Positions 1 to 64,000 of a DNA stretch of 64,000 bases are shown in pieces (position 1 is the first letter of the stretch; every line of letters begins with the position of its first letter). A program made the translations under genes and the position numbers. Origin of the DNA: Longimicrobiales bacterium (GTDB lineage: Bacteria; Gemmatimonadota; Gemmatimonadetes; Longimicrobiales; Gaopeijiaceae). The DNA lies in contig JAQWPM010000022.1 of assembly GCA_029245345.1 (NCBI GenBank), forward strand, positions 1 through 64,000. Reading direction: 5' to 3'. The notes under the pieces were generated by a model. The model saw only the letters and a list, made by a program, of their open reading frames with translations. It searched no databases and was not told the origin of the DNA.

Positions 1-92
1 CGCTCGGGTTCGCCAACGGTCCTGTGATTCACAGGTAGACCACCATGCGGTGCCGAGCCCCGGTCGGCAAGCGGGTCAGGCGTTCTGAATCG

Positions 93-717
93 TCAGCGCG
101 CCACCAACGTCCGGATATCGCGGTTCTCCAGGACCGGCCCCTAATGCTGCGGAGTCCCCTCCAGTCCGACCATGAGCATGGGTTTTGCCAACTCGTGCGA
201 GGCGATCCCAACGTTCGGCACGATGGCTCGCACCAGAGGCCAGATCGGGCGAACCAAGCGGTCCCACACGATCGGCTTGTCTCTCGGAGTCACAGGATAG
301 ATGTACCCGGGTCGAAACAGGTGCACCCGCGAGAATCCCATCTTCACCAAGGCCTTTTCCGCCATGCCCTTGTATCGGGCGAGGGTTCGCCCGGCGGAGT
401 GCTTCCCCAAAGGCGACCGTGCAGTCGACGGTGATCTTCCTGAAAACGTCATCGGGGACCGATCCTGTGTACGCCCCGAGGCAGAAGAGAGCGGCGTCCT
501 GCCCCGCGAGCACGTCCTCGAGGCCAGTGAAATCCTCGAAGTCGGCGTGCTCGATCTCGGTCAGCTTCGGAGAAGCGACGCCGGTCGCCCGACGGCCGAG
601 CGTGGTCACCGCACCGATCCGCGGCTCGGCTAGCGCCTGCTCGAGCACCAGCCCACCGACCATGCCGGTCGCACCGGTGATGACCACGTTGACTGCACTC
701 AACTCGCGCACCCCCAT
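93..717 (-). pseudogene. NAD(P)-binding epimerase/oxidoreductase, disrupted
   Basis: The N-terminal part reads as a short-chain NAD(P)-binding Rossmann protein: VVITGATGMVGGLVLEQAL carries the glycine-rich GxxGxxG loop and is followed by LGRRATG. Near position 385 the frame is lost just after EALRRAN and the family continues one frame over as ARYKGMAEKALVKMGFSRV and then LFRPGYIYP. The stretch normally lying between these two blocks is missing, so a small deletion accompanies the frameshift. In the second frame a TAG at about 141 interrupts the C-terminus, after which VLENRDIR still follows in frame. With a deletion, a frameshift and a late stop, I call it a pseudogene. The family resembles the atypical SDRs of roughly 215-230 residues. 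Its original substrate cannot be told. Confidence 0.75.
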
Positions 718-828
718 CCACTTGTATATGATCGGAACCTGATCCGATCGGAGACTTCGTCCGCGAAGCTAGGAGCATCGAGCTCCCGCACCCAACGACG
801 CCACGCCCGTCCCACTTGGAGGGGAAAC

Positions 829-1212
829 ATGTTCAAACGCGCACCCACGGCAGCCTTTATGCTGCTCGTCCTCACTGCTTGTGGAGCCAGCACACCGCCC
901 GCCCCACCGCCTCCGCCACCGTTCTCACCGGCCGGCACCTACGACATCATGCTCGAGATGCAGGGGATGTCGATGGGTGGCATTCTCGTGATTTCGGGAT
1001 CCGCCGAAGCTGGATGGGGTGGAAGCATCGAAGTTGAAATGGGTGGAACAGGGTTGGGCGACGTAGTCGTCAGCGGAAATACGGTCACGTTCAGCCTGGC
1101 CGAGATCGGCGGCACGGCAGAACTCGAGTTTGAGGGCGACGAATTCATGGGCATCATGAGCAGCAGCATGGGTGACGCTAGCCTGCAGGGAACGAAGCGG
1201 GCCGGCAACTAG
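829..1212 (+). CDS. Small glycine-rich lipoprotein, function unknown
   Basis: A 127-residue protein with a lipoprotein signal: positive start MFKRAP, hydrophobic AAFMLLVL and lipobox LTAC, so Cys18 should be lipidated and the protein anchored in the envelope. A short proline-rich linker (PPAPPPPPPF) separates the anchor from a domain of about 95 residues rich in Gly, Met and beta-strand-like stretches (GTYDIMLEMQGMSMGG). The GTYD start and the alternating strand pattern suggest a small beta-sandwich or lipocalin-like fold, which is an inference. A GAGGGGAAAC ribosome-binding region sits just before the ATG. I do not recognise a named family. It stands alone, divergent from the gene at 93-717. 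Confidence 0.7.
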   Translation: MFKRAPTAAFMLLVLTACGASTPPAPPPPPPFSPAGTYDIMLEMQGMSMGGILVISGSAEAGWGGSIEVEMGGTGLGDVVVSGNTVTFSLAEIGGTAELEFEGDEFMGIMSSSMGDASLQGTKRAGN

Positions 1213-1264
1213 CCGGCCACACCCGAAGACTTACGAAGATGATCGCCAAGCGGTCCCGTCGGGT

Positions 1265-2053
1265 TTAATCCTGTCGGGACCGCTCTCGGTTCTGGCTGAA
1301 GAGCCACGGCGCCAGATCGTCGGTGCTGTACGCCGCGTCCCACGAATTGTGGGTGACCCCTTCGAACTCCGTGTAGGTCACGTCCGCGCCAATGGCCTCG
1401 AGCGCCGCCGCGATCCCGCGTGACTCCGCGACCGGAACAACCTGGTCGGCGCCCCCGTGAAAGATCCAGGTCGGCAGACCAGCTACGGCCTCGGCGAGTT
1501 CGGAGAACGGTTCCTCTGAGTCGACGAAGGGACCAGGGTACCGCGCCGTCCCCGTCACGTAGCCGCACACCGCCACCAACGCCGCGAAGCGCTCCGCGTT
1601 GCGTGAACCCACATACCAAGCGCCGGCCCCACCCATCGATAGTCCGGTGAGGTAGACCCGGTCCACATCCGTGCTGTATTCAGACTCCGTCGCATCGAGG
1701 GCGACCAGTGCCACGTCCCCGAACGTCCCAACCCAAGTGGCGTCCTCAGCGACCTGCGGCATCACCATGATGGCCGGCCAGCGCATCACGTTGAAACGCA
1801 CCGCGGCAGGCAGCCCGACCTGGGTCTGAATGAGACCGTCGTCCCCTCGCTCCCCCGCGCCGTGAAGGAACAGGATCACCGGCCAGTCCTGCGATGCGGT
1901 GTAATCACGCGGGACGTAGACTTGGTACCGGTGTTGGGCCCCATCAACGGTGACTGTGCGATCGAGGAACCCGGTCGGGACACCTTGAGCCGCGGCGCCT
2001 CCTCCTCCGGCGACGATCGCACCAAGCAGCAGCCCAGCCATACGCCTCGCCAT
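1265..2053 (-). CDS. Exported alpha/beta hydrolase (PHB depolymerase/phospholipase-like)
   Basis: A 262-residue esterase of the alpha/beta-hydrolase fold with an N-terminal signal peptide (MARRMAGLLLGAIVAGGGG, cleavage near AAAQG). Visible catalytic elements are the oxyanion region LFLHGAGERGDDG, the nucleophile elbow GLSMGGAGAW (Ser), an acidic residue in HGGADQVVP and the histidine in VTHNSWDAAY. This set and the order match the feruloyl-esterase/polyhydroxybutyrate-depolymerase-like group that cleaves esters outside the cytoplasm. The actual substrate is not visible. Its ATG directly abuts the stop of the upstream propeller lipoprotein (2054-3160), so the two are probably co-transcribed and translationally coupled. 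Confidence 0.85.
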   Translation of the reverse strand: MARRMAGLLLGAIVAGGGGAAAQGVPTGFLDRTVTVDGAQHRYQVYVPRDYTASQDWPVILFLHGAGERGDDGLIQTQVGLPAAVRFNVMRWPAIMVMPQVAEDATWVGTFGDVALVALDATESEYSTDVDRVYLTGLSMGGAGAWYVGSRNAERFAALVAVCGYVTGTARYPGPFVDSEEPFSELAEAVAGLPTWIFHGGADQVVPVAESRGIAAALEAIGADVTYTEFEGVTHNSWDAAYSTDDLAPWLFSQNRERSRQD

Positions 2054-3160
2054 TCAGCCTCCGCCTGGGGAGAACTTCTGAACACGACGTCCCGTGGATG
2101 CTTCACCCACGTAGATGTTGCCCTGGGAGTCCACACTCATGCCGTGGGGACGAAGGAACTGGCCGACCTGCCGGCCTCCACGTCCGAACTCACCAACAAC
2201 CTCCAGACTCTCACGCTCCAGCACCCAAATCTTGTGGTTCGTGCCGTCGGCCAAGTACAGCCATTCCTGATCCGCATCGGGCGAGAGCGAGATCACAAAA
2301 GCCGAGCCCGACGCAAGCGTCTGAGGCGCGATGATCTTCTCGGTAACGAACGTGCCGTCCTGCTGGAAGACCTGAATGCGATTTCCACGCCGGTCCGCCA
2401 CATAGATGTGACCATCATTCGATCCGATGAGGCCATGCACGGTGCCGAATTCCGTGGGCGGCATACCCACGTCGTAGTTTGCGTAGTCGTAGCGAGCTTC
2501 GTCGTCCGGCGTCTCGCCGTATGCGCCCCAATGGCGAAGATAGGCTCCCGTCTCACCGTCGAAGACGACAACACGCCGGTTGCGATACCCGTCGGCTACA
2601 AAGACCTCGTTCGTTCCCGAATCCACCCAGATCCCGGCGGGGCCACCAAGAAGCGTCTCGGAAGCGGATCCCTCGGTCACATCGTACTCACCAATCTGCA
2701 TCACGAGTTCACCGCTGCGCGTGAACTTCATCAGTCGATGGTGGCTGTACGTGCCGACCCACACGAAGTCGTTGTGATCGACGAAGAGGCCATGTGGATT
2801 TCGGGGAAACTCAGACACGTCCTGTGTCGAGGCGTCACCCCACCCTTGCACGAGGTCCCCGTTCGCGTCGAACTCGAGAACGACAGGAGCGGGCACGCAG
2901 CATTCTCCAATGGGCGGATCCTGAACGGCGGACGTCTCTTCCGGAGTCAGCACCTCAGGCAGATGCGTGACCCACACATGGTCCTGCGCATCTACAAACA
3001 CGGCCGTGACGGCTCCCATGATCCAATCGTTCGGCATCTCATGCGGCCAAGACGGATCAACGGTGAACGTCGGTGGGCCGTCCGTGCCTGCCTCACTCCC
3101 GCAGGCGCTGACACCAACCGTGAGCGCAACTACAGCCGTCATCAATCCGAATCTACGCAT
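2054..3160 (-). CDS. NHL-repeat six-bladed beta-propeller lipoprotein
   Basis: A 368-residue exported protein starting with a lipoprotein signal (MRRFGLMTAVVALTVGVSAC, lipobox VSAC). The body is a series of NHL-type blades that can be seen by their repeated signatures: HGLFVDHNDFVWVGTYSHHR, GIWVDSGTNEVFVADGYRNR, HGLIGSNDGHIYVADRRGNR and HGMSVDSQGNIYVGEASTGR. This arrangement resembles the peptidyl-alpha-hydroxyglycine alpha-amidating-lyase-like propellers common in environmental bacteria. In bacteria these are generally uncharacterised, and I infer a binding or lyase role in the periplasm. It is the first gene of a two-gene operon with the esterase at 1265-2053. Confidence 0.85.
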   Translation of the reverse strand: MRRFGLMTAVVALTVGVSACGSEAGTDGPPTFTVDPSWPHEMPNDWIMGAVTAVFVDAQDHVWVTHLPEVLTPEETSAVQDPPIGECCVPAPVVLEFDANGDLVQGWGDASTQDVSEFPRNPHGLFVDHNDFVWVGTYSHHRLMKFTRSGELVMQIGEYDVTEGSASETLLGGPAGIWVDSGTNEVFVADGYRNRRVVVFDGETGAYLRHWGAYGETPDDEARYDYANYDVGMPPTEFGTVHGLIGSNDGHIYVADRRGNRIQVFQQDGTFVTEKIIAPQTLASGSAFVISLSPDADQEWLYLADGTNHKIWVLERESLEVVGEFGRGGRQVGQFLRPHGMSVDSQGNIYVGEASTGRRVQKFSPGGG

Positions 3161-3371
3161 CGCTCGGTACCTCCAATCGGGTGGATCAAGCGAACAACTT
3201 GTAGAGGAGCCGCTGCGTACGCGAGTGTGTACCGGCCGGACTGAGCTAGAAATTCGGACCCAAGTATTCCCTAACGGAACTGGTCGTGGGCCTGCGCTTC
3301 GTCCGGAGATCCCAGTCCGTGTTTGGTACCGGCGACCGGCGTCGCCTCACGGGTCGTGACCTCAGGCGACA

Positions 3372-5321
3372 TCAGCGGTGGATGATGAAGTCGACGAAGA
3401 GTGGTCGGTGGTCCGAGGCGACAGGTTCGTCCAGCACTCTCTGCTGCAGCACAGTGAAACGATCCTTCGGGCGCATGATGACGAAGTCGATCTCTCGTAC
3501 CGGGTCGAAGGACGAGAAGGTGAAGCGGTCCACACCCTTGTCCACGATGCCCCATTCGTCGGCGAAGAAGTCCATCACGAACGAACCCGGTGTCGAGTTG
3601 TAGTCGCCGGCCAGGATCGTGGGAACACCATCGTTCGGGAGCTGCGCAGACAGTTCAAGCGCCTGAGCCAAGCGCTCGTCCTCCGTCCTGTAGAAGTGAA
3701 TGCTGGCGAAGCGCACCATTTCTCCAGTCGATGGAGAAATGACGTCCACAACGACTGAAGAACGAGGCTCGTCTCCGTCTGGAAGTCGGACGTTTCGTGA
3801 GGCAGAAATTGGCCACCGAGACAGTACAGCCATGCCGTACGCGCCCCCTTGATAGGCCATGAATCGCCCGAAAACGGGCGTCATTCCCGTGAGTCGCCCC
3901 AATTCAGCGGCTTGATCGACCCCGTCGGTACGGGTCGCGACACTGTCGACCTCTTGGAGCGCCAAAAGGTCCGGATTCACTTCACGAATCAGAGCAGCGA
4001 TCCGCTCGAGATCGAGCACCTCATCCATGCCGGCCCCGTGATGGATGTTGTATGCCATGACACGGATCGTATCCGCCGCGTCCGTCTCTATGGAAGCGCC
4101 GCCACCACCCTCACGAACCATGACCTCCGAGGTCATCTCGTATATCTCGAGGCGCTGAATGCCCAACTCGTCTACTCGCACGGTGAGGAGATGGTCTCGT
4201 CCCACCGACAGGAGACGCGCTCTCGGTGCCCGGACCGCCCCGAGAGAAGCACCGGACGGATCGAACAAGAAGTACTCCACGAATTCCCCGACCGGGCCAT
4301 GCGTCACCCACAGGTCTCCCGAAGGCGCCAGGTGAAGATCCGAATAGGGAGGCCGCTCCGTCGGCATAGGGACCTCAGCCAACAGCCGGCGCATATCGTC
4401 CGCGCTGACTTTGGCACCAAGGGACGCGTAGGCAGCGTCACGCCACGTTGCGATCTCGGCCTCATCATCTCCGACCGGTAGGGGCGAGGCACTCCACTCG
4501 ATCGACGTCTCGGTACCATCCTCGGCGAAACACGTGACACCACTGGCCGACTGATCACCAATGCACACGCGCCCTCCTGTCCCATCGACGGCGAAGGAAG
4601 GTTGCCGGGCGAGAGGAGGCGCCATGGCCCAATCGCCCCAAGGCGCGGACACGGTGACTTGTTCGAGGTCACCGAAGAACATCAAAGTGTCCACCGACTG
4701 CATATCCGCAGATACGCGAAGGGCACCACTCCCAGGACGGAAGCGTGCTTCGCGCGACCCCTCTTTCATCTCTTTCACCGAGGCCTTCTCGATGAGGCTT
4801 ACCAGAATGTCCCGATTGGGGAGCAGCATGGCAGACTTCGGGTAGAGCGGCGCTGCCGTGGCCTTGGCAATCTGGGCCAGTGGATAACTGTCTACGCCTG
4901 CGAAGGCACCTTCTCCATCAAAGCTGGAGACCCGCCACGCTTCGCGATCCCACACGAAGATCGAATCTTGATCGCCAATGAAGACCTGGCTGGGAGATTG
5001 AAACTCACCGGGCCCCTGCCCCGGCCCGCCAATCACTCTCTTGAACGTCCCATCCGGAGCGAAGAGGCGGACGCTGTGTGTACCGAGATCAGCAACAACC
5101 AAGTCCCCATCCGACTGCAGGCCCGCCGCCGAGATGTTCACGAACTGGTACTCGGGATCTCCGTCCAGGACCCCCACTGAGCGCAGCGGCTCTGGCGAGA
5201 CGTGCCAGGGACTTCGCTCCGCGGTACCCATGGCCGAGCTCGTGTCCGCAGGCCGATCTTCGCCACGGCAAGCGACAAGAACCGCGACGACGGCCAGAGC
5301 CGTGCACCTCCGGAGCTTCAT
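3372..5321 (-). CDS. Lipoprotein: beta-propeller fused to endonuclease/exonuclease/phosphatase domain
   Basis: About 649 residues from the chosen ATG at 5321 (MKLRRCTALAVVAVLVAC, lipobox LVAC). Upstream in-frame starts are unlikely because they would precede the lipoprotein signal. The first roughly 400 residues are a six-bladed propeller typical of secreted 6-bladed/NHL proteins (LQSDGDLVVADLGTHSVRLF, VIGGPGQGPGEFQSPSQVF). The last 230 residues are a complete endonuclease/exonuclease/phosphatase fold: RVMAYNIHHG, ALQEVD with the metal-binding Glu, MAVLSRWPI, ASIHFYR, ILAGDYNSTPG with Asp and Asn, and terminal ASDHRPLFVDF with the catalytic Asp-His. In bacteria such domains hydrolyse phosphodiesters of lipids or nucleic acids. 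Here it would be tethered to a periplasmic membrane face. The fusion in one polypeptide is unusual. Confidence 0.8.
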   Translation of the reverse strand: MKLRRCTALAVVAVLVACRGEDRPADTSSAMGTAERSPWHVSPEPLRSVGVLDGDPEYQFVNISAAGLQSDGDLVVADLGTHSVRLFAPDGTFKRVIGGPGQGPGEFQSPSQVFIGDQDSIFVWDREAWRVSSFDGEGAFAGVDSYPLAQIAKATAAPLYPKSAMLLPNRDILVSLIEKASVKEMKEGSREARFRPGSGALRVSADMQSVDTLMFFGDLEQVTVSAPWGDWAMAPPLARQPSFAVDGTGGRVCIGDQSASGVTCFAEDGTETSIEWSASPLPVGDDEAEIATWRDAAYASLGAKVSADDMRRLLAEVPMPTERPPYSDLHLAPSGDLWVTHGPVGEFVEYFLFDPSGASLGAVRAPRARLLSVGRDHLLTVRVDELGIQRLEIYEMTSEVMVREGGGGASIETDAADTIRVMAYNIHHGAGMDEVLDLERIAALIREVNPDLLALQEVDSVATRTDGVDQAAELGRLTGMTPVFGRFMAYQGGAYGMAVLSRWPISASRNVRLPDGDEPRSSVVVDVISPSTGEMVRFASIHFYRTEDERLAQALELSAQLPNDGVPTILAGDYNSTPGSFVMDFFADEWGIVDKGVDRFTFSSFDPVREIDFVIMRPKDRFTVLQQRVLDEPVASDHRPLFVDFIIHR

Positions 5322-5376
5322 AGTCCTCAGTCTCATACGGTCCCTGGTGCTCACAATTAGCCATCGAAAAAGAAGG

Positions 5377-5472
5377 TAGACTCCGATCAAAGTCAGGGTA
5401 GACACTTCCGACCCTGTCGGCGACGAGTGCCACCACATCCGGTCCGAACAGGTCCTTCAGTGGTACAGCCAT
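5377..5472 (-). pseudogene. DNA alkylation repair (AlkD-like) enzyme, N-terminal remnant
   Basis: The first 32 codons, MAVPLKDLFGPDVVALVADR followed by VGSVYPDFDRSL, match the opening helix of the HEAT-like DNA alkylation repair proteins (typically MAEPLKD.FG...V......YP.FD). The rest of the roughly 370-residue protein is absent: the frame runs into unrelated sequence and then into the start of the propeller-phosphatase gene at 5321. This is a truncated gene end, probably left by a large deletion. The identification rests on pattern memory of the family start and is moderately secure. Confidence 0.55.
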
Positions 5473-5647
5473 GCTCCCCCATCCTCTTGTACGAGATCAA
5501 CTGGATCTCATCCAACTCCGGCAAATACGCTTCCCGATCGGTGACCCGCAACTCGCATCCCTGGTCGGTCCAGTCCGAACGAAGGCCGCCCGGAATCCCG
5601 CCGTAGTCCTTCGTGTACGGAGGATCCTGGAGTACTTCACGAAGCAC
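5393..5647 (-). other. Unrecognised open reading frame, probable gene fragment
   Basis: A short reading frame opening with GTG and containing DPPYTKDYGGIPGGLRSD and VTDREAYLPELDEIQLISYK, whose composition looks protein-like rather than random. It overlaps the AlkD-like remnant in another frame at its end, where the coding look is lost. It may be the C-terminal piece of a gene whose upstream part was deleted. I do not recognise a family. Confidence 0.25.
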
Positions 5648-5773
5648 CTCGCCCCCGAGCCAGCAGAGTCAGCTTCAAACCGAGTCGACACTTTGAACGA
5701 GATGGTGCGGTGGGTATAAGCACCCAAGTCACGGAGGTCCCCACTCCGACTCTCGACGTTCATGCGCGAATGT

Positions 5774-6334
5774 TCACCGAACATGGATGGCGACGCCCAA
5801 GATGAATCGATGGGCTAATGCGAATTCATCGGGATCGATGATCGAGCTATACCACCCACTGATCTGATCTCGTAAGAACACCTCGACGCCCCACGCCTCC
5901 GTCAGGGGAAAGCGGGCCAGAATCCCCGGAACCAGGAGCTCCTCGGCGTTCGCGCTACTGCGGAAACCGGGGTCCGTCTCGTTGAGGTCATCCCATAGAT
6001 AGGCGCCGATCCCGAGCGTCACACCAACGGCACCGCCACCGCCACCCGCACGGGTCATAAGACGTCCACCAATCGAGATCGAGGCGTGATTCCGATGGAG
6101 TTCGTCCGAAGCCACCGGAAAGTCGGTCCGAGCAAATCCGAGATCCATGGTGAACGCCGAGCCTCGCTCGGGTCCGCTGGAAACCCCGATGTTGATCCCC
6201 GGACCCACCTCAGTCCCATTGAAATCGGTATCAACCCAGAGCGTGGGGCCGACCGACCACTTGGTCTGCGCGGACACTGCCCCGGGTATGGCGGCCAAGG
6301 CGGTGATTATCAGCATTCGGCGGAGCTTCGTCAC
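5774..6334 (-). CDS. Outer-membrane beta-barrel-like exported protein
   Basis: About 186 residues. I chose the GTG at 6334 because it opens a proper signal peptide (VTKLRRMLIITALAAIPG, cleavage after VSAQ). The mature part alternates aromatic and small residues as in small outer-membrane barrels (TKWSVGPTLWVDTDF, SISIGGRLMT, GVTLGIGAYLWDD, FILGVAIHVR), with an uninterrupted glycine run in the middle (RAGGGGGAVG). Reading further upstream in the same frame without a stop gives the C-terminal half of an ASCH-domain protein, so the two genes are now joined: the ASCH gene appears to have lost its own end. No named family is recognised for the barrel. Confidence 0.65.
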   Translation of the reverse strand: MTKLRRMLIITALAAIPGAVSAQTKWSVGPTLWVDTDFNGTEVGPGINIGVSSGPERGSAFTMDLGFARTDFPVASDELHRNHASISIGGRLMTRAGGGGGAVGVTLGIGAYLWDDLNETDPGFRSSANAEELLVPGILARFPLTEAWGVEVFLRDQISGWYSSIIDPDEFALAHRFILGVAIHVR

Positions 6335-6665
6335 GATCTTCTCGGCGTCAGTTCCAAGTGGGATATCGGCGCGCATGGCGAGGCGAGGATCAGGCCCCGC
6401 GAAGGAGAGGCGAGCCCGGTAGACATCAGCTTCGGTTTGACTGACCAGCGCTTCGACGAGTGACGAGAGATCGTCGGCCCCTGCGGAAGCACCATCGGTA
6501 GCCGTGATGTCCGAGACGTTCACGATGTCCACACTCGCGATCGACAACTGATCGATGGATGCGAGCAGTGACCCCTGCCCGCACGGTCGGTCGCTTCCAG
6601 CGTCGAAGCGCCAGCGTGACTGATCCATCGGCGATCTGGACCAACGTCTTCTGCTTGAGAATCAC
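6335..6665 (-). pseudogene. ASCH-domain protein, frameshifted and truncated
   Basis: The start MILKQKTLVQIADGSVTLAL followed by RRWKRPTVRAG is the hallmark opening of small ASCH-domain proteins (RNA-binding fold related to PUA). After VRAG the family sequence continues one frame over (SLLASIDQLSIASVDIVNVS, then YRARLSFAGPDPRLAMRAD). The shift lies at a run of four C on the plus strand (6572-6575). The C-terminus is cut after ADIPLGTDAEKI and passes in frame into the signal peptide of the next gene. A single-base indel in the homopolymer could be a genuine mutation or a sequencing error; the missing C-terminus argues for real decay. Confidence 0.7.
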
Positions 6666-6711
6666 ATTCCCTCCCTCGAGCCGTCCCGGTTATCGAGAAG
6701 TCCTTAGGCAA

Positions 6712-7389
6712 CTAGTACTTGATGTCGGTCCGTCCCACCGTCATCCCGATATTCCCGACTCGCTCGCCCATCGTGTAGTGCTCCCCGCTCCCCGCGGTCA
6801 TGCCGAAGAAGGGTACGTTCGGGACGATAAGGCGACCGTCTGGATCGACGGCACCCTCAAGCGCCGTCGTCGCCACGACTTCCGCGATGAAGAGCTTCCG
6901 TACCGGGGGCACAACGAGCTTCGCGATGATACGGCACTCACAGTGGATCGCGGCTTCTTCCACAGTCGGAGCATCAACCACCGTGGCCCGTCCTCGAGTC
7001 AGTCCCGCGAGCTCGAACTTGTCCGCCACTCGGCTCGAGTTCATGTCGACGGTGTCGAACGAATCGATCATCGACGCGGTCGGAATGTTCAACACGAACT
7101 CGTCGTGCTCATCAAGCAACTTATGCGCCAAGTGCTCCGTCCCGGCGGCCACACCGACTTGGGGAGGCTCCCCATTTACGACGAACGTCCACAGAACCGA
7201 GATCTCGTCCGGGTCTCCCGGCATTCCGTTCACCGTGAGCAGAACGGCCGGAACCGGTGGCAACATGGGGCCCGGCTCGGCAAGCGTCCTGCGGGGGCCG
7301 GTCAACGGAGGCGCTGAGCAGCCCCAAACCGCAGCCAGCGCAGCCGCAGACGAACCACCTTCCAAAAAGCGACGTCGAGTCCAATCCAA
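6712..7389 (-). CDS. Tat-exported flavin-reductase-like (FMN-binding split barrel) protein
   Basis: A 225-residue protein. The start MDWTRRRFLEGGSSAAALAA contains a twin-arginine motif (RRRFLEGG), so export of a folded, cofactor-loaded protein is likely; WGCSAPP could also be a lipobox. The body matches the flavin reductase-like FMN-binding domain (VPAVLLTV, DEISVLWTFVVNGEPPQVGV, FVLNIPT, KFELAGLTRGRATVVDAP, CRIIAKLVV). Cytoplasmic relatives are flavin reductases or nitroreductase-like enzymes; exported forms are little studied. Neighbouring genes give no pathway clue. Confidence 0.75.
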   Translation of the reverse strand: MDWTRRRFLEGGSSAAALAAVWGCSAPPLTGPRRTLAEPGPMLPPVPAVLLTVNGMPGDPDEISVLWTFVVNGEPPQVGVAAGTEHLAHKLLDEHDEFVLNIPTASMIDSFDTVDMNSSRVADKFELAGLTRGRATVVDAPTVEEAAIHCECRIIAKLVVPPVRKLFIAEVVATTALEGAVDPDGRLIVPNVPFFGMTAGSGEHYTMGERVGNIGMTVGRTDIKY

Positions 7390-7467
7390 GAGTCAATCTC
7401 CTCGGGGAGCGACGAGCGTAGTAGGAGTAGGAGTCGCGCCTGGCCGTCACCGGCCAGGCGCTACCAC

Positions 7468-8418
7468 CTAGTGCAGCGTGTCGAATACTTCCAGAACGAG
7501 AGTCTTCGCCGAGTCGATGAAGCCCGGAATCGAGTCCTTCATCCCAGCGAGTACCTTCTGCTGGGCTTTCAGCGCTACGAGCATGTGTTCGCGGAGCTTG
7601 TTCCAAGCCTCCTTCCGCTTCTCGATCAGGTCGATGACGTCCTGAGCCTCGTTCGCGGTCGTTACGACCGGCGTCACGATCTTGGTGACGTATCCGTCTG
7701 ACCCGGCCCGGGCTGTGTGACGGTAGTCGATGTCGAAGGGCAGGTTCCAGTCATGCTTCACCGCGGCTTTGGCCAGCTGCTTCTGGATCTTTTCGAGCTG
7801 GGTGATCTCGATCTTCTTGCTCGCATACTCTTCAGCGAGCTCCTTCCCCAGAATCGTGTGCCCCCTCTTACCCAGCCGGTTGAGGTCTTTGACAGCCTCG
7901 GTGAGCGGGTCATCGCTACTCGCGACCATGGCGCCCCAGCCTAATACATGGGCTCCCAAGGCGATGGCGCGGCGCAGCTGTTCCTGCTGACGCACACTCA
8001 ACTGCCCTTCCTGCTTCACTTTGTCGAGTGCCAGACTCGCGACGGCACGGGCAACGGTCGACTGATCAGGAACAGCTTTGGGAGGCGGACCGGTCGGAGC
8101 TCTACGCGTAGTGGCCGCTCTTCGGGCCGGGCGCCGCGTAGGCGGTGGAGGTGGAGGCGTGGGAGCGGCCTTCTTCGCAGGGGCAGCCTTCTTCGCCGGC
8201 TTTGCAGCCTTCTTCGCCGGGGCAGCCTTCTTCGCCGGCTTCGCGGCCTTCTTCGCCGGGGCAGCCTTTTTGGCCGGCTTTGCAGCCTTCTTAGCCGGGG
8301 CAGCCTTCTTCGCCGGCTTCGCGGCCTTCTTCGCCGGCTTCGCGGCCTTCTTCGCCGGCTTCGCGGCCTTCTTCGCCGGGGCAGCCTTTTTGGCTGGCTT
8401 GGTGGCTTTCCGAGAGAT
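7468..8418 (-). CDS. Lys/Ala/Pro-repeat (histone H1-like) protein with C-terminal domain, non-canonical start
   Basis: The frame encodes about 316 residues. The first 80 or so are tandem AKKAAKPAKKAAP repeats, like bacterial histone-H1-like DNA-binding tails, then a PTPPPPPTRRPARRAATTRR linker, then a 190-residue acidic/helical domain (VKQEGQLSVRQQEQLRRAIA, DWNLPFDIDYRH) that I do not recognise. No ATG, GTG or TTG occurs in frame before the repeats; the first in-frame stop upstream is TAG, and the only well-placed signal is GGAGGAG four bases before an ATC at 8418. A GTG at 8019 is possible but would discard the repeats and cut into the conserved-looking domain. Hence either a rare ATC start or a lost start codon. 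Likely role: nucleoid association, inferred from the basic tail only. Confidence 0.6.
   Translation of the reverse strand: MSRKATKPAKKAAPAKKAAKPAKKAAKPAKKAAKPAKKAAPAKKAAKPAKKAAPAKKAAKPAKKAAPAKKAAKPAKKAAPAKKAAPTPPPPPPTRRPARRAATTRRAPTGPPPKAVPDQSTVARAVASLALDKVKQEGQLSVRQQEQLRRAIALGAHVLGWGAMVASSDDPLTEAVKDLNRLGKRGHTILGKELAEEYASKKIEITQLEKIQKQLAKAAVKHDWNLPFDIDYRHTARAGSDGYVTKIVTPVVTTANEAQDVIDLIEKRKEAWNKLREHMLVALKAQQKVLAGMKDSIPGFIDSAKTLVLEVFDTLH
8168..8407 (-). repeat. Tandem 18/36-bp coding repeats (Ala-Lys-Lys-Ala-Ala-Lys-Pro)
   Basis: About fifteen imperfect units built on an 18-bp or 21-bp theme encode alternating PAKKAA and KPAKKAA blocks of the gene at 7468-8418. The units differ by silent changes and AAA/AAG exchanges, so copy number probably varies by slippage. 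Confidence 0.85.
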
Positions 8419-8595
8419 GGAGCTCCTCCAGGGATTCTGCGTTTCTACGAACTACTTCAGGCCCGGATTGGGCCCAGCATCCCAAAGACTACAAGAGATT
8501 CCCGGAAGTTGAAGCCCGACAGGGCATCGGGGAGAACAAGCCACCGAGACAAGTCCCGAAAAGGCCCAGAGTAACAGGTTTTTTCAGGATTTCGA

Positions 8596-9066
8596 TCACG
8601 GTGTGCAACCCGCCCCTTCGCAGAACAGCGTCACGAACAGCTCCGAGCGGATTCTCCAGCCGTCGTCGGTCTGGCGCCAATAGGCCGAATACCGCCCTCC
8701 GGCCCGTCTTGGCCCATCAGGCACCGTCCAGCTTCCGACCCAGGTGCCGCGTTCGGAGGCCACCGCGGCTGCGCTACCGATTTCAAGAGAGGTGATCGTT
8801 CGTACATACAGCACATCATCGAATTGATCGAACTGCCGAGCAAAGGCACTTCCCATCGCTTCGGACCCCGAAATGAACACCCCAGCTCCCGCTGTGACGT
8901 GAACTTCATCGTCCAGCGTGGCGACGATGGCGGGCACGTCATGCCGTGCGATCGCTTCGTTTGAAACGGCTCGGAGAGCTCGGATCTGCTCGGCATCCGT
9001 ACCTGTCTGAGCAGACACCGGAGCGGAGAGCGCGAAGGCTAGGAACAGCGCGAACCACTGCTTCAT
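8596..9066 (-). CDS. Secreted SnoaL/DUF4440-like (NTF2-fold) protein
   Basis: 156 residues from the ATG at 9066, chosen because it starts a clean signal peptide (MKQWFALFLAFALSAPVSAQ). The mature part has the NTF2-like pattern of DUF4440/SnoaL proteins: an N-terminal helix (TDAEQIRALRAVSNEAIARH), DVPAIVATLDDEVHVTAGAG, MGSAFARQFDQFDDV, RGTWVGSWTVPDGPRRAGG and YWRQTDDGWRIRSELF. Such folds bind small hydrophobic ligands or serve as scaffolds. No catalytic role can be assigned. Two cysteines near the C-terminus (CEGAGC) could form a disulfide after export. Confidence 0.8.
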   Translation of the reverse strand: MKQWFALFLAFALSAPVSAQTGTDAEQIRALRAVSNEAIARHDVPAIVATLDDEVHVTAGAGVFISGSEAMGSAFARQFDQFDDVLYVRTITSLEIGSAAAVASERGTWVGSWTVPDGPRRAGGRYSAYWRQTDDGWRIRSELFVTLFCEGAGCTP

Positions 9067-9118
9067 TGACCCATCCTTTCCTTCCCAACGTGTTCGGAGC
9101 GCAGACGCACTGCCGCAG

Positions 9119-9280
9119 CTACCCCAGCAAGCGCTTAGAGAGTCGGCGGGCTCCGTAAAGTCCCACACCCGTCCCGATCATACTCACGACGAACGCAGTG
9201 AAAATCGAAATGTATGCGCCCAAGGCCCACCCGATCGCACTACCGATCGTCATCCCCATGAGATCCAAGAGCCGCTTCAT
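9119..9280 (-). CDS. 53-residue integral membrane protein
   Basis: A small frame from ATG to TAG encodes MKRLLDLMGMTIGSAIGWAL and continues GAYISIFTAFVVSMIGTGVG, ending in the basic tail RRLSKRLLG. Two hydrophobic helices joined by a short turn and a positive C-terminus give a hairpin membrane topology. Similar short proteins recur in related genomes in my memory, but without known function. It lies 10 bases downstream of the phosphoesterase gene (9291-10028) on the same strand and may be its operon partner. Confidence 0.65.
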   Translation of the reverse strand: MKRLLDLMGMTIGSAIGWALGAYISIFTAFVVSMIGTGVGLYGARRLSKRLLG

Positions 9281-9290
9281 GATGCTTCCG

Positions 9291-10028
9291 CTATTTGAGC
9301 GCCGCGTCCTCGAACAGACGCTCCATATCAGGCGCCCGCGGTGGTTGGAGAATGTCGAGGCCAGCCGCTTCAGGATAGCCCGAACTCCGGATCCGCTCGT
9401 CCGCAGCGGTGAGATCGTATTCGGTCCGGCGCAGATCCACTCCGGCGTCCAGCATCAACCAATAGGCCCCAGGCTCCCCGAACGGCATGCCAACGGAGCC
9501 AGCATTCACAACCTGAATTGAGCCAACGTTGCGATCGAACTGCATGTGGGTGTGCCCACAGACGATGACATCGGCGCCGGTAGGCTCGAACAGCATGCGA
9601 AGGGGCGGCTCCGGCGTGATACGCGTGAAGATCCTATTTTCATTTTCCGGTGTCGCGTGGCAAAACAAGACGCTCCCCATTCCCGGTACTTCGAGAGTGG
9701 TGGTAAGCGGCCACGCCGCGAAGTCTGCGATGTACTCCGGAGGCAAACTTTCGGCGACCCATCGCATGACCTCATGGAATTGCGCGGGCACTCGGACCAT
9801 GGGCTCGCCGCGGTGGAGGGCGACGATGTCACTCTCTCCGTTCCCACGGATGAAGTCGACCGGAACGGAAAGATCTTTCAGAGCGGCGACACACTCGCGC
9901 GGCATCGGACCCGGCACGACATCACCCCCAACCACGATTCGGTCGATGCCTTCGGCTTGGATCTCACCCAGGACCGCCTCCAAAGCGGGGAGGTTGCCAT
10001 GGATGTCGTAGATCGCGGCTACCCGCAC
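9291..10028 (-). CDS. Calcineurin-like metallophosphoesterase
   Basis: 245 residues with the full metallophosphoesterase signature: AIYDIHGNLPALEAVL (Asp, His), VVGGDVVPGP (Asp), RGNGESD (Asn, Glu), LFCHATPENE (His) and VCGHTHMQFDR (His-His). This places it in the YfcE/diadenosine-tetraphosphatase-like group acting on phosphodiester or phosphomonoester bonds with two divalent metals in the cytoplasm; there is no signal peptide. The GTG start at 10028 has GGAGAG seven bases upstream. The true substrate is unknown. It follows the broken APC-family permease on the same strand. Confidence 0.85.
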   Translation of the reverse strand: MRVAAIYDIHGNLPALEAVLGEIQAEGIDRIVVGGDVVPGPMPRECVAALKDLSVPVDFIRGNGESDIVALHRGEPMVRVPAQFHEVMRWVAESLPPEYIADFAAWPLTTTLEVPGMGSVLFCHATPENENRIFTRITPEPPLRMLFEPTGADVIVCGHTHMQFDRNVGSIQVVNAGSVGMPFGEPGAYWLMLDAGVDLRRTEYDLTAADERIRSSGYPEAAGLDILQPPRAPDMERLFEDAALK

Positions 10029-10040
10029 CTGTAGCTCTCC

Positions 10041-10703
10041 CTACCCATCAGCCCGAGCCGCGACGCCGTACCGTTCGCGCAGCGTCTCGACCCATGTGGG
10101 AGATTGCGCTCAGGGTCCTGAACCTCTTCAGCAACACTCGCGACGCTCGTCATACCCATATCGCTGACGATCACAAGGCCGGCCGTGCTGATAATCCCCG
10201 TGCTGCCGGAGTCATAAAAACCGGCGAAGTCGGCCTGCAGCGCTCCGAGGCCGCAGAACCAGGCGAGGAGAATCAGCACACCGATCAACAGAAAGACCTG
10301 GAAGGAGCTGCTCTTCTTGGCTCCGAAGCAGTTCACCATCCCGAAGAACACCGCAAAGCCGGCCGCGATTGGACCGAGTTCCAACCTCCGAGAAGAACAG
10401 ATGCAGATAGGCCCCCACGCCAACGAGCGCGAAGGCCGATCTGAGCACCAACGAAATCCACGTCCCAAATCCTCCGATCGTCCCAACCAGCGGACCCATG
10501 CTGCGATCGAGGAAGTAGTCGATGCCGCCAGCCTTCGGCATCGCCGCCCCCGCCCCCGCAACTGCAAACCCCGGGAGGAGGAAGAATCCCGAACTGAGCG
10601 TGGCGCCCGCCGCGAGCGCATAGACGTCCCATAGCCCAAGCTGCTTCTCGAGCGCCGAGTGCTGCGGGTGACTCCGGGAGTCGGAGTTATCCATGGGTTG
10701 CAT
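10041..10703 (-). pseudogene. APC-family amino-acid permease, multiply deleted
   Basis: The N-terminus GLWDVYALAAGATLSSGFFL starts an APC-superfamily transporter. GAGAAMP then runs straight into KAGGIDYFLDRSMGPLVGTI, so the second helix (about 26 residues in the family) has been lost between two AMP-like sequences. After YLHLFFSEV the frame shifts and transporter sequence resumes as ELGPIAAGFAVFFGMVNCFG, on to SVASVAEEVQDPERNLP. Then most of the C-terminal half is missing, and only a tail (WVETLRERYGVAARADG) remains before the stop. Its start overlaps the EIIA-like gene (10687-11148) by 17 bases, which points to a former two-gene transporter/regulator unit. Confidence 0.8.
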
Positions 10704-11148
10704 CGACGGCCTCGACCGCCTGTACGACGGCCCCTGTATCCTCAGCAGCGTCCAGTTGCGCGGCGAATGCAGCGTCGCGGGACAGCCGACAAATGCGGGC
10801 GAGGAACCTCACGTGCTGACGTTCACGCCCCGGAGGCGAAAGGAGCACGAAGAACAGCCGCACCGGTTCGTATTCTTCCGGCCCAAACTGAATCCCCTGT
10901 GGAGCCAGTGCGACACCTAGCACCGTGTCGCTGAGTCCGTCCACAGTAGCATGAGGAATGGCCACGCCGGGCCCCACAATCGTCGCTTGAGACTCCTCCC
11001 GTACCATCAGCTGCGTCGCAATGACATCCCGACTCGCGATACCCGCGGCCTCCGCGCTCACGGACAATTCGTCTAGGACTCCAACCATGTCACTGGCCTG
11101 GAGCCGCAGGACGACGAAGTCCTTGTTCAGCACATCGATGAGACGCAT
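10687..11148 (-). CDS. PTS EIIA-like (fructose-type) regulatory protein
   Basis: About 153 residues starting at the ATG at 11148 (MRLIDVLNKDFVVLRLQASD), with AGGAGGGGTTC closely upstream as supporting ribosome-binding sequence for this start. The domain is the fructose/mannitol EIIA fold: LMVREESQATIVGPGVAIPH contains the GVAIPH active-site histidine and is followed by GVALAPQGIQFG, VRLFFVLLSPPG and HVRFLARICRL. Stand-alone EIIA proteins of this type often regulate transport rather than carry sugars. Here it overlaps the start of a permease gene that is now broken, so it may have lost its partner. Confidence 0.8.
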   Translation of the reverse strand: MRLIDVLNKDFVVLRLQASDMVGVLDELSVSAEAAGIASRDVIATQLMVREESQATIVGPGVAIPHATVDGLSDTVLGVALAPQGIQFGPEEYEPVRLFFVLLSPPGRERQHVRFLARICRLSRDAAFAAQLDAAEDTGAVVQAVEAVDATHG

Positions 11149-11354
11149 AGGAGGGGTTCCTGACGGAATGGCGATTCTACCGGGCGCTGCAGGATGCCGA
11201 AGCGGGCGACGGGCGGCAAGGACGAGACCGGTCCGTGCGTCGCGTGCGACGGTTAATTTCAGTGCGCGCAGCACCTCAAGTGTGCCAAAGCGCGGCACTT
11301 ATGCGTCGACTATAGGTAGGCAAAGGACGAAGACATCCGCACGGGAACCCTCAG

Positions 11355-13163
11355 ATGCGACAACGAACAGCGCGGGGCCGAAGTAGGCCCTTGGTTTGGA
11401 TCATGGCAGGAATCAGTGCACTCGCTATGTGTCCTGTCGTCACGTCTGCCCAAGCCCTTCAGCTCTCGGCTGACGACGCGGCCGCCCTCGAAGACGCATT
11501 CAAGCTCCAGCGCGAATTCGAAGAGTACCGTGAGAGCCGGACTCCGGTCGCCCCGCAGCGCAACGACGTTTACTGCGACGAGCAGATCGGGCGAAATTGC
11601 ATCTGGTTCGGCGGAGACGACGGCGAGCGCTTCCCGACCGAACGGTCCGAGGTTGGCGGCGCACGTGTCGAACTCATTCGTGGCTTGTTCGACACCTTCG
11701 AGGAGATCCCACACGCGTGGGTCCTCGGCCAGCTCGTTCACTACCTCACGGAGGCCCGGGAGGTAGGCGAAGCCGAACGCGTCGCGACCGAGTGCGGCAT
11801 TACAGACGAGTGGTGGTGCCACGCCCTGCTCGGATACGTCCTCCACGTGCGTACGGAGTACGTCGAGGCGGAAGCCGCCTTCCGCGAGGCGCTCGATCTC
11901 ATGCCGGAAGTCGAATACGAACGGTGGATCACCCCGCGCTACATCGTCACGGACGAGGCGGTGCGCAAATTCCGGCAATCGACTCCGTTAGAGCAGGACC
12001 TTCAGTTTGAGCTCTTTTGGACCCTTTCCGATCCGCTCTTTCTTTTTGAAGGAAACGACCGCCTCACGGACCACTTCGCGCGGCTCGTCCGGGCAGAAAA
12101 TCTTAGGAACGCCCGCGACCCTCAGGGCCAGGAATGGGGCGACGACTCAGCTGCAACACTCATCCGGTACGGCATGAACATCGGCTACAGCCGGACCCAG
12201 AATGCGATGGCTACGGTTGGGCCAGGAGGTAACGGGCTGAACGATACACGGCGCATGGTCGGTCATCATCACCCTAAGAGCAGAGGATACCTCTTCCCCG
12301 AGCAATTCCTCCAATCTCCGGCAGAGATTCTACCCGAGAGCTGGATCACCGGGCCGCGGGAAGCCAGGACGTGGTATGCCCCGCCCTATGCGCCGGACAT
12401 TCGAGGGCTCGAGACACAGGTCGGTCGCTTCCGGCGGGGCCAGGAGATGCTCGTCGTCGGAGCATATCGTCCGACCCTCCCCTCAGACGGATCCCCTGGT
12501 TCAGTGGTCTCGGCCTGGGGGCCGAGCGATGGTGTGAAGGGGCCCGCGTACGCAGCGCTCTTCCTAATGCCCGAGGACGGGGCGGATCCGGAGCTCGTGC
12601 GATCCAGTGAACCCGAGGGCGTGCTCACCCTCCAAGCCTGGCCAGGACGATACGTGAGCAGCCTCGAGGTCGTGGACCTTGAGGGCAAACAAGGCTGGCG
12701 GGCCCGCCAAGGTGTGGTTCAGGAGCCGCTGATCCCCGGGCTGGTGGGGGTGTCGGACCTCATGATCCTGAGGGAAAACACGCCGCTTCCAGAGACCCTA
12801 GAGGAAGCCATTCCAAACGTTCGTCCCGGAGTACGGCTCACCCCGGGTGAGCGCTTTCCGGTGGTTTGGGAGGTCTACGGACTCCGGATCTTCGAACCGG
12901 TGAATGTGACGATCGGGTTCAGCCAAGGCCGTCCCGGATTCCTGACCCGGGTCGGCGAATTCCTGGGTGTCATCGAACCCGACGAACCCGTGGAGATCAC
13001 CTTCGAAGACACGGGCCCGGACCAGGTTCAGTCAATCTTTCGCTCGATCGAAATCGAACTTCCCGACCTGGAGCCTGGACCGTACACGCTGCATCTCCAG
13101 TTGGATCTCTTTGGCCGAAGTCCGGTCATCGTGAATCGCCCGATCATCGTGGAGAACCGATAG
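11355..13163 (+). CDS. Exported GWxTD-like/TPR protein
   Basis: A 602-residue secreted protein; a second ATG at 11403 would give a tighter signal peptide (MAGISALAMCPVVTSAQA). After the signal comes a region with a tetratricopeptide-like helix pair (ALLGYVLHVRTEYVEAEAAF, REALDLMP), then LFWTLSDPLFLFEGNDRLTD with RLVRAENL and WGDDSAATLIRYG, which resembles the GWxTD-domain proteins of Gemmatimonadota and Bacteroidota. The C-terminal third is beta-rich (VTIGFSQGRPG, IEIELPDLEPGPYTLHLQLD) and may be an Ig-like domain. Function is not established in this family. A periplasmic or surface role is inferred. Divergent from the EIIA-like gene. Confidence 0.75.
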   Translation: MRQRTARGRSRPLVWIMAGISALAMCPVVTSAQALQLSADDAAALEDAFKLQREFEEYRESRTPVAPQRNDVYCDEQIGRNCIWFGGDDGERFPTERSEVGGARVELIRGLFDTFEEIPHAWVLGQLVHYLTEAREVGEAERVATECGITDEWWCHALLGYVLHVRTEYVEAEAAFREALDLMPEVEYERWITPRYIVTDEAVRKFRQSTPLEQDLQFELFWTLSDPLFLFEGNDRLTDHFARLVRAENLRNARDPQGQEWGDDSAATLIRYGMNIGYSRTQNAMATVGPGGNGLNDTRRMVGHHHPKSRGYLFPEQFLQSPAEILPESWITGPREARTWYAPPYAPDIRGLETQVGRFRRGQEMLVVGAYRPTLPSDGSPGSVVSAWGPSDGVKGPAYAALFLMPEDGADPELVRSSEPEGVLTLQAWPGRYVSSLEVVDLEGKQGWRARQGVVQEPLIPGLVGVSDLMILRENTPLPETLEEAIPNVRPGVRLTPGERFPVVWEVYGLRIFEPVNVTIGFSQGRPGFLTRVGEFLGVIEPDEPVEITFEDTGPDQVQSIFRSIEIELPDLEPGPYTLHLQLDLFGRSPVIVNRPIIVENR

Positions 13164-13172
13164 GTGTAGGGT

Positions 13173-14276
13173 CTAGCCTTCGCCTATGGAGCGGAGGTAC
13201 TCACGATCCCATGCGGCGATCATGCTCTCCAACTCAGAGTAGGGCCCGGGCGTATACGCTCGAGACGAGATGCCTTGTTGGGACAAGCTGCTGACGTGCC
13301 AGTCCTGCTTGTTGGTCAGGTTCCAGAATCCCACGGCGCCACTCGGATCGAAATCGAGCGCTGCCATCGCTTCTGGATGGAAGAGCCAGTCGCAGACGAT
13401 CCTGGTCGAGTCCGGCGCCAACCGTTCGATGCGGTGGATGAGCACGTAGTCCGGATGCAGGCTCAGCAGCATGTTTGGGTAGACCGTGTAATACTGGACG
13501 CAGTTGAGCGCCTCACCACTTAGGTCTCCAAGCGGGGGAGCGCATGTCTGACCCGTCATGGTCATGCTGCCACCATCGATGGCCATACGCATGGGGCCAC
13601 CCAAGTACGGCCCTTCTTCCAAATCGTTCGAGGAATTCCTGAACGGCGTGAGCTGATTCAGGGTCGGGTGCAGACCCGGGCAGTGATAACACTCCGAGTA
13701 GTTCTGAAAGACCAATTTCCAATTCGCAGGGATCTCGTAGATGATCGTGTGAGCGATTTGCAACTCGTCCATCGTCCAGGACGCGAACTTGTCGATGAGC
13801 GGCGCAAATGCCTGCTCGAACGGTTCGGGCTCATCCGCGAGACTGACGAAGATGCAGCCCTCCCATGTCGCTAATGACACCGACTTGAGCGGGTAGTTCT
13901 CCTGGCAAAACGACTCGACCTCGTCCATGAACGGTGCGCCGATCAGCGAGCCATCAAGAGCGTAGGTCCACGCGTGGTACATGCACTGAATGGATTTGGC
14001 GAGCGTGCCCTCGGGTTCCGAGAGCAGGCGTGTCCCTCTGTGCCGGCACACGTTGTGATGGGCGCGGACCTCACCCTCATGATCCTTGAGAACGATGATG
14101 CTCTCCGACTCGATCTCACGCAGGAAATAGCTCCCAGGCTCACTCAGAGCACTCGTGCGCCCCACATAGATCCAGTGCTTGAAGAAGACCTGCTGGGTCT
14201 CGGCCTCGTAAATGTCCTGACTCGTGTAATACTTGCCGTCGAGCGTCTTGGCATTCTGGGCGGTGCGGGTCGACAT
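13173..14276 (-). CDS. Rieske-type ring-hydroxylating / quaternary-amine monooxygenase, large subunit
   Basis: 367 residues with both domains of the Rieske non-heme iron oxygenases. The Rieske [2Fe-2S] ligands are CRHRG (Cys-x-His) and CMYHAW (Cys-x-x-His) at about residues 76-100. The catalytic domain carries NYSECYHCPGLHPTLNQLTP with the two iron-binding histidines near residues 200-207, and a carboxylate should lie in the DFDPSG region near the end. Length and the CYHCPGLHP form fit choline/glycine-betaine or carnitine monooxygenase-like enzymes, which demethylate or hydroxylate quaternary amines with electrons from a separate reductase. No reductase gene is next to it, so the substrate is unproven. 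Confidence 0.85.
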   Translation of the reverse strand: MSTRTAQNAKTLDGKYYTSQDIYEAETQQVFFKHWIYVGRTSALSEPGSYFLREIESESIIVLKDHEGEVRAHHNVCRHRGTRLLSEPEGTLAKSIQCMYHAWTYALDGSLIGAPFMDEVESFCQENYPLKSVSLATWEGCIFVSLADEPEPFEQAFAPLIDKFASWTMDELQIAHTIIYEIPANWKLVFQNYSECYHCPGLHPTLNQLTPFRNSSNDLEEGPYLGGPMRMAIDGGSMTMTGQTCAPPLGDLSGEALNCVQYYTVYPNMLLSLHPDYVLIHRIERLAPDSTRIVCDWLFHPEAMAALDFDPSGAVGFWNLTNKQDWHVSSLSQQGISSRAYTPGPYSELESMIAAWDREYLRSIGEG

Positions 14277-14479
14277 GGCGTGTACCTAAAGCACGTGATG
14301 GAATCGGGGCATGGTCGACAATACTGATGCATCGACGAGCCGGAAAGCGTGATTCGTTGGTGTAGACCCAGATACGCTACAGTGCCGCCTGACGGCCCAT
14401 GACTGCTAGATGTACAGCATCCCTGATCATGGAAGCTGCAGTCGGAACCGGTTCACGCTCGTACAGTTTGTGGGAATCG

Positions 14480-14623
14480 GATGGTGTTCGCCGCAATTAC
14501 CAGCTTGGCTGCCGTATCCCAGCCACCCACGTCGAGGCTTGGACCTGCTTCGGCGACTCCGATGTCTTGGGCCTTCCTAAGCGCGTCGGAATAGGCCCGC
14601 CCGTTGAGCATCTCTTCGCGATG
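14480..14623 (-). pseudogene. Homoserine dehydrogenase-like fragment
   Basis: An internal piece, GRAYSDALRKAQDIGVAEAG followed by PSLDVGGWDTAAKLVIAAN, closely resembles the substrate-binding segment of homoserine dehydrogenases (S..EAL..AQ..GIAE.DP..DV.GWDAA.KL.ILAN). Neither the NAD-binding start nor the rest of the catalytic domain is present in any frame nearby. It is therefore a relic within the otherwise gene-poor 14277-14842 stretch. Confidence 0.6.
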
Positions 14624-14842
14624 TGGGTGACAAGTGTTTCTTGCACCTCTCGGTGGCCTCCCGCACCAACTGAGGCACGTCGATTTGTTCCGGCGCTTCG
14701 CGAGCCATGGGTTTCTTCGTTCGGGTTGATCCGGCCGGCAGTTGCAGGCAGCCATCTAAGCCGCGTAGGGTCGTCACCGACCTACCCCGTGTTGGTCGCC
14801 ACAAAGTCTGGGCACCCCAATGACTACAGGAGCGGCGGAATC

Positions 14843-15011
14843 GTGAGTGGCTCAGTGACGTTCGACGGCGCCCCGCCGCCCGGCACGATCAACTTGGGCA
14901 TTGGCCAACGACGACAGCCTCGGCAACTACCTCCGTCTGCCTTTTGCGCATTACAACGAGAATGACATTCGCGAAGGGATCGCGCGCCTGAAAACGCTGT
15001 TTGCTCGATAG
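14843..15011 (+). pseudogene. PLP-dependent aminotransferase (MocR-like), both ends kept, middle lost
   Basis: The GTG at 14843, preceded by AGGAG, opens VSGSVTFDGAPPPGTINLGI-GQ, which is like the N-terminus of stand-alone aminotransferases related to MocR. Immediately afterwards, in another frame, comes NYLRLPFAHYNENDIREGI followed by ARLKTLFAR and a stop, which is the C-terminal helix pair of the same family. Some 350 residues including the lysine-PLP region are missing. It is a clear internal-deletion pseudogene, with the two ends fused out of frame. Confidence 0.65.
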
Positions 15012-15030
15012 AGCCTGACTGCTGTCTAGC

Positions 15031-15666
15031 TCAGCTCTTCTTGAGCACCCACGTCGTCATTGCGCGCATGTTCTGCACGTTCGTGGTCTTGAGGGGATCC
15101 AACAGCGTGCCCTCGAGCACGGCGCCAACCTTCAGCAGGTAGTCCTCATCCACGAGGAAGCGGTCTGTCCCGTCGGGTAGCGAATGCCATCTGTCGCGGA
15201 GAAGCGTTACCCGACTTTCGATCCCGATGGTTGATGCGAGTCGGGCGAAGAAGACTCCTCCGGGCGCGATCACGCGCCACATCTCGGCGACCATCGACTC
15301 GAAGTCAGCAGAGCCTTCCGCGAAGTGCAGCACCGCGCTGCAGATGACCGCGTCGAAGTCTCCATCGGCAAACGGGAGGTCGTCGAGTCGCGCGACGGCG
15401 AAGTTGCTGGCCGCCAGCTCGGGGGCGGCCTCCGCGGCGAGGGACTTGATCCGCTCGATCGGCTCTGGGTACGCATCAACGCCATAGACGTCTGCCCCAC
15501 AGCGCATGAGATACTCTGAGTTGCGACCCGTTCCACAACCCGCGTCTAACACCTTCATCTGCGGGGTAATCCGACCTCGCATCAACTGATCGAACACGTA
15601 GATGTCGATCCGGCCGAAGGTGGCGAGCAGCTCTTCTGGGCCGCACGGAATGTTGGAGCCAGTCAT
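15031..15666 (-). CDS. SAM-dependent class I methyltransferase
   Basis: 211 residues of the Methyltransf_11/25 type. Motif I is KVLDAGCGTGRNSEYLMRCG (about residues 38-57), the acidic residue binding the ribose is in VYGVDAYPEP, motif II-like is DLPFADGDFDAVICSAVLHF and motif III-like is MWRVIAPGGVFFARLAS. It is a soluble cytoplasmic enzyme with unknown acceptor. Its ATG overlaps the TGA of the gene at 15663-16553 (ATGA), so it is the third gene of a coupled operon with that gene and the DCC-family protein. Confidence 0.85.
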   Translation of the reverse strand: MTGSNIPCGPEELLATFGRIDIYVFDQLMRGRITPQMKVLDAGCGTGRNSEYLMRCGADVYGVDAYPEPIERIKSLAAEAAPELAASNFAVARLDDLPFADGDFDAVICSAVLHFAEGSADFESMVAEMWRVIAPGGVFFARLASTIGIESRVTLLRDRWHSLPDGTDRFLVDEDYLLKVGAVLEGTLLDPLKTTNVQNMRAMTTWVLKKS

Positions 15667-16553
15667 GGCCTACTCCCGGTCTGTACCGAACCTGCATCCG
15701 ACTCGGCACCTGTCGAGGTCGGGTAGCACGGCTCTGCGATCACACCCTCGTCACTCAGCAGCGCAGCGAGACTCTCGTCTCGCAGCACATCCACAAGATC
15801 GTGCATAACGCCGTCGATCGACACTTCGCGATGGACCAATCGAATCCCGTGGCTGTAGTCGACCCACCGGTCCGTGTGGCCGGTATAAAGCGGCTGGATC
15901 GGTTCAGCGTTGGCCTCATGCCATCCATATATCGCCACCTTCCCGGGGACTTCCGCGAGGGCGCCGGCAATGACGACGTCCTTCTTATGGCCTGCCATGA
16001 TGCCATTCGGGCGACTTAGTAGCGCGGCGAGTTGACTTCGTACTACCCGATTGTGGGCTTCGAACACGGCGACCGTAGTCATCTCCGAGCTGGGCGGGAT
16101 CGGGGCGGGTTCAAGCTGTGTGGAAGCCGCCTCCCAGATCGCATCCACCATGAACGGCGTCGGGAGCGAGGCTCCTACAAGGTCCGCGACACGCTGCGCT
16201 GTTTGAGGTGAAAGCGGCGCATAGAAGGCATCCTCTTCGGAACCCACGCCTAGGTAGTCCGCCGTCGCCCAAAACGTCACGCGATACTCGCGGCCATCCA
16301 GCTGCCGAGTGACCTGTACGGGCATGAGGGTCCGGAACGACTCCGGAATGTTGCCCTTCGCGATCTCCGTGAAGATCCGGTCTTCGCGTGCCTCCAACTC
16401 GACGGTCCAGACCATCGCGGCGACCTCGCGGCCGGTCGGCGCGTCAGCCCCGCGTGGGGGAAGCTCCAGCGTCTGTCCGCTCACCGGCATCCCAACGCTC
16501 ATCGTCATGAGGCAGGTCCATCTCAACCTCTTGGCGAAGCGCCAGGCCCTCAC
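15663..16553 (-). CDS. Exported conserved protein of unknown function
   Basis: 296 residues with a signal peptide (RLRWTCLMTMSVGMPVSGQ). Recognisable but unnamed features are a hydrophilic first third (EDRIFTEIAKGNIPESFRTL), a GHKKDVVIAGAL motif around residue 183, VAIYGWHEANAEPIQPLYTG and VDYSHGIRLVHREVSIDG. The His/Asp-rich DYSHG and GHKKD patches look like an active or metal-binding site. I have seen this arrangement in uncharacterised secreted proteins but cannot name a reaction. GTG start, overlapping the upstream gene's stop. Confidence 0.65.
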   Translation of the reverse strand: MRAWRFAKRLRWTCLMTMSVGMPVSGQTLELPPRGADAPTGREVAAMVWTVELEAREDRIFTEIAKGNIPESFRTLMPVQVTRQLDGREYRVTFWATADYLGVGSEEDAFYAPLSPQTAQRVADLVGASLPTPFMVDAIWEAASTQLEPAPIPPSSEMTTVAVFEAHNRVVRSQLAALLSRPNGIMAGHKKDVVIAGALAEVPGKVAIYGWHEANAEPIQPLYTGHTDRWVDYSHGIRLVHREVSIDGVMHDLVDVLRDESLAALLSDEGVIAEPCYPTSTGAESDAGSVQTGSRP

Positions 16554-17002
16554 AGAGTCACCTCGTCCGCGTCTAGGAAGCGTGAAGCGAGGTCAGGACT
16601 CGGACGCATGCACACCTCGCGCCGCCCAAACCACCTGTACCTGTTCCGCGCCACAAAGCGATACAGCGCATCGCGAATAGGCCGCGGCACCAGAAGCGCC
16701 CCTCTCAAGATACTGTACGGGGGCCCCAGATTCGAAGCGATGCGGATTGCCGCTGCCGAACGAACGTGAACACCTTCGTCGTCGATGAAAACAATACTGT
16801 CAGGGAGAGATCCCGGACCCGGAGCACCCACTTTTTCCAAGGCAGCTCGGGCCGCGTCGGATTGTAGAGAGGCGTAACGGAGCCGGGCGTCTGGGTCTCG
16901 AGCGATCAACCACTGCACGGCCGCGCTGCAGAGCGTACACACGCCGTCGAAGAGCACGAGTGGTCGCCCTGAAGAGGGACCGATGGGATTGTCGATGGGC
17001 AT
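16550..17002 (-). CDS. DCC-family (DUF393) thiol-disulfide oxidoreductase-like protein
   Basis: 150 residues from the ATG at 17002, which has AGGATGG at suitable spacing; an ATG at 17011 is the alternative. The family motif VLFDGVCTLCSAAVQWLIAR holds the DGxCxxC signature, followed by RLRYASLQSDAARAAL, SIVFIDDEGVHVRSAAAIRI and a C-terminal RYRWFGRREVCMRP, which differs slightly from the usual RY.WFG....C. Family members are predicted thiol-disulfide oxidoreductases of unknown substrate. First gene of the three-gene operon that continues to 15031. Confidence 0.85.
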   Translation of the reverse strand: MPIDNPIGPSSGRPLVLFDGVCTLCSAAVQWLIARDPDARLRYASLQSDAARAALEKVGAPGPGSLPDSIVFIDDEGVHVRSAAAIRIASNLGPPYSILRGALLVPRPIRDALYRFVARNRYRWFGRREVCMRPSPDLASRFLDADEVTL

Positions 17003-17110
17003 AAGTTCCATCCTAGGACCACGACCGAACTTTGCAACATCCCCTCGCCCCTCGTATCTGTGCGACGCATGTTGCCGACCATGCTCTCTCATCCACAAAA
17101 GGTGTAGCCG

Positions 17111-18310
17111 ATGTCCTTGGCCATGCGTGTCCTCATCGGCTTGGTGACCGGGCTCGTCATTGGGCTCATTCTGTCCCCGGCTGAAGCGGGCCTAGCAGCT
17201 TCCGTAGTGGGTTGGATCGAACCGGTGGGCGGACTCTGGGTGAACGCGATCCGGATGACGGTCATCCCGCTCTTGGTTTCACTGCTCATCTCTGGGATCG
17301 CCTCGGCGAACACAGGCGCAGTCGCCAAAATTGGCGGTGGCGCAGTCGCTTGGTTCGTGGGACTCGCAGCGCTTTCCGCGACTCTCGGCGGGCTGCTCGC
17401 ACCGCCCCTCCTCACCCTGCTCGGTGCCGACGCCGCTCAGGTCTCCGAGCTGGCGGCCGGAGCAGCGACGACGGAGGTCACGCTTCCGCCTTTTCGCGAT
17501 TGGTTCGTCGGCTTGCTCCCGTCGAATCCCGTAGCGGCGGCGGCTGAAGGAGCGATCCTACCATTGGTCTTGTTCAGTGTGCTCTTCGGCTTGGCCGCGG
17601 CGCGCATTGATCCCGGGCCCCGCGCGCGAATTGTTGGTGGTGCCCAAGCGGTCGGCGACACGATGTTCGTCGTTATCGGGTGGATTCTGGCGGCCGCTCC
17701 GATCGGGGTCTTCGCGTTGACCTTGAACCTCGCGGCCCGGACGGGCTCCTCCCTCGTGGGTGCGGTCGCTGGCTTCTTGATCACGGCGTCGCTGTTGGCG
17801 ACCCTCGTGACCGCTTTGCTCTACCCCCTCGTCGGCATGTTCAGCAAGACACCGATTCGTTTGTTCGCGAAGGCCGCAGCTCCCGCCCAAGCCGTCGGGT
17901 TCAGTACCCGCTCGTCGCTCGCGACGCTGCCCGTCCTCATGGAGGAAGCCGAGAAAACGCTCGGGATTCGGCCCGAAGTAGCCGGACTCGCACTCCCCGC
18001 CGCAGTGTCGCTCTTCAAGTATGCGTCGCCAGTAGTGCGGGTCACCGGCACGTTCTTCATCGCCAATTTGTTTGGCGTCGAGTTGGGGCTGGTCGAAGGC
18101 GCAGCTCTGGTCGCAGGAATCGGGGCGCTCTCGTTCTACTCTCCCGGCATTCCGAGTGGCGGGCTGTTTGTCATGGCCCCGCTCTATCAGGCGTTCGGAC
18201 TTCCCCTTGAAGGCATCGGAGTCCTGATCGCCTTGGACATCATTCCCGACATGTTCATCACCGGCGCAAATGTCACCGCAAATCTTGCGGTCACGGCCAT
18301 GGTGGACTGA
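17111..18310 (+). CDS. Dicarboxylate/amino acid:cation symporter (DAACS)
   Basis: 399 residues with about eight hydrophobic segments and two re-entrant loops, as in GltP/DctA transporters. The helical hairpin signature is FSTRSSLATLPVLMEEAEKT (serine-rich HP1), and the C-terminal substrate-binding region reads LALDIIPDMFITGANVTANL with the Asp/Asn pair used for substrate and cation. It would import dicarboxylates, glutamate or aspartate with Na+ or H+. It is slightly short, lacking the usual N-terminal extension. The cytochrome gene begins 23 bases downstream and could be co-transcribed. Confidence 0.9.
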   Translation: MSLAMRVLIGLVTGLVIGLILSPAEAGLAASVVGWIEPVGGLWVNAIRMTVIPLLVSLLISGIASANTGAVAKIGGGAVAWFVGLAALSATLGGLLAPPLLTLLGADAAQVSELAAGAATTEVTLPPFRDWFVGLLPSNPVAAAAEGAILPLVLFSVLFGLAAARIDPGPRARIVGGAQAVGDTMFVVIGWILAAAPIGVFALTLNLAARTGSSLVGAVAGFLITASLLATLVTALLYPLVGMFSKTPIRLFAKAAAPAQAVGFSTRSSLATLPVLMEEAEKTLGIRPEVAGLALPAAVSLFKYASPVVRVTGTFFIANLFGVELGLVEGAALVAGIGALSFYSPGIPSGGLFVMAPLYQAFGLPLEGIGVLIALDIIPDMFITGANVTANLAVTAMVD

Positions 18311-18333
18311 ACGACCTCGAGTACCACCGTCCC

Positions 18334-20646
18334 GTGAACACCCTTCCTCGTGTCAGCCGCGGTACTGGCCTGCTCGTGCTGTCGCTCGTCGTCATCGCAT
18401 GTGACGAAGGGCCCGCACCGGCGGGGGCCGTGGCCGCCTATGTTGGCGCAGCGGCGTGCGCCGAGTGCCATGTGGCAGAGACCCAGGCCTGGCGGGGCTC
18501 CCATCACGACCTCGCCATGCAGGAAGCCACTCCGGACGCGGTCCTCGGTGACTTCTCCGGTGCGACCTTCGCGCACCGAGGAGTGACATCGACGTTCTCG
18601 CAGAGTGGAGAGCAGTTCTTCGTGCGCACGGAAGGCCCGGGCGGTGCGCTTACGGACTACGAGGTCGTCTACACCTTCGGAGTCACCCCTCTCCAGCAGT
18701 ACCTCATCAGTTTCCCCGGGGGGCGCCTGCAAGTCTTGGGTATCGCGTGGGATTCGAGACCTACAGCAGAGGGCGGTCAGCGATGGTTTCACCTCTATCC
18801 GGATGCGGACACCGGTCCCGAAAGCGCACTGCATTGGACGCGTCCAGCCCAAAATTGGAACACGGTGTGCTCTGAGTGCCATTCGACGAACCTTCAGAAA
18901 GGGTACGACGCAGAGACCCTGACGTTCACGACGACATGGTCCGAGGTCGACGTCTCGTGTGAATCCTGTCATGGACCCGGGTCGATTCACGTGGACGTCG
19001 CCGGTGCCGTGGGCGCTCTGGCCGCGTCGCGCCCTGCCCCGGAACCCGAGTCCGGTTGGGGCTTCTCCCGTAGCATGGTCCAGCCGGCCCGCGCTTGGAG
19101 TCCCGCAGCCGGTGCAGCGACTGCATCGCTCACCACGACCGAACCCTCGACCCTTGTCGAAGACTGCGCTCGTTGTCACGCAAGGCGAGCAACGATCTCT
19201 GACGCGTCGGGCGCATCACTCCACGACACCTATCGGGTGAGCCTACTTCGGGAAGACCTCTACTACCCTGACGGACAGATCCGTGAAGAGGTCTACGTCT
19301 ACGGCTCGTTCATCCAAAGCAAGATGTACGCGGCCGGAGTCACGTGTGCGGACTGCCACGAACCCCACTCGCTCGGACTCCGCGCCACCGGCAACACACT
19401 CTGTGGCCAGTGCCACAGCGCAGCGACCTTCGACACGAATGCGCACCATTTCCACGAGGAAGGCTCCACCGGTGCACAATGCGTCGAATGCCACATGCCC
19501 GAAACGACCTATATGGTGGTCGACCCCCGCCGAGATCACGGCATTCGAGTCCCGCGGCCCGACCTGACTGAAGCGACGGGCGCTCCGAACGCGTGCAGCC
19601 GCTGTCACCAGGACCAAACGGTCGCGTGGGCGAGCGAGGCATTCGAATCCTGGTACGGGCCGGCATCCACCCGGGGCACGCACCACAGCGAAGTGATCGC
19701 CGCTGCCCGGGCCGGGAATCCAAACGCACTCGACCCGCTCACATTACTCGCGGCGGACCGCTCAGCCGCTCCGATCGTTCGTGCCACAGCGGCCTCACTA
19801 CTCGCCGGATATCCGTCGAACGAAGCGGTACAGGCCATTCGCACCGGACTCAATGATCCAAATCCATTGGTTCGTACGGGAGCTGCCGAGGCACTCGCTG
19901 GCTTCCCGGAAAGTGTCGTGTCTGCTCTCCTCTTCCCCCTCCTATCCGATCCCGTCCGCGCGGTGCGCCTGCAAGCCACTCGGGCGCTGGCGTCGTCACT
20001 CGCGAATCCGGCTAACGAGGCACAGGCTGCTGCGCTCTCGACCGCGCTTGACGAATACGAGCAGTCGAATCTGGTAAACGCAGATCACTCCGGTGCATGG
20101 GTCGCTTTGGGAGATCTATATGGAGCTCGCGGAAGTGTCGACGAAGCACGAAGAGCATACGAACAGGCCATCGCGACGGATCCAACGGATCGTGTCGCAC
20201 ACCTGAACCTGGCAGACATGCATCGTGCGACGGGGAGAGACGATCTCGCGGAACAAGTCCTGCTCGCGGCTCTGGACGCACAGCCAGACGCGGCTGAGGT
20301 GCAGCACGCGCTCGGACTCCTTCGGGTGCGAGAGGGAACACCAGAATCGGCGCTGCCACTCCTGCGCAGCGCGGCGATGACGCAGCCAGAAAACGCACGG
20401 TTCCAGTATGTCCTGGGCGTTGCGTTGGCATCGAATGGAGATGTGGACCAAGGAATCGAGGTCTTGGTCACGGCGTTGTCAGTAAGCCCCTTCGATCGGG
20501 ATGTACTCACCGCACTCGCGACATACAGCAGAGACTCGGGCGACACCGACGGTGCCATCATCTATGCCGAACGACTCGTGGAGGTCACGCTGGGAGATCC
20601 AGGCACGATCGAGTTGTTGCGTCAGCTCCGCGCCGGGAGTCGCTGA
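18334..20646 (+). CDS. Octaheme c-type cytochrome lipoprotein with HEAT and TPR repeats
   Basis: 770 residues. GTG start; lipobox VIAC at about residue 23. I count eight CxxCH heme-binding motifs: CAECH, CSECH, CESCH, CARCH, CADCH, CGQCH, CVECH and CSRCH, all in the first roughly 430 residues, in the arrangement of cytochrome c554/octaheme-type proteins. After them come HEAT-like units (AVQAIRTGLNDPNPLVRTGA, DPVRAVRLQATRALA) and then TPRs (HSGAWVALGDLYGARGSVDE, PDAAEVQHALGLLRVREGTP, NARFQYVLGVALASNGDVDQ). It is a membrane-anchored periplasmic electron carrier with a protein-docking tail. The redox partner is not visible here. Confidence 0.85.
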   Translation: MNTLPRVSRGTGLLVLSLVVIACDEGPAPAGAVAAYVGAAACAECHVAETQAWRGSHHDLAMQEATPDAVLGDFSGATFAHRGVTSTFSQSGEQFFVRTEGPGGALTDYEVVYTFGVTPLQQYLISFPGGRLQVLGIAWDSRPTAEGGQRWFHLYPDADTGPESALHWTRPAQNWNTVCSECHSTNLQKGYDAETLTFTTTWSEVDVSCESCHGPGSIHVDVAGAVGALAASRPAPEPESGWGFSRSMVQPARAWSPAAGAATASLTTTEPSTLVEDCARCHARRATISDASGASLHDTYRVSLLREDLYYPDGQIREEVYVYGSFIQSKMYAAGVTCADCHEPHSLGLRATGNTLCGQCHSAATFDTNAHHFHEEGSTGAQCVECHMPETTYMVVDPRRDHGIRVPRPDLTEATGAPNACSRCHQDQTVAWASEAFESWYGPASTRGTHHSEVIAAARAGNPNALDPLTLLAADRSAAPIVRATAASLLAGYPSNEAVQAIRTGLNDPNPLVRTGAAEALAGFPESVVSALLFPLLSDPVRAVRLQATRALASSLANPANEAQAAALSTALDEYEQSNLVNADHSGAWVALGDLYGARGSVDEARRAYEQAIATDPTDRVAHLNLADMHRATGRDDLAEQVLLAALDAQPDAAEVQHALGLLRVREGTPESALPLLRSAAMTQPENARFQYVLGVALASNGDVDQGIEVLVTALSVSPFDRDVLTALATYSRDSGDTDGAIIYAERLVEVTLGDPGTIELLRQLRAGSR

Positions 20647-20657
20647 CCGCGAACGGT

Positions 20658-20969
20658 TCAGGCGCCTAGGTCGAGCACCACATCGAAGTGTTCGGCCCGA
20701 CGGTCGTAGGTCGCGAGGAGTTCTTGGGCCTCTTCAGGTACCACCGCCACCCCGATGTCGGCGCCCGCGAAAGCCGCCACCGATTCAAGGTCGACCCAAT
20801 ACGTCTGCACGATGAACGAGTCTGAATCACCGGCGGTCCCACGCAGCACTCGAGCACCCAAGTTCCCAGGTACCTCTCTGATTTCTGGGAGGATCGATCC
20901 TTCTAGGAACGCCAGGTAGGCTTGCGCCGCACCGGGCTTGGTAGCGCCACTCCACGACCGGACAATCAC
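20658..20969 (-). CDS. Antibiotic-biosynthesis-monooxygenase-like (ABM, dimeric barrel) protein
   Basis: 103 residues. The GTG at 20969 is preferred because AGGAGG lies six bases before it. The ABM dimeric alpha-beta barrel is recognisable in VIVRSWSGATKPGAAQAYLA, ILPEIREVPGNLGARVLRG and SDSFIVQTYWVDLESVAAFA. Members include cofactor-free monooxygenases and heme-degrading enzymes, but most are uncharacterised. Convergent with the cytochrome gene, 11 bases between stops. Confidence 0.75.
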   Translation of the reverse strand: MIVRSWSGATKPGAAQAYLAFLEGSILPEIREVPGNLGARVLRGTAGDSDSFIVQTYWVDLESVAAFAGADIGVAVVPEEAQELLATYDRRAEHFDVVLDLGA

Positions 20970-21001
20970 ATTCCGCCTCCTGCTCCGCTGAAAAAACACC
21001 A

Positions 21002-21412
21002 ACTTTTGGGACGCAGGCTCTTCTTGCCCTGCAGAACATCCTGCATGTACTCACGAGTGTGGACCCGCACGTGGCCGAAGTCGAACACCTCGATCGAATG
21101 AAGCTCCCACGGCTCGTATCGTTCGATGTCGGAGGTGCCTAAATAGGCCGGCTGGTCGTCGATGTACCCACTCACAAGCGACTTTCGGCTCGACTACCAA
21201 AGCACAGGCGACCATCCTCGTCGTAGCACCCTCGGGTGAGTGGGATGACTCTCTTCAGCATCTCGACACAACCCTCACAGGCCGTGCAGACAAGAATCGG
21301 CGCTTCTCGCACTGCCCCGCGACTCCCACGTTCAAGCCTTCCAGTTCGACCGGTTTCGGGTACAGCGCGATCGTGAGGAGCGTGCCCGGCTCCGGTCCCC
21401 GAGTCAGGCGCC
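21002..21412 (-). pseudogene. CarboxypepD_reg-like secreted protein, remnant
   Basis: Two separated blocks survive in different frames: LLTIALYPKPVELEGLNVGV with AGQCEKRR, and YIDDQPAYLGTSDIERYEPW with HSIEVFDFGHVRVHTREYMQ. They match the middle and the C-terminus of secreted carboxypeptidase-regulatory-like proteins, whose intact paralogue in this window (24208-25014) has GALYLDGYRCRN and IGVVVTIGEAVYLYTREFD at the equivalent place. The signal peptide and beta-sandwich domain are gone. Confidence 0.55.
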
Positions 21413-22021
21413 TCAGCACGCGGGATCCGGCCGAAAGAAACCCCAGGTCGTCAGCTCAGCATCCACTCGGGCACTGCCCACGCGGTCGTACCCGAAGTGT
21501 TCGTAAAAGGAAATGTTGGCTTCCAGTTCAGTCGTCAACGTGACCCCCGTCGACCACGGTGCCTCCTCCGATAGGTCATGGACGGCCCGCATCATTGCGC
21601 CGCCCAAGCCCGATCTTTTTGCCTCACTCCGCACGCCGATCATGTCCAAGTGGATGTGCGGCGCCTCCACCTCAAACGGTGCGTTCGCAGCTCCGAAGGA
21701 CTCGTAGCGGGACCGTGCTGCAGGGCCGAGAGAGTCCCAAGTCCGTTCACGCAATTCGCCGAGTTCGGGAGGGCTCTCACGTTGGCCGGGATACGACACC
21801 GTCGCCGCAGCGAGCAGAGCCGTGGGCCCGGGCACACCAATCATCACCTCGTCCCGTAGCACTCGTGCCATCACGTAGACGGTCATCAGCTCGTGGAGGC
21901 GGGCGGTGTAGTCCGACGGTGACCCGAGGACCCAACGCATGACGGGATAGTCGTAGAACGCCTCACAGAGCACGTCGACAACCTCTGGTGCCGCATCCAT
22001 ATCGAGAACCACAGGAGTCAT
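21413..22021 (-). CDS. GNAT-family N-acetyltransferase
   Basis: 202 residues. The GNAT fold appears as VVDVLCEAFYDYPVMRWVLG at the start, HIHLDMIGVRSEAKRSGLGG as the acetyl-CoA pyrophosphate-binding region (RSGLGGAMM in place of Q/RxxGxG/A), and ISFYEHFGYDRVG near the end. Acceptor unknown. Its ATG shares a base with the stop of the following acetyltransferase gene in transcription order (22021-22497), so the two are coupled. Confidence 0.8.
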   Translation of the reverse strand: MTPVVLDMDAAPEVVDVLCEAFYDYPVMRWVLGSPSDYTARLHELMTVYVMARVLRDEVMIGVPGPTALLAAATVSYPGQRESPPELGELRERTWDSLGPAARSRYESFGAANAPFEVEAPHIHLDMIGVRSEAKRSGLGGAMMRAVHDLSEEAPWSTGVTLTTELEANISFYEHFGYDRVGSARVDAELTTWGFFRPDPAC

Positions 22022-22497
22022 TACGACTCCGCCTCGAGGTGGAGCTTCAATCCGTCGTGCGTCCCCTCAAAACCCAGACTCAAGTAGAAGCGGAGGGCCT
22101 CGGGGCGGCGGCGGTCCGTTGTGAGCTGGACGAGGTGACAGCCCTTCCGTCGCGCCTGGGAGATCGCGTGTTCGAACAACGATTTCCCTACACCGCCGGA
22201 CCGCGATTCCTCAGCAACCCGCACCCCTTCAATCTGCGCCCGCCAGCCACCCTCATAGGTGAGATGCGGAATGAAGGACAGTTGCAAAACACCTACCACA
22301 GCTCCGCCGAGGCTAGCTACGATTAGTTCGTGATTCGGATCGCCGGAGATCGCACGAAACGCATCGTAGTACGACGGCACCAACACATCTGAGCCGCCCT
22401 CACGCAGCGCGCCGAGTGGGTCGTTCGCGAGGAGGGACACGATGACCGGCAGATCGGCCTCGGTCGCTTCACGAAATATCGGCTCCATGGCACTCAC
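22021..22497 (-). CDS. GNAT-family N-acetyltransferase
   Basis: 158 residues, with an alternative start at the fourth residue. The motifs FREATEADLPVIVSLLAND, IEGVRVAEESRSGGVGKSLF (Q/RxxGxG-type acetyl-CoA site), ARRKGCHLVQLTTDRRRPEA and LRFYLSLGFEGTHDGLKLHL are typical of small single-domain GNATs. It overlaps the next acetyltransferase by one base and lies 30 bases after the ASPIC/UnbV gene on the same strand. The substrate is unknown. Confidence 0.85.
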   Translation of the reverse strand: MSAMEPIFREATEADLPVIVSLLANDPLGALREGGSDVLVPSYYDAFRAISGDPNHELIVASLGGAVVGVLQLSFIPHLTYEGGWRAQIEGVRVAEESRSGGVGKSLFEHAISQARRKGCHLVQLTTDRRRPEALRFYLSLGFEGTHDGLKLHLEAES

Positions 22498-22527
22498 TCG
22501 ATCAACTGTCGTCGGTCGATCATCGCG

Positions 22528-24081
22528 CTACCTCCGGATCTCGAGAGGTCGTCCGACGAGAGCGGCGGGATCGATCCCGTCCTCGCGAGTCACAGAACGG
22601 GTTCCATCAAGTAGTACAGTGACCTCTACGTCTACCAGTTCAACTCCCTGCGGCAGTCCGAAGTGAACGGGTCTCGCACCTTGAGATGAATAGCCGCCTC
22701 CTGTCTCTATCATCCGAGTGCCCAGCAGCTGGCCGGACGCCGCGTCAAAGACTCGCACCTCGGAACCAGCTCGTGTCCAGCGTCCTTGGTCATCCAACAG
22801 GACGACCTGGAGCGACCGGGCTGACACGTCCTCGCTGGAAAGATTGCGGTATATGTGATGGGTGCCGCCCGTGGGATCGTTGTTGGCGAGCGCCAAGTCG
22901 AGATCGCCGTCCTGGTCGAAGTCTGCCCAAGCCACGCCGTGACTCGTGCCACGCTCCACCATCAGGTCAGGCGTGACCGTGTGGAAGCTCCGGTCACCGA
23001 GGTTCCGATAAAGATAGTCTGGCGCTTCAGGCACCCCCGAGAGGAAAACCCCAACGTAGAGATCGAGCCAACCGTCGTTGTCCATGTCACCCCAATCGGC
23101 GCTGACCGAGTGATGATCCCCCTCGAGGCCGGTCCCTACGGACCGAAGCTGGAAGCCCCCTTCGGGTCTTTGATTTTCCCAAATGAGGTCGGGCCCATAC
23201 GACGCCACAAACACGTCGAGATCTCCGTCGTTGTCGTAGTCCGCCACTGCCGTTCCCACACTCCCTTGAACGTCCGAACGGCCGGGCTGATGCATGCCCA
23301 TCTCGGCGGCAACATCCACGAACATGCCGTCCCCCTGATTCTGGAAGAAGCCGTCCTCATCTCCATTCTGGTTCGCGACGAAGACGTCCAGGTCACCGTC
23401 CTCATCCGCGTCGAACCAGGCGGCGCCGACGGTTCGGCGGGGGTCACCAATACCTGAGGCCGCCGTCACATCTACAAAGAGCCCTCCATCGTTCCGATGG
23501 AGCCGGTTCGGCTGATCCCTGAGAGCAACGAACAGATCGACATCGCCGTCCCCGTCGTAGTCCACAAAGGCAGGCTGTCGCGTCGCCCCTTCTATGTCCA
23601 AGCCCACTACCTGGCTCACGTCGACAAAGCGCGCGCCGCCTTCGTCGTTTCTATACAGCCGATCTTTGACCGGCGCACGAGATGCCACGGTATACCCGAG
23701 GTAGAGATCGAGATCACCGTCGCCGTCATAGTCGCCCCAGGCAGCTGCCCTTGTCTCGGCCTCCGGTACAGCCTGGGTCGCGAGGCCGACCGACCCAGCA
23801 ACGTCTGTGAACGTGCCTTGGTCGTTCCGGTACAGTCGATTCTCACGGCCCCGGAATCCAACGAAGAGATCCAGATCTCCATCGTTGTCGTAGTCCGCCC
23901 ACGCATTGGGTTGGGCGCCGACGTCCGTGAACAGATCCGGCTGATGCCGGACGAACTCAGGCGTGGGTCGTCCGACATCCCCGGCAACGTCTTCGACCTG
24001 ATCAGGTGTTGGCGAACACGCCGCCATTAGCACGACAATCAACGGAATCCGGCGGACAATGGAGCATGTTTGAAAAGTCAT
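22528..24081 (-). CDS. FG-GAP/VCBS repeat lipoprotein with ASPIC/UnbV C-terminus
   Basis: 517 residues from the ATG at 24081, chosen because it gives a lipoprotein signal (IVRRIPLIVVLMAAC). Seven to eight integrin-like FG-GAP repeats are visible through the calcium-loop motif DYDNDGDLDLFVG and its variants (YDGDGDLDLYLG, YDGDGDVDLFVA, ADEDGDLDVFVA, YDNDGDLDVFVA, MDNDGWLDLYVG, FDQDGDLDLALA). The end has the UnbV/ASPIC signature (VQVVLLDDQGR, VRVFDAASGQLL, GYSSQGARPVHFGLP). These CRTAC1-like proteins are extracellular calcium-binding propellers of unclear function. Confidence 0.9.
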   Translation of the reverse strand: MTFQTCSIVRRIPLIVVLMAACSPTPDQVEDVAGDVGRPTPEFVRHQPDLFTDVGAQPNAWADYDNDGDLDLFVGFRGRENRLYRNDQGTFTDVAGSVGLATQAVPEAETRAAAWGDYDGDGDLDLYLGYTVASRAPVKDRLYRNDEGGARFVDVSQVVGLDIEGATRQPAFVDYDGDGDVDLFVALRDQPNRLHRNDGGLFVDVTAASGIGDPRRTVGAAWFDADEDGDLDVFVANQNGDEDGFFQNQGDGMFVDVAAEMGMHQPGRSDVQGSVGTAVADYDNDGDLDVFVASYGPDLIWENQRPEGGFQLRSVGTGLEGDHHSVSADWGDMDNDGWLDLYVGVFLSGVPEAPDYLYRNLGDRSFHTVTPDLMVERGTSHGVAWADFDQDGDLDLALANNDPTGGTHHIYRNLSSEDVSARSLQVVLLDDQGRWTRAGSEVRVFDAASGQLLGTRMIETGGGYSSQGARPVHFGLPQGVELVDVEVTVLLDGTRSVTREDGIDPAALVGRPLEIRR

Positions 24082-24207
24082 GCGACCCAACATGCCCCTC
24101 TCAGCCAAGCAGCGCGACCACCGGAATGTAGGCAACATTTTCAGGCGAAAGGCCGTAGAATGTCGTGACCAAAACCAAACTGACTCTAGGGATCGAGGAG
24201 CGTAGTC

Positions 24208-25014
24208 GTGATGCGACTATGGACGGCCACTGCTGCAGCACTCATTGCTGCGACGGTGTGCTCCCACGGCGAGGCATCCGCCCAGGAGATCCACGGGCAG
24301 ATCGTGGACACACAAAACGGCGGCCCGGTGGGCCTTGCCGCAGTCATCCTCTTGGACACAGATCGAAAGCCAGTCGCAGGCAGTTCCACGGATGTAGACG
24401 GTCGTTACCGGATCACCACGCCCGGGGCCGGGCAGTTCTACCTCGTCGTGGAGCGACTCGGCTACTTCGAAAATGAGACGCCGCTCTTCGAGGTCGGGCC
24501 CGAGGGCCAGTACGGCATCGACCTCGAAATGCGACCTGAGCCATTTCGACTGGACCCACTAGATGTGACAGTCACCAACGAGAAGCTCGAGGACTTCCTC
24601 GCCCTCCAATTCGGCCAGCACCCCGCCACCTTGCGAGGGTATCGAAACATCCAAGGCATCCGTCTGGCGCAAGCGATGCTGAAAGCGAAGGACAACACCG
24701 ACCTCCTTCGTTGGCTCTACATCCCAGTGTCCCATGGCCGGCGGGCCTGTGTAGGCTCGTTCGGGGCGCCGCCCCTCCCGGCGAGAATGGGGTATGAGCG
24801 GACCATGGCTGCCTCTGAGGCAGCTGGAAACGTGGACGATCAATCCCAGTGCGGTGCGCTCTATCTGGACGGTTACCGATGCCGAAACGAGTTCCTTGAA
24901 CAGATCGATCGGGACAGGATCGGCGTCGTCGTCACCATTGGTGAGGCCGTCTATCTGTACACGCGGGAATTCGATTGGACGTTTCGCCCGGGCGTTGGCA
25001 CTCCCACGTGCTAA
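24208..25014 (+). CDS. Secreted CarboxypepD_reg-like domain protein
   Basis: 268 residues. GAGGAG stands seven bases before a GTG and ten before an ATG. After the signal peptide (cleavage after EASAQ) comes a carboxypeptidase regulatory-like beta-sandwich: EIHGQIVDTQNGGPVGLAAV, STDVDGRYRITTPGAGQFYL, VVERLGYFE. The remaining 150 residues (LDPLDVTVTNEKLEDFLALQ, CGALYLDGYRCRN, VVVTIGEAVYLYTREFDW) follow the plug-like pattern of TonB-plug-related secreted proteins of this phylum but no barrel follows. A broken paralogue lies at 21002-21412. Function unknown. Confidence 0.75.
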   Translation: MMRLWTATAAALIAATVCSHGEASAQEIHGQIVDTQNGGPVGLAAVILLDTDRKPVAGSSTDVDGRYRITTPGAGQFYLVVERLGYFENETPLFEVGPEGQYGIDLEMRPEPFRLDPLDVTVTNEKLEDFLALQFGQHPATLRGYRNIQGIRLAQAMLKAKDNTDLLRWLYIPVSHGRRACVGSFGAPPLPARMGYERTMAASEAAGNVDDQSQCGALYLDGYRCRNEFLEQIDRDRIGVVVTIGEAVYLYTREFDWTFRPGVGTPTC

Positions 25015-25022
25015 CGTAAGCC

Positions 25023-25232
25023 ATGGCCGACGAACGCAGATATCGAGACGGCGAAGTCGAGGAGATCCTCGACCTCGCGATGCTCGGCCTCCTGGGGATG
25101 GGCAGCGGCATCCTGACCGTCAACAAACTCACTCTGCCCAAATGGGCGCACGACGGTGAGGGCCAGATCGAATACGTCACCGGGCGCGTGAGAGAGTTTG
25201 TCGCAGAACAGTCGTCAGGCTCTACGGGCTGA
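25023..25232 (+). CDS. Short SHOCT-like N-terminus protein, probably internally deleted
   Basis: A 69-residue frame starting 8 bases after the preceding stop. The opening DERRYRDGEVEEILDLA is the conserved N-terminal helix of a family whose full members have about 280 residues and a central domain (compare 28329-29165). Here it jumps directly to a hydrophobic and C-terminal-like segment (ILTVNKLTLPKWAHDGEGQI). The frame is open throughout, so a small protein may still be made, but the missing middle suggests an in-frame deletion derivative. Confidence 0.45.
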   Translation: MADERRYRDGEVEEILDLAMLGLLGMGSGILTVNKLTLPKWAHDGEGQIEYVTGRVREFVAEQSSGSTG

Positions 25233-25373
25233 CGCCCGCCTCGGGCCGTCCGGCCACAACCAGTGCCAAGGACAAGAGAAGGCAAAGCTGCGGTTTCCAT
25301 GGTGTAGGCACATCCACATCCAGCAAGAGAACAATCCACCTATAGGGATCAGGCATCGGGCCCGGTCAGAATA

Positions 25374-25400
25374 CCGCGAGCGCCCTCAGGGCGCTCGCGG
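25374..25400. terminator. Strong GC-rich hairpin, probable bidirectional terminator
   Basis: CCGCGAGCGCCCT and its exact complement flank a single central C, allowing 11-13 base pairs. It lies in the 250-base gap between the genes ending at 25232 and starting at 25485. No long T run follows, so the terminator role is inferred from stem strength and position. Confidence 0.55.
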
Positions 25401-25484
25401 AGGCCCCTTCTAGCCACCACCCTTCTCCGCCCGGTACAATCCGGTGACACGCACTCCACCTAAGACTCACGAACATGCTACGGA

Positions 25485-26159
25485 ATGGCTGAAACCGACC
25501 TCTACGCCCCAGTAAAGCAATTCTTGGAAGCTCAGGGATATGCAGTGAAGGGCGAGATTGGGGCGTGCGATGTCGTGGGCGTGCGTGGTGCAGAGGACGC
25601 CGTCGTGGTGGAGTTGAAGGAGCGCCTGAACTTCGCGTTGCTGCTCCAAGCTGTGGACCGACTGAACATCTCCCCGCTCGTGTACGTGGCGTTCCGCATC
25701 GGGAAGGGTCAAAGCGCCACTTGGCGTTCACGAAGAAAGCAGGTATTGAGCCTGTTCCGCCGCCTCGGGCTCGGCCTCCTTACCGTCTCGTCTCGAGGCA
25801 ACGTCGTTGCTGTGCTGGATCCCACCCCATACAGCCCAAGGACGAACGCCCGCCGTAGCGAACGCCTGCTCAAAGAGTTCGCCGAACGGGTCGGGGACCC
25901 AGAGGTCGGAGGCTCGACCTCTCGCCAACGGCTGACCGCATACCGCCAAGACGCACTTCGGTGTGCTCGGGAGTTGTCGAGCGAGGGGACGCTCAAGGTC
26001 AACATAATCCGGGAGCGCGCTGACGTGGAACGCGCCGGGCCTATCTTGCGTGACAATCACTACGGTTGGTTCGAGCGAGTGAAGACGGGTTACTACGACC
26101 TCTCACCCAAGGGACAGCGCGACTTGGCCGACTGGTCTGAGGTGCTGGACAAACTCTAG
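25485..26159 (+). CDS. DUF2161-family PD-(D/E)XK-type phosphodiesterase-like protein
   Basis: 224 residues. The N-terminal domain has the nuclease-like core LYAPVKQFLEAQGYAVKGEI with the catalytic pattern GACDVVGV...VVVELKERLN: the Glu of KGEI, Asp of CDVV and Glu-Leu-Lys fit a PD-(D/E)XK site. The rest (LLLQAVDRLNISPLVYVAFR, LGLLTVSSRGNVVAVLDP, GYYDLSPKG) matches the DUF2161 family, whose biological substrate is unknown. Cytoplasmic, single gene, convergent with the decayed lipoprotein gene. Confidence 0.8.
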   Translation: MAETDLYAPVKQFLEAQGYAVKGEIGACDVVGVRGAEDAVVVELKERLNFALLLQAVDRLNISPLVYVAFRIGKGQSATWRSRRKQVLSLFRRLGLGLLTVSSRGNVVAVLDPTPYSPRTNARRSERLLKEFAERVGDPEVGGSTSRQRLTAYRQDALRCARELSSEGTLKVNIIRERADVERAGPILRDNHYGWFERVKTGYYDLSPKGQRDLADWSEVLDKL

Positions 26160-26713
26160 CCTCAACCGTCCACTCCTGCCGCCAGGTCGTCTCCATCGCG
26201 AAGAAGGGATCGAACACCTCGCGGGTTGGATGATTGTCCTCGTTCGCCGCCGGACTTCGGATATAGAAATCCACCTGAATCGCCGCCGGAATCCCCGTGC
26301 TCGAAAAGCCAGGCCGCGATCCCTCCGTCGTGACAGGGCGAGAACTCCTCGAAGCGATCGAGCTCTACGGCGTATTCACCTTCCGGCAACTGCAGCGAGG
26401 CCCGGAACGTGCCGGTGTTGGAGAATTCATCGACATCGATCTCGATCGTGCCCCGGACCTCGTGCACGTTCGTCCCGTCGTCACTCAAGTGATCCCACGG
26501 CGAAGCGTCGGAGAGCGATCCGGCCTGATACACCCGGCTTCCCGAGATCACGAAACGGCCGTCGTACAGCGGATGCTGAGTAGGCGCGTGGATCCCCATG
26601 GTCGTACCCGGCTACCCCGGTGATTCGGCCGTCGTAGCCTGAGACGCGGGGGCCTCGGGTGAGCACGCACCTGCGCAGACGAGCGCAACGCGAACAACAA
26701 AGCGATGATTCAT
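26041..26713 (-). pseudogene. Lipoprotein, in-frame stop plus frameshift
   Basis: An ATG at 26713 opens a lipoprotein-like signal (MNHRFVVRVALVCAGACSPE), but a TAG follows 15 residues after the lipid-modified Cys position (TAESPG-stop). The same frame then continues as GIHAPTQHPLYDGRFVISGS and GTIEIDVDEFSNTGTFRASL. At a run of four C (26293-26296 on the plus strand) the frame shifts after LFEHG, and the protein continues as IPAAIQVDFYIRSPAANED and AMETTWRQEWTVEAR. A stop and a homopolymer indel in one short gene indicate decay or base-calling error. The remaining sequence is not a family I know. Confidence 0.6.
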
Positions 26714-26730
26714 TCCTTCGCTCCACATCA

Positions 26731-27990
26731 TCAGATTCCGTCCGGGTAACCGATCACGAGGGTCGCACGGGAGGCCGCAATCGACAGGTCCGTCCCATAC
26801 TCCGCGGACAAGCCCTGGAATCGCTCCAGAATGGCGTCGGCCAGCCCACCGCTCGCCAACTCAGCGAGGCCGCGGCGAGACAAGAACTCTAGATCGTCAT
26901 ACTCCTCACGATAGGTCTCGCCTTCGTCCAGATCGAGAGGGATGAAATCGATCTGTTCGACTCGGCCTTCACGGATGACGACCTCCGCGACCAGACCCTC
27001 CCAGGGCCTGTGCTCATCGTATCCGCCGATTACCGGATTCAGTCCTTGGTACGCGAGGCCGCCGAGCTGCCGGATCAACGGCTTGCCGTCATAGACCTCG
27101 ACCCCATCAAAAGCCCGGTGGCCGTGCCCCACGTACATGGAGGCCCCCGCATCTAGAACCGCTCGGGCGAAGTCCGTCTGCCACTGCGCAACGTCCGCAA
27201 CCCAGACGTGCCCGTCCCCGGTCGAATCACCCGGCGCCACGCCCTCGAATTCGTCGAGATCAATCTGAAAGTGCTGGTAGAAGAGAACGAAGTCCGCGTT
27301 GGCAGCCGCCTCACGAACTGCGGAGATATTTCGATCCCAATCCTCCTGCCTTCCCGTCCAGACCCCGTTCACGGCGTGCCCAATCGCAGACCGCTCGTCA
27401 TGGCTCGTCGTGGCAGCAATCAAGGCGATGGTGAAGTCGCCAACGGTGAGGTAGCCAGGTGCCGTAGAGGTGGCGACGTCTGCGCCGGTGCCGGAATAGG
27501 CGACCTCGTGTGCCTCTGCCGCAGCCTGGGTCGCAGCAACGCCACAGTCTCCCAAGTCATAGGCATGGTTATTCGAAAGCGACATGAGATTGAAGCCACG
27601 ATCGGCGAGAAAACCCATCACGTCAGGAGCGACCGCGTGTGGGCCTCCTGTGTTTCCAGGCCGAGTCGCTGCGGGCAATCGAGGCTCAGCGAGCGAGACC
27701 TCGTAGTCGGCAGACACGCCGCACCGGTCCTCGTCGGACAAAATCGCCATTTCGAAGTTGGTGAACGCGACGTCCGCACGATCCAAGATGGGGGCGAGGC
27801 TTCCATACGGGTCCTCCCACCGGATCCGCGGATCCTTCTTGATCAACGCCTGGCCCGCGAGGACCAATCTGGTCTCGGACGCGGGAGGCGAGTCGGAACA
27901 AGCCGTAGAGAGGACCATGCAGGCACCTGCGAGGGCGAGCATCGGTGTCCGAGGAGGCCTACTCAACATCCTGCATCTCACGTTCCGCAT
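26731..27990 (-). CDS. CapA-family (poly-gamma-glutamate synthesis-like) lipoprotein
   Basis: 419 residues from the ATG at 27990, preceded by AGGAG at five bases. Lipobox STAC. The PGA_cap/CapA metallophosphatase-like fold is seen as RLVLAGQALIKKDPR, ILDRADVAFTNFEMAI, MGFLADRGFNLMSLSNNHAY with DLGDCG, YQHFQIDLDEFEGV, ARAVLDAGASMYVGHGHRAF. In the family the equivalents coordinate metals (NNHAYD, GHGH). It is tethered to the envelope. The genuine reaction may be phosphoester hydrolysis rather than polymer synthesis, as no capB/capC genes are nearby. Confidence 0.85.
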   Translation of the reverse strand: MRNVRCRMLSRPPRTPMLALAGACMVLSTACSDSPPASETRLVLAGQALIKKDPRIRWEDPYGSLAPILDRADVAFTNFEMAILSDEDRCGVSADYEVSLAEPRLPAATRPGNTGGPHAVAPDVMGFLADRGFNLMSLSNNHAYDLGDCGVAATQAAAEAHEVAYSGTGADVATSTAPGYLTVGDFTIALIAATTSHDERSAIGHAVNGVWTGRQEDWDRNISAVREAAANADFVLFYQHFQIDLDEFEGVAPGDSTGDGHVWVADVAQWQTDFARAVLDAGASMYVGHGHRAFDGVEVYDGKPLIRQLGGLAYQGLNPVIGGYDEHRPWEGLVAEVVIREGRVEQIDFIPLDLDEGETYREEYDDLEFLSRRGLAELASGGLADAILERFQGLSAEYGTDLSIAASRATLVIGYPDGI

Positions 27991-28328
27991 CCTGGCTCCT
28001 AGTGATTCCTGAAACTCCGGAAACTGTGAGATATCACATCCCTGTAAGTGACCACAATGCCTCCCGCTGTCCGCGACGGGCAAGCAGCGTGCCCCGCACA
28101 GTCATTCCGTTGCGGCGCTGGCCTCCCTCGTGGTGCCTCCACATGGCGCCCGGATTCTGCTCACCGCTGCAATGCCAGTCCAGAACCGGGACATGCAAGA
28201 CGAAACGGGCGAATGTGCTCACTCCAGGGCGGTGGACTGAGACACGAGTGCAGTCGCTTCGGTTAGTTTCACCACAGGGCCCCGTGCCCTTCCTCGTTGA
28301 CTCACCTCAGCAGCGGGCTCTTCCAAAG
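27991..28328. other. Intergenic region without recognised gene
   Basis: About 340 bases between divergent genes at 26731-27990 and 28329-29165. It must hold both promoters. I see no clear sigma-70 hexamers, repeats or coding signature. Confidence 0.4.
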
Positions 28329-29165
28329 ATGGCGGACCGGGACCCAAAAATTCTCACGGACGAAGAGGCCGCGCAGGTCTGGAGCAAGGCAGCTGAGCTT
28401 CAGGCCGACGCCGGGAAGCAGGTCGAAAGCCCCCAGCGCGAGGGTGAGGAACCCCACCTTCCGTCCGACGGCTATGCGCTCACGCACGTCCGCGAAGCGG
28501 CCCATGAGGCAGGGATCGCCGGGGAATACGTCGAAGCAGCCTTGGTGCACCTCCGTGCGGAGCGGAGTCTCGCTGGGCATCGCAAGGGCCATCCTCTGGC
28601 TCGGAAACTCCTGAACGATCCGCCCGATGCGATCGTCGTACAGAGGGTCTTCGACGCCACCCCGGAAGACGTTTTTTCAGCGATGCAAGAGGTTTTCCCC
28701 ACTGAACCATTTCGCCTGACGTTGACGGACGACGTAGGCGATCCGCTCGATGGTGGGGCGTTGATCTTCGACCTACCCGGAATGAAAAACGCCTTCGAAC
28801 GGGGATTCGCGTTCGACATGGCAGACGCCGGGCTCAAGCAGGTCTTCGTGTCATTGCGGCCAAAGGACGAGCCAACTCCGTCGTGTGAGATCACCCTAGA
28901 GAGCCCCGTGACGTCGGAGAAGCTTGGAGGCGTCCTGGTGGTCGTCGCGGCGACGCTCGGTGGAGGTGTCGGACTCGGCGGACTCGGGGCTCTCGGGTTG
29001 GCCATCGGTCTCGGACCCGTGGGTGCCGTTGTCGGGGTCGTGTTAGGCGCCGGCCTGGGCATCAAGGGCTTTAGAGCCCTCTACTCTGCCTCCATGCGAA
29101 GATCACGAAAGGCGCTGGAAGGATTGGTAGGAGCCGTTGCGGTGCGTGCGAAGGGTGTCTGGTAG
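28329..29165 (+). CDS. Conserved membrane-associated protein with SHOCT-like N-terminus
   Basis: 278 residues from the ATG at 28329. The N-terminal region (ILTDEEAAQVWSKAAELQAD) has the helix that recurs in the truncated relative at 25023-25232, followed by TPEDVFSAMQEVFPTEPFRL, a START-like strand-helix pattern (GALIFDLPGM, KQVFVSLRPK, SCEITLESP), then two hydrophobic helices rich in Gly (VVVAATLGGGVGLGGLGALG, VVGVVLGAGLGIKGF) and a basic tail. I know similar proteins only as hypothetical. Membrane insertion at the C-terminus is likely. Confidence 0.65.
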   Translation: MADRDPKILTDEEAAQVWSKAAELQADAGKQVESPQREGEEPHLPSDGYALTHVREAAHEAGIAGEYVEAALVHLRAERSLAGHRKGHPLARKLLNDPPDAIVVQRVFDATPEDVFSAMQEVFPTEPFRLTLTDDVGDPLDGGALIFDLPGMKNAFERGFAFDMADAGLKQVFVSLRPKDEPTPSCEITLESPVTSEKLGGVLVVVAATLGGGVGLGGLGALGLAIGLGPVGAVVGVVLGAGLGIKGFRALYSASMRRSRKALEGLVGAVAVRAKGVW

Positions 29166-29391
29166 CCCGCATGCCAAGATCCAGTGGACCCATCTATCAA
29201 ACACCAGGCAGCCGCCGCGACCGCGCCCGACTCGCCTAGTCGCCGTACCCGAGGAGTTTGGCGTGCAACGTGCGGTCTTCCAGGGCCGTACTCCTCGGTT
29301 GGGACGACCTGAACCTCCGCGGCACCATCATGCCTACGCGCTGGACCGACCCGCGAGGCGAGAGCCCCCGACCCGACAAAGAGCGAGCACG

Positions 29392-29432
29392 TGTACATAC
29401 ATAGCACTGTCATGTATAATACTTCTATGTAT
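29392..29432 (+). promoter_or_regulatory. padR promoter with three phased half-operators
   Basis: A near-consensus sigma-70 promoter is visible: -35 TGTACA at 29392-29397, a 17-base spacer and -10 TATAAT at 29415-29420. Superimposed are ATACAT at 29397, ATGTAT at 29412 and ATGTAT at 29427, spaced exactly 15 bases apart. The first two form the inverted pair typical of PadR operators (ATGT/ACAT dyads). The layout fits autorepression of the padR-permease operon. Confidence 0.7.
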
Positions 29433-29458
29433 CAACGCCCCCCTCTCTGGATACCGTC

Positions 29459-29824
29459 GTGTCTCCCGAAATAGACATCGGCAAAGACCTGGTCGCGGCA
29501 TCCGCCACGCCTCTGGTACTCGCCATCCTCAGTGACGGTGAGAGCTACGGCTACGCCATCATCAAACGGGTGGACGAGCTGTCGGGCGGCAGGCTTCAGT
29601 GGACGGACGGCATGCTCTACCCAGTCCTTCATCGGCTAGAGCGGAATGGCCTGGTGGACGCCACCTGGGGCAAGTCCGAGTCGGGCCGACGGCGGAAGTA
29701 CTACCGGCTCACGGATCAGGGCTCCAAGGAACTGACGAACCAACGGAAGCAGTGGCAGATCGTGAATGAGACACTCCGCGCGACCCCGTTCCGGTCCTTC
29801 CAACTCGCAGTGCAGGGCCTCTAA
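29459..29824 (+). CDS. PadR-family transcriptional regulator
   Basis: 121 residues, GTG start. The winged-helix domain fills most of the protein: TPLVLAILSDGESYGYAIIK, RVDELSGGRLQWTDGMLYPV (recognition helix), LHRLERNGLVDATWGKSESG, RRRKYYRLTDQGSKEL. It belongs to the short PadR-s2 type lacking a long C-terminal dimerisation helix bundle. These repressors typically control the gene just downstream and themselves and respond to hydrophobic or phenolic compounds. The start of the permease overlaps its stop (TAATG), and the promoter carries matching half-sites, so the operon is probably autoregulated. Confidence 0.9.
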   Translation: MSPEIDIGKDLVAASATPLVLAILSDGESYGYAIIKRVDELSGGRLQWTDGMLYPVLHRLERNGLVDATWGKSESGRRRKYYRLTDQGSKELTNQRKQWQIVNETLRATPFRSFQLAVQGL

Positions 29825-31194
29825 TGGCGCAGACAGAAGGCGCGCAGGTGCTCGAGGAACGGATCGACGAGTGGCGGTCCTACGTGCGCCGACGACAAGC
29901 GATCGATGCCGCAGACATAGATGAGCTCGAAGACCACCTCCGGAGTCAGGTGGCCGACCTCCAGGGGGCCGGGCTCGACGTTGACGAGGCGTTCCTTATC
30001 GGCGTGAAACGGATCGGCGAACTCGACACTCTGTCCCGAGAATTCGCGCGGGATCACTCGGAACGACTGTGGAAGCGCCTCGTCGTAGCGGACGCGGGTG
30101 AGAGCGACACGTTGTGGAGCCGAGAAGCGATGATGGCTCTAGGCATGGCTGTGTGCGCCGGGGTCGCCATCAAGGTGCCTGAGTTCTTCGGCGTAACATG
30201 GGACGGAGACGCCGACGCGTTGTTCTATCTGAGGAATATCAGCTTCTTTGTGCTGCCCTTCCTCGCAGGGTTCTTCGCATGGAAGCGCGGGCTGGCATCA
30301 GCAAGCCGAGTGGGCTTGGCCGCGACCTTCGTCGCCGCCGTACTGGCCGTGAACCTCATCCCCTTCGAAGCCCAGGGACAAACGGAACTCCTGGCGATCA
30401 TCCACCTTCCCATGGCGCTCTGGCTCGCGGTGGGAGTCGCGTACGCCGGAGGTGCTTGGCGGAGCCACGATCATCGAATGAACTACGTGCGGTTCACTGG
30501 CGAGTGCTTCATCTACTACGTGCTCATCGCCTTGGGCGGCGGCGTACTGATGGGACTCACCGCGTTCGTCTTCAGCGCTATTGGGATGGACCCGGAGTTG
30601 CTCGTAACCACATGGATCATGCCTGTAGGCGCTGCGGGAGCAGTCATCATCGCCGGCTGGTTGGTCGAGGCGAAGCAGAGCGTCATCGAGAACATGGCTC
30701 CGGTGCTGACGCTGATCTTCACCCCTCTCTTCACCCTCATGCTCCTGGCGTTCTTGATCACTATGGTGCTCACGGGGAGTGGGATTCAGGTGGAGCGGGA
30801 CGTCCTGATCGGCTTCGACCTCCTGCTCGTCTTGGTCGTGGGCCTGTTGCTGTACTCCATCTCGGCCCGGGACCCACAGGCGGAACCCACGCTCTTTGAT
30901 TCCCTGTCGCTCCTGCTCGTGATCTGTGCTCTACTCGTGGACGCATTAGCCCTCTGGGCCATCATGGCCCGGATCACGGAGTTCGGCTTCAGCCCCAATC
31001 GGGTCGCGGCGCTCGGCGAAAATCTGATCCTAGTCGTGAACCTGGCCTGGTCGGCCGTGCTCTACATGAAGTTCGTCCGAAGACGCGGGAGCTTCTCAGC
31101 CCTTGAGCGGTGGCAGACTGCATACATGCCGGTATACGCCGTCTGGGCATCGATCGTCGTCTTGGTCTTCCCGCTGGTGTTCGGGTTCCAGTAG
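29824..31194 (+). CDS. Multi-pass membrane protein with permease prefix domain
   Basis: 456 residues. The first 80 residues form the cytosolic permease-prefix domain commonly coupled to PadR genes (ERIDEWRSYVRRRQAIDAAD, IDELEDHLRSQVADLQGAG, DEAFLIGVKRIGELDTLSRE). About ten hydrophobic segments follow (for example NISFFVLPFLAGFFAW, FIYYVLIALGGGVLMGLTAF, VLTLIFTPLFTLMLLAFLIT). There is no FtsX or ABC signature. I infer a membrane stress or transport-related protein repressed by the adjacent PadR. Confidence 0.75.
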   Translation: MAQTEGAQVLEERIDEWRSYVRRRQAIDAADIDELEDHLRSQVADLQGAGLDVDEAFLIGVKRIGELDTLSREFARDHSERLWKRLVVADAGESDTLWSREAMMALGMAVCAGVAIKVPEFFGVTWDGDADALFYLRNISFFVLPFLAGFFAWKRGLASASRVGLAATFVAAVLAVNLIPFEAQGQTELLAIIHLPMALWLAVGVAYAGGAWRSHDHRMNYVRFTGECFIYYVLIALGGGVLMGLTAFVFSAIGMDPELLVTTWIMPVGAAGAVIIAGWLVEAKQSVIENMAPVLTLIFTPLFTLMLLAFLITMVLTGSGIQVERDVLIGFDLLLVLVVGLLLYSISARDPQAEPTLFDSLSLLLVICALLVDALALWAIMARITEFGFSPNRVAALGENLILVVNLAWSAVLYMKFVRRRGSFSALERWQTAYMPVYAVWASIVVLVFPLVFGFQ

Positions 31195-31200
31195 ATGGAA

Positions 31201-31896
31201 TCACCGTCCGAGAAGCGCGAGGACATCGGTAAGGTCTGACCGGAGGATCTGCAGCTCGTTTTCGGCCGAACGCGTAAGGCGATACCGCACCCATAATGCG
31301 TTGATCAGGCGGCGGTCGACGACCATGAAAGAAGAAGAGGTCGGCCGTTCAATTCCGACCCCGCCCCTCATGATGTCACGCACATCACTGATCAGCCACG
31401 AGTACGCTTCGCCAATCAAGGCGACCTCGCCCAGAATCGGCAGGAGCTCGCGGTATAACTGCTCCGAGGCCCGTTGCTCTTCTTCCTGTGCATCGGCCAG
31501 CGAACGACTCCAGCTTGCTAGAGCACTCTGCGTCTCAGGGGAGCGAATGAGCGATATACGGCCTGAGCTCACGGCCGCGTCCAGACTGCTCAGGTCGGGA
31601 TCGAAGGTCGGATTTCTTCCGATGAGTGCAATCAAGGAATCCGGGAGCGTCACTGACGCTCCCTCACCCGTCGACTCGAGATAGCCCAGAAGTGCCTCTA
31701 CCGATGAAGCAACGCTCTGGTGCAATACAATCCACCGGTCGAGCGTGTTTTCGTTTTCCTGAAACTCGATCGCGAACTCTTCGAGCAAGGCCTGCTCGTC
31801 CGAGCGATCCACTCGGTATTGCCACATCGCCTCGAGCGAGAGCGCGATGAGCACACCGCTGACGATGAGCACGACCTCACGCATAGATCCGCGCAT
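31201..31896 (-). CDS. DUF6090-like single-pass membrane protein
   Basis: About 231 residues from the ATG at 31896; a TTG at 31938 would add 14 residues. One N-terminal transmembrane helix (REVVLIVSGVLIALSLEAMW) is followed by QYRVDRSDEQALLEEFAIEF, a long helical periplasmic or cytoplasmic domain with FDPDLSSLDAAVSSGRISLI in the middle and coiled-coil-like stretches. The pattern (hydrophobic helix, W, then E-rich amphipathic helices, then an LxxSGRL-type motif) is that of DUF6090-like proteins of unknown function. Two further members lie at 47034-47759 and 60923-61615. Confidence 0.7.
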   Translation of the reverse strand: MRGSMREVVLIVSGVLIALSLEAMWQYRVDRSDEQALLEEFAIEFQENENTLDRWIVLHQSVASSVEALLGYLESTGEGASVTLPDSLIALIGRNPTFDPDLSSLDAAVSSGRISLIRSPETQSALASWSRSLADAQEEEQRASEQLYRELLPILGEVALIGEAYSWLISDVRDIMRGGVGIERPTSSSFMVVDRRLINALWVRYRLTRSAENELQILRSDLTDVLALLGR

Positions 31897-31985
31897 CCTC
31901 GCTAGGCTCACGGGCTTCGGGTCACCGTCACTACTCAATGGCTCGCATCACTGCTGTCGTCCTCCAGGGTTCTCGTCCTCCAGTC

Positions 31986-33530
31986 TCACCGGCGATTGGT
32001 TACCGGGCGTAGCACCGGCCGTTCGAACGGCGCTCCCGGAATGAACTTCCCCGAACCCGGTTCGGCCAGTACGACGCCATTGTCGTAAACAATCTCGCCC
32101 CGACGGATTGTCGTGCGCGGAAATCCAGTGACCTCCCATCCCTCATAGGCGGAATAGCCGGCCCCGGACAGCAGATCCTCTTCGCGGATCTGCTTTGTGA
32201 TGGTCGGATCCCAGATCACGATGTCGGCATCCGATCCCACTTGAATCGTTCCCTTTCGGGGGTAGAACCCAAACAACTTGGCCGCGTTGGTGGAGGTAAC
32301 CGCGACGAACTGCTCGAGAGTGATCCGACTCGTCAGAACGCCCTCCGAGAACATCATCGGTAGGTACTCCTGCAGGTTCGGCGTGCCCAGCCGCTTGGTC
32401 CCTACCGCATGAACACTTGCGATCGTCTGGGTCGTGTCGAGCTTCGTCGCCCTCGAATAGCCCGTGTGATCCGTGCCGATGGTATGGACGGTCCCCTTCG
32501 CGATGCCTTCCCAGAGTTTGTCCTGGTCCCATTGGTCGCGAATGGGTGGTCCTCCGAGGTAAAGCCCGACGTCCGGCCTTTGATACACCTCTTGGGTGAG
32601 GTGCAGGTACATGGGGCGCGCCTCGACATACACAGGCAGACCTCTCGCCATTGCATCCTCGGCCACCTGCAGCGCCCGCCCCGACGAGATATGCAGGATG
32701 TACATGGGGGCCCCCGTTGCCTCCGCGATGGCCACCACCCTCTGCACCGCAACGACCTCTGCGACGTCCGGAGCACTCTGCGCAAAATTGTGAATCGATC
32801 CTTTGCCCTCAGCCATCAGTCGGTCTCTCGTCCCCTGGAGAATGGCGAAGTCCTCGGCGTGCATCATGCTGAGCACCCCAACCTTGCCAGACTCTTCATG
32901 GGTCTGATACCACTCCAACGCATGGTGGTCGTAGCCGGACCGGGCCATGAAATCTTCGCCCGTGCTCACGAAGCCTCGCTCGACCAGAGCCTTCAGTCGG
33001 TCGCGTCCAAAGGGGGTGGGGTCGTTCCCGGCGTTCACGTGGATGAAGACATCGGCCATTCCGTTCGCTTCGATGGCCCCAATAACCCGAGCGGCATACG
33101 CATCTTCGTCCTCGCCAGACAGCAATCCCCTGAAGTTCGAGACTGTCGTCACACCGCCAGCGAAGCCCGCCGCAGACCCACTGACATAGTCGTCCTGGTT
33201 TCCGTCAGGCCGAGGCGGATCTGGCATCACTGAGTTGAGGTGCGTGTGCGTGTCGACCGCGCCTGGAAGCAACAGCATGCCTTTGGCGTCGATCTGCCGC
33301 GCACCCGCGCCGGCCGCCAGGCTCGGTCCGATCTCGACGATGATCTCACCGCGGATCCGCACATCAGCCTCCAAGCGCCCTTCCGCGGTCACGATGAGGC
33401 CATTTCGGATGACCGTCTCGGGCTGCTGCTGAGCAGCCACATGGGCTGGCAAAGCCAAGGCGAGAGCCGCTAGCCAGGTCAGGCGTCGTGAGAGGGAGCG
33501 AACGATGGCAAATGCTTTCGATGTAGTCAT
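31986..33530 (-). CDS. Exported dihydropyrimidinase/hydantoinase-like amidohydrolase
   Basis: 514 residues with a cleavable signal (LTWLAALALALPAHVAAQ), unusual for this normally cytoplasmic family. Cyclic-amidohydrolase landmarks: TVIRNGLIVTAEGRLEADVR, GMLLLPGAVDTHTHLNS (metal-binding HxH), FIHVNAGNDPTPFGRD, SMMHAEDFAIL (His), YILHISSGRALQVAEDAMAR (His), GTDHTGYSRATK (Asp) and IQVGSDADIVIWDPTITKQI. The lysine normally carbamylated to bridge two metals cannot be placed with confidence. Probable action: hydrolysis of cyclic amides in the periplasm. A half attC-like element lies just upstream of its start. Confidence 0.85.
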   Translation of the reverse strand: MTTSKAFAIVRSLSRRLTWLAALALALPAHVAAQQQPETVIRNGLIVTAEGRLEADVRIRGEIIVEIGPSLAAGAGARQIDAKGMLLLPGAVDTHTHLNSVMPDPPRPDGNQDDYVSGSAAGFAGGVTTVSNFRGLLSGEDEDAYAARVIGAIEANGMADVFIHVNAGNDPTPFGRDRLKALVERGFVSTGEDFMARSGYDHHALEWYQTHEESGKVGVLSMMHAEDFAILQGTRDRLMAEGKGSIHNFAQSAPDVAEVVAVQRVVAIAEATGAPMYILHISSGRALQVAEDAMARGLPVYVEARPMYLHLTQEVYQRPDVGLYLGGPPIRDQWDQDKLWEGIAKGTVHTIGTDHTGYSRATKLDTTQTIASVHAVGTKRLGTPNLQEYLPMMFSEGVLTSRITLEQFVAVTSTNAAKLFGFYPRKGTIQVGSDADIVIWDPTITKQIREEDLLSGAGYSAYEGWEVTGFPRTTIRRGEIVYDNGVVLAEPGSGKFIPGAPFERPVLRPVTNRR

Positions 33531-33572
33531 CTAGCGGGGCTCCGAGTCATTCTGGGTACCAACGACCTTGGC

Positions 33573-33617
33573 ACCGTGATGCGCGACTACAATGCTCCCC
33601 GCAGGCTGCGAGGTGCA
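33573..33617 (-). repeat. Half attC-like element (right part)
   Basis: On the minus strand this reads TTGCACCTCGCAG, then GGGAGCATTGTAGTCGCGCA. This matches the right half of the attC-like sites at 60718-60837 and 63354-63473, where the L' arm is GTCGCGCAGCAG. The outer GTTRRRY box and the left half are absent. It sits 43 bases upstream of the amidohydrolase start, the place expected for the R' end of an integron cassette. Confidence 0.5.
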
Positions 33618-33689
33618 AGACGTCCGGATAGATTCGGAAAACGCTCGCTCGCCGGCCGGATGGCCACACCCCCGTCGCCCAATGACTCC

Positions 33690-34352
33690 ATGACCGACCC
33701 GACCTCTACCTCACCCGTCGGCTCAGCCCCCGAGATCTTCCAGGTGTTCACCGACTTCGTGTGACCATGGTGCTACTTGAGCGCCGGGCGCGTTCGAAAG
33801 CTTCAGGCCGAATATGAGATCCAGCCGGCTTATACCTACTTCCCCCTGCATCCGGACACGCCAAAAACGGGTCGTTCGCTCGCAGATCTCTTCAAGGGGC
33901 AAGAGGCCGTGTTCGAAGACATGCGAAAGCGTCTGGTCGAGTTGATTGCGGCCGAAGGGCTCCCGTACGGGGACAGGACCCATACGTACAACAGCCGTCT
34001 AGCCCAAGAGTTAGCCGCATGGGGGGATAGCCTTGGTGCAACGGATGCCCTCCATGACGCGTTGTTTCGGGCCTACTTCGTCGACGACCTCAATCTGGCC
34101 GAATCGGACGTCCTAGTCGCTGCTGCGGAGTCGGCCGGGCTGGACCCAGGTAAGGCCCGCGCGGTTGTGGAGGAGCGCCGTTTCAAAGAGACGATCGACG
34201 CCCATTGGCAGGCAGCGAGACAGACTGGAGTGACGGGCGTTCCGACCTTTGTGGCCGCCGGCGCCGGTGTCGTCGGAGCACAACCCTACGAAGTACTCGA
34301 ACTCCTGATGGAGCGGGTTGGCGTGCCTCGACGCGGTACCGCGTCCCTCTGA
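33690..34352 (+). CDS. DsbA/FrnE-family thiol-disulfide oxidoreductase with in-frame UGA (putative selenoprotein)
   Basis: Reading through one TGA at 33762-33764 gives 220 residues of a FrnE-like DsbA family member. The sequence around it is FQVFTDFV-TGA-PWCYLSAG: the family motif at this place is DFVCPWCYLG, so the TGA replaces precisely the first, nucleophilic Cys of CxxC. The following 195 codons are free of stops and carry family features (AYTYFPLHPDTPKTG, HTYNSRLAQELAAWG, DALFRAYFVDDLNLAESDVL, ARQTGVTGVPTFVA with the cis-proline loop). Selenocysteine at codon 25 is my preferred reading, supported by a stem-loop directly downstream. A plain nonsense mutation is the alternative. No sel genes lie in the window. 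Start at 33690 is chosen by frame and distance; 33660 is possible. Confidence 0.65.
33762..33798 (+). promoter_or_regulatory. Candidate bacterial SECIS element after the UGA
   Basis: Starting 17 bases after the TGA, GCGC and GCGC form a perfect stem around the three-base loop CGG, with an irregular lower extension (CTTGA pairing with parts of GTTCGAAAG). The loop is 21-23 bases downstream of the UGA and has a G at its second position. Both agree with the known bacterial SECIS rules (loop about 16-37 bases downstream, a G in the first two loop positions). Folding was judged by eye. Confidence 0.45.
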
Positions 34353-34393
34353 CAACGGTTCCTCCGGGAGTACTCGGTCCGCCATCTCCCGTT

Positions 34394-35566
34394 TCACGAA
34401 CCGGGTCCCACGAGATCCACCCGGAAGGGTCCAGCAGACAAGCCATACGGCGTGTCCTCGACCCCGTTCACGGAACTCGTCATGGATGCAGAAAACCCAG
34501 CCCCTTCAACGATTTTGAGGGTAGCGCCCGAAACGGCGAACGTCGCTTCCGTATCCACGCTCGCGGCCAAGTCGGCTACCAAATGAAGGAAAGCCCACCG
34601 GGAGAACGGGTCCTCGGGTGACTCAACCGACGCGTCACTAATAGCGACCGCGGTCTTCGCGCCCTGCCTCCGGACCTCGAGCGTCCGCAGGTCCAGCACA
34701 TCCCCAGCCCCAGCCAGGCTCACCCTCACTTCCGACGCACGGTGCGGTCCAGCCCTCACCACCGCGCGACCGTCAACGACGACGACGCCGGAAGCACCGA
34801 CAACGAGGGCGCTATCTCCATCGACGACGAGAGCCGTGTTCTCGTCGATCCCCAATCCAACATCGGGCAACTCTTCTTGGATAACGGATACCAGGAGTCG
34901 CCCGATTCGACCTCGCGCCAAGAAGTGCTGGTCAAGCAGCGGTTCGAAGAAGCCCATGCCCTCGCGGATCTGGACACCGTCCTCGTCCCCACCGGCTGCA
35001 ATCCCATAGCTCACGGCCTCCGAAGAACTTCCACCGGAGATCATCAAGCGGCTCATCATCGCCGCGCCGGCACTGCTCCCTGCGACAACAGCACCTTCCT
35101 GCCACCGCTGCCAAAGCGCCCGATATGCCGCAGTGGTGTCCCCTGCCGGGAGGAAGACATCCAGAATCCGGCTCTGCGAACCACCCGTGAAATAGAATCC
35201 TGAGCAGCCCTCCAGTTCGGAGACAACGGAAGGGTCCTGGGCCCGAGCAGGATCCTCTGTCGTGATGAGGATGCCGACTACTTGCCCATCCCCCACGTAC
35301 CCGGTCAAGGTCTGGATCGCTCCACTCATCGCCTCCGGAGCGTCGCTGCTGGCCGTGGGCACGACACACAGCGGGCCGTCCCCGGCTCGGGCCGAGACCA
35401 CGGCATCGTACACACCAGCATTGTCGGCTTGGAGCGCACCTCCAACGATGACCAACCGGCCCGGGTCGTTCGCGGCTTGGCCGAGCTCCTCAGTGCCTCC
35501 CGGCGCGCAGGCCTGAAACGCGGCCACGGCCAGAGGAAGGCAAAGGGCACTGATCGACTTCTTCAT
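34394..35566 (-). CDS. Cyanophycinase-like (peptidase family S51) lipoprotein
   Basis: 390 residues with lipobox FQAC (MKKSISALCLPLAVAAFQAC). The S51 fold is visible as GRLVIVGGALQADNAGVYDA, GFYFTGGSQSRILDVF, the nucleophile VVAGSSAGAAMMS (Ser in GSSAGA) and REGMGFFEPLLDQHFLARGR, LGIDENTALVVDGD with the conserved Asp-Glu-Asn. These are the elements of cyanophycinase and dipeptidase E-like enzymes. Anchored outside, it would cleave Asp-containing polymers or peptides. It ends convergent with the DsbA-like gene (42 bases). A half attC-like element lies just before its start. Confidence 0.85.
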   Translation of the reverse strand: MKKSISALCLPLAVAAFQACAPGGTEELGQAANDPGRLVIVGGALQADNAGVYDAVVSARAGDGPLCVVPTASSDAPEAMSGAIQTLTGYVGDGQVVGILITTEDPARAQDPSVVSELEGCSGFYFTGGSQSRILDVFLPAGDTTAAYRALWQRWQEGAVVAGSSAGAAMMSRLMISGGSSSEAVSYGIAAGGDEDGVQIREGMGFFEPLLDQHFLARGRIGRLLVSVIQEELPDVGLGIDENTALVVDGDSALVVGASGVVVVDGRAVVRAGPHRASEVRVSLAGAGDVLDLRTLEVRRQGAKTAVAISDASVESPEDPFSRWAFLHLVADLAASVDTEATFAVSGATLKIVEGAGFSASMTSSVNGVEDTPYGLSAGPFRVDLVGPGS

Positions 35567-35589
35567 CGGGTCATCCGGAGGGAGATGTG

Positions 35590-35650
35590 AGCAGCGAGGG
35601 CTGCTACGCGACTACAATGCTTCCCATACGTCGCGAGGTGCAAGCGGAGT
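35590..35650 (-). repeat. Half attC-like element (right part)
   Basis: The minus strand contains CACTCCGCTTGCACCTCGCG and GGGAAGCATTGTAGTCGCG followed by AGCAG, nearly the right half of the sites at 60718 and 63354. The GTTRRRY box is not recognisable. Position: 24 bases before the start of the cyanophycinase-like gene. Confidence 0.5.
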
Positions 35651-35708
35651 GATCCCATCTGACCCGACCTTGCCTTATCGGTGTAAGAAGCTCGCGACTC
35701 GCTGAGAG

Positions 35709-35915
35709 GTGATCGTGAAATCGATGCTGGAGCGCATCCGAGCACGACTCACGCCAGGCCTGACTTGGGCCGTCGCATAGGCACCCGTTGGGTTGATCGT
35801 CGGAGGGAATAGCCAGACTCTCGATGAGTTCCCCCTCGACGAAGTGTCCCTTCCTCCCTTCGGCGGCTTGGGAGCATTGGGTGGCGTGCTGCTGGGAGGA
35901 ATCCTGCTCGCGTAG
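35709..35915 (+). pseudogene. Small membrane protein, nonsense-mutated and shortened
   Basis: The frame reads MLERIRARLTPGLTWAVA, then a TAG where the pattern of related membrane proteins (GLTWAVAW...) has Trp (a TGG to TAG change would do it), then APVGLIVGGNSQTLDEFPLD and LGALGGVLLGGILLA to a stop. Related proteins have more helices between, so a part of the middle also seems lost. It may be a decaying anti-sigma-adjacent or other membrane protein. I infer the family only from pattern. Confidence 0.45.
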
Positions 35916-36009
35916 TGGAGCCTCGACCAAGGATTTGGGCCCATTTTCTCGTCGCGCGCCGCCGTACTGGGCGGTGCTACGACTCTAACTCATGGGCCGA
36001 GACGTGCCT

Positions 36010-36420
36010 CTATCGGGCCTTCTCCCAAGCCTCCACATCGTCTTCAACAACGGTGAAGAGCGGATGGATTACGGGCAACGCCGCCGCCGGGAGTCGCTCG
36101 CATCTCTCCGGGCGGCGCGCGCCTCAAGCTTGCGCCGCAAATGTCCCGTCTCGAAGCCTAACTGTCCCATCGTCACTGGAATCGTCACACGCACGCGCAC
36201 GGGCCCGATCCTGGACCTGTCAAAACGATAGCCGCGCGTCTCGGGCTCGTCTGCGATAATGGCCAGATACCCGCTGATGGTGGCCAACTGGAGATCGAAG
36301 CTGCCGGAATTGCGTCAACTGCGGGTGCTGTCTGTATCCCTTCGTTGCACCTCGCAGGACCGCGCGGGCTAGGAGACCCCACGCCACCTTCGCGTCGAGG
36401 TAGAGGCTCCAAAGCCTCAT
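36010..36420 (-). pseudogene. Pyrimidine-dimer DNA glycosylase (endonuclease V-like), frameshifted
   Basis: Three pieces in consecutive frames restore a typical pyrimidine-dimer glycosylase: MRLWSLYLDAKVAWGLLARA with VLRGATKGYRQHPQLTQFRQ; then ISGYLAIIADEPETRGYRFD with VTIPVTMGQLGFETGHLRRK; then CERLPAAALPVIHPLFTVVE to a stop at 36010. Compared with the family start (MRLWSLHPKYLDAKGLVALW...) a few residues are missing near residue 8. Two frameshifts and a deletion make it non-functional. Interestingly it is a light-damage repair gene lying directly next to the photoreceptor regulator. Confidence 0.7.
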
Positions 36421-36426
36421 GTGCGC

Positions 36427-37350
36427 CTAGGAACGGCGGGCGGGATGATGCGCTGCGAACCCTTCCAGTCCGACCATCTGGATCAGCCCCGCAGGCATGA
36501 GAACCTCGGGAATCTCGGCCAGGCCTCCGCCACCAACGAAGAGAAGGACGCGAGGATCAAGCGCCTGGCGAAGATCCGCCAGCGCGGACGCGCTGTCCAT
36601 CGCGTCGACTGTTCGCACCACGCTGATCGCGACCCCATCCGCTGCCAGCGTCACGGCCGCCATCGCCACCTCCTCCACCGGCAAGTCCGTACCCAAATAC
36701 ACCACGCTCCAGCCGTCGAGCGTCGCCGCGGCGCTTGCAAGGCGGGCGCCCAGCCCGTGCTTCTCTCCGGGTAGCGTCGACACGATGAGGCTAGGCGCGT
36801 CGTGCGGGCGGGCGCGATCAACAACGCGGGCGAGGATCCGCTCGATGACTTCGCTCGCGAGGTGCTCGTGCGCGGGCGTGATTTGGCCGCCCTCATAACC
36901 CTCCCCAAGGAGTTGTATGAGCCGGCCGGCGACCTGAGAAAGGAAGGGCCGAGCGCCATGAATCACGAGCGCGCGCCAGAGTGATTTCTCGAGTCCCTCG
37001 TCATCCAGATCCCGAACGCACCTGTACGCTTCATCCAATCCGGACGGAGGCACGGCAAGCCCAGAAGAATCTGAGGGGATCCGCGTCGATAGGTCCTCCG
37101 TGAGCAACGCCTCAGCGTCTGCCAGAGAGAGGGCGGCCACCATGCTGATACCGCGCCCCGCGTCGGCAAGCGCCTTTAGCGTGCTCAGACGCTGTACGTC
37201 TACATCGGAGTAGACGCGCTGCCCCCCTTCGGATCGCGTCGGTGTAACGGCGTCGTACCGCCGTTCCCACGCCCTAATCGTTGCCGGCGTGAGTCCAGTT
37301 CGCTGTGCGACCACCCGGATCGGATGCCTGGCCTTTTCTGATTCTTTCAT
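36427..37350 (-). CDS. CarH/LitR-like MerR-family regulator with B12-binding photoreceptor domain
   Basis: 307 residues from the ATG at 37350. The N-terminal MerR helix-turn-helix is IRVVAQRTGLTPATIRAWER followed by RYDAVTPTRSEGGQRVYSDV. The middle helical bundle (ITPAHEHLASEVIERILAR) and C-terminal Rossmann domain with PGEKHGLGARLASAAATLDG form a cobalamin-binding module; EKHGLG is the ExHxxG motif, and GWSVVYLGTDLPVEE is the next conserved block. In CarH, adenosylcobalamin makes the tetramer bind DNA in the dark and light releases it. It is divergent from the lipid operon beginning at 37484 and is its likely light-dependent repressor. The start was chosen from the promoter: -10 lies five bases upstream of this ATG. 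Confidence 0.85.
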   Translation of the reverse strand: MKESEKARHPIRVVAQRTGLTPATIRAWERRYDAVTPTRSEGGQRVYSDVDVQRLSTLKALADAGRGISMVAALSLADAEALLTEDLSTRIPSDSSGLAVPPSGLDEAYRCVRDLDDEGLEKSLWRALVIHGARPFLSQVAGRLIQLLGEGYEGGQITPAHEHLASEVIERILARVVDRARPHDAPSLIVSTLPGEKHGLGARLASAAATLDGWSVVYLGTDLPVEEVAMAAVTLAADGVAISVVRTVDAMDSASALADLRQALDPRVLLFVGGGGLAEIPEVLMPAGLIQMVGLEGFAAHHPARRS

Positions 37351-37355
37351 ACCCA

Positions 37356-37384
37356 ATTGTACACTCACGTCTAAGCAATGTCAA
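37356..37384 (-). promoter_or_regulatory. Promoter of the CarH-like gene giving a leaderless transcript
   Basis: On the minus strand TTGACA (37384-37379), a 17-base spacer and TACAAT (37361-37356) are followed by five bases and ATG (37350). Transcription would begin at or next to the A of the ATG, so the mRNA should be leaderless. AGTGTACAAT around the -10 resembles the TGTACA cores bound by CarH/LitR regulators, allowing autoregulation. Confidence 0.65.
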
Positions 37385-37483
37385 ATTAATAGCTTGGCAA
37401 TACCTTGACACATTGAACTTTTGTGACGAAGATTGCTGGACAACGGTTAAACACTCGCAATTATCTCCACGGAGAATCAAAAA

Positions 37484-37972
37484 ATGACTCGCAAGTTTTT
37501 CGCTCTCGCGCTCCTCACCGTGTTCGTTCTTGTCCCCGCTTCAGCAGCCGCTCAGACGGCTGAGAAGAACATCGTCGAAACGGCCGTCGCGGCCGGTTCC
37601 TTCACCACTCTGGCCACAGCGCTCGAGGCCGCTGACCTCCTGGGCGTGCTCCAGGGAGACGGCCCATTCACAGTATTCGCGCCGACCGACGCTGCGTTCG
37701 CCAAGCTCCCAGCCGGCACGGTCCAGGCGCTCCTCGCGGACAAGGACGCCTTGATCCGAGTGCTGACCTACCACGTGGTAGCCGGAAAAGTGATGGCATC
37801 AGACGTGGTGGCCCTTTCCGCCGCTGAGACGCTCGCCGGTATCAGCGCGCCGATCGAAATCAAGATGGGCAAGGTCTATGTAGCCGGTGCAGAAGTCTCG
37901 ACTACCGACGTGGCAGCGTCCAACGGCGTCATCCACATCATCGATTCCGTCATGCTCCCCCCACAGAACTAA
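37484..37972 (+). CDS. Secreted fasciclin-domain protein
   Basis: 162 residues: signal peptide [20 protein letters not shown], cleavage after AAAQ, then one fasciclin (FAS1) domain with its H1 and H2 boxes: [77 protein letters not shown]1 domains mediate adhesion. They are repeatedly found with CarH/LitR-type genes in other bacteria, according to my recollection. First gene of the light operon, with GGAG ahead of the ATG. A hairpin just downstream may separate its expression level from the following genes. Confidence 0.9.
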
Positions 37973-37995
37973 CCGAGAGACACTTCTTCGGAGTG

Positions 37996-38025
37996 CCGAG
38001 GCGGTCTGTTCGCAGGCTGCCTCGG
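37996..38025 (+). other. Intercistronic hairpin after the fasciclin gene
   Basis: CCGAGGC and GCCTCGG form a seven-base-pair stem around a 16-base loop in the 80-base gap between the fasciclin and oxidoreductase genes. No T run follows, so partial attenuation or mRNA stabilisation is more likely than full termination. Confidence 0.4.
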
Positions 38026-38052
38026 TCAACTCTGGACCAAAGGATCCAGCTC

Positions 38053-39285
38053 ATGCGCATCGCAATCATCGGCACGGGAGTCGCGGGGCTCGTCACTGCT
38101 CACCTTCTCCAAGACCGCCACGACATCACCGTGTTCGAGGCACGGGACCGGATCGGTGGTCACGTGAACACGATCGCGATCGAAGAGCGCAGCGGTCGAC
38201 TGCGCGCCGTCGATACCGGGTTCATCGTCTACAACGAGACGAACTACCCTCTCTTCACCAAGCTGATGAGTGACCTCGGGGTCGCCACACAGCCATCGAA
38301 CATGAGCTTCGGTGTTCGGAGTGACGCGGCGCGCCTGGAGTACAGCAGCGCCAGCCTCACCACACTATTCGCGCAGCGAAGGAATCTCTTCAGCCCGGGC
38401 TACATCCGGATGCTACGAGACATTCTTCGTTTTAATCGTGACGCAGCGCCTGCCATTCTTAACGGCGCGGCAGCGCTCACCCTCGGCGAATACATCGAGA
38501 CGACTGATCTGTCTCCCCGACTCGCTGAGCACTACCTCATGCCCATGGGATCGGCTCTTTGGTCTATCCCTGGAGGTCGGGTCCTGGAGATGCCAGCGGA
38601 GTTCTTCGTCCGCTTCTTCGAAAATCATGGCATGCTCACGGTGAACAATCAGCCGGAGTGGCGTGTGATCGAAGGCGGATCCGCCCGGTACGTGGAAGCC
38701 CTCGCTACCCCGTTCAGGGACCGCGTCCGCACGTCGACACCGGTGCGTCGTGTCGAGCGGCACCACGCGCACGTGACCGTGGACGGTGAGGCATTCGATC
38801 ACGTCGTCTTCGCCTGCCATTCGGACCAGGCTCTCTCGATCCTGGCTGATCCGAACCGCGCCGAGCGCGAAGTCTTGGCTGCGCTCCCATTCCAGGAGAA
38901 CGACGTGGTGCTCCATACTGACACTTCGGTGTTGCCACGGAGCAAGCGCGCGTGGGCATCTTGGAACTACAAGGTCGGAGCAGACCCTGAGGCGCCCGCA
39001 ACGGTCACCTATAACATGAACAAGCTCCAGACTCTCGACGCGGACCCGACCTATTGCGTCACCCTGAACGACACCGAGTCGATCGACCCGGAGACCATCC
39101 TCTACCGGACGCAGCTGAGTCACCCGATGTACACATTAGAGGGCATGGCTGCCCAGAAGCGTCACGAGGAGATCAGCGGCCACGGCCACACCCACTACTG
39201 CGGTGCCTACTGGGGATTCGGCTTCCACGAAGACGGCGTCCGGAGCGCGGCAACGGTCGCGAAGCGGTTCGGGGGGGCTCTGTGA
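38053..39285 (+). CDS. FAD-dependent amine-oxidase-like oxidoreductase
   Basis: 410 residues beginning with the FAD-binding dinucleotide fold MRIAIIGTGVAGLVTAHLL, then VFEARDRIGGHVNTIAIEE and DTGFIVYNETNYPLFTKLM. Downstream VIEGGSARYVEALATPFRDR, DHVVFACHSDQALSILADP and terminal CGAYWGFGFHEDGVRSAATV fit the NAD/FAD-dependent oxidoreductases that accompany DUF1365 and cyclopropane synthases. In furan-fatty-acid pathways an FAD-dependent desaturase acts on methylated acyl chains; whether this is the equivalent enzyme is not proven. Overlaps the DUF1365 gene by four bases (GTGA). Confidence 0.85.
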   Translation: MRIAIIGTGVAGLVTAHLLQDRHDITVFEARDRIGGHVNTIAIEERSGRLRAVDTGFIVYNETNYPLFTKLMSDLGVATQPSNMSFGVRSDAARLEYSSASLTTLFAQRRNLFSPGYIRMLRDILRFNRDAAPAILNGAAALTLGEYIETTDLSPRLAEHYLMPMGSALWSIPGGRVLEMPAEFFVRFFENHGMLTVNNQPEWRVIEGGSARYVEALATPFRDRVRTSTPVRRVERHHAHVTVDGEAFDHVVFACHSDQALSILADPNRAEREVLAALPFQENDVVLHTDTSVLPRSKRAWASWNYKVGADPEAPATVTYNMNKLQTLDADPTYCVTLNDTESIDPETILYRTQLSHPMYTLEGMAAQKRHEEISGHGHTHYCGAYWGFGFHEDGVRSAATVAKRFGGAL

Positions 39286-40040
39286 AGAGCTGCATCTACG
39301 AAGGAACGGTCCGGCACAGGCGCTTCGGTCCAGTCCCGCACGAGTTCACCTATCCGCTCTTCATGATGTACCTCGACCTCGAGGAGTTACCGACGCTCTT
39401 CTCCGACCGTTTGCTCTGGTCCGCTGACGCCCCCGCTCCCGCATGGTTCCGTGCGGGTGACTATCTGGGCCAAGGTGAGACCGACCTTCGAGACGCGGTT
39501 GTTTCCGAAGCCGAGCGACTCACAGGGCGACGTCCCAAAGGGCCGATCCGCATGCTCACGCACCTGCGTTATCTCGGCTTCGCCATGAACCCCGTGACCT
39601 TTTACTACTGCTTTAATGAGGACGGTGAGAGTCTCGACGTCATCCTCGCCGAGATCACGAACACACCCTGGAAGGAGCGCCACGTCTACGCCCTCCAGGC
39701 GGACGAAGAAAGCGGATCACCGGCCCGCCGGCCCCATCGCTTCGCCAAAGCGTTTCACGTCTCACCCTTCATGCCAATGGAGCAAGAGTACACGTGGCAA
39801 CTCAACGAGCCGCGCACGGGACTCTTGGTGCACATGGAGAACAAGGAAGAGGACGCGAAGGTGTTCGACGCCACGCTCCGACTCCGCCGCGAGGAGATCT
39901 CAGGAAGATCTCTCGCCACCGTATTGACCCGCTATCCGCTGTTGACCCTGCGCATCGCCTCAGGCATCTACTGGCAGGCTCTTAAGCTGCGTCTCAAGCG
40001 TCTTCCCTACTTCCACCACCCCGACCAGGTAGCAGTATGA
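39282..40040 (+). CDS. DUF1365 family protein
   Basis: 252 residues from a GTG overlapping the previous stop. Conserved blocks: CIYEGTVRHRRFGPVPHEFT, YPLFMMYLDLEELPTLF, RMLTHLRYLGFAMNPVTFYY, CFNEDGESLDVILAEITNTP, WKERHVYAL and KAFHVSPFMPMEQEYTWQL. The family almost always lies between the FAD oxidoreductase and the cyclopropane-synthase-like methyltransferase, and is thought to act in modification of membrane fatty acids. It overlaps the next gene with ATGA. Confidence 0.9.
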   Translation: MKSCIYEGTVRHRRFGPVPHEFTYPLFMMYLDLEELPTLFSDRLLWSADAPAPAWFRAGDYLGQGETDLRDAVVSEAERLTGRRPKGPIRMLTHLRYLGFAMNPVTFYYCFNEDGESLDVILAEITNTPWKERHVYALQADEESGSPARRPHRFAKAFHVSPFMPMEQEYTWQLNEPRTGLLVHMENKEEDAKVFDATLRLRREEISGRSLATVLTRYPLLTLRIASGIYWQALKLRLKRLPYFHHPDQVAV

Positions 40041-41272
40041 GCACTCTTGATCATATAGCGGAACGTGCGGTCCGCATGAGCCTCAGGCGGCTTAAGCACG
40101 GGCGTCTGGCGCTGACACACGGCGGCACAACCAGCCACTTCGGGAGAGGCCACACTCCCCCCGCTTCTATCCAAGTGACGGACCCGTCCTTCTTTCGCTC
40201 GCTCACGTTCGGCGGCCACATCGGCGCTGCGGAGTCCTATGTCCGTGGCGAATGGGTAACGGATGATCTGCCCGCGCTCATGCGCCTCTTCGCAGCCAAT
40301 CGCGACGCGCTCGATGGACTTGAGACGGGGTGGGCCCGTCTGTCCCAGCCCTTCCTAGCCATGCTGCGTGTGTGGAATCGCAACACACGAAGCGGAAGTT
40401 CCAGAAACATCCGCGCACACTACGATCTGGGAAACGACTTCTTCCGGACCTTCCTCGACGAGACGCTCACCTACTCGTGCGGGATCTTTAGTGACGATCG
40501 GACGTCGATGCGCGACGCTTCGATTGAGAAGTACGACCGGATCTGCAAAAAATTGGAACTCACCTCCGACGACCACGTGATCGAGATCGGGTCCGGCTGG
40601 GGTGGTTTCGCGATCCATGCGGCCAGCATCTACGGCTGCCGAGTGACGACCACCACCATTTCTGTCGAGCAGCATCGATTCGCTTCACGTCTTATCGCCG
40701 AGGCGGGCCTATCGGATCGGGTGGACGTGCTCCTGAAGGACTACAGGGACCTCGAGGGCACCTACGACAAGCTGGTCTCTATAGAAATGGTCGAAGCGGT
40801 CGGCCATCAGTTCCTCGAAGACTACTTCCAGAAGTGTGCCGACCTCCTCGCGCCCCACGGGCGGGCAGCCATTCAGGCCATCACGGTTCGGGACGACTGG
40901 TACGACCCGAAGCAGCGACAAATCGACTTCATCAAGCGGTACATCTTCCCCGGGAGCTTTATCCCTTCCGTTTCAGCGTTGAGCAGCGCTGCCGGGAAGA
41001 CAGATATGCGGATCGTACACTTCGAGGACCAAACTCCGCACTACGCTGAGACACTTCGTCGCTGGCGGGCCGCGTTCATGGAGAACTGGCCCGAGATCCG
41101 TGCGCTGGGCTTCGACGCACAATTCCGCCGCCTCTGGGACTTCTACTTCTGCTACTGCGAAGGTGGATTTGACGAGGCGATCCTCGGTTGCGCTCAGATC
41201 GTTTGGGCCAAGCCGGCGTCCAAAGGTGTGATCGACGCACGTCTACATGAGCGAATCGAGGCGGTCGCATGA
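40037..41272 (+). CDS. Cyclopropane-fatty-acid-synthase-like methyltransferase (long form)
   Basis: 411 residues. Typical CFA synthase: N-terminal lipid-binding region (SFFRSLTFGGHIGAAESYVR), NIRAHYDLGNDFFRTFLDET with LTYSCGIF, and SAM motif I VIEIGSGWGGFAIHAASIYG, followed by SVEQHRFASRLI and IEMVEAVGHQFLEDYF. The C-terminal QIDFIKRYIFPGSFIPSVS and FDEAILGCAQIVWAKP are family hallmarks. It transfers a methyl or methylene group to a double bond of phospholipid acyl chains. One of two such enzymes in this operon. Confidence 0.9.
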   Translation: MSTLDHIAERAVRMSLRRLKHGRLALTHGGTTSHFGRGHTPPASIQVTDPSFFRSLTFGGHIGAAESYVRGEWVTDDLPALMRLFAANRDALDGLETGWARLSQPFLAMLRVWNRNTRSGSSRNIRAHYDLGNDFFRTFLDETLTYSCGIFSDDRTSMRDASIEKYDRICKKLELTSDDHVIEIGSGWGGFAIHAASIYGCRVTTTTISVEQHRFASRLIAEAGLSDRVDVLLKDYRDLEGTYDKLVSIEMVEAVGHQFLEDYFQKCADLLAPHGRAAIQAITVRDDWYDPKQRQIDFIKRYIFPGSFIPSVSALSSAAGKTDMRIVHFEDQTPHYAETLRRWRAAFMENWPEIRALGFDAQFRRLWDFYFCYCEGGFDEAILGCAQIVWAKPASKGVIDARLHERIEAVA

Positions 41273-42039
41273 ACACCATCGTCCTCCTCGGTTGGTCGAT
41301 CCTCGCGGTCGCTCTTTCAGGGCTCTGGCTTCGTCAGTTGAAAACGAAGAACGCGACGAGCGTCGACGTCGCCTGGTCGGCTGGCCTTGCCTTCCTCGCC
41401 CTGCTCTACCCCTGGTTCGGCGACGGCGACATCTGGCGCAGAGTCCTCGTCTCCGCGCTTGGAGCCGTGTGGGCGTTTCGGCTTGCCTGGTACCTGCTGA
41501 CCGACCGGGTTCTGAAGCACACAGATGAGGACGGCCGATACAAAGCGATGCGCGTCGAGCTCGGTCCGCGAGCGCCCCTGGTGTTCTTTCTCTTCTATCA
41601 GGGTCAGGCTGCAGTCGCGGTGCTCTTCTCCCTACCCATGCTCGCCGCCATGCAGGGCCCCTCACTCGGCCCATTCGCAGTCCTCGGTATTGTCGTGTGG
41701 ATTGGGGCCGTCACCGGCGAAAGCATTGCCGACGCCCAACTGGCTCGTTTTCGGGCGGATCCGGCGAACAAAGGCCTAGCTTGCCGCGACGGCCTTTGGT
41801 GGTATTCCCGACACCCGAACTACTTCTTCGAATGGGTCCATTGGTGGGCCTACGTACTCATCGCCGAGGGTGCAGCACTCACCTGGCTCGGCCCAGTCAT
41901 GATGCTAGTCTTCCTCTTTCGTATCACAGGAATCCCACACACCGAAAGGCAGGCGCTGCGGAGCCGCGGTGACGCCTATCGGCACTATCAGGAGACAACC
42001 AGCGTGTTCTTCCCCTGGCCACCCAAGGAACTCTCATGA
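41269..42039 (+). CDS. DUF1295 (steroid 5-alpha-reductase-like) membrane protein
   Basis: 256 residues, about six membrane helices: TIVLLGWSILAVALSGLWLR, VDVAWSAGLAFLALLYP, LVSALGAVWAFRLAWYLLTD. The C-terminal signature GLWWYSRHPNYFFEWVHWWA with PHTERQALRSRGDAYRHYQ is the DUF1295/isoprenylcysteine-methyltransferase-like NADPH-binding region. In this setting it probably reduces or otherwise acts on unsaturated acyl or isoprenoid lipids. Overlaps neighbours by ATGA on both sides. Confidence 0.9.
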   Translation: MNTIVLLGWSILAVALSGLWLRQLKTKNATSVDVAWSAGLAFLALLYPWFGDGDIWRRVLVSALGAVWAFRLAWYLLTDRVLKHTDEDGRYKAMRVELGPRAPLVFFLFYQGQAAVAVLFSLPMLAAMQGPSLGPFAVLGIVVWIGAVTGESIADAQLARFRADPANKGLACRDGLWWYSRHPNYFFEWVHWWAYVLIAEGAALTWLGPVMMLVFLFRITGIPHTERQALRSRGDAYRHYQETTSVFFPWPPKELS

Positions 42040-43046
42040 TGGGTGAATTCGGTATCGAGCTGGCCGAGCGAGGACTGGTTCCTCTGCCCGGCCTGAGAAT
42101 GGGGGTGCGAGGGCTCGTGAGGCAGCGCCTCCGCGACGCCACGACCGGGCCGGACGTGGCCACCTTCGCCGCGATGTTGGCGGAGAGTCCGCTCGCACTC
42201 GCCCCCGAGACGGCGAACGAGCAACACTACGAAGTTCCGTCTGAATTCTTCGAACTGGCCCTCGGACCCCGTCTGAAGTACAGCGGTGCTTACTGGCCTC
42301 CAGGTGTGAGCACGCTCGAAGAGGCCGAGACCGCGATGCTCGAGCGCACCTGTGATCGAGCCCAGCTCGACGACGGGCAGGACATCCTCGAGTTGGGCTG
42401 TGGGTGGGGGTCGCTGACGCTCTATATGGCGGAGGCATTCCCGAACAGCCGTATCACGGCGGTATCGAACTCCGCCCCGCAGCGGCGTTTCATCGAGGCG
42501 CGCGCTCCGAAGAACGTACACGTCATTACAGCCGACATGAACGATCTCTCACTCGCTCAGAACTTTGATCGTGTCGTGAGCGTCGAGATGTTCGAGCACA
42601 TGCGGAACTACCGCGAGCTGCTTCGTAGAGTCCACGGATGGCTGCGCCCCGACGGGCGCCTTTTTGTCCACATCTTCTGCCACAAAAAGTTTGCCTACCC
42701 TTACGATTCCGAGGGCTCTGACAACTGGATGGGCCGCTACTTCTTCACGGGTGGCATCATGCCTTCGTTCGACTTCTTCTCCCACTTCGAAGAAGACTTC
42801 GCCGTCGAAGTCGACTGGCAGCTCGACGGCACCCACTACGCGCGGACCGCACGGGCCTGGCGAGAGAATATCGAACGGCAGCGCGACGAGGTCATCGCGG
42901 TGTTCCGCGGCTCCTATGGTGGCGACGCGGAACGTTGGTTCCAGCGTTGGCGCCTGTTCTTTCTGGCGTGCGAGGAGCTGTTTGGCTTCCGCGAGGGCTC
43001 GGAGTGGATCGTGGGGCACTACCGTCTGGCTCCGGTGCAGCCGTGA
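42036..43046 (+). CDS. Cyclopropane-synthase-like SAM methyltransferase (short form)
   Basis: 336 residues. The SAM fold is seen as ILELGCGWGSLTLYMAEAFP, ITAVSNSAPQRRFIEARA, NVHVITADMNDLS and VVSVEMFEHMRNYRELL. ANEQHYEVPSEFFELALGPR with LKYSGAYWPPG corresponds to the HYDLG...YSCAYW motif of CFA synthases. The differences from the long form (40037-41272) suggest a distinct acyl substrate or a methyl rather than methylene transfer. Confidence 0.9.
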   Translation: MMGEFGIELAERGLVPLPGLRMGVRGLVRQRLRDATTGPDVATFAAMLAESPLALAPETANEQHYEVPSEFFELALGPRLKYSGAYWPPGVSTLEEAETAMLERTCDRAQLDDGQDILELGCGWGSLTLYMAEAFPNSRITAVSNSAPQRRFIEARAPKNVHVITADMNDLSLAQNFDRVVSVEMFEHMRNYRELLRRVHGWLRPDGRLFVHIFCHKKFAYPYDSEGSDNWMGRYFFTGGIMPSFDFFSHFEEDFAVEVDWQLDGTHYARTARAWRENIERQRDEVIAVFRGSYGGDAERWFQRWRLFFLACEELFGFREGSEWIVGHYRLAPVQP

Positions 43047-43444
43047 TTAGGCTCTATCTGTTCACCGCAGGTGTCCTGCTCAGCGCCGAAGCTCTTTGGT
43101 TGGGCCTCTTCGCCGGGAAGCTATTCCGAAAAGAAGTAGGCCACCTCGTTCGGCCCGACTTCAGCCTCGGTCCAGCCGCGGTCTTCTACATGATCTACGT
43201 GGCAGGAATTCTGGTGTTCGCCGTGCTCCCGGGCATCGAAGCACGACAGCTCCACCGCAGCGTCGCGCTCGGTGCGTTCCTCGGGATGGTGGCTTACTCG
43301 ACCTTCGACCTCACCTCGATGGCGGTGTTCAAGGGATTCCCTCTCCGCCTAGCCCTCGTGGACATCGCGTGGGGAGCGTGTGTTACGGCGGCCGTCTCGG
43401 CTGCCGGGTATGGAATCGGCCGTTATCTGGGATTGGGAGACTGA
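43043..43444 (+). CDS. DUF2177 membrane protein
   Basis: 133 residues from a GTG overlapping the previous stop (GTGA). Four hydrophobic helices; conserved parts LYLFTAGVLLSAEALWLGLF, GPAAVFYMIYVAGILVFAVL, GAFLGMVAYSTFDLTSMAVF and ALVDIAWGACVTAAVSAAGY belong to DUF2177. Frequently found in CarH/CFA operons. Molecular role unknown. Confidence 0.85.
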   Translation: MIRLYLFTAGVLLSAEALWLGLFAGKLFRKEVGHLVRPDFSLGPAAVFYMIYVAGILVFAVLPGIEARQLHRSVALGAFLGMVAYSTFDLTSMAVFKGFPLRLALVDIAWGACVTAAVSAAGYGIGRYLGLGD

Positions 43445-43445
43445 C

Positions 43446-43967
43446 ATGCCCACCACCGATACCCTACTCTCGCTCGCGGAGATCTCCGCGGCATTCGCCG
43501 GCTTCGCTGCGCTCGTCAGCGCCCTAAAACGCAGCTCGGACCGCGCCGGCGAGGCAATCCATGATCTCCTCCGCTTGAGGCTGGTCATTTCCAGCGCCGT
43601 CGCTGGAGTTGTCGCCGCCCTGCTTCCGGTGGGGCTGGCTGGTTTCGGGATCGACGGTTCGCTGCTCTGGAGGCTCGCCGCTGGCGCCTTCCTCGTTTTC
43701 GACAACGGCGTCATCATCTCATTTGCGCGCGCATACAGTCCGGTAAGAAGGGTCATCAAGCCAGACCAACTCGCAATGTCGATCGTATCGATACTCGAAT
43801 TGGTCGAGCAATCGTGCCTCATCGTGGTTGTGGTGGGCCTGTCGATCGACAATGCGCCGGCTTTGTACGTTACAGCGTTGATCGCCAACATCAGCCAAGC
43901 TGGCTTCATCTTCGTGCGGTTCGTGGGCTCCACGTTCAGCCATGAGCATGAGCTCGCCGGCCACTAG
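43446..43967 (+). CDS. Four-helix membrane protein of unknown family
   Basis: 173 residues starting one base after the DUF2177 stop. Helices at roughly residues 5-25 (LAEISAAFAGFAALVSAL), 45-65 (ISSAVAGVVAALLPVGLAGF), 105-125 and 130-155. No family recognised. Similar small proteins with an AAFAGFAALVSAL opening are scattered in environmental genomes. Overlaps tspO by 26 bases, so co-translation is likely. Confidence 0.7.
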   Translation: MPTTDTLLSLAEISAAFAGFAALVSALKRSSDRAGEAIHDLLRLRLVISSAVAGVVAALLPVGLAGFGIDGSLLWRLAAGAFLVFDNGVIISFARAYSPVRRVIKPDQLAMSIVSILELVEQSCLIVVVVGLSIDNAPALYVTALIANISQAGFIFVRFVGSTFSHEHELAGH

Positions 43968-44757
43968 CGTGAGCGTGGGACGCAGATCGGGGCTCGGGCC
44001 GAGGGGAGATCTCCTACGGCAAATCGCAGGCGTACTGACCTTCGCCGTGGTGCTTTGGCTGAACAGCTTTGCCGGGGCCGGAGGCCTGAGCGGAGAGTCC
44101 ATCGGTGTGATCGCCAACCGGTATAGCTCCGATTTTCTGCCGGCCGACTACGTCTTCGGTATCTGGGGGCTCATTTATCTCGGCCTCTTCGCCTTCACAG
44201 TATTCCAGGCGCTTCCCAGGCAACGCACGAATCCGCTGCTTCGTCGCCTCGGCTGGCTTTGGCCGGCAAACGGACTTCTCAACATCGCGTGGATCGTGAC
44301 CTTCTCCTTCAGTCGATTCGGCGCGGCCATGATCGTCATGCTGATCCTGCTCAGCTCACTGGTTGCGATCCACGTCAGGGTCGGAATTGAGGATGACCTG
44401 GGGTGGAAAGAGCGCGCCTTCATCGCAGCTTTCTTCGCGATCTATCTCGCCTGGGTCTCCGTGGCGTTCGTAGCCAACAGCTTCCAATACCTGACATATC
44501 TCGACCTGGACGTCAGCCTCGGAAACGGTCCGGTGTGGTCGGCGGCCATGATGCTGGCCACTACGGCGTTGGCCGCATTCATGGCTTGGCGAAGACGGGT
44601 ATGGCTTTACCCCATAGTCGTCGCGTGGGCGCTCTCCGGGATCGCCGTGCGCTTCGCAGAGACTGGGATGCTTGCCGGGACCGCATGGGCCATGGTCATT
44701 ATCGGACTCGGGTCCCTCGCCATCAGTCGGCGCAAAAGGAACCGAGCGTGGGCCTGA
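43942..44757 (+). CDS. tspO: TspO/MBR-family tryptophan-rich sensory protein
   Basis: 271 residues, somewhat longer than the usual 160 because of extra N-terminal and C-terminal helices. Conserved elements are YVFGIWGLIYLGLFAFTVFQ, WLWPANGLLNIAWIVTFSF and AIYLAWVSVAFVANSFQYL. TspO binds porphyrins and modulates oxygen- and light-dependent gene expression in phototrophs, which agrees with location behind a B12 photoreceptor. The start may be as late as the second ATG (43948). Confidence 0.8.
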   Translation: MSMSSPATSVSVGRRSGLGPRGDLLRQIAGVLTFAVVLWLNSFAGAGGLSGESIGVIANRYSSDFLPADYVFGIWGLIYLGLFAFTVFQALPRQRTNPLLRRLGWLWPANGLLNIAWIVTFSFSRFGAAMIVMLILLSSLVAIHVRVGIEDDLGWKERAFIAAFFAIYLAWVSVAFVANSFQYLTYLDLDVSLGNGPVWSAAMMLATTALAAFMAWRRRVWLYPIVVAWALSGIAVRFAETGMLAGTAWAMVIIGLGSLAISRRKRNRAWA

Positions 44758-45218
44758 GGCATCATCGACTCGAACGCGCGCAGGTTGTCGCCGGTGAATT
44801 GGCGGACGTCTTCGCGTTCTTCAGGGACCCGAGTAATCTCGAGGCGATCACACCCCCTTGGCTTCGCTTCGAGGTCCGGTCATCTACTTCGGCTAGGGTG
44901 CGACAGGGTACAAAAATCACGTACGGTCTCAGATGGCAGATCTTTCCGCTGACTTGGAAGTCTCGGATCGCGGAATACGAAGAGGGCAGGTTGTTCGCCG
45001 ATGAGATGCTGAGTGGACCCTATGAGCGATGGTATCATCGGCATCTCTTCTCTGAGGTCAGCGGGGGCGTGAAAGTCACCGACATCGTAGAGTACAGGCT
45101 CCCCTTTGGTCCGCTCGGCCGGCTCGTCCATTTCGCGATGGTTCGCGGGCAACTGGAGGCCATCTTCGATTATCGACGCGATGCGATCGCTCGGCTCTTC
45201 ACTCCCCTGGATTCATAA
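44748..45218 (+). CDS. SRPBCC/polyketide-cyclase-like protein
   Basis: 156 residues from a GTG overlapping the tspO end by ten bases. Motifs: LERAQVVAGELADVFAFFRD, PSNLEAITPPWLRFEV, GTKITYGLRWQIFPLTWKSR, YERWYHRHLFSEVSGGVKVT and DIVEYRLPFGPLGRLVHF. These are typical of the coenzyme-Q-binding/START-like subfamily that ends many CFA operons. It probably binds lipid intermediates. Last gene of the operon, followed by an IS30 remnant. Confidence 0.85.
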   Translation: MGLRHHRLERAQVVAGELADVFAFFRDPSNLEAITPPWLRFEVRSSTSARVRQGTKITYGLRWQIFPLTWKSRIAEYEEGRLFADEMLSGPYERWYHRHLFSEVSGGVKVTDIVEYRLPFGPLGRLVHFAMVRGQLEAIFDYRRDAIARLFTPLDS

Positions 45219-45282
45219 ACTAAGTGCGACAGATGGTGCGACCGGCCGACTGAACTAGGAGTGACTCACGAGGACCTGCCAC

Positions 45283-45522
45283 CAGCTCACCTCTGTAGAG
45301 CGACATGCGCTCTCGACCCTGAAGAGGCAATGACCCGGGCCAACGGCGATCGCTCGGGCCTTGGCCCGGCATCGCGGCACGGTCTATCGAGAGATCAAGC
45401 GCAATCAGGCGCCACCGTGCTCGGTACCGCACAAGCGCTATCTGCTCACGCTCGTCGACCGTAAGACAAGCTTCACCATCATCGGCAAACTCACCGCTCG
45501 AACCGTCGAGGCTACGCACTGG
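45283..45522 (+). mobile_element. IS30-family transposase remnant
   Basis: The start reads QLTSVERHALSTLKRQ-stop-PGPTAIARALARHRGTVYRE with IKRN, the N-terminal helix-turn-helix of IS30 transposases (AIAR.LGRHRSTI.REI.RN) with one TGA. The sequence then jumps to KRYLLTLVDRKTSFTIIGKL with TARTVEATHW, the first strand of the catalytic core (YLLTLVERKT). The section between them and the C-terminal half are gone. No inverted repeats recognised. Confidence 0.75.
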
Positions 45523-45818
45523 GGAAATTCGCTCTCACGGAGAACGCGGCTGCCCGGGTCCTCGCACCAGCCATGCTGGCTTGGTCGGTCGGCTTACTCC
45601 AGGCGGTCATTCGGATCGTCCAGCACGGGCTGGGCCAAGGGTCGAGCTTTGGCCATTCAGTGAGAGGCGCCATCTAACGACTCAGTGCCTTGCCCGGGGC
45701 TCACTGGCTGCCACGCATCCCTGCACGGACTGGCACTCGCAAGACCCTTTTACACGGGTGGACTGCGGGCTAGAGTTGGGAGATCCATTCAGCCTGCTGC
45801 GCGAACCCGGAGCCTCTC

Positions 45819-46382
45819 TTGGCCACCGAAATCATACTCTCCGAGGCTTCGTTCAATCGAAGTGTCAGAACCTACTGGCTCCTCTCGGGCACGATCTTCT
45901 GCGTGATCACTGTCGTAGGAATCTTGCTGCTCCCCTTCTGGCTGCTGCTGGGCCACTTCTTCGCCGAGCGTTATCTCCAGCACATGAGTTGCGTTCTAAC
46001 GGATCGGTCGCTGAAGGTGAGCAAGGGACTTCTGGTACGGCAGGAGAAGACTGTCCCTCTGGACAAGATTACCGACCTCGCGCTGACCGAGGGTCCGATC
46101 ATGCGGTATCTCGACCTCCAGGCCGTGAAGGTGGAGACCGCCGGAGGCTCGGCTCCGGGTTCGTTTATCACGCTAGTCGGGATAGTCGGAGCTCGCGACT
46201 TCCGGGACAAAGTCCTTCAGCAACGCGACGTCGTGGCCAGGGGCGGTTCTGCGTCGCCTGTTCAAGAGGCGGCACCCGCTCAGGTTTCTCGCGACCCTCT
46301 TCTCGTCGAAATTCGTGACGCCCTACTGAGGATTGAAGAACGACTGCCCGGCTCTGCGCCGTCAGGCGACTCGAGTGGTTAG
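45819..46382 (+). CDS. Bacterial PH-domain (bPH2, YdbS-like) membrane protein
   Basis: 187 residues, TTG start with GGAG upstream. Hydrophobic segment SGTIFCVITVVGILLLPFWL, then a PH-like domain: CVLTDRSLKVSKGLLVRQEK, TVPLDKITDLALTEGPIMRY, AVKVETAGGSAPGSFITLVG and GARDFRDKVLQQRD. The C-terminus is a low-complexity linker and a helix (DPLLVEIRDALLRIEERL). Such proteins lie in the cytoplasmic membrane; function unknown. Lies between two transposase remnants. Confidence 0.8.
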   Translation: MATEIILSEASFNRSVRTYWLLSGTIFCVITVVGILLLPFWLLLGHFFAERYLQHMSCVLTDRSLKVSKGLLVRQEKTVPLDKITDLALTEGPIMRYLDLQAVKVETAGGSAPGSFITLVGIVGARDFRDKVLQQRDVVARGGSASPVQEAAPAQVSRDPLLVEIRDALLRIEERLPGSAPSGDSSG

Positions 46383-46896
46383 CTCCGAAAGGTCCTTCGG
46401 GCCACCTTGATCGCCATGCACTCCCGCGTGTGTTCATCGATCACCGTAAGCAGTTTGAGCGGCCGACCGTCATGTGTCCGAGTGCTCACGAAGTCATACG
46501 ACCATACGTGCTGAGCATACAGCGGTCGAAGTCCGATACACGATCCGTCATTGAGCCACAAACGGCCCCGCTTCGGCTGACGGACATGCACCACACACCG
46601 GCGTCTGCGTTCGGGGCTTAGAAGTTTCCCTTGGCTGCTTCCTCCGGGGTCAACTTGTCCAGCGTTAGGTTCGCCACCGCTCGCTTCAGCTGCGCGTTCT
46701 CTCGCTGCAGATCCTTGAACTCGCGTGCCGGGTCCACCTTCATCCCCCCGAACTCCTTCCTCCACCGGTCGTACGTCTGCTCGCTGACCCCGAGCTCCCG
46801 GCTCACCTCACCCACCGTCTCGCCGTTCGCCAGACCGACCTCGGCCTCCCGCAATGCCGTGATGATCTGCTCCGGCGTGTGCCTTCTCCTGCTCAT
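46379..46896 (-). mobile_element. IS3-family element remnant: OrfA intact, OrfB deleted
   Basis: OrfA (46618-46896) is complete: RRRHTPEQIITALREAEVGL, VSEQTYDRWRKEFGGMK, LQRENAQLKRAVANLTLDKL, 92 residues. OrfB keeps its first residues (LLSPERRRRCVVHVR) fused to a mid-protein part (PKRGRLWLNDGSCIGLRPLY, HVWSYDFVSTRTHDGRPLKL, LTVIDEHTRECMAIKVARR) and ends there. About 75 residues before the first catalytic Asp and most of the core after it are lost, so it cannot transpose by itself. Confidence 0.85.
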
Positions 46897-47033
46897 CGCT
46901 GACCTCTTCTCTGAAGCTGCGACCAGCCTCGGATCCGAACATCCGCGCTGGTCTCGTTTCAGGGGGTCACGCCAGTGCCTCCTTACCGCTTAGCTGCTGT
47001 TGTGCTTCATACTTGATATCACAGAGCCAGCTC

Positions 47034-47759
47034 TCAGGAAGCCAGCTCCTGTTGAACCAAAGCATATAGACCGTCGATTAGCCTCGACACTTCTCGATTG
47101 CGGGCCAAAACTCTAGCCACCATCTCGCGGCGCTCAATGAGGAGGTTCCGGAAGACGTCGTCCTCCACCAGTGCGTCGAGGGACGGACGAGACAGAGTCC
47201 GAGCACCACCGGTTCCGATCCCTTCGAACGTGAGTTCACCCGGACGGAATTGTACCAGCTCACCCAGAGACACCGCGTCCAACGGAACCCGACGTGAGAG
47301 ATAGGGGGCGAACCGGTCCGCGACGAACTCCCGAGTCGTCTGCTCAGTCAACGTGTTCTTGTCCAGTGCCTGCGCGTAGGTCAGAAGGCCCGCTCGGATG
47401 GCGTCGGACCGCAGCAACTGCAGTCTCCCCGAGGAAACCAAGTCGTCAAACACGGAACGAACCGGCGTAAACTGGCGCGTGGTGCGAGCTCGGCCCAGTG
47501 TAGCTCTCGTAGAGTCTATCGGCGGCGGCGGGGCGCCATCAGAGCTTCTGATGATGCGCTCAAGCCCCCATTCGAGTTCTTCTCGGGCCGCCAGGTCTGA
47601 GTCCAACTCAAGGCGGCTGGCCTCAAGTTCGACGACTAACCCAACCAGGTACTCTCGCTCTAGACGGAGTTCACCCCGCTCCTGCCACCATGCGTCAACG
47701 GCAAACGCGAGGAGGATACTCAGCGAGATGACCGCGCTCTCGGCGAGCAGTCGGCTCAA
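47034..47759 (-). CDS. DUF6090-like single-pass membrane protein (cassette)
   Basis: 241 residues, TTG start. N-terminal helix AVISLSILLAFAVDAWWQ, then ERGELRLEREYLVGLVVELE and further amphipathic helices; the mid-protein SVFDDLVSSGRLQLLRSDAI is the LxxSGRL signature seen in the other two members of this window. It begins about 40 bases after the GTTAGGA end of the attC-like site at 47802-47918, the position of an integron cassette gene. Function unknown; a membrane-anchored coiled-coil protein is inferred. Confidence 0.75.
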   Translation of the reverse strand: MSRLLAESAVISLSILLAFAVDAWWQERGELRLEREYLVGLVVELEASRLELDSDLAAREELEWGLERIIRSSDGAPPPPIDSTRATLGRARTTRQFTPVRSVFDDLVSSGRLQLLRSDAIRAGLLTYAQALDKNTLTEQTTREFVADRFAPYLSRRVPLDAVSLGELVQFRPGELTFEGIGTGGARTLSRPSLDALVEDDVFRNLLIERREMVARVLARNREVSRLIDGLYALVQQELAS

Positions 47760-47801
47760 CTGCGGCTTATTGGCAAACGTTCCTTCCTTACCTCAGAGGC
47801 T

Positions 47802-47918
47802 TCCTAACGTCTGGCAATTCTGCTGCACGGCCATCCTGCAAACAAGGGTTAGGAGCCGATAGGCGAGTGGCCCGTTATCGACTAGGTAACCCGTGTCAGT
47901 AGCAATCGCTTGTCAAGA
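47802..47918 (-). repeat. attC-like site A
   Basis: Minus-strand reading: degenerate outer box TCTTGAC, AAGCGATTGCTACTGACACG, a 60-base centre, then GGCCGTGCAGCAGAATTGCC and outer box GTTAGGA. The arms CCGTGCAGCAGAAT and ATTGCTACTGACACGG are complementary with two bulges. 117 bases, typical attC size. Confidence 0.75.
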
Positions 47919-48057
47919 AAGTCTCGGGATCGAGCCTCCGGGTCATCTCTCGCTCAGCGCCTTCGCGACGGCATAGCCGGTCAAAGCAACGACGCCCATG
48001 AGCCAACATTTCGGTCCACAATTCGTTAGATGAGCCTCCACTCCCTTCAAACGGGAG

Positions 48058-48201
48058 ATGGCATTGGTAGCCGTATTGCCCGCAGTCGTACTCCTAGTCG
48101 TCGTGATAGCCCGCCACGTGAACAGGACGCAATCGCAGCACGACATCGAGGAGTACGGCCCTGAACGCTCCGTTACTCTGGAGCGGCTTTTCTTGGCCTA
48201 G
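48058..48201 (+). CDS. Possible 47-residue single-helix membrane peptide
   Basis: ATG directly after GGGAG encodes MALVAVLPAVVLLVVVIARH, a convincing transmembrane helix, then a polar tail (NRTQSQHDIEEYGPERS). The reverse strand also has a 67-codon frame ending in a hydrophobic stretch (GVVALTGYAVAKAL). Both cannot be judged from sequence alone; the plus-strand frame has the better helix. Confidence 0.35.
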   Translation: MALVAVLPAVVLLVVVIARHVNRTQSQHDIEEYGPERSVTLERLFLA

Positions 48202-48266
48202 CCCTGCCCTCGGTGCTACGACTTCCGGATGGAATTGATCTCAATCAGTCCCAACGCGAGCTCGAT

Positions 48267-50858
48267 TCAGTCTCGCGCTGAACGCGCCTCCGTGATCAAC
48301 GAAGTGACGCGATCCAGAAGAGTTTCACGAACGAAAGGCTTTTCTATGACCAATCCCGGCTTCTCCAGAAATTGTGCGCTCATTGTCGGATCTTGCACGA
48401 AGCCTGACATGAAGAGAACAGGGATGTGCGGTGCGGCTTCCCCGATAACGGAAGCCAGTTCCCATCCGTCCATCCCAGGCATGACGACATCCGTCAGAAG
48501 CAGGTCGACTTCGTAATTCAGTGATCGAAAGATCTCGACGGCCGCATCAGCACTTCCCGCCGCATGCACCTCGTAACCGCTCCGCGTGAGCATGGACGAA
48601 ACGGACTTCAGTACCATCGCGGTGTCGTCGACGACCACGATCACGGCAGGGGAATCCGGATTGGGTGCAAGACGACCTGGAGTATCACTTACGAGTCCGC
48701 CGGCGGACTCGGGCACCCTTGCAATAACCGTCGTCCCACGACCCACCTCACTGGTGATGTCTACGGTCCCCCCGGCCTGTTGCAACAGCGTATAAACCGA
48801 TGAGAGGCCAAGCCCTGTTCCCTCTCCAAGTGGCTTCGTCGTAAAGAACGGATCGAACACCTGCTTGAGATTTTCCGAATCTATTCCGACACCCTCATCC
48901 GTAACGCGCACGACAACTTCTGTACGAGAAGGGTCGACCTCAGACGGCTCCACCCCACAGAAGATGTTGATCTCGCCTCGTTCCTCCATTGCATCACGTG
49001 CATTGAGAATGAGGTTGACCAGCGCCTGCGCGAACTCCCTCGGGTCTAGGTCCGCATAGCACGGTTCGGCGCTGAGGTCGAGCACGATCTGGATATGACT
49101 CGGAAGTCCGGATCGCATCATATCCGTCGTATTTCGAACAACCTGAACCACATCGGACCTTGAGACATCTCCGGCACTCGGGCGGCTAAAGCGCAAGAGC
49201 CTACGTGTTACAGATCTAGCCCCGTCAGCCGCATCCAGTATCAGCTTCACCTGTGCCTGGTGAGGGCTACCTGGCTCAAAGGACTCCTTCAAAATTTCCG
49301 CATTACCGAGCACAGTCATCAGGACGTTGTTGAAGTCGTGGGCGATACCGCCCGCCAAATGACCGATTGCCTCCATTTTTTGCGACTGCCTCAGGGCTTC
49401 TTCGGCACGCCTCCATCCCGTTACGTCCATCAACACGGAATGCATGCACGGCCCTTCGCCATCGACGGGCATGATCACCCCGGACATGCGGAGCTGCACC
49501 TGAACCCCGTCAGGCCGGCTCATTTCGAGATCACGGGGTCGTACCCTTCCCGTGAGCTCAATCTCCTTTAGAACCTCAGCGCGCTCACTAGCATCGTGGT
49601 AGAAATCTTCGACATCCAGAACATCGGCATCGCCCAGATGGAAAAGTGAGCGCGTATATTCGTTCGCGTAGACAAGCTTCCCGTCCAAGCTGGTAACGGC
49701 GACTCCAAACTCGACGCTTGCCAGGATCTGCTCAAAACGCTCACGACCTCGCACCTCCACGAGTCGAGCCACGTCCTTCGCCTGGACCATCCCACCAAGA
49801 ACCTTCATTAGTGGGGCTAACTCTGAGGGAATGTTCCTCTTTTCCTGGAGCTCGGCCCAGTCGCCGACATCCGCCTCAACCAGACGGACCTCCCGCTCAA
49901 GCATCTGGGTCAAGCGCCGATAGCCCATCGCGGTCGCCACAACCACAATAAGAACGATTAGGAGGCTCAGAAAGAAGGCCACGTAGCCTCGCTCGGCGAG
50001 AGCACCAAATGCCTGATATTGTGTGATGCCCGTGTAGACGCTCCACCCAGTGGGAGTGCTTACTTGACCCCAGTAACGTTGGGTGCCCGTCAGGTCTGGT
50101 CCTGCAGTAACAGACCTTCCCGGTTGGATCTCAACCGTTCCCCGTCTATTCTGGACTGGGACATGTGAACCAATGCGTTCACGGTCCTGCGAGCGAAAGA
50201 CAACGACGCTGTTCGGGGACGCCACGGTCACAAGGGAAAGGTACTCGGCTTCCGGGAGTAGACGCTCAGACACAGCGTCAAGGTTCAGCCAGACCTGCAA
50301 GGTCAGGCCTTCGCGTGTCACAGTTTCGAGCAAGGGCACGGCGACAGGCAGCAACCAAGAGCCACCCGTGACCAGCTGCGATACGGGGCCCGTTTGCAGT
50401 CTGCCTTCCACTGGTGTCGGCCCCATCTGACTCAGCGGCGTGACCCGCGCCGGCAAGCTCCCGGCAGGGTAATCGCACAGAACGTCACCTTGCGAATCCA
50501 CGACAGCGAGTCCGCTCGCATAAGCATACTTCAACTGGATCTGCTCAAGGTCAGTCGAGCACGATTCCAGATCGGAGCCACTGAGATAGTACGTGGACAA
50601 GGCGAATGCGTCGGCACTCAACTGTTCCGCGAGAACTTCAAAGAAGTTAGTGACCGTAACAGAGACAGCGTCGGTGATTCCGAGTGCGCTGCGTCGAGCG
50701 GCCTCCAGCGTCGAATAATATTGGTCGAAGCCGGCTACACCGAGCAATAAGAGCGGAGGAAATGCCACAGCAAGCGCGAGCAATCGGAGACGATTTGCGA
50801 TCGAGCCAGATATGGGTGCAGCCATAATGGACTCCAGCATTTGAACTCTCTTCTTCAC
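48267..50858 (-). CDS. Hybrid sensor histidine kinase/response regulator (cassette-borne)
   Basis: 863 residues. Two membrane helices (LLALAVAFPPLLLLGVAGF near 25-45 and AFFLSLLIVLIVVVATAMGY near 300) bracket a Cache-like periplasmic sensor. A PAS domain follows (RFEQILASVEFGVAVTSLDG), then HisKA with phospho-acceptor His507 in GGIAHDFNNVL, HATPase_c with NLILNARDAM, DEGVGIDSENLKQVFDPFFT and GTGLGLSSVY, and a receiver domain with VVVDDTAMVLKS and Asp790 in LLTDVVMPGMDG. No output domain, so phosphate must pass to another protein. It stands alone between attC-like sites A and B, unusually long for an integron cassette. Confidence 0.9.
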   Translation of the reverse strand: MKKRVQMLESIMAAPISGSIANRLRLLALAVAFPPLLLLGVAGFDQYYSTLEAARRSALGITDAVSVTVTNFFEVLAEQLSADAFALSTYYLSGSDLESCSTDLEQIQLKYAYASGLAVVDSQGDVLCDYPAGSLPARVTPLSQMGPTPVEGRLQTGPVSQLVTGGSWLLPVAVPLLETVTREGLTLQVWLNLDAVSERLLPEAEYLSLVTVASPNSVVVFRSQDRERIGSHVPVQNRRGTVEIQPGRSVTAGPDLTGTQRYWGQVSTPTGWSVYTGITQYQAFGALAERGYVAFFLSLLIVLIVVVATAMGYRRLTQMLEREVRLVEADVGDWAELQEKRNIPSELAPLMKVLGGMVQAKDVARLVEVRGRERFEQILASVEFGVAVTSLDGKLVYANEYTRSLFHLGDADVLDVEDFYHDASERAEVLKEIELTGRVRPRDLEMSRPDGVQVQLRMSGVIMPVDGEGPCMHSVLMDVTGWRRAEEALRQSQKMEAIGHLAGGIAHDFNNVLMTVLGNAEILKESFEPGSPHQAQVKLILDAADGARSVTRRLLRFSRPSAGDVSRSDVVQVVRNTTDMMRSGLPSHIQIVLDLSAEPCYADLDPREFAQALVNLILNARDAMEERGEINIFCGVEPSEVDPSRTEVVVRVTDEGVGIDSENLKQVFDPFFTTKPLGEGTGLGLSSVYTLLQQAGGTVDITSEVGRGTTVIARVPESAGGLVSDTPGRLAPNPDSPAVIVVVDDTAMVLKSVSSMLTRSGYEVHAAGSADAAVEIFRSLNYEVDLLLTDVVMPGMDGWELASVIGEAAPHIPVLFMSGFVQDPTMSAQFLEKPGLVIEKPFVRETLLDRVTSLITEARSARD

Positions 50859-51120
50859 CGTCGAGGCGAGTCAACTGGAATAATAGCAGTAACGCTCGAC
50901 TCCTGGGGCGCAGTTTCCGGCTCCAGAACATCTGTACCTTCGCACGCCATGGTCCGACAGGCGCACACCATGAGCGTCAAATGCTGGACGTACAAGGCAG
51001 GGTGATTCGGCTCATGTGGGGACTCAAGAGTCGGAAACCCTAGAGTGACGACACATGTCTGTCCGAATATTTTCGTCGCCGTCAGACCCGCTTCGGCACT
51101 TGAGTGTCACCCGGCCGGGA

Positions 51121-51152
51121 GGCCCGTGTCGGTAGCAACCGCTTGTTCGGCT
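51121..51152 (-). repeat. attC-like site B (left arm only)
   Basis: Minus strand: GCCGAAC outer box followed by AAGCGGTTGCTACCGACACG, the same left arm as sites A, D and F. The complementary right arm and GTTRRRY box were not found in the following 280 bases, so the site seems truncated. It lies ten bases after the stop of the gene at 51163-51876. Confidence 0.6.
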
Positions 51153-51162
51153 TCCAGCGGTC

Positions 51163-51876
51163 CTAGTCAATCGTTCTCAGTAGAGACTCCTCAGCGAGCT
51201 CGAACAATCGGTGGACGTCAGCAAGTGTGGTGCGTGGATCGTTGTTGAAGTTCATGAGTCGATGGTCCACGACCCGGTCAGGCCACTCCGCCGCGATCAC
51301 GCGCCGCACAGCCTGCATCGCCGGCTGGCGGTGTTGGTAGCGTCCCATCGCTCCAGCAGTAGCCCGAGCGAGTGCGCAATAAAGGCTGATAAGAGATGTA
51401 TCGTTCTCACAATTTCGGTCATCCTCACGATCCCAACGCGCTTCTTCGTTCAGCAAGTCACGGGCTGTATGGAAAATGTCGAGATCGGTCTGCGAGGGAG
51501 GCGCCTCGATGCCTTCGTCCCAAGCGAGTCGCAGGCCTTGGTCGGAGACTGAGAGCTCGCCAAGCACATGCCAAAGGCCGGTCCGGACGATAAGCCGGGG
51601 GCCTGACGAGTATTGGTAGGTGGCGATCTCAACGGGAGTCGATCCAGTCGCACCCTCCACGGTTCCCACCCAGAGTGCGTCGCTAGCATCCGCAGGTCGC
51701 GACAGTTCGATCCGGCGTGTCACGGTCGAGAATTTACAGCTGCCGACGAACGATCCGGTGTCCCCTGCCGACAGGCTACAGGAGACAGATTGACTCGAGC
51801 CAGATGCCGGAAAGACACACAACATCGGCAGTACTAGGGCGCCCCTCGCCACCCAATGCGTGAAGTCTCTCCTCAT
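51163..51876 (-). CDS. Secreted protein of unknown function (cassette)
   Basis: 237 residues from the ATG at 51876, giving a signal peptide (THWVARGALVLPMLCVFPAS, cleavage near GSSQS). Four to six cysteines could pair after export (VSCSLSAG, SCKFSTVTRR, DRNCENDTSLISLYCALA). The beta-rich first half (ALWVGTVEGATGSTPVEIAT, PRLIVRTGLWHVLGELSVSD) and helical second half (MQAVRRVIAAEWPDRVVDHR) match no family I know. Flanked by attC-like sites B and C, with the stop ten bases from B. Confidence 0.65.
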   Translation of the reverse strand: MRRDFTHWVARGALVLPMLCVFPASGSSQSVSCSLSAGDTGSFVGSCKFSTVTRRIELSRPADASDALWVGTVEGATGSTPVEIATYQYSSGPRLIVRTGLWHVLGELSVSDQGLRLAWDEGIEAPPSQTDLDIFHTARDLLNEEARWDREDDRNCENDTSLISLYCALARATAGAMGRYQHRQPAMQAVRRVIAAEWPDRVVDHRLMNFNNDPRTTLADVHRLFELAEESLLRTID

Positions 51877-51899
51877 AGTGCAACGTGTCCTCCGCTGGA

Positions 51900-51999
51900 T
51901 GCCTGATGTCTCGTGGTTTGTGCTGCACGGCCAGCCCGTCCACAAGCGCGTAGCGGTGCCTACCCCTTCTCCAGGGGCGGCCCCACTCGCTTGTTGAGC
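51900..51999 (-). repeat. attC-like site C
   Basis: Minus strand: outer box GCTCAAC, AAGCGAG, a divergent centre, then GGCCGTGCAGCACAAACC and ATCAGGC as degenerate right outer box. The right arm matches sites A and D; the left arm is less well conserved. 100 bases. Confidence 0.6.
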
Positions 52000-52016
52000 G
52001 GAGTCTCGCTCGTGGG

Positions 52017-52985
52017 TTACCGACGCTCGACTCCCGCCAAGAATTCGTTCACGGCGGCATTGAACAACTCGGGTTGATCGACATTGCTCACGTGCCCAGC
52101 GTCCGGGATCACCCTTACGATGGACCCAGGTACCATGGCCTGAAACTCCCGGACCGTCTCTGGTCGGGCCTCATCATATTCGCCGACCAGGAACAGAACC
52201 GGCAGGGTTAGCTCCGGAAGCCGGTCGATTCGATCGTAGTCTCGCAGAGTGCCCGTTGAGACGAACTCCGAAGGACCCCACATGTACTCGTACAACCCTG
52301 AGTCTCCTGGTGGTCTGAGCGCGCACTCTTGAATACCCGCGTATGCATCGGGATTCCGGATGCCGAACTGACCCATGAACTCTGTGTTCGCTGCCTCAAA
52401 GGCTGCAGTCGCGAAGTCTCCAGAATCCACGGCAGCACGGACCGCGGCCTGAGCCTCAACCGAGAGTTCCGCCACCAGGTCATTCGCATCTCGAAGCCAA
52501 CGATCCGTTCCGACCAGTGGGCCCACTAGAGTGACTGACAGCACTCCGGTTGGTGAGGCTGTGAGCAGGTATTCCAAGGCGACGGTGGCACCCCAAGAAT
52601 GGCCCAAAATATGAAGCTCCTCCAACCCGAGTTCGGCGCGAAGAGCTGTAACCTCCTCAACGAACCTCGGAAGAACCGCGTAGCGCTCCAAGTCGGTTAT
52701 CCGCTCTGAGTGACCTGTCCCCAATTGGTCGTACATGATGACCGGCCGTTCCTCGGCCATGCCAGTCAACGTCGAGGGATAGATGCAACTGGAACTCCCC
52801 GGACCGCCGTGAATGACCAGCACAGGCACCCCGGCTCCGTCGCCCATGACGCGGAATGCGATTCGTCCACCCGTGACGTCGACGAACCCATCGTCGGGCA
52901 GCCCTGCGGGTGGGCCACAGCCAGCCGAGTACAGGGCGACCGCAAGGAACGTCCCACACGCAGCAAATTTTCTTCGGTGCTTCAC
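52017..52985 (-). CDS. Proline-iminopeptidase-like alpha/beta hydrolase lipoprotein (cassette)
   Basis: 322 residues from GTG at 52985, with AGGAGG seven bases upstream. Lipobox SAGC (VALYSAGCG). The S33 family pattern is complete: oxyanion HGGPGSSSCIYPS, PVIMYDQLGTGHSE, nucleophile LHILGHSWGATVALEYLL, acid in LFLVGEYDEARPETV and histidine in VIPDAGHVSNVDQPELF. The DQLGTGxS and GHSWGA forms fit proline iminopeptidase/tricorn-interacting-factor-like aminopeptidases. As a lipoprotein it would act on periplasmic peptides. Lies between attC-like sites C and D. Confidence 0.85.
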   Translation of the reverse strand: MKHRRKFAACGTFLAVALYSAGCGPPAGLPDDGFVDVTGGRIAFRVMGDGAGVPVLVIHGGPGSSSCIYPSTLTGMAEERPVIMYDQLGTGHSERITDLERYAVLPRFVEEVTALRAELGLEELHILGHSWGATVALEYLLTASPTGVLSVTLVGPLVGTDRWLRDANDLVAELSVEAQAAVRAAVDSGDFATAAFEAANTEFMGQFGIRNPDAYAGIQECALRPPGDSGLYEYMWGPSEFVSTGTLRDYDRIDRLPELTLPVLFLVGEYDEARPETVREFQAMVPGSIVRVIPDAGHVSNVDQPELFNAAVNEFLAGVERR

Positions 52986-53001
52986 TATGCCTCCTGACTG
53001 A

Positions 53002-53108
53002 GCCGAACGTCTTTCGATTCTGCTGCACGGGCGACCTCGTGACAAAGCACAAGAGCCACCTGACCTGCCGCCTACGCAACCCGTGTCAGTAACAATCGCT
53101 CGTCACAT
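53002..53108 (-). repeat. attC-like site D
   Basis: Minus strand: left box ATGTGAC, GAGCGATTGTTACTGACACG, centre, then CCCGTGCAGCAGAATCG, AAAGAC and right box GTTCGGC. The arms ATTGTTACTGACACGG and CCGTGCAGCAGAAT pair with bulges, as in site A. 107 bases. Confidence 0.7.
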
Positions 53109-53516
53109 AGCGCGGTTACCCCGTCACGCGCTCTGCGATTTTTTCGGGGACTGTGCCGGCGCACCCGAATGGCTGTCGGGATCTGACCCAATAGTCTGAG
53201 CCCGCGGCTCAGGGGACGCTCCAATAGGCCGGCACGGCATCCCCCTGACACACGCTGTTCGTGATGTCTGGCCCCGATCGAACAACGTGCATCCGCCCGA
53301 ATTCCTCCATGCAAAAAGTGTCCTGATTGCAAAAGGTTGGTGGCTCTGGGCCGGACTCTTACTTGCCCGCCACCGGGCCCACTCGGATGTTGCACACCCT
53401 CGCGATCGCCTTGAAGGCACTCTGCGTAGTGATGTGGACCCGCCCGACGCCCGTCCCACCCTGCACCTGTCCTGTCTGTCGGCTCTGCCCACCGTGTCCC
53501 CATAACACCGCATCTC
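53109..53516. other. Gene-poor stretch, possible decayed cassette
   Basis: About 400 bases between site D and the first S9 peptidase. The minus strand keeps a short frame (MEEFGRMHVVRSGPDITNSV, ending CQGDAVPAYWSVP) that looks like a gene fragment. Otherwise no coding pattern, and it must contain the promoter of the peptidase gene at 53517. Confidence 0.3.
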
Positions 53517-55619
53517 ATGTCCAACCTCGCTCTAAAGCCGCTCCGGCCCACGACTCCGATGACCTGCAAGGTCGTGTCCGCCGCTCTCCTGGGGGTGATC
53601 TTCTCCTCTCCACTGCTTGCGCAGGATCTTCGTCCGATCGAGCCGACCGACATGTTTCTGACTCGCTCGGTAGGAGCACCAGTGGTCAGCCCGGAGGGCG
53701 ACTGGATTGCATATACGGTCTCGCGCACATCGCTCGAAGAAGAGCGGGCCTTCACTCGCATTTTCATGTCGCCTTCAACAGGAGGAGAAGCGGTCGGACT
53801 GACGGCTCCGGGCAAGTCTGCCGGCTCGCCGGGCTGGAGCCCGGATGGCCGCTACTTCTCGTTCACCGCATCTCGTGACGAGGGTGAGACGCAGGTCTGG
53901 GCGCTCGACCGACGAGGTGGTGAGGGGTTCCCGCTCACCGATGTCTCACAAGGCATCTCCGGCTACCGCTGGTCTCCGGACGGCACCCGGCTACTGCTAA
54001 CGGTACGCGACAAAGAAGACGAAAAGGAAGATGAAAAGGCGAACGCACCCCAGGAACCGTGGGTGATTGACCGCCTGCAGTTCAAGCGCGACAACACAGG
54101 GTATCTCACAGGCAACCGGCACACACACCTGTACGTCTACGACCTCGAGACCAAAACCCTGCGGCAACTCACTACCGGGCCCTGGGATGAATCTCTGGGT
54201 GTCTGGAGCCCCGACGGCACCCAAATCGCGTTCACCTCTAACCGGACGGACGAGCCGGACGCGAATGAAAACTCCGACGTGTGGACCGTGTCGGCAGATC
54301 TTTCTGAACCAACCGATTCGCCGACCCGGGTGACGACCAATCTGGGCTCGGACGGATCTCCGGCGTGGAGCCCCGATGGGCGTTGGCTCACCTACACGAC
54401 CGGCGTTCGTCCCGACCTGATCTGGTACGCAACCACGCACCTCGCGGTGATCTCTTCAAACGGCGGTGAGGCTCGATTGCTGACGACTGCGCTCGATCGG
54501 AACGTGAGCCAGCCCCGCTTCTCCGCGAACGGCGAATGGATCTGGTTCCGACTCGAGGACTCCGGAGAAAATCACATCGCACGGATCCGACCCGACGGGT
54601 CAGGCCTGGAGCGACCGATCTCGGGCCCTCTCAGCGCGGGTGCGTTCGACTGGGCGGGTGAGACTTTCGCCGCATCCGTCAGCTATCTGGACCGGCCTGG
54701 GGAAATCTATCGAGCCGCGACCCTCGGCTCCGGGGACTGGATCTCTGGCACGGCGCCCGGTGAGACCGCGGCGCTGGATCCAGTGACCACGCACAATTCA
54801 GATTTTCTTTCCACGGTCCGCATCGCGGAGACCCGTACCATTCAGTTTCAGTCCGCCGACGGAACCGAAGTCGAGGGCTTCGTGACCTTTCCCCCGGACT
54901 TCGCCGAAGGACGTCGGTACCCGACTCTGCTTCGCATCCACGGCGGTCCGGTATCGCAGTACAGCCATGCGTTCCAGTTCGAATCTCAACTCTTCGCGTC
55001 CAAGGGCTACCTGGTTGTCCGTGTAAATCCGCGCGGATCGTCCGGATACGGCCAGGACTTCTCGGCCCAACTATGGGCGAACTGGGGCACGCCAGACTTC
55101 CAAGACGTGATGGCCGGCGTGGACCACGTGATCTCCGAGGGCTGGGCAGATCCGGATCGCCTCGGCGTGGGCGGGTGGTCGTACGGCGGGATCCTCACGA
55201 ATTACGTGATCACCCAGACCGATCGCTTCCAAGGCGCAATCACGGGTGCGAGCGAGGTGCTTTACATCTCCAACTACGGGCACGATCACTACCAGCGGCA
55301 GTGGGAGGCTGAACTGGGGCTCCCATGGGAAGACGACAACCGTGACAACTGGGAGCGACTGAGTCCGTTCAACCGGGTCGAGGACATCGAGACCCCGACC
55401 CTGGTCATGGGGGGTGAGGACGACTGGAACGTCCCCATCCTGAACTCCGAGCAGTTATACCAGGCACTACGCCGGCGTGGAATCGAGACACAGCTCGTCG
55501 TGTATCCGGGACAGAGTCATGGGATCCGCGTGCCCTCGTACCAGGTCGACCGATACGAGCGCTACCTGGCCTGGTACGACACCCACGTTCGGGGCGCCGG
55601 CCGGCCAATCAGCGACTGA
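53517..55619 (+). CDS. Secreted S9-family (prolyl oligopeptidase/DPP-like) peptidase
   Basis: 700 residues with signal peptide (VVSAALLGVIFSSPLLAQ); an inner ATG at 53559 is a possible start. The first 430 residues form a WD40-like/TolB-type propeller (GWSPDGRYFSFTASRDEGET, YRWSPDGTRLLLTVRDKEDE, AWSPDGRWLTYTTG). The C-terminal alpha/beta hydrolase contains RIHGGPVSQYSHAF, the nucleophile Ser555 in VGGWSYGGILTNY, the acid in MGGEDDWNVPILNSE and histidine in GQSHGIRVPSY. Such enzymes release dipeptides from exported or imported peptides. A second S9 gene follows at 56014 on the same strand. Confidence 0.9.
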   Translation: MSNLALKPLRPTTPMTCKVVSAALLGVIFSSPLLAQDLRPIEPTDMFLTRSVGAPVVSPEGDWIAYTVSRTSLEEERAFTRIFMSPSTGGEAVGLTAPGKSAGSPGWSPDGRYFSFTASRDEGETQVWALDRRGGEGFPLTDVSQGISGYRWSPDGTRLLLTVRDKEDEKEDEKANAPQEPWVIDRLQFKRDNTGYLTGNRHTHLYVYDLETKTLRQLTTGPWDESLGVWSPDGTQIAFTSNRTDEPDANENSDVWTVSADLSEPTDSPTRVTTNLGSDGSPAWSPDGRWLTYTTGVRPDLIWYATTHLAVISSNGGEARLLTTALDRNVSQPRFSANGEWIWFRLEDSGENHIARIRPDGSGLERPISGPLSAGAFDWAGETFAASVSYLDRPGEIYRAATLGSGDWISGTAPGETAALDPVTTHNSDFLSTVRIAETRTIQFQSADGTEVEGFVTFPPDFAEGRRYPTLLRIHGGPVSQYSHAFQFESQLFASKGYLVVRVNPRGSSGYGQDFSAQLWANWGTPDFQDVMAGVDHVISEGWADPDRLGVGGWSYGGILTNYVITQTDRFQGAITGASEVLYISNYGHDHYQRQWEAELGLPWEDDNRDNWERLSPFNRVEDIETPTLVMGGEDDWNVPILNSEQLYQALRRRGIETQLVVYPGQSHGIRVPSYQVDRYERYLAWYDTHVRGAGRPISD

Positions 55620-55688
55620 CGGACCCGTCCCCTGGTCAAGCCATGACCCTGCAGCTTGCCGCACACAGCCTAGGAGGGCCAGAGCCGT

Positions 55689-55931
55689 TCACGCTTGAAG
55701 CGTGAACATCGCCCCGAGACCCTCAGAGCCACGGCAATCGCTCTGGATGGGACAACCATGCTCGATATAGCTCTTCAATGAAGGGCCGATGGGCTGGCTA
55801 TGACGCGGCCAAAGACAGACAAACGCTGCGACTTGGGTAGTGCCCGGTATGCCACCCAACTCCTCCATGGCATTCTCGCGTTCAACTTCGAACCCCATAC
55901 GCCACTCGTAGGGCGTTTGCGACGCTTCCAA
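55689..55931 (-). other. Unrecognised 80-codon frame between the S9 genes
   Basis: TTG-initiated frame with protein-like composition (MGFEVERENAMEELGGIPGT, TQVAAFVCLWPRHSQP, HGCPIQSDCRGSEGLGAMF). No signal, no family recognised. It may be a fragment of a lost gene; the rest of the 55620-56013 interval shows nothing else. Confidence 0.3.
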
Positions 55932-56013
55932 CGCTGGCGTGTTCGCCCGGCGACCGTAGCTTAGTCACACGATTTGAATTGAAATGTTTTCACCCACGAA
56001 ACGAGGTGCTGCG

Positions 56014-58053
56014 ATGTCGCAACGCATGCAACCCTTCGCTGCCGCGGTCCTGGCGATCGCCTTGGTGTTGGCGGCTCCGTCCTTCGCGTCCGCTCAGGCA
56101 GACGGAATAAGGACGATCTCCCTGGAGATGTATCTCGATCTTGAGAGCGCATCCGACCCTCAGATCTCGCCCGATGGCTCGCAGGTCGTCTACACCCGTG
56201 GCTGGGTCGACAAGATGAACGATCGCCGCGAGTCGTCAGTCTGGATCATGAATGCCGACGGTTCGAGGGCTCGCTTCCTCGTCGACGGCTCCGGTCCAAT
56301 CTGGTCTCCCGACGGGACTCGGATCGCCTACACCTCGGAAGGCGAGCCCGAAGGCAGCCAGATCTTCGTTCGCTGGATGGACGATGAAGGTGCCTCGAGC
56401 CAAATCACGCGACTGCAGAAGGCTCCTGGCGGAATCCGTTGGGCGCCCGACGGTAACACACTTTCGTTCACGATGACCATGGACGGAGAAGAGGCTTGGT
56501 CGGTGAGCCCTCCCGGCCGACCGGAGGGGTCGAACTGGACCGAACCACCGAAGGTCGTCACCCGGGCCGACTATCGTCAGGACCGTGTCGGATTCGTCGA
56601 CGAAGGTTGGCGGCACATTTTCGTGGTTCCCGCAGAGGGTGGGACCGCACGGCAGCTCACGGACGGATACTGGAACCACTCGACAGGAGAATGGACGCCC
56701 GACGGAGCGGAGTTGGTGTTCTCGTCACTGCGTACCGAAGACTCCGAGCTCTCTTGGCGTCAGTCCGAGGTCTACGCGGTGAACGTCGCGAATGGCACGA
56801 TCCGTCAGTTGACGACCCGGAATGGCCAGGACTCCGGTCCGATCCCGTCTCCGACGGGTGACCTGATCGCGTATCGCGGTGCCGACTTCCACACCGACAC
56901 GTATCGGAATTCCGGCGTGTACGTCATGAACATGGATGGTTCGAATCCCCGCCTGATTTCGGGAGACTTCGATCGTTCCATCAATGGCATGCAGTGGGCC
57001 CACGATGGAAGCGGCCTGTACCTCACGGTCAGCGCTGAAGGGGACCGGAACATCCACTTCGTCTCGACGGGTGGTGGCGTGACTGCGCTGTCGTCGGGTA
57101 ACCACATGTTCGCACTGAGTTCGTTCACAGCTGATGGACGAGCGGTCGGCACCCTCACCAGTCCACAGTTGCCGTCCGACATCGTGTCCTTCAGTCTCTC
57201 CGACCCGAACCGTCGGACGCAGCTGACACACGTGAATGACGACGTGTTCGCTGGCGTGACATTCGGCGACGTCGAAGAGATCAAGTACGAGTCGGTCGAT
57301 GGCTTCGAGATCGAGGGGTGGATCGTCAAGCCGCCGGACTTCGATCCGAGCCGCAAGTACCCGATGATGCTGTCGATCCACGGTGGACCGCACGGCATGT
57401 ACAACGTCGGCTTCAACTTCGCCTGGCAGGAGCATGCGGCGAACGGATACGTAGTACTCTACACAAACCCCCGTGGCAGCTCCGGGTACGGAAGTGCGTT
57501 CGGTAACTCGATCAAGAACGCGTATCCGGGCAAAGACTACGACGACCTGATGAACGGAGTCGACTTGGTCATCGACCGTGGGTACATCGATGATGAGAAC
57601 ATGTTCGTCTATGGCTGCTCCGGTGGTGGCGTGCTTACGTCGTGGGTGGTTGGGCACACCGATCGTTTCGCAGCCGCTTCGGCAAACTGCCCCGTGATCA
57701 ACTGGCTGTCTTTCGTGGGTACGACGGACGGGATCGGATGGTATCGGAACTTCGAGAATCTCCCCTGGGACGATCCGAGTGAGCACCTACGTCGCTCGCC
57801 GCTCATGTACGTGGGGAACGTCACGACTCCTACGATGCTCATGACGGGCGTCAACGACCTTCGTACGCCGATGCCTCAGACCGAGGAGTATTTCGCGGCG
57901 CTCAAGGTCATGGGTGTAGAGACGGCGATGGTTCGCTTCAACAACGAATGGCACGGTACGTCGAGTACGCCGTCGAACTTCCTCCGTACCCAGCTCTTCC
58001 TGCGAGAGTGGTTCGCGAAGCACTCTCGCGGACGGGGCATCACGCAGGACTGA
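56014..58053 (+). CDS. Secreted S9-family peptidase (acylaminoacyl/dipeptidyl type)
   Basis: 679 residues from the ATG at 56014, which opens a clean signal peptide (FAAAVLAIALVLAAPSFASA). A propeller with repeated WSPDG-type blades (QISPDGSQVVYTRGWVDKMN, WSPDGTRIAYTSEGEPEGSQ, WAPDGNTLSFTMTMDGEE) precedes the hydrolase: SIHGGPHGMYNVGFNFAWQE, nucleophile Ser536 in FVYGCSGGGVLTSW, acid in MTGVNDLRTPMPQ and histidine in FNNEWHGTSSTPSNF. GCSGGG replaces the GWSYGG of the neighbour, so the two belong to different subfamilies. A strong terminator follows. Confidence 0.9.
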   Translation: MSQRMQPFAAAVLAIALVLAAPSFASAQADGIRTISLEMYLDLESASDPQISPDGSQVVYTRGWVDKMNDRRESSVWIMNADGSRARFLVDGSGPIWSPDGTRIAYTSEGEPEGSQIFVRWMDDEGASSQITRLQKAPGGIRWAPDGNTLSFTMTMDGEEAWSVSPPGRPEGSNWTEPPKVVTRADYRQDRVGFVDEGWRHIFVVPAEGGTARQLTDGYWNHSTGEWTPDGAELVFSSLRTEDSELSWRQSEVYAVNVANGTIRQLTTRNGQDSGPIPSPTGDLIAYRGADFHTDTYRNSGVYVMNMDGSNPRLISGDFDRSINGMQWAHDGSGLYLTVSAEGDRNIHFVSTGGGVTALSSGNHMFALSSFTADGRAVGTLTSPQLPSDIVSFSLSDPNRRTQLTHVNDDVFAGVTFGDVEEIKYESVDGFEIEGWIVKPPDFDPSRKYPMMLSIHGGPHGMYNVGFNFAWQEHAANGYVVLYTNPRGSSGYGSAFGNSIKNAYPGKDYDDLMNGVDLVIDRGYIDDENMFVYGCSGGGVLTSWVVGHTDRFAAASANCPVINWLSFVGTTDGIGWYRNFENLPWDDPSEHLRRSPLMYVGNVTTPTMLMTGVNDLRTPMPQTEEYFAALKVMGVETAMVRFNNEWHGTSSTPSNFLRTQLFLREWFAKHSRGRGITQD

Positions 58054-58084
58054 TTCAGTTTCGATCCGCAGTCGGATCCGAACG

Positions 58085-58113
58085 GGGGCTGGGTGGCATC
58101 GCCGCCCAGCCCC
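58085..58113 (+). terminator. Rho-independent terminator after the S9 peptidase
   Basis: GGGGCTGGGTGGC pairs completely (one G-T) with GCCGCCCAGCCCC around an ATC loop, 13 base pairs, followed by TTCGTTCGTTC. It ends transcription 32 bases after the peptidase stop. Confidence 0.75.
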
Positions 58114-58148
58114 TTCGTTCGTTCAGTCGCTCTTCGAGTGCCCTCATC

Positions 58149-58389
58149 GGGGCGCAGAGCCTAACACGGCGGCCATTCCAATCACCGTGTCGGTCACGGC
58201 AAGCCAGAGTCTCTCCCCGAAGACCCGCCGCTGGACCGCGCCCCGATCGGCGCCGGGTGCAAGTCGAATTCCGATCTCACGCTCTCGGAGTGATACCGAG
58301 TAGGCCATCACTCCCTAAATAACCACCACAGCCAAGGTGAGGCCGGGCACTCCGAATCGACCGAGTACCGTCCTGCCCTCGGCCAGATC
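58149..58389 (-). pseudogene. MacB/ADOP-type ABC permease C-terminal remnant
   Basis: The frame reads LGRFGVPGLTLAVVVI, then TAG in place of the usual Tyr codon, then GVMAYSVSLREREIGIRLAP and GADRGAVQRRVFGERLWLAV. This is the FtsX-domain C-terminus of acidobacterial-type duplicated permeases (GVMAYSVSLREREIGIR.ALGAD). Nothing of the upstream 700 residues remains. Confidence 0.75.
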
Positions 58390-58405
58390 AGTCACCGACA
58401 CAGTT

Positions 58406-58515
58406 GCTCACGTCTCGCGACTGTGCGGCACGGCCTGCCTGCCTGCTAAAAACCCCGAAACCCTACCTGACATATCCACCCGCGAGCTCGTGCCAGCAGC
58501 AACCGATTGTTAGAA
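58406..58515 (-). repeat. attC-like site E
   Basis: Minus strand: left box TTCTAAC, AATCGGTTGCTGCTGGCACG, centre, then GGCCGTGCCGCACAGTCGCG, AGAC and degenerate right box GTGAGC. It begins 22 bases after the M42 peptidase stop, the classical position of attC behind a cassette gene. 110 bases. Confidence 0.7.
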
Positions 58516-58537
58516 AGCTGACTCGACTAGCTGAGGA

Positions 58538-59686
58538 CTAACGGAAGCTCCCCAACTCTCGGACAGTCTCTTGATCGAGGCGTTGGAGCACCTCGATGAG
58601 CAACTGAACTGCCTCATCAAAATCCGACCGCTGTATGATGCCGGTATGAGAATGGAGATAGCGCGTGGGTACCGTGATGTTCACAGAAGGGCGGCCTGAG
58701 TCGAAGCGCTGGATCTCAGCGCCGTCCTCCCCGTACCCGGTCAGGACATCGGGCTGAAGGGAAATACCAGTTTCGTCGGCAATTCTGAACATGAAGTCAC
58801 GGAACTTCCTGTTGGGGATCATGGAGCTATCCAGCAGGAACATTCCTGGCCCACCTCCGAGTCGCTCCTGAGCTTGGGTCGGGCCGATTCCCGGGAAGTC
58901 AGCCGCGACCCCGGCCTCAATCGAAATTCCGATTTCTGGCTCAGCGAGTGCGACGGCAGTTTGAGCCCCCCGCAACCCGATCTCCTCCTGCGTGGTGGCC
59001 ACCCAGACGACCTCCGAAGGGACTTGGATTCCTTCATCCCGGATCCGTCTAGCTGCAACCAGCATCACTGCGAGGCCCACGCGGTCGTCCCACGCCTTCG
59101 CCGCGTAACGCTCGTTGGCCAGTACGGCGAAGTCACTGAGCGGAGCGATACCGTCTCCTGGCCTCACCCCCATCGCCTCGACTTCGTCTCTCGACGTCGC
59201 TCCCACATCCAGGAAAATCTCCTCCAACGCCCATACGCGCTCACGTTGAGCGGCTGGCGTGACGTGGACGGTCCGAATCCCGCTGATCCCCATCACTGGA
59301 CCATCACTCCCCAGTATGGTCCACCGCTGATCCGGAAGGGCCTGTCTGAGCCAGCCACCGAGAGCCTTCACCCGGATAAATCCATCTGGCGTGATGTACT
59401 GCACCATGAGCCCGACTTCGTCGAGATGCGCCGTGACCATGACCACAGGACCACCCGCCCCACCCGGGACCGTGGCGAGCACGGACCCTAGACCGTCAAA
59501 CCGAATATCAGCGCCCAGGTCCTCAAACTCCCGGACAACAATCTCTCTAACGGATTCTTCAAAGGCTGACGGACCCGGTGCCTCTGTCAGCGTCCGCATC
59601 AGCTCGGCACTCGCATCGAGCGTCTGGCTGGAGGCGGGGGCCGCCAAGAGCGAAGCTGCAAGCACAAACATCCAAGATCGATTCAT
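58538..59686 (-). CDS. Exported M42-family metallopeptidase (cassette)
   Basis: 382 residues. Metal ligands of the M42 (glutamyl aminopeptidase/endoglucanase-like) family are in place: VVMVTAHLDEVGLMVQY (His), KAWDDRVGLAVML (bridging Asp), ATTQEEIGLRGAQTAV (Glu-Glu), GISIEAGVAADFPG (Asp equivalent partly changed) and YLHSHTGIIQRSDFDEA (His). The start MNRSWMFVLAASLLAAPASS is a signal peptide, whereas characterised M42 enzymes are cytoplasmic. A tetrahedral peptidase complex in the periplasm would be unusual. Flanked tightly by attC-like sites E and F. Confidence 0.85.
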   Translation of the reverse strand: MNRSWMFVLAASLLAAPASSQTLDASAELMRTLTEAPGPSAFEESVREIVVREFEDLGADIRFDGLGSVLATVPGGAGGPVVMVTAHLDEVGLMVQYITPDGFIRVKALGGWLRQALPDQRWTILGSDGPVMGISGIRTVHVTPAAQRERVWALEEIFLDVGATSRDEVEAMGVRPGDGIAPLSDFAVLANERYAAKAWDDRVGLAVMLVAARRIRDEGIQVPSEVVWVATTQEEIGLRGAQTAVALAEPEIGISIEAGVAADFPGIGPTQAQERLGGGPGMFLLDSSMIPNRKFRDFMFRIADETGISLQPDVLTGYGEDGAEIQRFDSGRPSVNITVPTRYLHSHTGIIQRSDFDEAVQLLIEVLQRLDQETVRELGSFR

Positions 59687-59703
59687 CTGAGTTCCTCGGG
59701 GTA

Positions 59704-59824
59704 GCTCAACGTAGCAGCAGCCTTGTACCCTCTCGCGACTCTGCTGCGCGGCAACGCTAGTTGACTGCGCGCAAACGCACGCGACCCGACAGTAACCCGT
59801 GTCAGTCGCAACCGCTTGTTAGGC
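59704..59824 (-). repeat. attC-like site F (best preserved)
   Basis: Minus strand: perfect RYYYAAC box GCCTAAC, AAGCGGTTGCGACTGACACG, centre, GCCGCGCAGCAGAGTCGCGA, and perfect GTTRRRY box GTTGAGC at the far end. An extra block of about 18 bases (GGGTACAAGGCTGCTGCT) stands between the right arm and the right box. 121 bases. Confidence 0.8.
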
Positions 59825-59994
59825 ATCCGCTCCGCACCACGGACGGCTCCTTTAAAAGAAATGTGCTCTCGGCCATCTGGTCGACGGCGAACAGGGCCAC
59901 GGCCCCGACCACTTGACTGGACAATGGCCCACGCCAATGATGCGCCCGCTGTCGAATGTCTCCGAACTATTCCCACCTGCACGAGAAGAGCGCC

Positions 59995-60390
59995 ATGCAG
60001 AAACGAGAGATCAACCCGACCGACTGGCTACAGGGATTCAACATCAACCACGGCATCGAGGTCACCGGTGGGCAGCGTGTGCTCTACCTATCGGGCCAGA
60101 CCTCAAACACGGCCGATGGCGCTCCGGTGCACGCCGGTGATCTCGTCGCTCAATTTGAGCTGGCCTGGTCAAACCTCAAGGACGCGCTCGCGGCCGCCGA
60201 CATGACGCCCTCGAACATTGTCCGTCTCAACATCTACACCACCGATGTCGACGCGTTTATGGCAGCCGCCGGCGAGCTTGTACCGATCTACGCCGAGGAC
60301 GGATGCAAGCCGGCGTGCACGCTTCTCGGTGTCAGCCGGTTGTTCGAACCGGAGCTCATGATCGAGCTGGAAGCCACCGCCGTGGCATGA
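59995..60390 (+). CDS. RidA-family (YjgF/YER057c) protein
   Basis: 131 residues from ATG at 59995. Family blocks: VLYLSGQTSNTADGAPVHAG, DLVAQFELAWSNLKDALAAA, NIVRLNIYTTDVDAFMAAAG, and CKPACTLLGVSRLFEPELMI with EATAVA in place of the Arg-containing RVEIEA of true RidA (the key Arg appears as SRLF). It belongs to the Rid7-like or atypical subgroups, so imine/enamine deaminase activity is uncertain. It is on the plus strand, opposite to the attC orientation, within the F-G cassette. Confidence 0.85.
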   Translation: MQKREINPTDWLQGFNINHGIEVTGGQRVLYLSGQTSNTADGAPVHAGDLVAQFELAWSNLKDALAAADMTPSNIVRLNIYTTDVDAFMAAAGELVPIYAEDGCKPACTLLGVSRLFEPELMIELEATAVA

Positions 60391-60470
60391 CGCTTCGGCA
60401 GGAGCTCGATGCCACGACTGGCCCGTGCGTCTCGTCGGGCCTGAGTTGAAAAGCACCGCGTTCATAGCGC

Positions 60471-60632
60471 CAGGATGACAAGGACAATCTCGTCGTCGTC
60501 GCGCGGTGGGAAACGAAGGCCGCGTTCGAGAACTACCTGGGATGGCGTCAAGAGACCGGCATACTCGATCAGTTGGTTGCCGCGTGCTCGGGACCACCGA
60601 GCATCCGATATTACGACATTACCGACGCTTAG
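60471..60632 (+). pseudogene. ABM-domain (antibiotic biosynthesis monooxygenase-like) C-terminal fragment
   Basis: The frame DDKDNLVVVARWETKAAFEN, YLGWRQETGILDQLVAACSG, PPSIRYYDITDA to a stop fits the second half of an ABM dimeric-barrel protein (VVARWES..A...Y...R). No start or first half is present upstream in any frame. Inside the cassette with RidA, so the cassette may once have held two genes. Confidence 0.55.
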
Positions 60633-60717
60633 GCGCATCTCCGCTGGCCTGTTCCGGCAAATAGGTCAGTCCACGGTCAGGCGACCGCAGCCGACCTATT
60701 TTAGGATGTGAGAAGCT

Positions 60718-60837
60718 GCTTAACGACTGCGGAAATCTGCTGCGCGACTACAATGCTTCCCACGGATCGCGAGGTGCAAGCCGAGTGACCCGGAACCCTC
60801 TACGCTTTCCCGCGACAGCAGCAATCTCTTGTTCGGC
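60718..60837 (-). repeat. attC-like site G
   Basis: Minus strand: left box GCCGAAC, AAGAGATTGCTGCTGTCGCG, centre containing CACTCGGCTTGCACCTCGCG and GGGAAGCATTGTAGTCGCG, then CAGCAGATTTCCGCAGTC and right box GTTAAGC. Its 120 bases are about 80% identical by eye to site I. The half-elements at 33573 and 35590 derive from the same subtype. Confidence 0.75.
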
Positions 60838-60922
60838 GGCACTCCGGTCGCTTGCACTCCGCCATAACGTCTGAGACCTTCGCGTCGCGACAAGATCACT
60901 TGACTCTACGAGAGGGCGCGCG

Positions 60923-61615
60923 GTGGGACAGCCATTCAAGCAAGTGCCTTGGGCGCGCGTCTTCGTGGAGGGCGCGGTCATCGTAGCGTCGATCCTGTTC
61001 GCCTTCGGTATCGAGGCGTGGTGGGCAGGGAAGCAGGCCAAGTCCGAGCAGCTTGAACTTCTTCAAGCGCTTGAGGCAGAGTTCGAGGCCGCCGGCGAGG
61101 AGTTGGGTCGAGCCGGGACGGTTCACGTCAACAGGCAGCGCGCCGCCGACCAGCTAATTCAGATCATGGAGGGGGGTCCGCCATTCCCTGAGCCTGACTC
61201 CGTTTGGGTTCTCGTGGAGGCCGCTCACAGGAGGACCACTACCGATCCACCGGGAGGGGTCCTCGCAAGCGCGCTCGGATCCGGAAGACTAGCGGATGTA
61301 GGCCAAGTCAAACTCCGATCGGCTCTCGCGGCGTGGCCGCGGAGCCTTCTCGACCATAACAATACCGAGGATAATACCCGCGGCTACATCAACAACGTGC
61401 TGTTGCCATGGTTCGCCGAGAACGCAGAGTATCCAAGGGCCGACGGTGCGATAGAATCCTGGAGCAGCGTGGCCGACTTCCTCATGCGGTCCAGGACCTA
61501 TCGGGGTCACATCTGGAACATTCGCCTAAACACGGGAGCCGCTGTGTCCGAGAACGCGGCGCTCGTCGCTGAGGCTATGGGTATCCGGGAGCTATTGGCG
61601 GCGTCCATTCAGTAG
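60923..61615 (+). CDS. DUF6090-like single-pass membrane protein (cassette)
   Basis: 230 residues, GTG start. N-terminal helix VFVEGAVIVASILFAFGIEA then WWAGKQAKSEQLELLQALEA, and mid-protein GGVLASALGSGRLADVGQVK with the SGRL motif seen in the other two members. C-terminal helices EDNTRGYINNVLLPWFAENA and SENAALVAEAMGIRELLAAS. Opposite strand to the array direction. Unknown function. Confidence 0.75.
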   Translation: MGQPFKQVPWARVFVEGAVIVASILFAFGIEAWWAGKQAKSEQLELLQALEAEFEAAGEELGRAGTVHVNRQRAADQLIQIMEGGPPFPEPDSVWVLVEAAHRRTTTDPPGGVLASALGSGRLADVGQVKLRSALAAWPRSLLDHNNTEDNTRGYINNVLLPWFAENAEYPRADGAIESWSSVADFLMRSRTYRGHIWNIRLNTGAAVSENAALVAEAMGIRELLAASIQ

Positions 61616-61680
61616 GTGTCCAGCCACAAGTGCGACAGCCTGTGAAGGACGCTCAGGCGGCACGCTCCCAAGGGAGTGCC

Positions 61681-61727
61681 ATCTAAAGGCTTTGGAATTC
61701 TGCGTCAGTTTGCAACCGCTAGTCCCA
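61681..61727 (-). repeat. Degenerate short attC-like site H
   Basis: Minus strand: GGACTAGCGGTTGCAAACTG (left arm without a clear GCCTAAC box), ACGCAGAATTCC (right arm) and TTTAGAT (GTTAGAT with one change). The centre is missing, leaving 47 bases. The 3' end of the beta-lactamase-family gene runs into its left arm. Confidence 0.45.
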
Positions 61728-62826
61728 GCGCCCACCGTGCGATCCTGCGCTCAATCTTCCCGGGAACTCCACTACTTGTGTTGGATAGGACCACGATGTC
61801 GAGATCAGACTCTGGGTAGTGTGCCATCACGGTGCTGAAACCGTTGATGCCGCCCGTGTGGGCCACCCTGGAGTGCTCCTCGAGAGCGTCGACTCCTAGA
61901 GCGAAACCGTACCCGGTGGCTGAGCCATTATTCAACTGACCTGAGGTGGTCATGGCCTGGTAGCTGGCCTCAGATACCACCCGCCCGCTCCGCAGCGCCA
62001 TGGTCCACGACAGTAGGTCCGGCACGGTGGAGCACAGCGCACCTGCTGCTCCCGGCGTGTTCATAGAGATGCTCCCGTCGTTGAGAAGCCCGTCCCCTCC
62101 CTGCTCATAGCCCTCCGCCCTACCGGGGATGATCTGGGCCTCATGGCAATAGGACGAACGCGACAAACCCAGCGGGCCGAAGAGGTGGGCGTCGAGGTAG
62201 TCGTCGTAGGACTCCCCACTCACCTCCTCGATGATCATACCGAGCAGATAGTACCCTGAGTTGTTGTACCGGTACTCCTCACCCGGGGCGAAGTCGAAGG
62301 GCTCGTCCTTGAATAGGGCGAGCATCTCGGTATGGGAGAGGTCCAAGAGGCCAGCCTTCCGCCAGAAGACATCTCCGAGGCTCGTGTAGCTCTTGATTCC
62401 GGACGTATGACCGAGCAGGTGGCGAATGCTCACCTCATATCCTTGGGTGGGATAGTCCGGCAAGTGCAGCGTCAGCGGATCGTCGATAGCAATCTGACCC
62501 GCCTCGACCAACTGCATGACCGCCGCAGCGGTGAACTGCTTCGTGAGAGAACCGATCCGGTACACAGTCCCCGCGGTCATCGGCACGCTATTCTCGATGT
62601 CTGCGACGCCGTAGCCCTTCACCATGAGCAGGTCACCGCCGCGCTTCACCCCGATGGTCAAGCCAGCGACCGGCCCGTCGCGGAGCGTCGCTTCAGCGAG
62701 GGAGTCGATCCGTTCAACCAGTTCCCCACCCCACACGGGGGCCTGAGACTGCGCACAAGCTGGCAGAGTGGAGAACAGACAGCCCACGATGACAAGACGA
62801 AGCATAGATCTCGAAGTCCTACTCAT
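61705..62826 (-). CDS. Serine beta-lactamase-family (class C-like) hydrolase lipoprotein
   Basis: 373 residues, ATG at 62826 with AGGAGAG five bases upstream. Lipobox LPAC (VIVGCLFSTLPACAQ). The beta-lactamase/transpeptidase-like fold has SxxK in GSLTKQFTAAAVMQL (Ser nucleophile, Lys), YxN in EEYRYNNSGYYLLGMII and HTGG in RVAHTGGINGFSTVM replacing KTG. This set is typical of environmental esterases/D-aminopeptidases named beta-lactamase family. Real beta-lactam resistance cannot be assumed. Its last codons lie inside degenerate site H. Confidence 0.85.
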   Translation of the reverse strand: MSRTSRSMLRLVIVGCLFSTLPACAQSQAPVWGGELVERIDSLAEATLRDGPVAGLTIGVKRGGDLLMVKGYGVADIENSVPMTAGTVYRIGSLTKQFTAAAVMQLVEAGQIAIDDPLTLHLPDYPTQGYEVSIRHLLGHTSGIKSYTSLGDVFWRKAGLLDLSHTEMLALFKDEPFDFAPGEEYRYNNSGYYLLGMIIEEVSGESYDDYLDAHLFGPLGLSRSSYCHEAQIIPGRAEGYEQGGDGLLNDGSISMNTPGAAGALCSTVPDLLSWTMALRSGRVVSEASYQAMTTSGQLNNGSATGYGFALGVDALEEHSRVAHTGGINGFSTVMAHYPESDLDIVVLSNTSSGVPGKIERRIARWALGLAVAN

Positions 62827-63022
62827 CGGTCTCTCCTAATTGACATGGATGGAAGCACCTGATCGGAACCGACCCTCGGCCGTCATCCCATTTTAGCCAC
62901 AGCTCGGTAGGCTTCCGGAATTCGTATCCGGCGAGGATGGGGTAGGGATCAGCGCTCAAACCGGCCATCGTGACGCGCGCTCCGCGTGGAAATCGGGCCG
63001 CCTTCCTCTCAAAATCTGACAT
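62819..63022 (-). pseudogene. Cytochrome P450 N-terminal fragment
   Basis: SDFERKAARFPRGARVTMAG followed by LSADPYPILAG matches the opening of many bacterial P450s (FP.GA.VTLA.L..DPYP.LARLRE). Afterwards the sequence is unrelated (RKPTELWLKWDDG) and stops inside the start of the next gene. The heme-binding part is absent. Weakly supported but the DPYP pattern is distinctive. Confidence 0.45.
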
Positions 63023-63043
63023 GCACCGGTCCCGTACAGACAA

Positions 63044-63353
63044 AGTCTGAGTGATCGATTCGCTATCGCCCTACCCGAGGAGGTAGCAGATGCGAGCTTA
63101 GGTCCAACCTGCAGGCTCGTCCAGGCGAGCAGGTCCCGTGCGCCACGCGAGCCCGCTTCCTAAAGTGCGAAACCCGCGCAGTACGCAGGTCCCCGATCGC
63201 ACCGACTCCGTACATGTGGTGGTGCCACCAGAGAAGGCCCGAAAGCGCCTTTTCACGACGATCGCTCGGCCCGAGGCTCAGCCCTCCCTCCTTTAGGTGG
63301 GCGGCTCCCTAAGTAGGCTGGGCATGACATCCATAATGTCTGCGTTAAGCGCC
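63044..63353. other. Stretch without recognised features
   Basis: 310 bases between the P450-like fragment and site I. No frame looks coding on either strand, and I see no promoter or terminator. Confidence 0.4.
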
Positions 63354-63473
63354 GTCTAACGACTTTGAAAATCTGCTGCGCGACTAGAATGCTTCCCACG
63401 GGTCGCGAGGTGCAATCCGAGTTATTCGGGAACCTCTACGTCATCGCGCGACGGCAGCAATTTCTTGTTATGA
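63354..63473 (-). repeat. attC-like site I
   Basis: Minus strand: left box TCATAAC, AAGAAATTGCTGCCGTCGCG, centre with GATTGCACCTCGCGACCCG and GGGAAGCATTCTAGTCGCG, then CAGCAGATTTTCAAAGTC and perfect right box GTTAGAC. 120 bases. Lies 27 bases after the stop of the metallo-hydrolase gene. Confidence 0.75.
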
Positions 63474-63499
63474 AGCTCACAACCCAGAAATTGTAGCAG

Positions 63500-64000
63500 C
63501 TAGTTAATGACGATCGGCTCCAGATGGACAGGTGAAATCACTCGTGAATCTGGCGCCAGGTCTGCCGCAGCCTGAACGAACGGCACGATGTTGCGCTCGT
63601 AGTCCGCCTGCTGAGAGTAACCGTACGGGAGGCGGAAGTTGTCCCAGTGGGTCGGGATCACGATCGACGGGTACCCAGTAGACCGAAGAAGGCGCTCATC
63701 GTAATTGTATAGACCCAACCGAGACCCGTTGATACCCGCCAAGAGGATATCCGGATTCAGGCCCTGGTACTCGCGCTCAATGAAGTTCATAGACCCCATA
63801 GTGAGAACATCATGGCGAGCGAATCGAGCCAAGAAGCTCAGTGAGCCCCCTTCGATGAACTGGTCGATTCGGAGCGGCACTTGCAGCGTGCTCGCGTCCG
63901 TGAGGCGCCGAGAGTCATAGTAGCGCTTCTCGTTAAGGGCCGAGTGTATCGTTGGGACGATTCTGACAGAGAATCCATCGAACTGATAGTCTTCGCCCCC
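63500..64000 (-). CDS. MBL-fold metallo-hydrolase, C-terminal part (continues beyond window)
   Basis: At least 166 residues open to the end of the window. The visible part, YQFDGFSVRIVPTIHSALNE, RIDQFIEGGSLSFLARFARH, MGSMNFIEREYQGLNPDILL and PSIVIPTHWDNFRLPYGYS, is the second half of a metallo-beta-lactamase-fold hydrolase like UlaG-type lactonases (HxxHxDH would be upstream, outside the window). IPTHWDN supplies the last histidine ligand. Ends 27 bases before site I and is therefore the next cassette of the array. Substrate unknown. Confidence 0.75.
   Translation of the reverse strand, partial: GGEDYQFDGFSVRIVPTIHSALNEKRYYDSRRLTDASTLQVPLRIDQFIEGGSLSFLARFARHDVLTMGSMNFIEREYQGLNPDILLAGINGSRLGLYNYDERLLRSTGYPSIVIPTHWDNFRLPYGYSQQADYERNIVPFVQAAADLAPDSRVISPVHLEPIVIN

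Follow-up and report, generated by a model that had tools for sequence, protein, structure and literature searches.

Is the TGA that interrupts a DsbA-like frame in a Gemmatimonadota genome a stop, or is it read as selenocysteine (Sec) in a redox active site? The locus lies in the window, which is the whole stretch of 64,000 nucleotides analysed here (Longimicrobiales bacterium, contig JAQWPM010000022.1). In the frame opening at ATG 33690 (Table 1), codon 25 is TGA and replaces the first Cys of CPWC, with FTDFV-TGA-PWCYLSAGR as its local context; the original prediction had placed it exactly at this redox-active residue, and had also rightly described 195 open codons downstream, this being the number of sense codons up to the final TGA, with no further in-frame stop. 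The read-through protein is MTDPTSTSPVGSAPEIFQVFTDFV-U-PWCYLSAGR..., and the standard ORF listing gives 33777-34352 only (TTG start, 191 aa). The start at 33690 is favoured over the in-frame ATG at 33660 because the same-genus homologue (L103) has an in-frame stop just 5' of the aligned ATG.

Table 1. Features of the predicted selenoprotein gene, in window positions.
Feature	Position	Strand	Remarks
DsbA/FrnE-like selenoprotein CDS (predicted)	33690..34352	+	220 aa; ATG 33690, stop TGA 34350-34352
In-frame UGA, predicted Sec25, residue 1 of the UPWC active site	33762..33764	+	
Cys28, predicted resolving residue	33771..33773	+	column invariant in alignment A1
bSECIS hairpin (predicted)	33777..33797	+	full stems in 51/54 Sec loci; loop CGGGC 33785-33789
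Val184-Pro185-Thr186 (within TGVPTF)	34239..34247	+	V184 and P185 invariant in alignment A1

As for the identity of the product, the PF01323 DSBA profile matches the read-through protein with 112 bits (3.8e-32; cut-off 25.6), which makes it the best DSBA match in the whole genome, and no NCBIfam equivalog scored above its cut-off for it. The motif UPWC, residues 25-28, forms a UxxC at the DsbA active site, with Cys28 as the sole Cys codon of the 220-residue frame; the VPT segment 184-186 adjoins the active site and corresponds to the loop that typically carries a cis-Pro in thioredoxin folds. Promoter and terminator patterns were not found at the gene, a negative that means little beyond sigma-70 models, and plasmid records gave no match. 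When the window was scanned by codon bias for further TGA-interrupted frames, none emerged whose surroundings resembled a plausible active site.

Of the decoding machinery, all four components whose search had been proposed are encoded in the genome (G000; 30 contigs, 3.79 Mb, 98% complete): selA (548.8 bits), selB (above the curated cut-off, 335 bits over the frame, with the C-terminal domain in the same frame), tRNA-Sec with a UCA anticodon (Rfam, 65 bits; ARAGORN, 94 bases) and selD (L133, 376 bits). The selD frame contains an in-frame TGA of its own, in HGAG-U-ACKLG, at what we take to be the catalytic Cys/Sec position of SelD; SelD is thus itself a predicted selenoprotein, and Sec is very probably used in one or more further genes of this lineage.

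Across several phyla, 54 homologous loci share the TGA at this codon, and the other homologues have TGC or TGT there, so that the alignment at codon 25 gives Sec or Cys, as the proposed check had envisaged. The TGA is kept in the closest relative, the same-genus genome G001 (72% identity over the alignment), in the same-family G049 (64%) and in the same-class G273 and G312 (∼54%), and it is also found in MAGs of Pseudomonadota, Planctomycetota, Rokubacteria and desulfobacterial groups; a close form of the gene is present in only 5 of the 395 Gemmatimonadota genomes sampled. TGA codons in two other genomes, G088 and G083 (L155 and L156), were rejected as Sec, for they lie upstream of the conserved domain and the active-site TGC-type Cys is kept.

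The folded stem after the UGA has 8 bp (33777-33784/33790-33797), the family-conserved part being the inner six pairs (33779-33784/33790-33795), and its pentaloop CGGGC begins 20 nt after the UGA. It satisfies the published bSECIS rules, which ask for a loop of 3-9 nt, a stem of 4-16 bp, a distance of 16-37 nt from the UGA, a G in the first two loop positions and an MFE of at most -7.5 (PMC13188914): the loop has 5 nt with G second, and the MFE is -15.7. The original prediction had described the element as GCGC-CGG-GCGC with a three-base loop; a stem-loop that fits the rules is present there, but the triloop register is an alternative fold, and the register conserved in the family is that of the CGGGC pentaloop. 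Its use of this single sequence as evidence for a SECIS fared less well, because 1161 of the 1911 TGA triplets of the window (61%) precede a rule-fitting stem-loop, 18% with 6 bp or more, and an argument of this kind weighs little.

The weight comes instead from the homologues. All six stem pairs form in 51 of the 54 Sec loci, and in every one of the 54 a G stands within the first two positions of the loop, which is CGTGC or CGGGC in most of them. Two-sided exchanges occur at pairs 1, 2, 4 and 5 (C-G/G-C, A-T/G-C, T-A/C-G and A-T/G-C, respectively), the closing C-G pair is invariant, and no locus retains a full stem when one arm is shifted by 1-3 nt. Of the 13 close Cys homologues none has the stem; among Cys homologues overall, 2 of 50 do. 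When synonymous codons were redrawn from the usage of the genes themselves, 0.1 full stems were expected among the 54 loci, with a maximum of 2 in 300 simulations, against the 51 observed; therefore, protein constraint does not account for the hairpin. The stem-loop alone does not exceed chance, but the joint retention of TGA and hairpin in the homologues goes far beyond it.

These data bear directly on whether reassignment or a suppressor tRNA could make the UGA a codon for Trp, Cys or Gly, or whether it is passed by low-level readthrough. A frame that stays open through the TGA is what any decoding would yield; nevertheless, a reading other than Sec is very improbable, as the genome has a dedicated tRNA-Sec (UCA) with selA, selB and selD, the UGA aligns with Cys only, the SECIS-type hairpin covaries only in TGA members, and the stop of the gene is also TGA. 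Of vanishingly small probability is that the locus is a pseudogene or a sequencing or assembly error, with the TGA as a nonsense mutation or a miscalled TGC or TGT. A lone TGA in one MAG, whose sequence is not error-free, would permit it, yet the same codon is TGA in 54 loci of unrelated assemblies, and the window frame has no other in-frame stop. Moreover, the frame 3' of the UGA is under purifying selection, judging from its comparison with the same-genus homologue (dN 0.18; dS 0.99, near saturation; dN/dS ∼0.18), which also bears out the conservation that had been claimed for it; this explanation is refuted because TGA and hairpin are conserved together across phyla. Finally, a functional product that begins 3' of the UGA (TTG 33777, 191 aa), with the 5' part non-coding, is highly improbable in spite of agreeing exactly with the ORF listing, since the UxxC active site and the first beta strand would both be missing from it, protein-level conservation extends to the stretch 5' of the UGA in TGA and Cys homologues alike (D22 invariant, FTDFV), and strand E15-21 is predicted to be part of the modelled fold.

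The UGA thus almost certainly codes for Sec in the redox active site. Each check by computation that had been suggested gave a favourable answer, and four independent lines of evidence, all computed, support the original proposal of a probable selenoprotein: the machinery genes, the TGA in 54 loci, the covarying hairpin and purifying selection. We hold with great confidence that the gene encodes a putative cytoplasmic DsbA/FrnE-like thiol-disulfide oxidoreductase, with Sec25 as nucleophile and with Sec insertion directed by SelB and the hairpin.

The AlphaFold model of the protein (pLDDT 93.7, pTM 0.88) has FrnE of Deinococcus radiodurans (DR_0659; PDB 5cnw, 5coh, 5cp1) as its best structural match (5coh, TM 0.83, 29% identity), followed by SCO1869, a putative DsbA oxidoreductase of Streptomyces coelicolor (3gl5, TM 0.81, 29% identity), a relative in fold and sequence to which its record assigns no function. 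The window protein shares with DrFrnE the DsbA-type fold and the CPWC-type active site; it differs in having Sec for the first Cys, and in the absence of the C-terminal CxxxxC motif, no Cys codon occurring beyond Cys28. DrFrnE has been proposed to be a disulfide reductase whose CxxxxC motif helps to regenerate the active site, and the FrnE subfamily is predicted to be cytoplasmic (PMC8945050). On reading the sequence by eye, not with a predictor, no hydrophobic signal was seen at the N-terminus of the window protein, which is most likely a cytoplasmic disulfide reductase or an oxidant-removing enzyme.

We infer the following mechanism, from Sec insertion itself to location, redox direction, substrate and reductant. 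SelA and SelD would supply the Sec-tRNA, and at the UGA, SelB carrying Sec-tRNA-Sec would bind the hairpin and insert Sec. The Sec25 selenolate would then attack a substrate disulfide or a peroxide-type oxidant, and Cys28 would resolve the Sec25 intermediate. Because Cys28 is the only Cys of the protein, regeneration of the Sec25/Cys28 pair must come from outside, probably from a thiol system such as thioredoxin or a low-molecular-weight thiol. The gene neighbours differ in G001 and G049, with no conserved operon partner, and the neighbourhood therefore hints at nothing on the substrate.

DsbA-like selenoproteins with a UxxC motif were described in 2005 in nine Sargasso Sea sequences (COG2761; PMC1088965), appeared as 'DsbA 1' in the GOS data in 2008 (PMC2398784), and were counted as 41 and 45 in the table of a 2016 survey (PMC5029168); a 2026 review catalogues them as 'DsbA-like protein form 1', PF01323 (PMC13188914). 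The window protein is placed in this family, whose published members include AACY01178397 and NIP15863.1, by domain, motif and COG: it shares PF01323, a UxxC with Sec first and a bSECIS just after the UGA, and, like the family, it has relatives in many environmental MAGs. It is a further member of a family known since 2005 from many phyla, not new in kind. The original prediction had called such a protein, foreseen in marine metagenomes, notable in this lineage; the family is indeed known, but the case is less exceptional than was implied. What differs from the published members is the host, Gemmatimonadota, a phylum that the main texts of the selenoproteome papers searched do not name, and one that seems to have been little noticed as a Sec-decoding lineage; with respect to that main-text record, it is added to the Sec-decoding bacteria. 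In practical terms, gene callers will annotate a 191-residue fragment without the active site, and the family hairpin, with four covarying pairs, an invariant closing C-G and a G-containing pentaloop, is clean enough to serve as a gene detector.

Sec forms come together in the protein tree, with 6 changes where shuffles give 35. Gemmatimonadota sequences from two families (f1 and f6) group at 91/92, just under the starred threshold, and sit inside a Sec clade that also holds several Cys lineages, a topology that suggests repeated Sec-to-Cys replacement within the clade. Such replacements can be traced in one enzyme because the Cys forms are nested inside the Sec clade; we infer the direction of each Sec/Cys change, since several deep branches of the tree are open. 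Five loci in alphaproteobacterial MAGs (L028, L036, L038, L041 and L081) carry Cys in the motif CPWCYLGD and are nested among Sec forms; there the SECIS-coding residues S-T/A have become G-D, as expected if the hairpin is no longer needed.

As for the Sec trait in the phylum, a tRNA-Sec match above 60 bits was found in 57 of 98 sampled relatives; family f3, although represented by many genomes in this sample, has one in just two of them, which suggests loss of the trait in that family. Among the Gemmatimonadota genomes with a TGA-containing DsbA that were checked, which include one fragment (G038) and one uncertain case (G076), selB was above its cut-off in all seven and tRNA-Sec was present in six, the exception being G038, which is 76% complete. 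That Sec decoding is common but unreported in Gemmatimonadota, and that DsbA-like proteins there acquired Sec more than once, is a tentative reading that we consider rather doubtful; it sets the family with the CGKGC hairpin beside a separate protein, L108, from another family of the order (G076).

L108 (about 2100-1504, minus strand) is a different DsbA-like protein (32% identity) whose TGA, in YSDFV-TGA-PFCF, is identically placed; its genome has tRNA-Sec and selB. The family hairpin is absent from L108, and the protein groups with Chloroflexota Cys proteins; for these reasons it may represent a separate Cys-to-Sec change, and, having no CGKGC hairpin, it may use another SECIS type. A further divergent DsbA-like protein (L142 in G348, ∼34%) has a TGA in DYI-TGA-PFCY, followed by a hairpin of a perfect six pairs with the loop CGTGA, despite its GGGCGC/GCGTCC arms.
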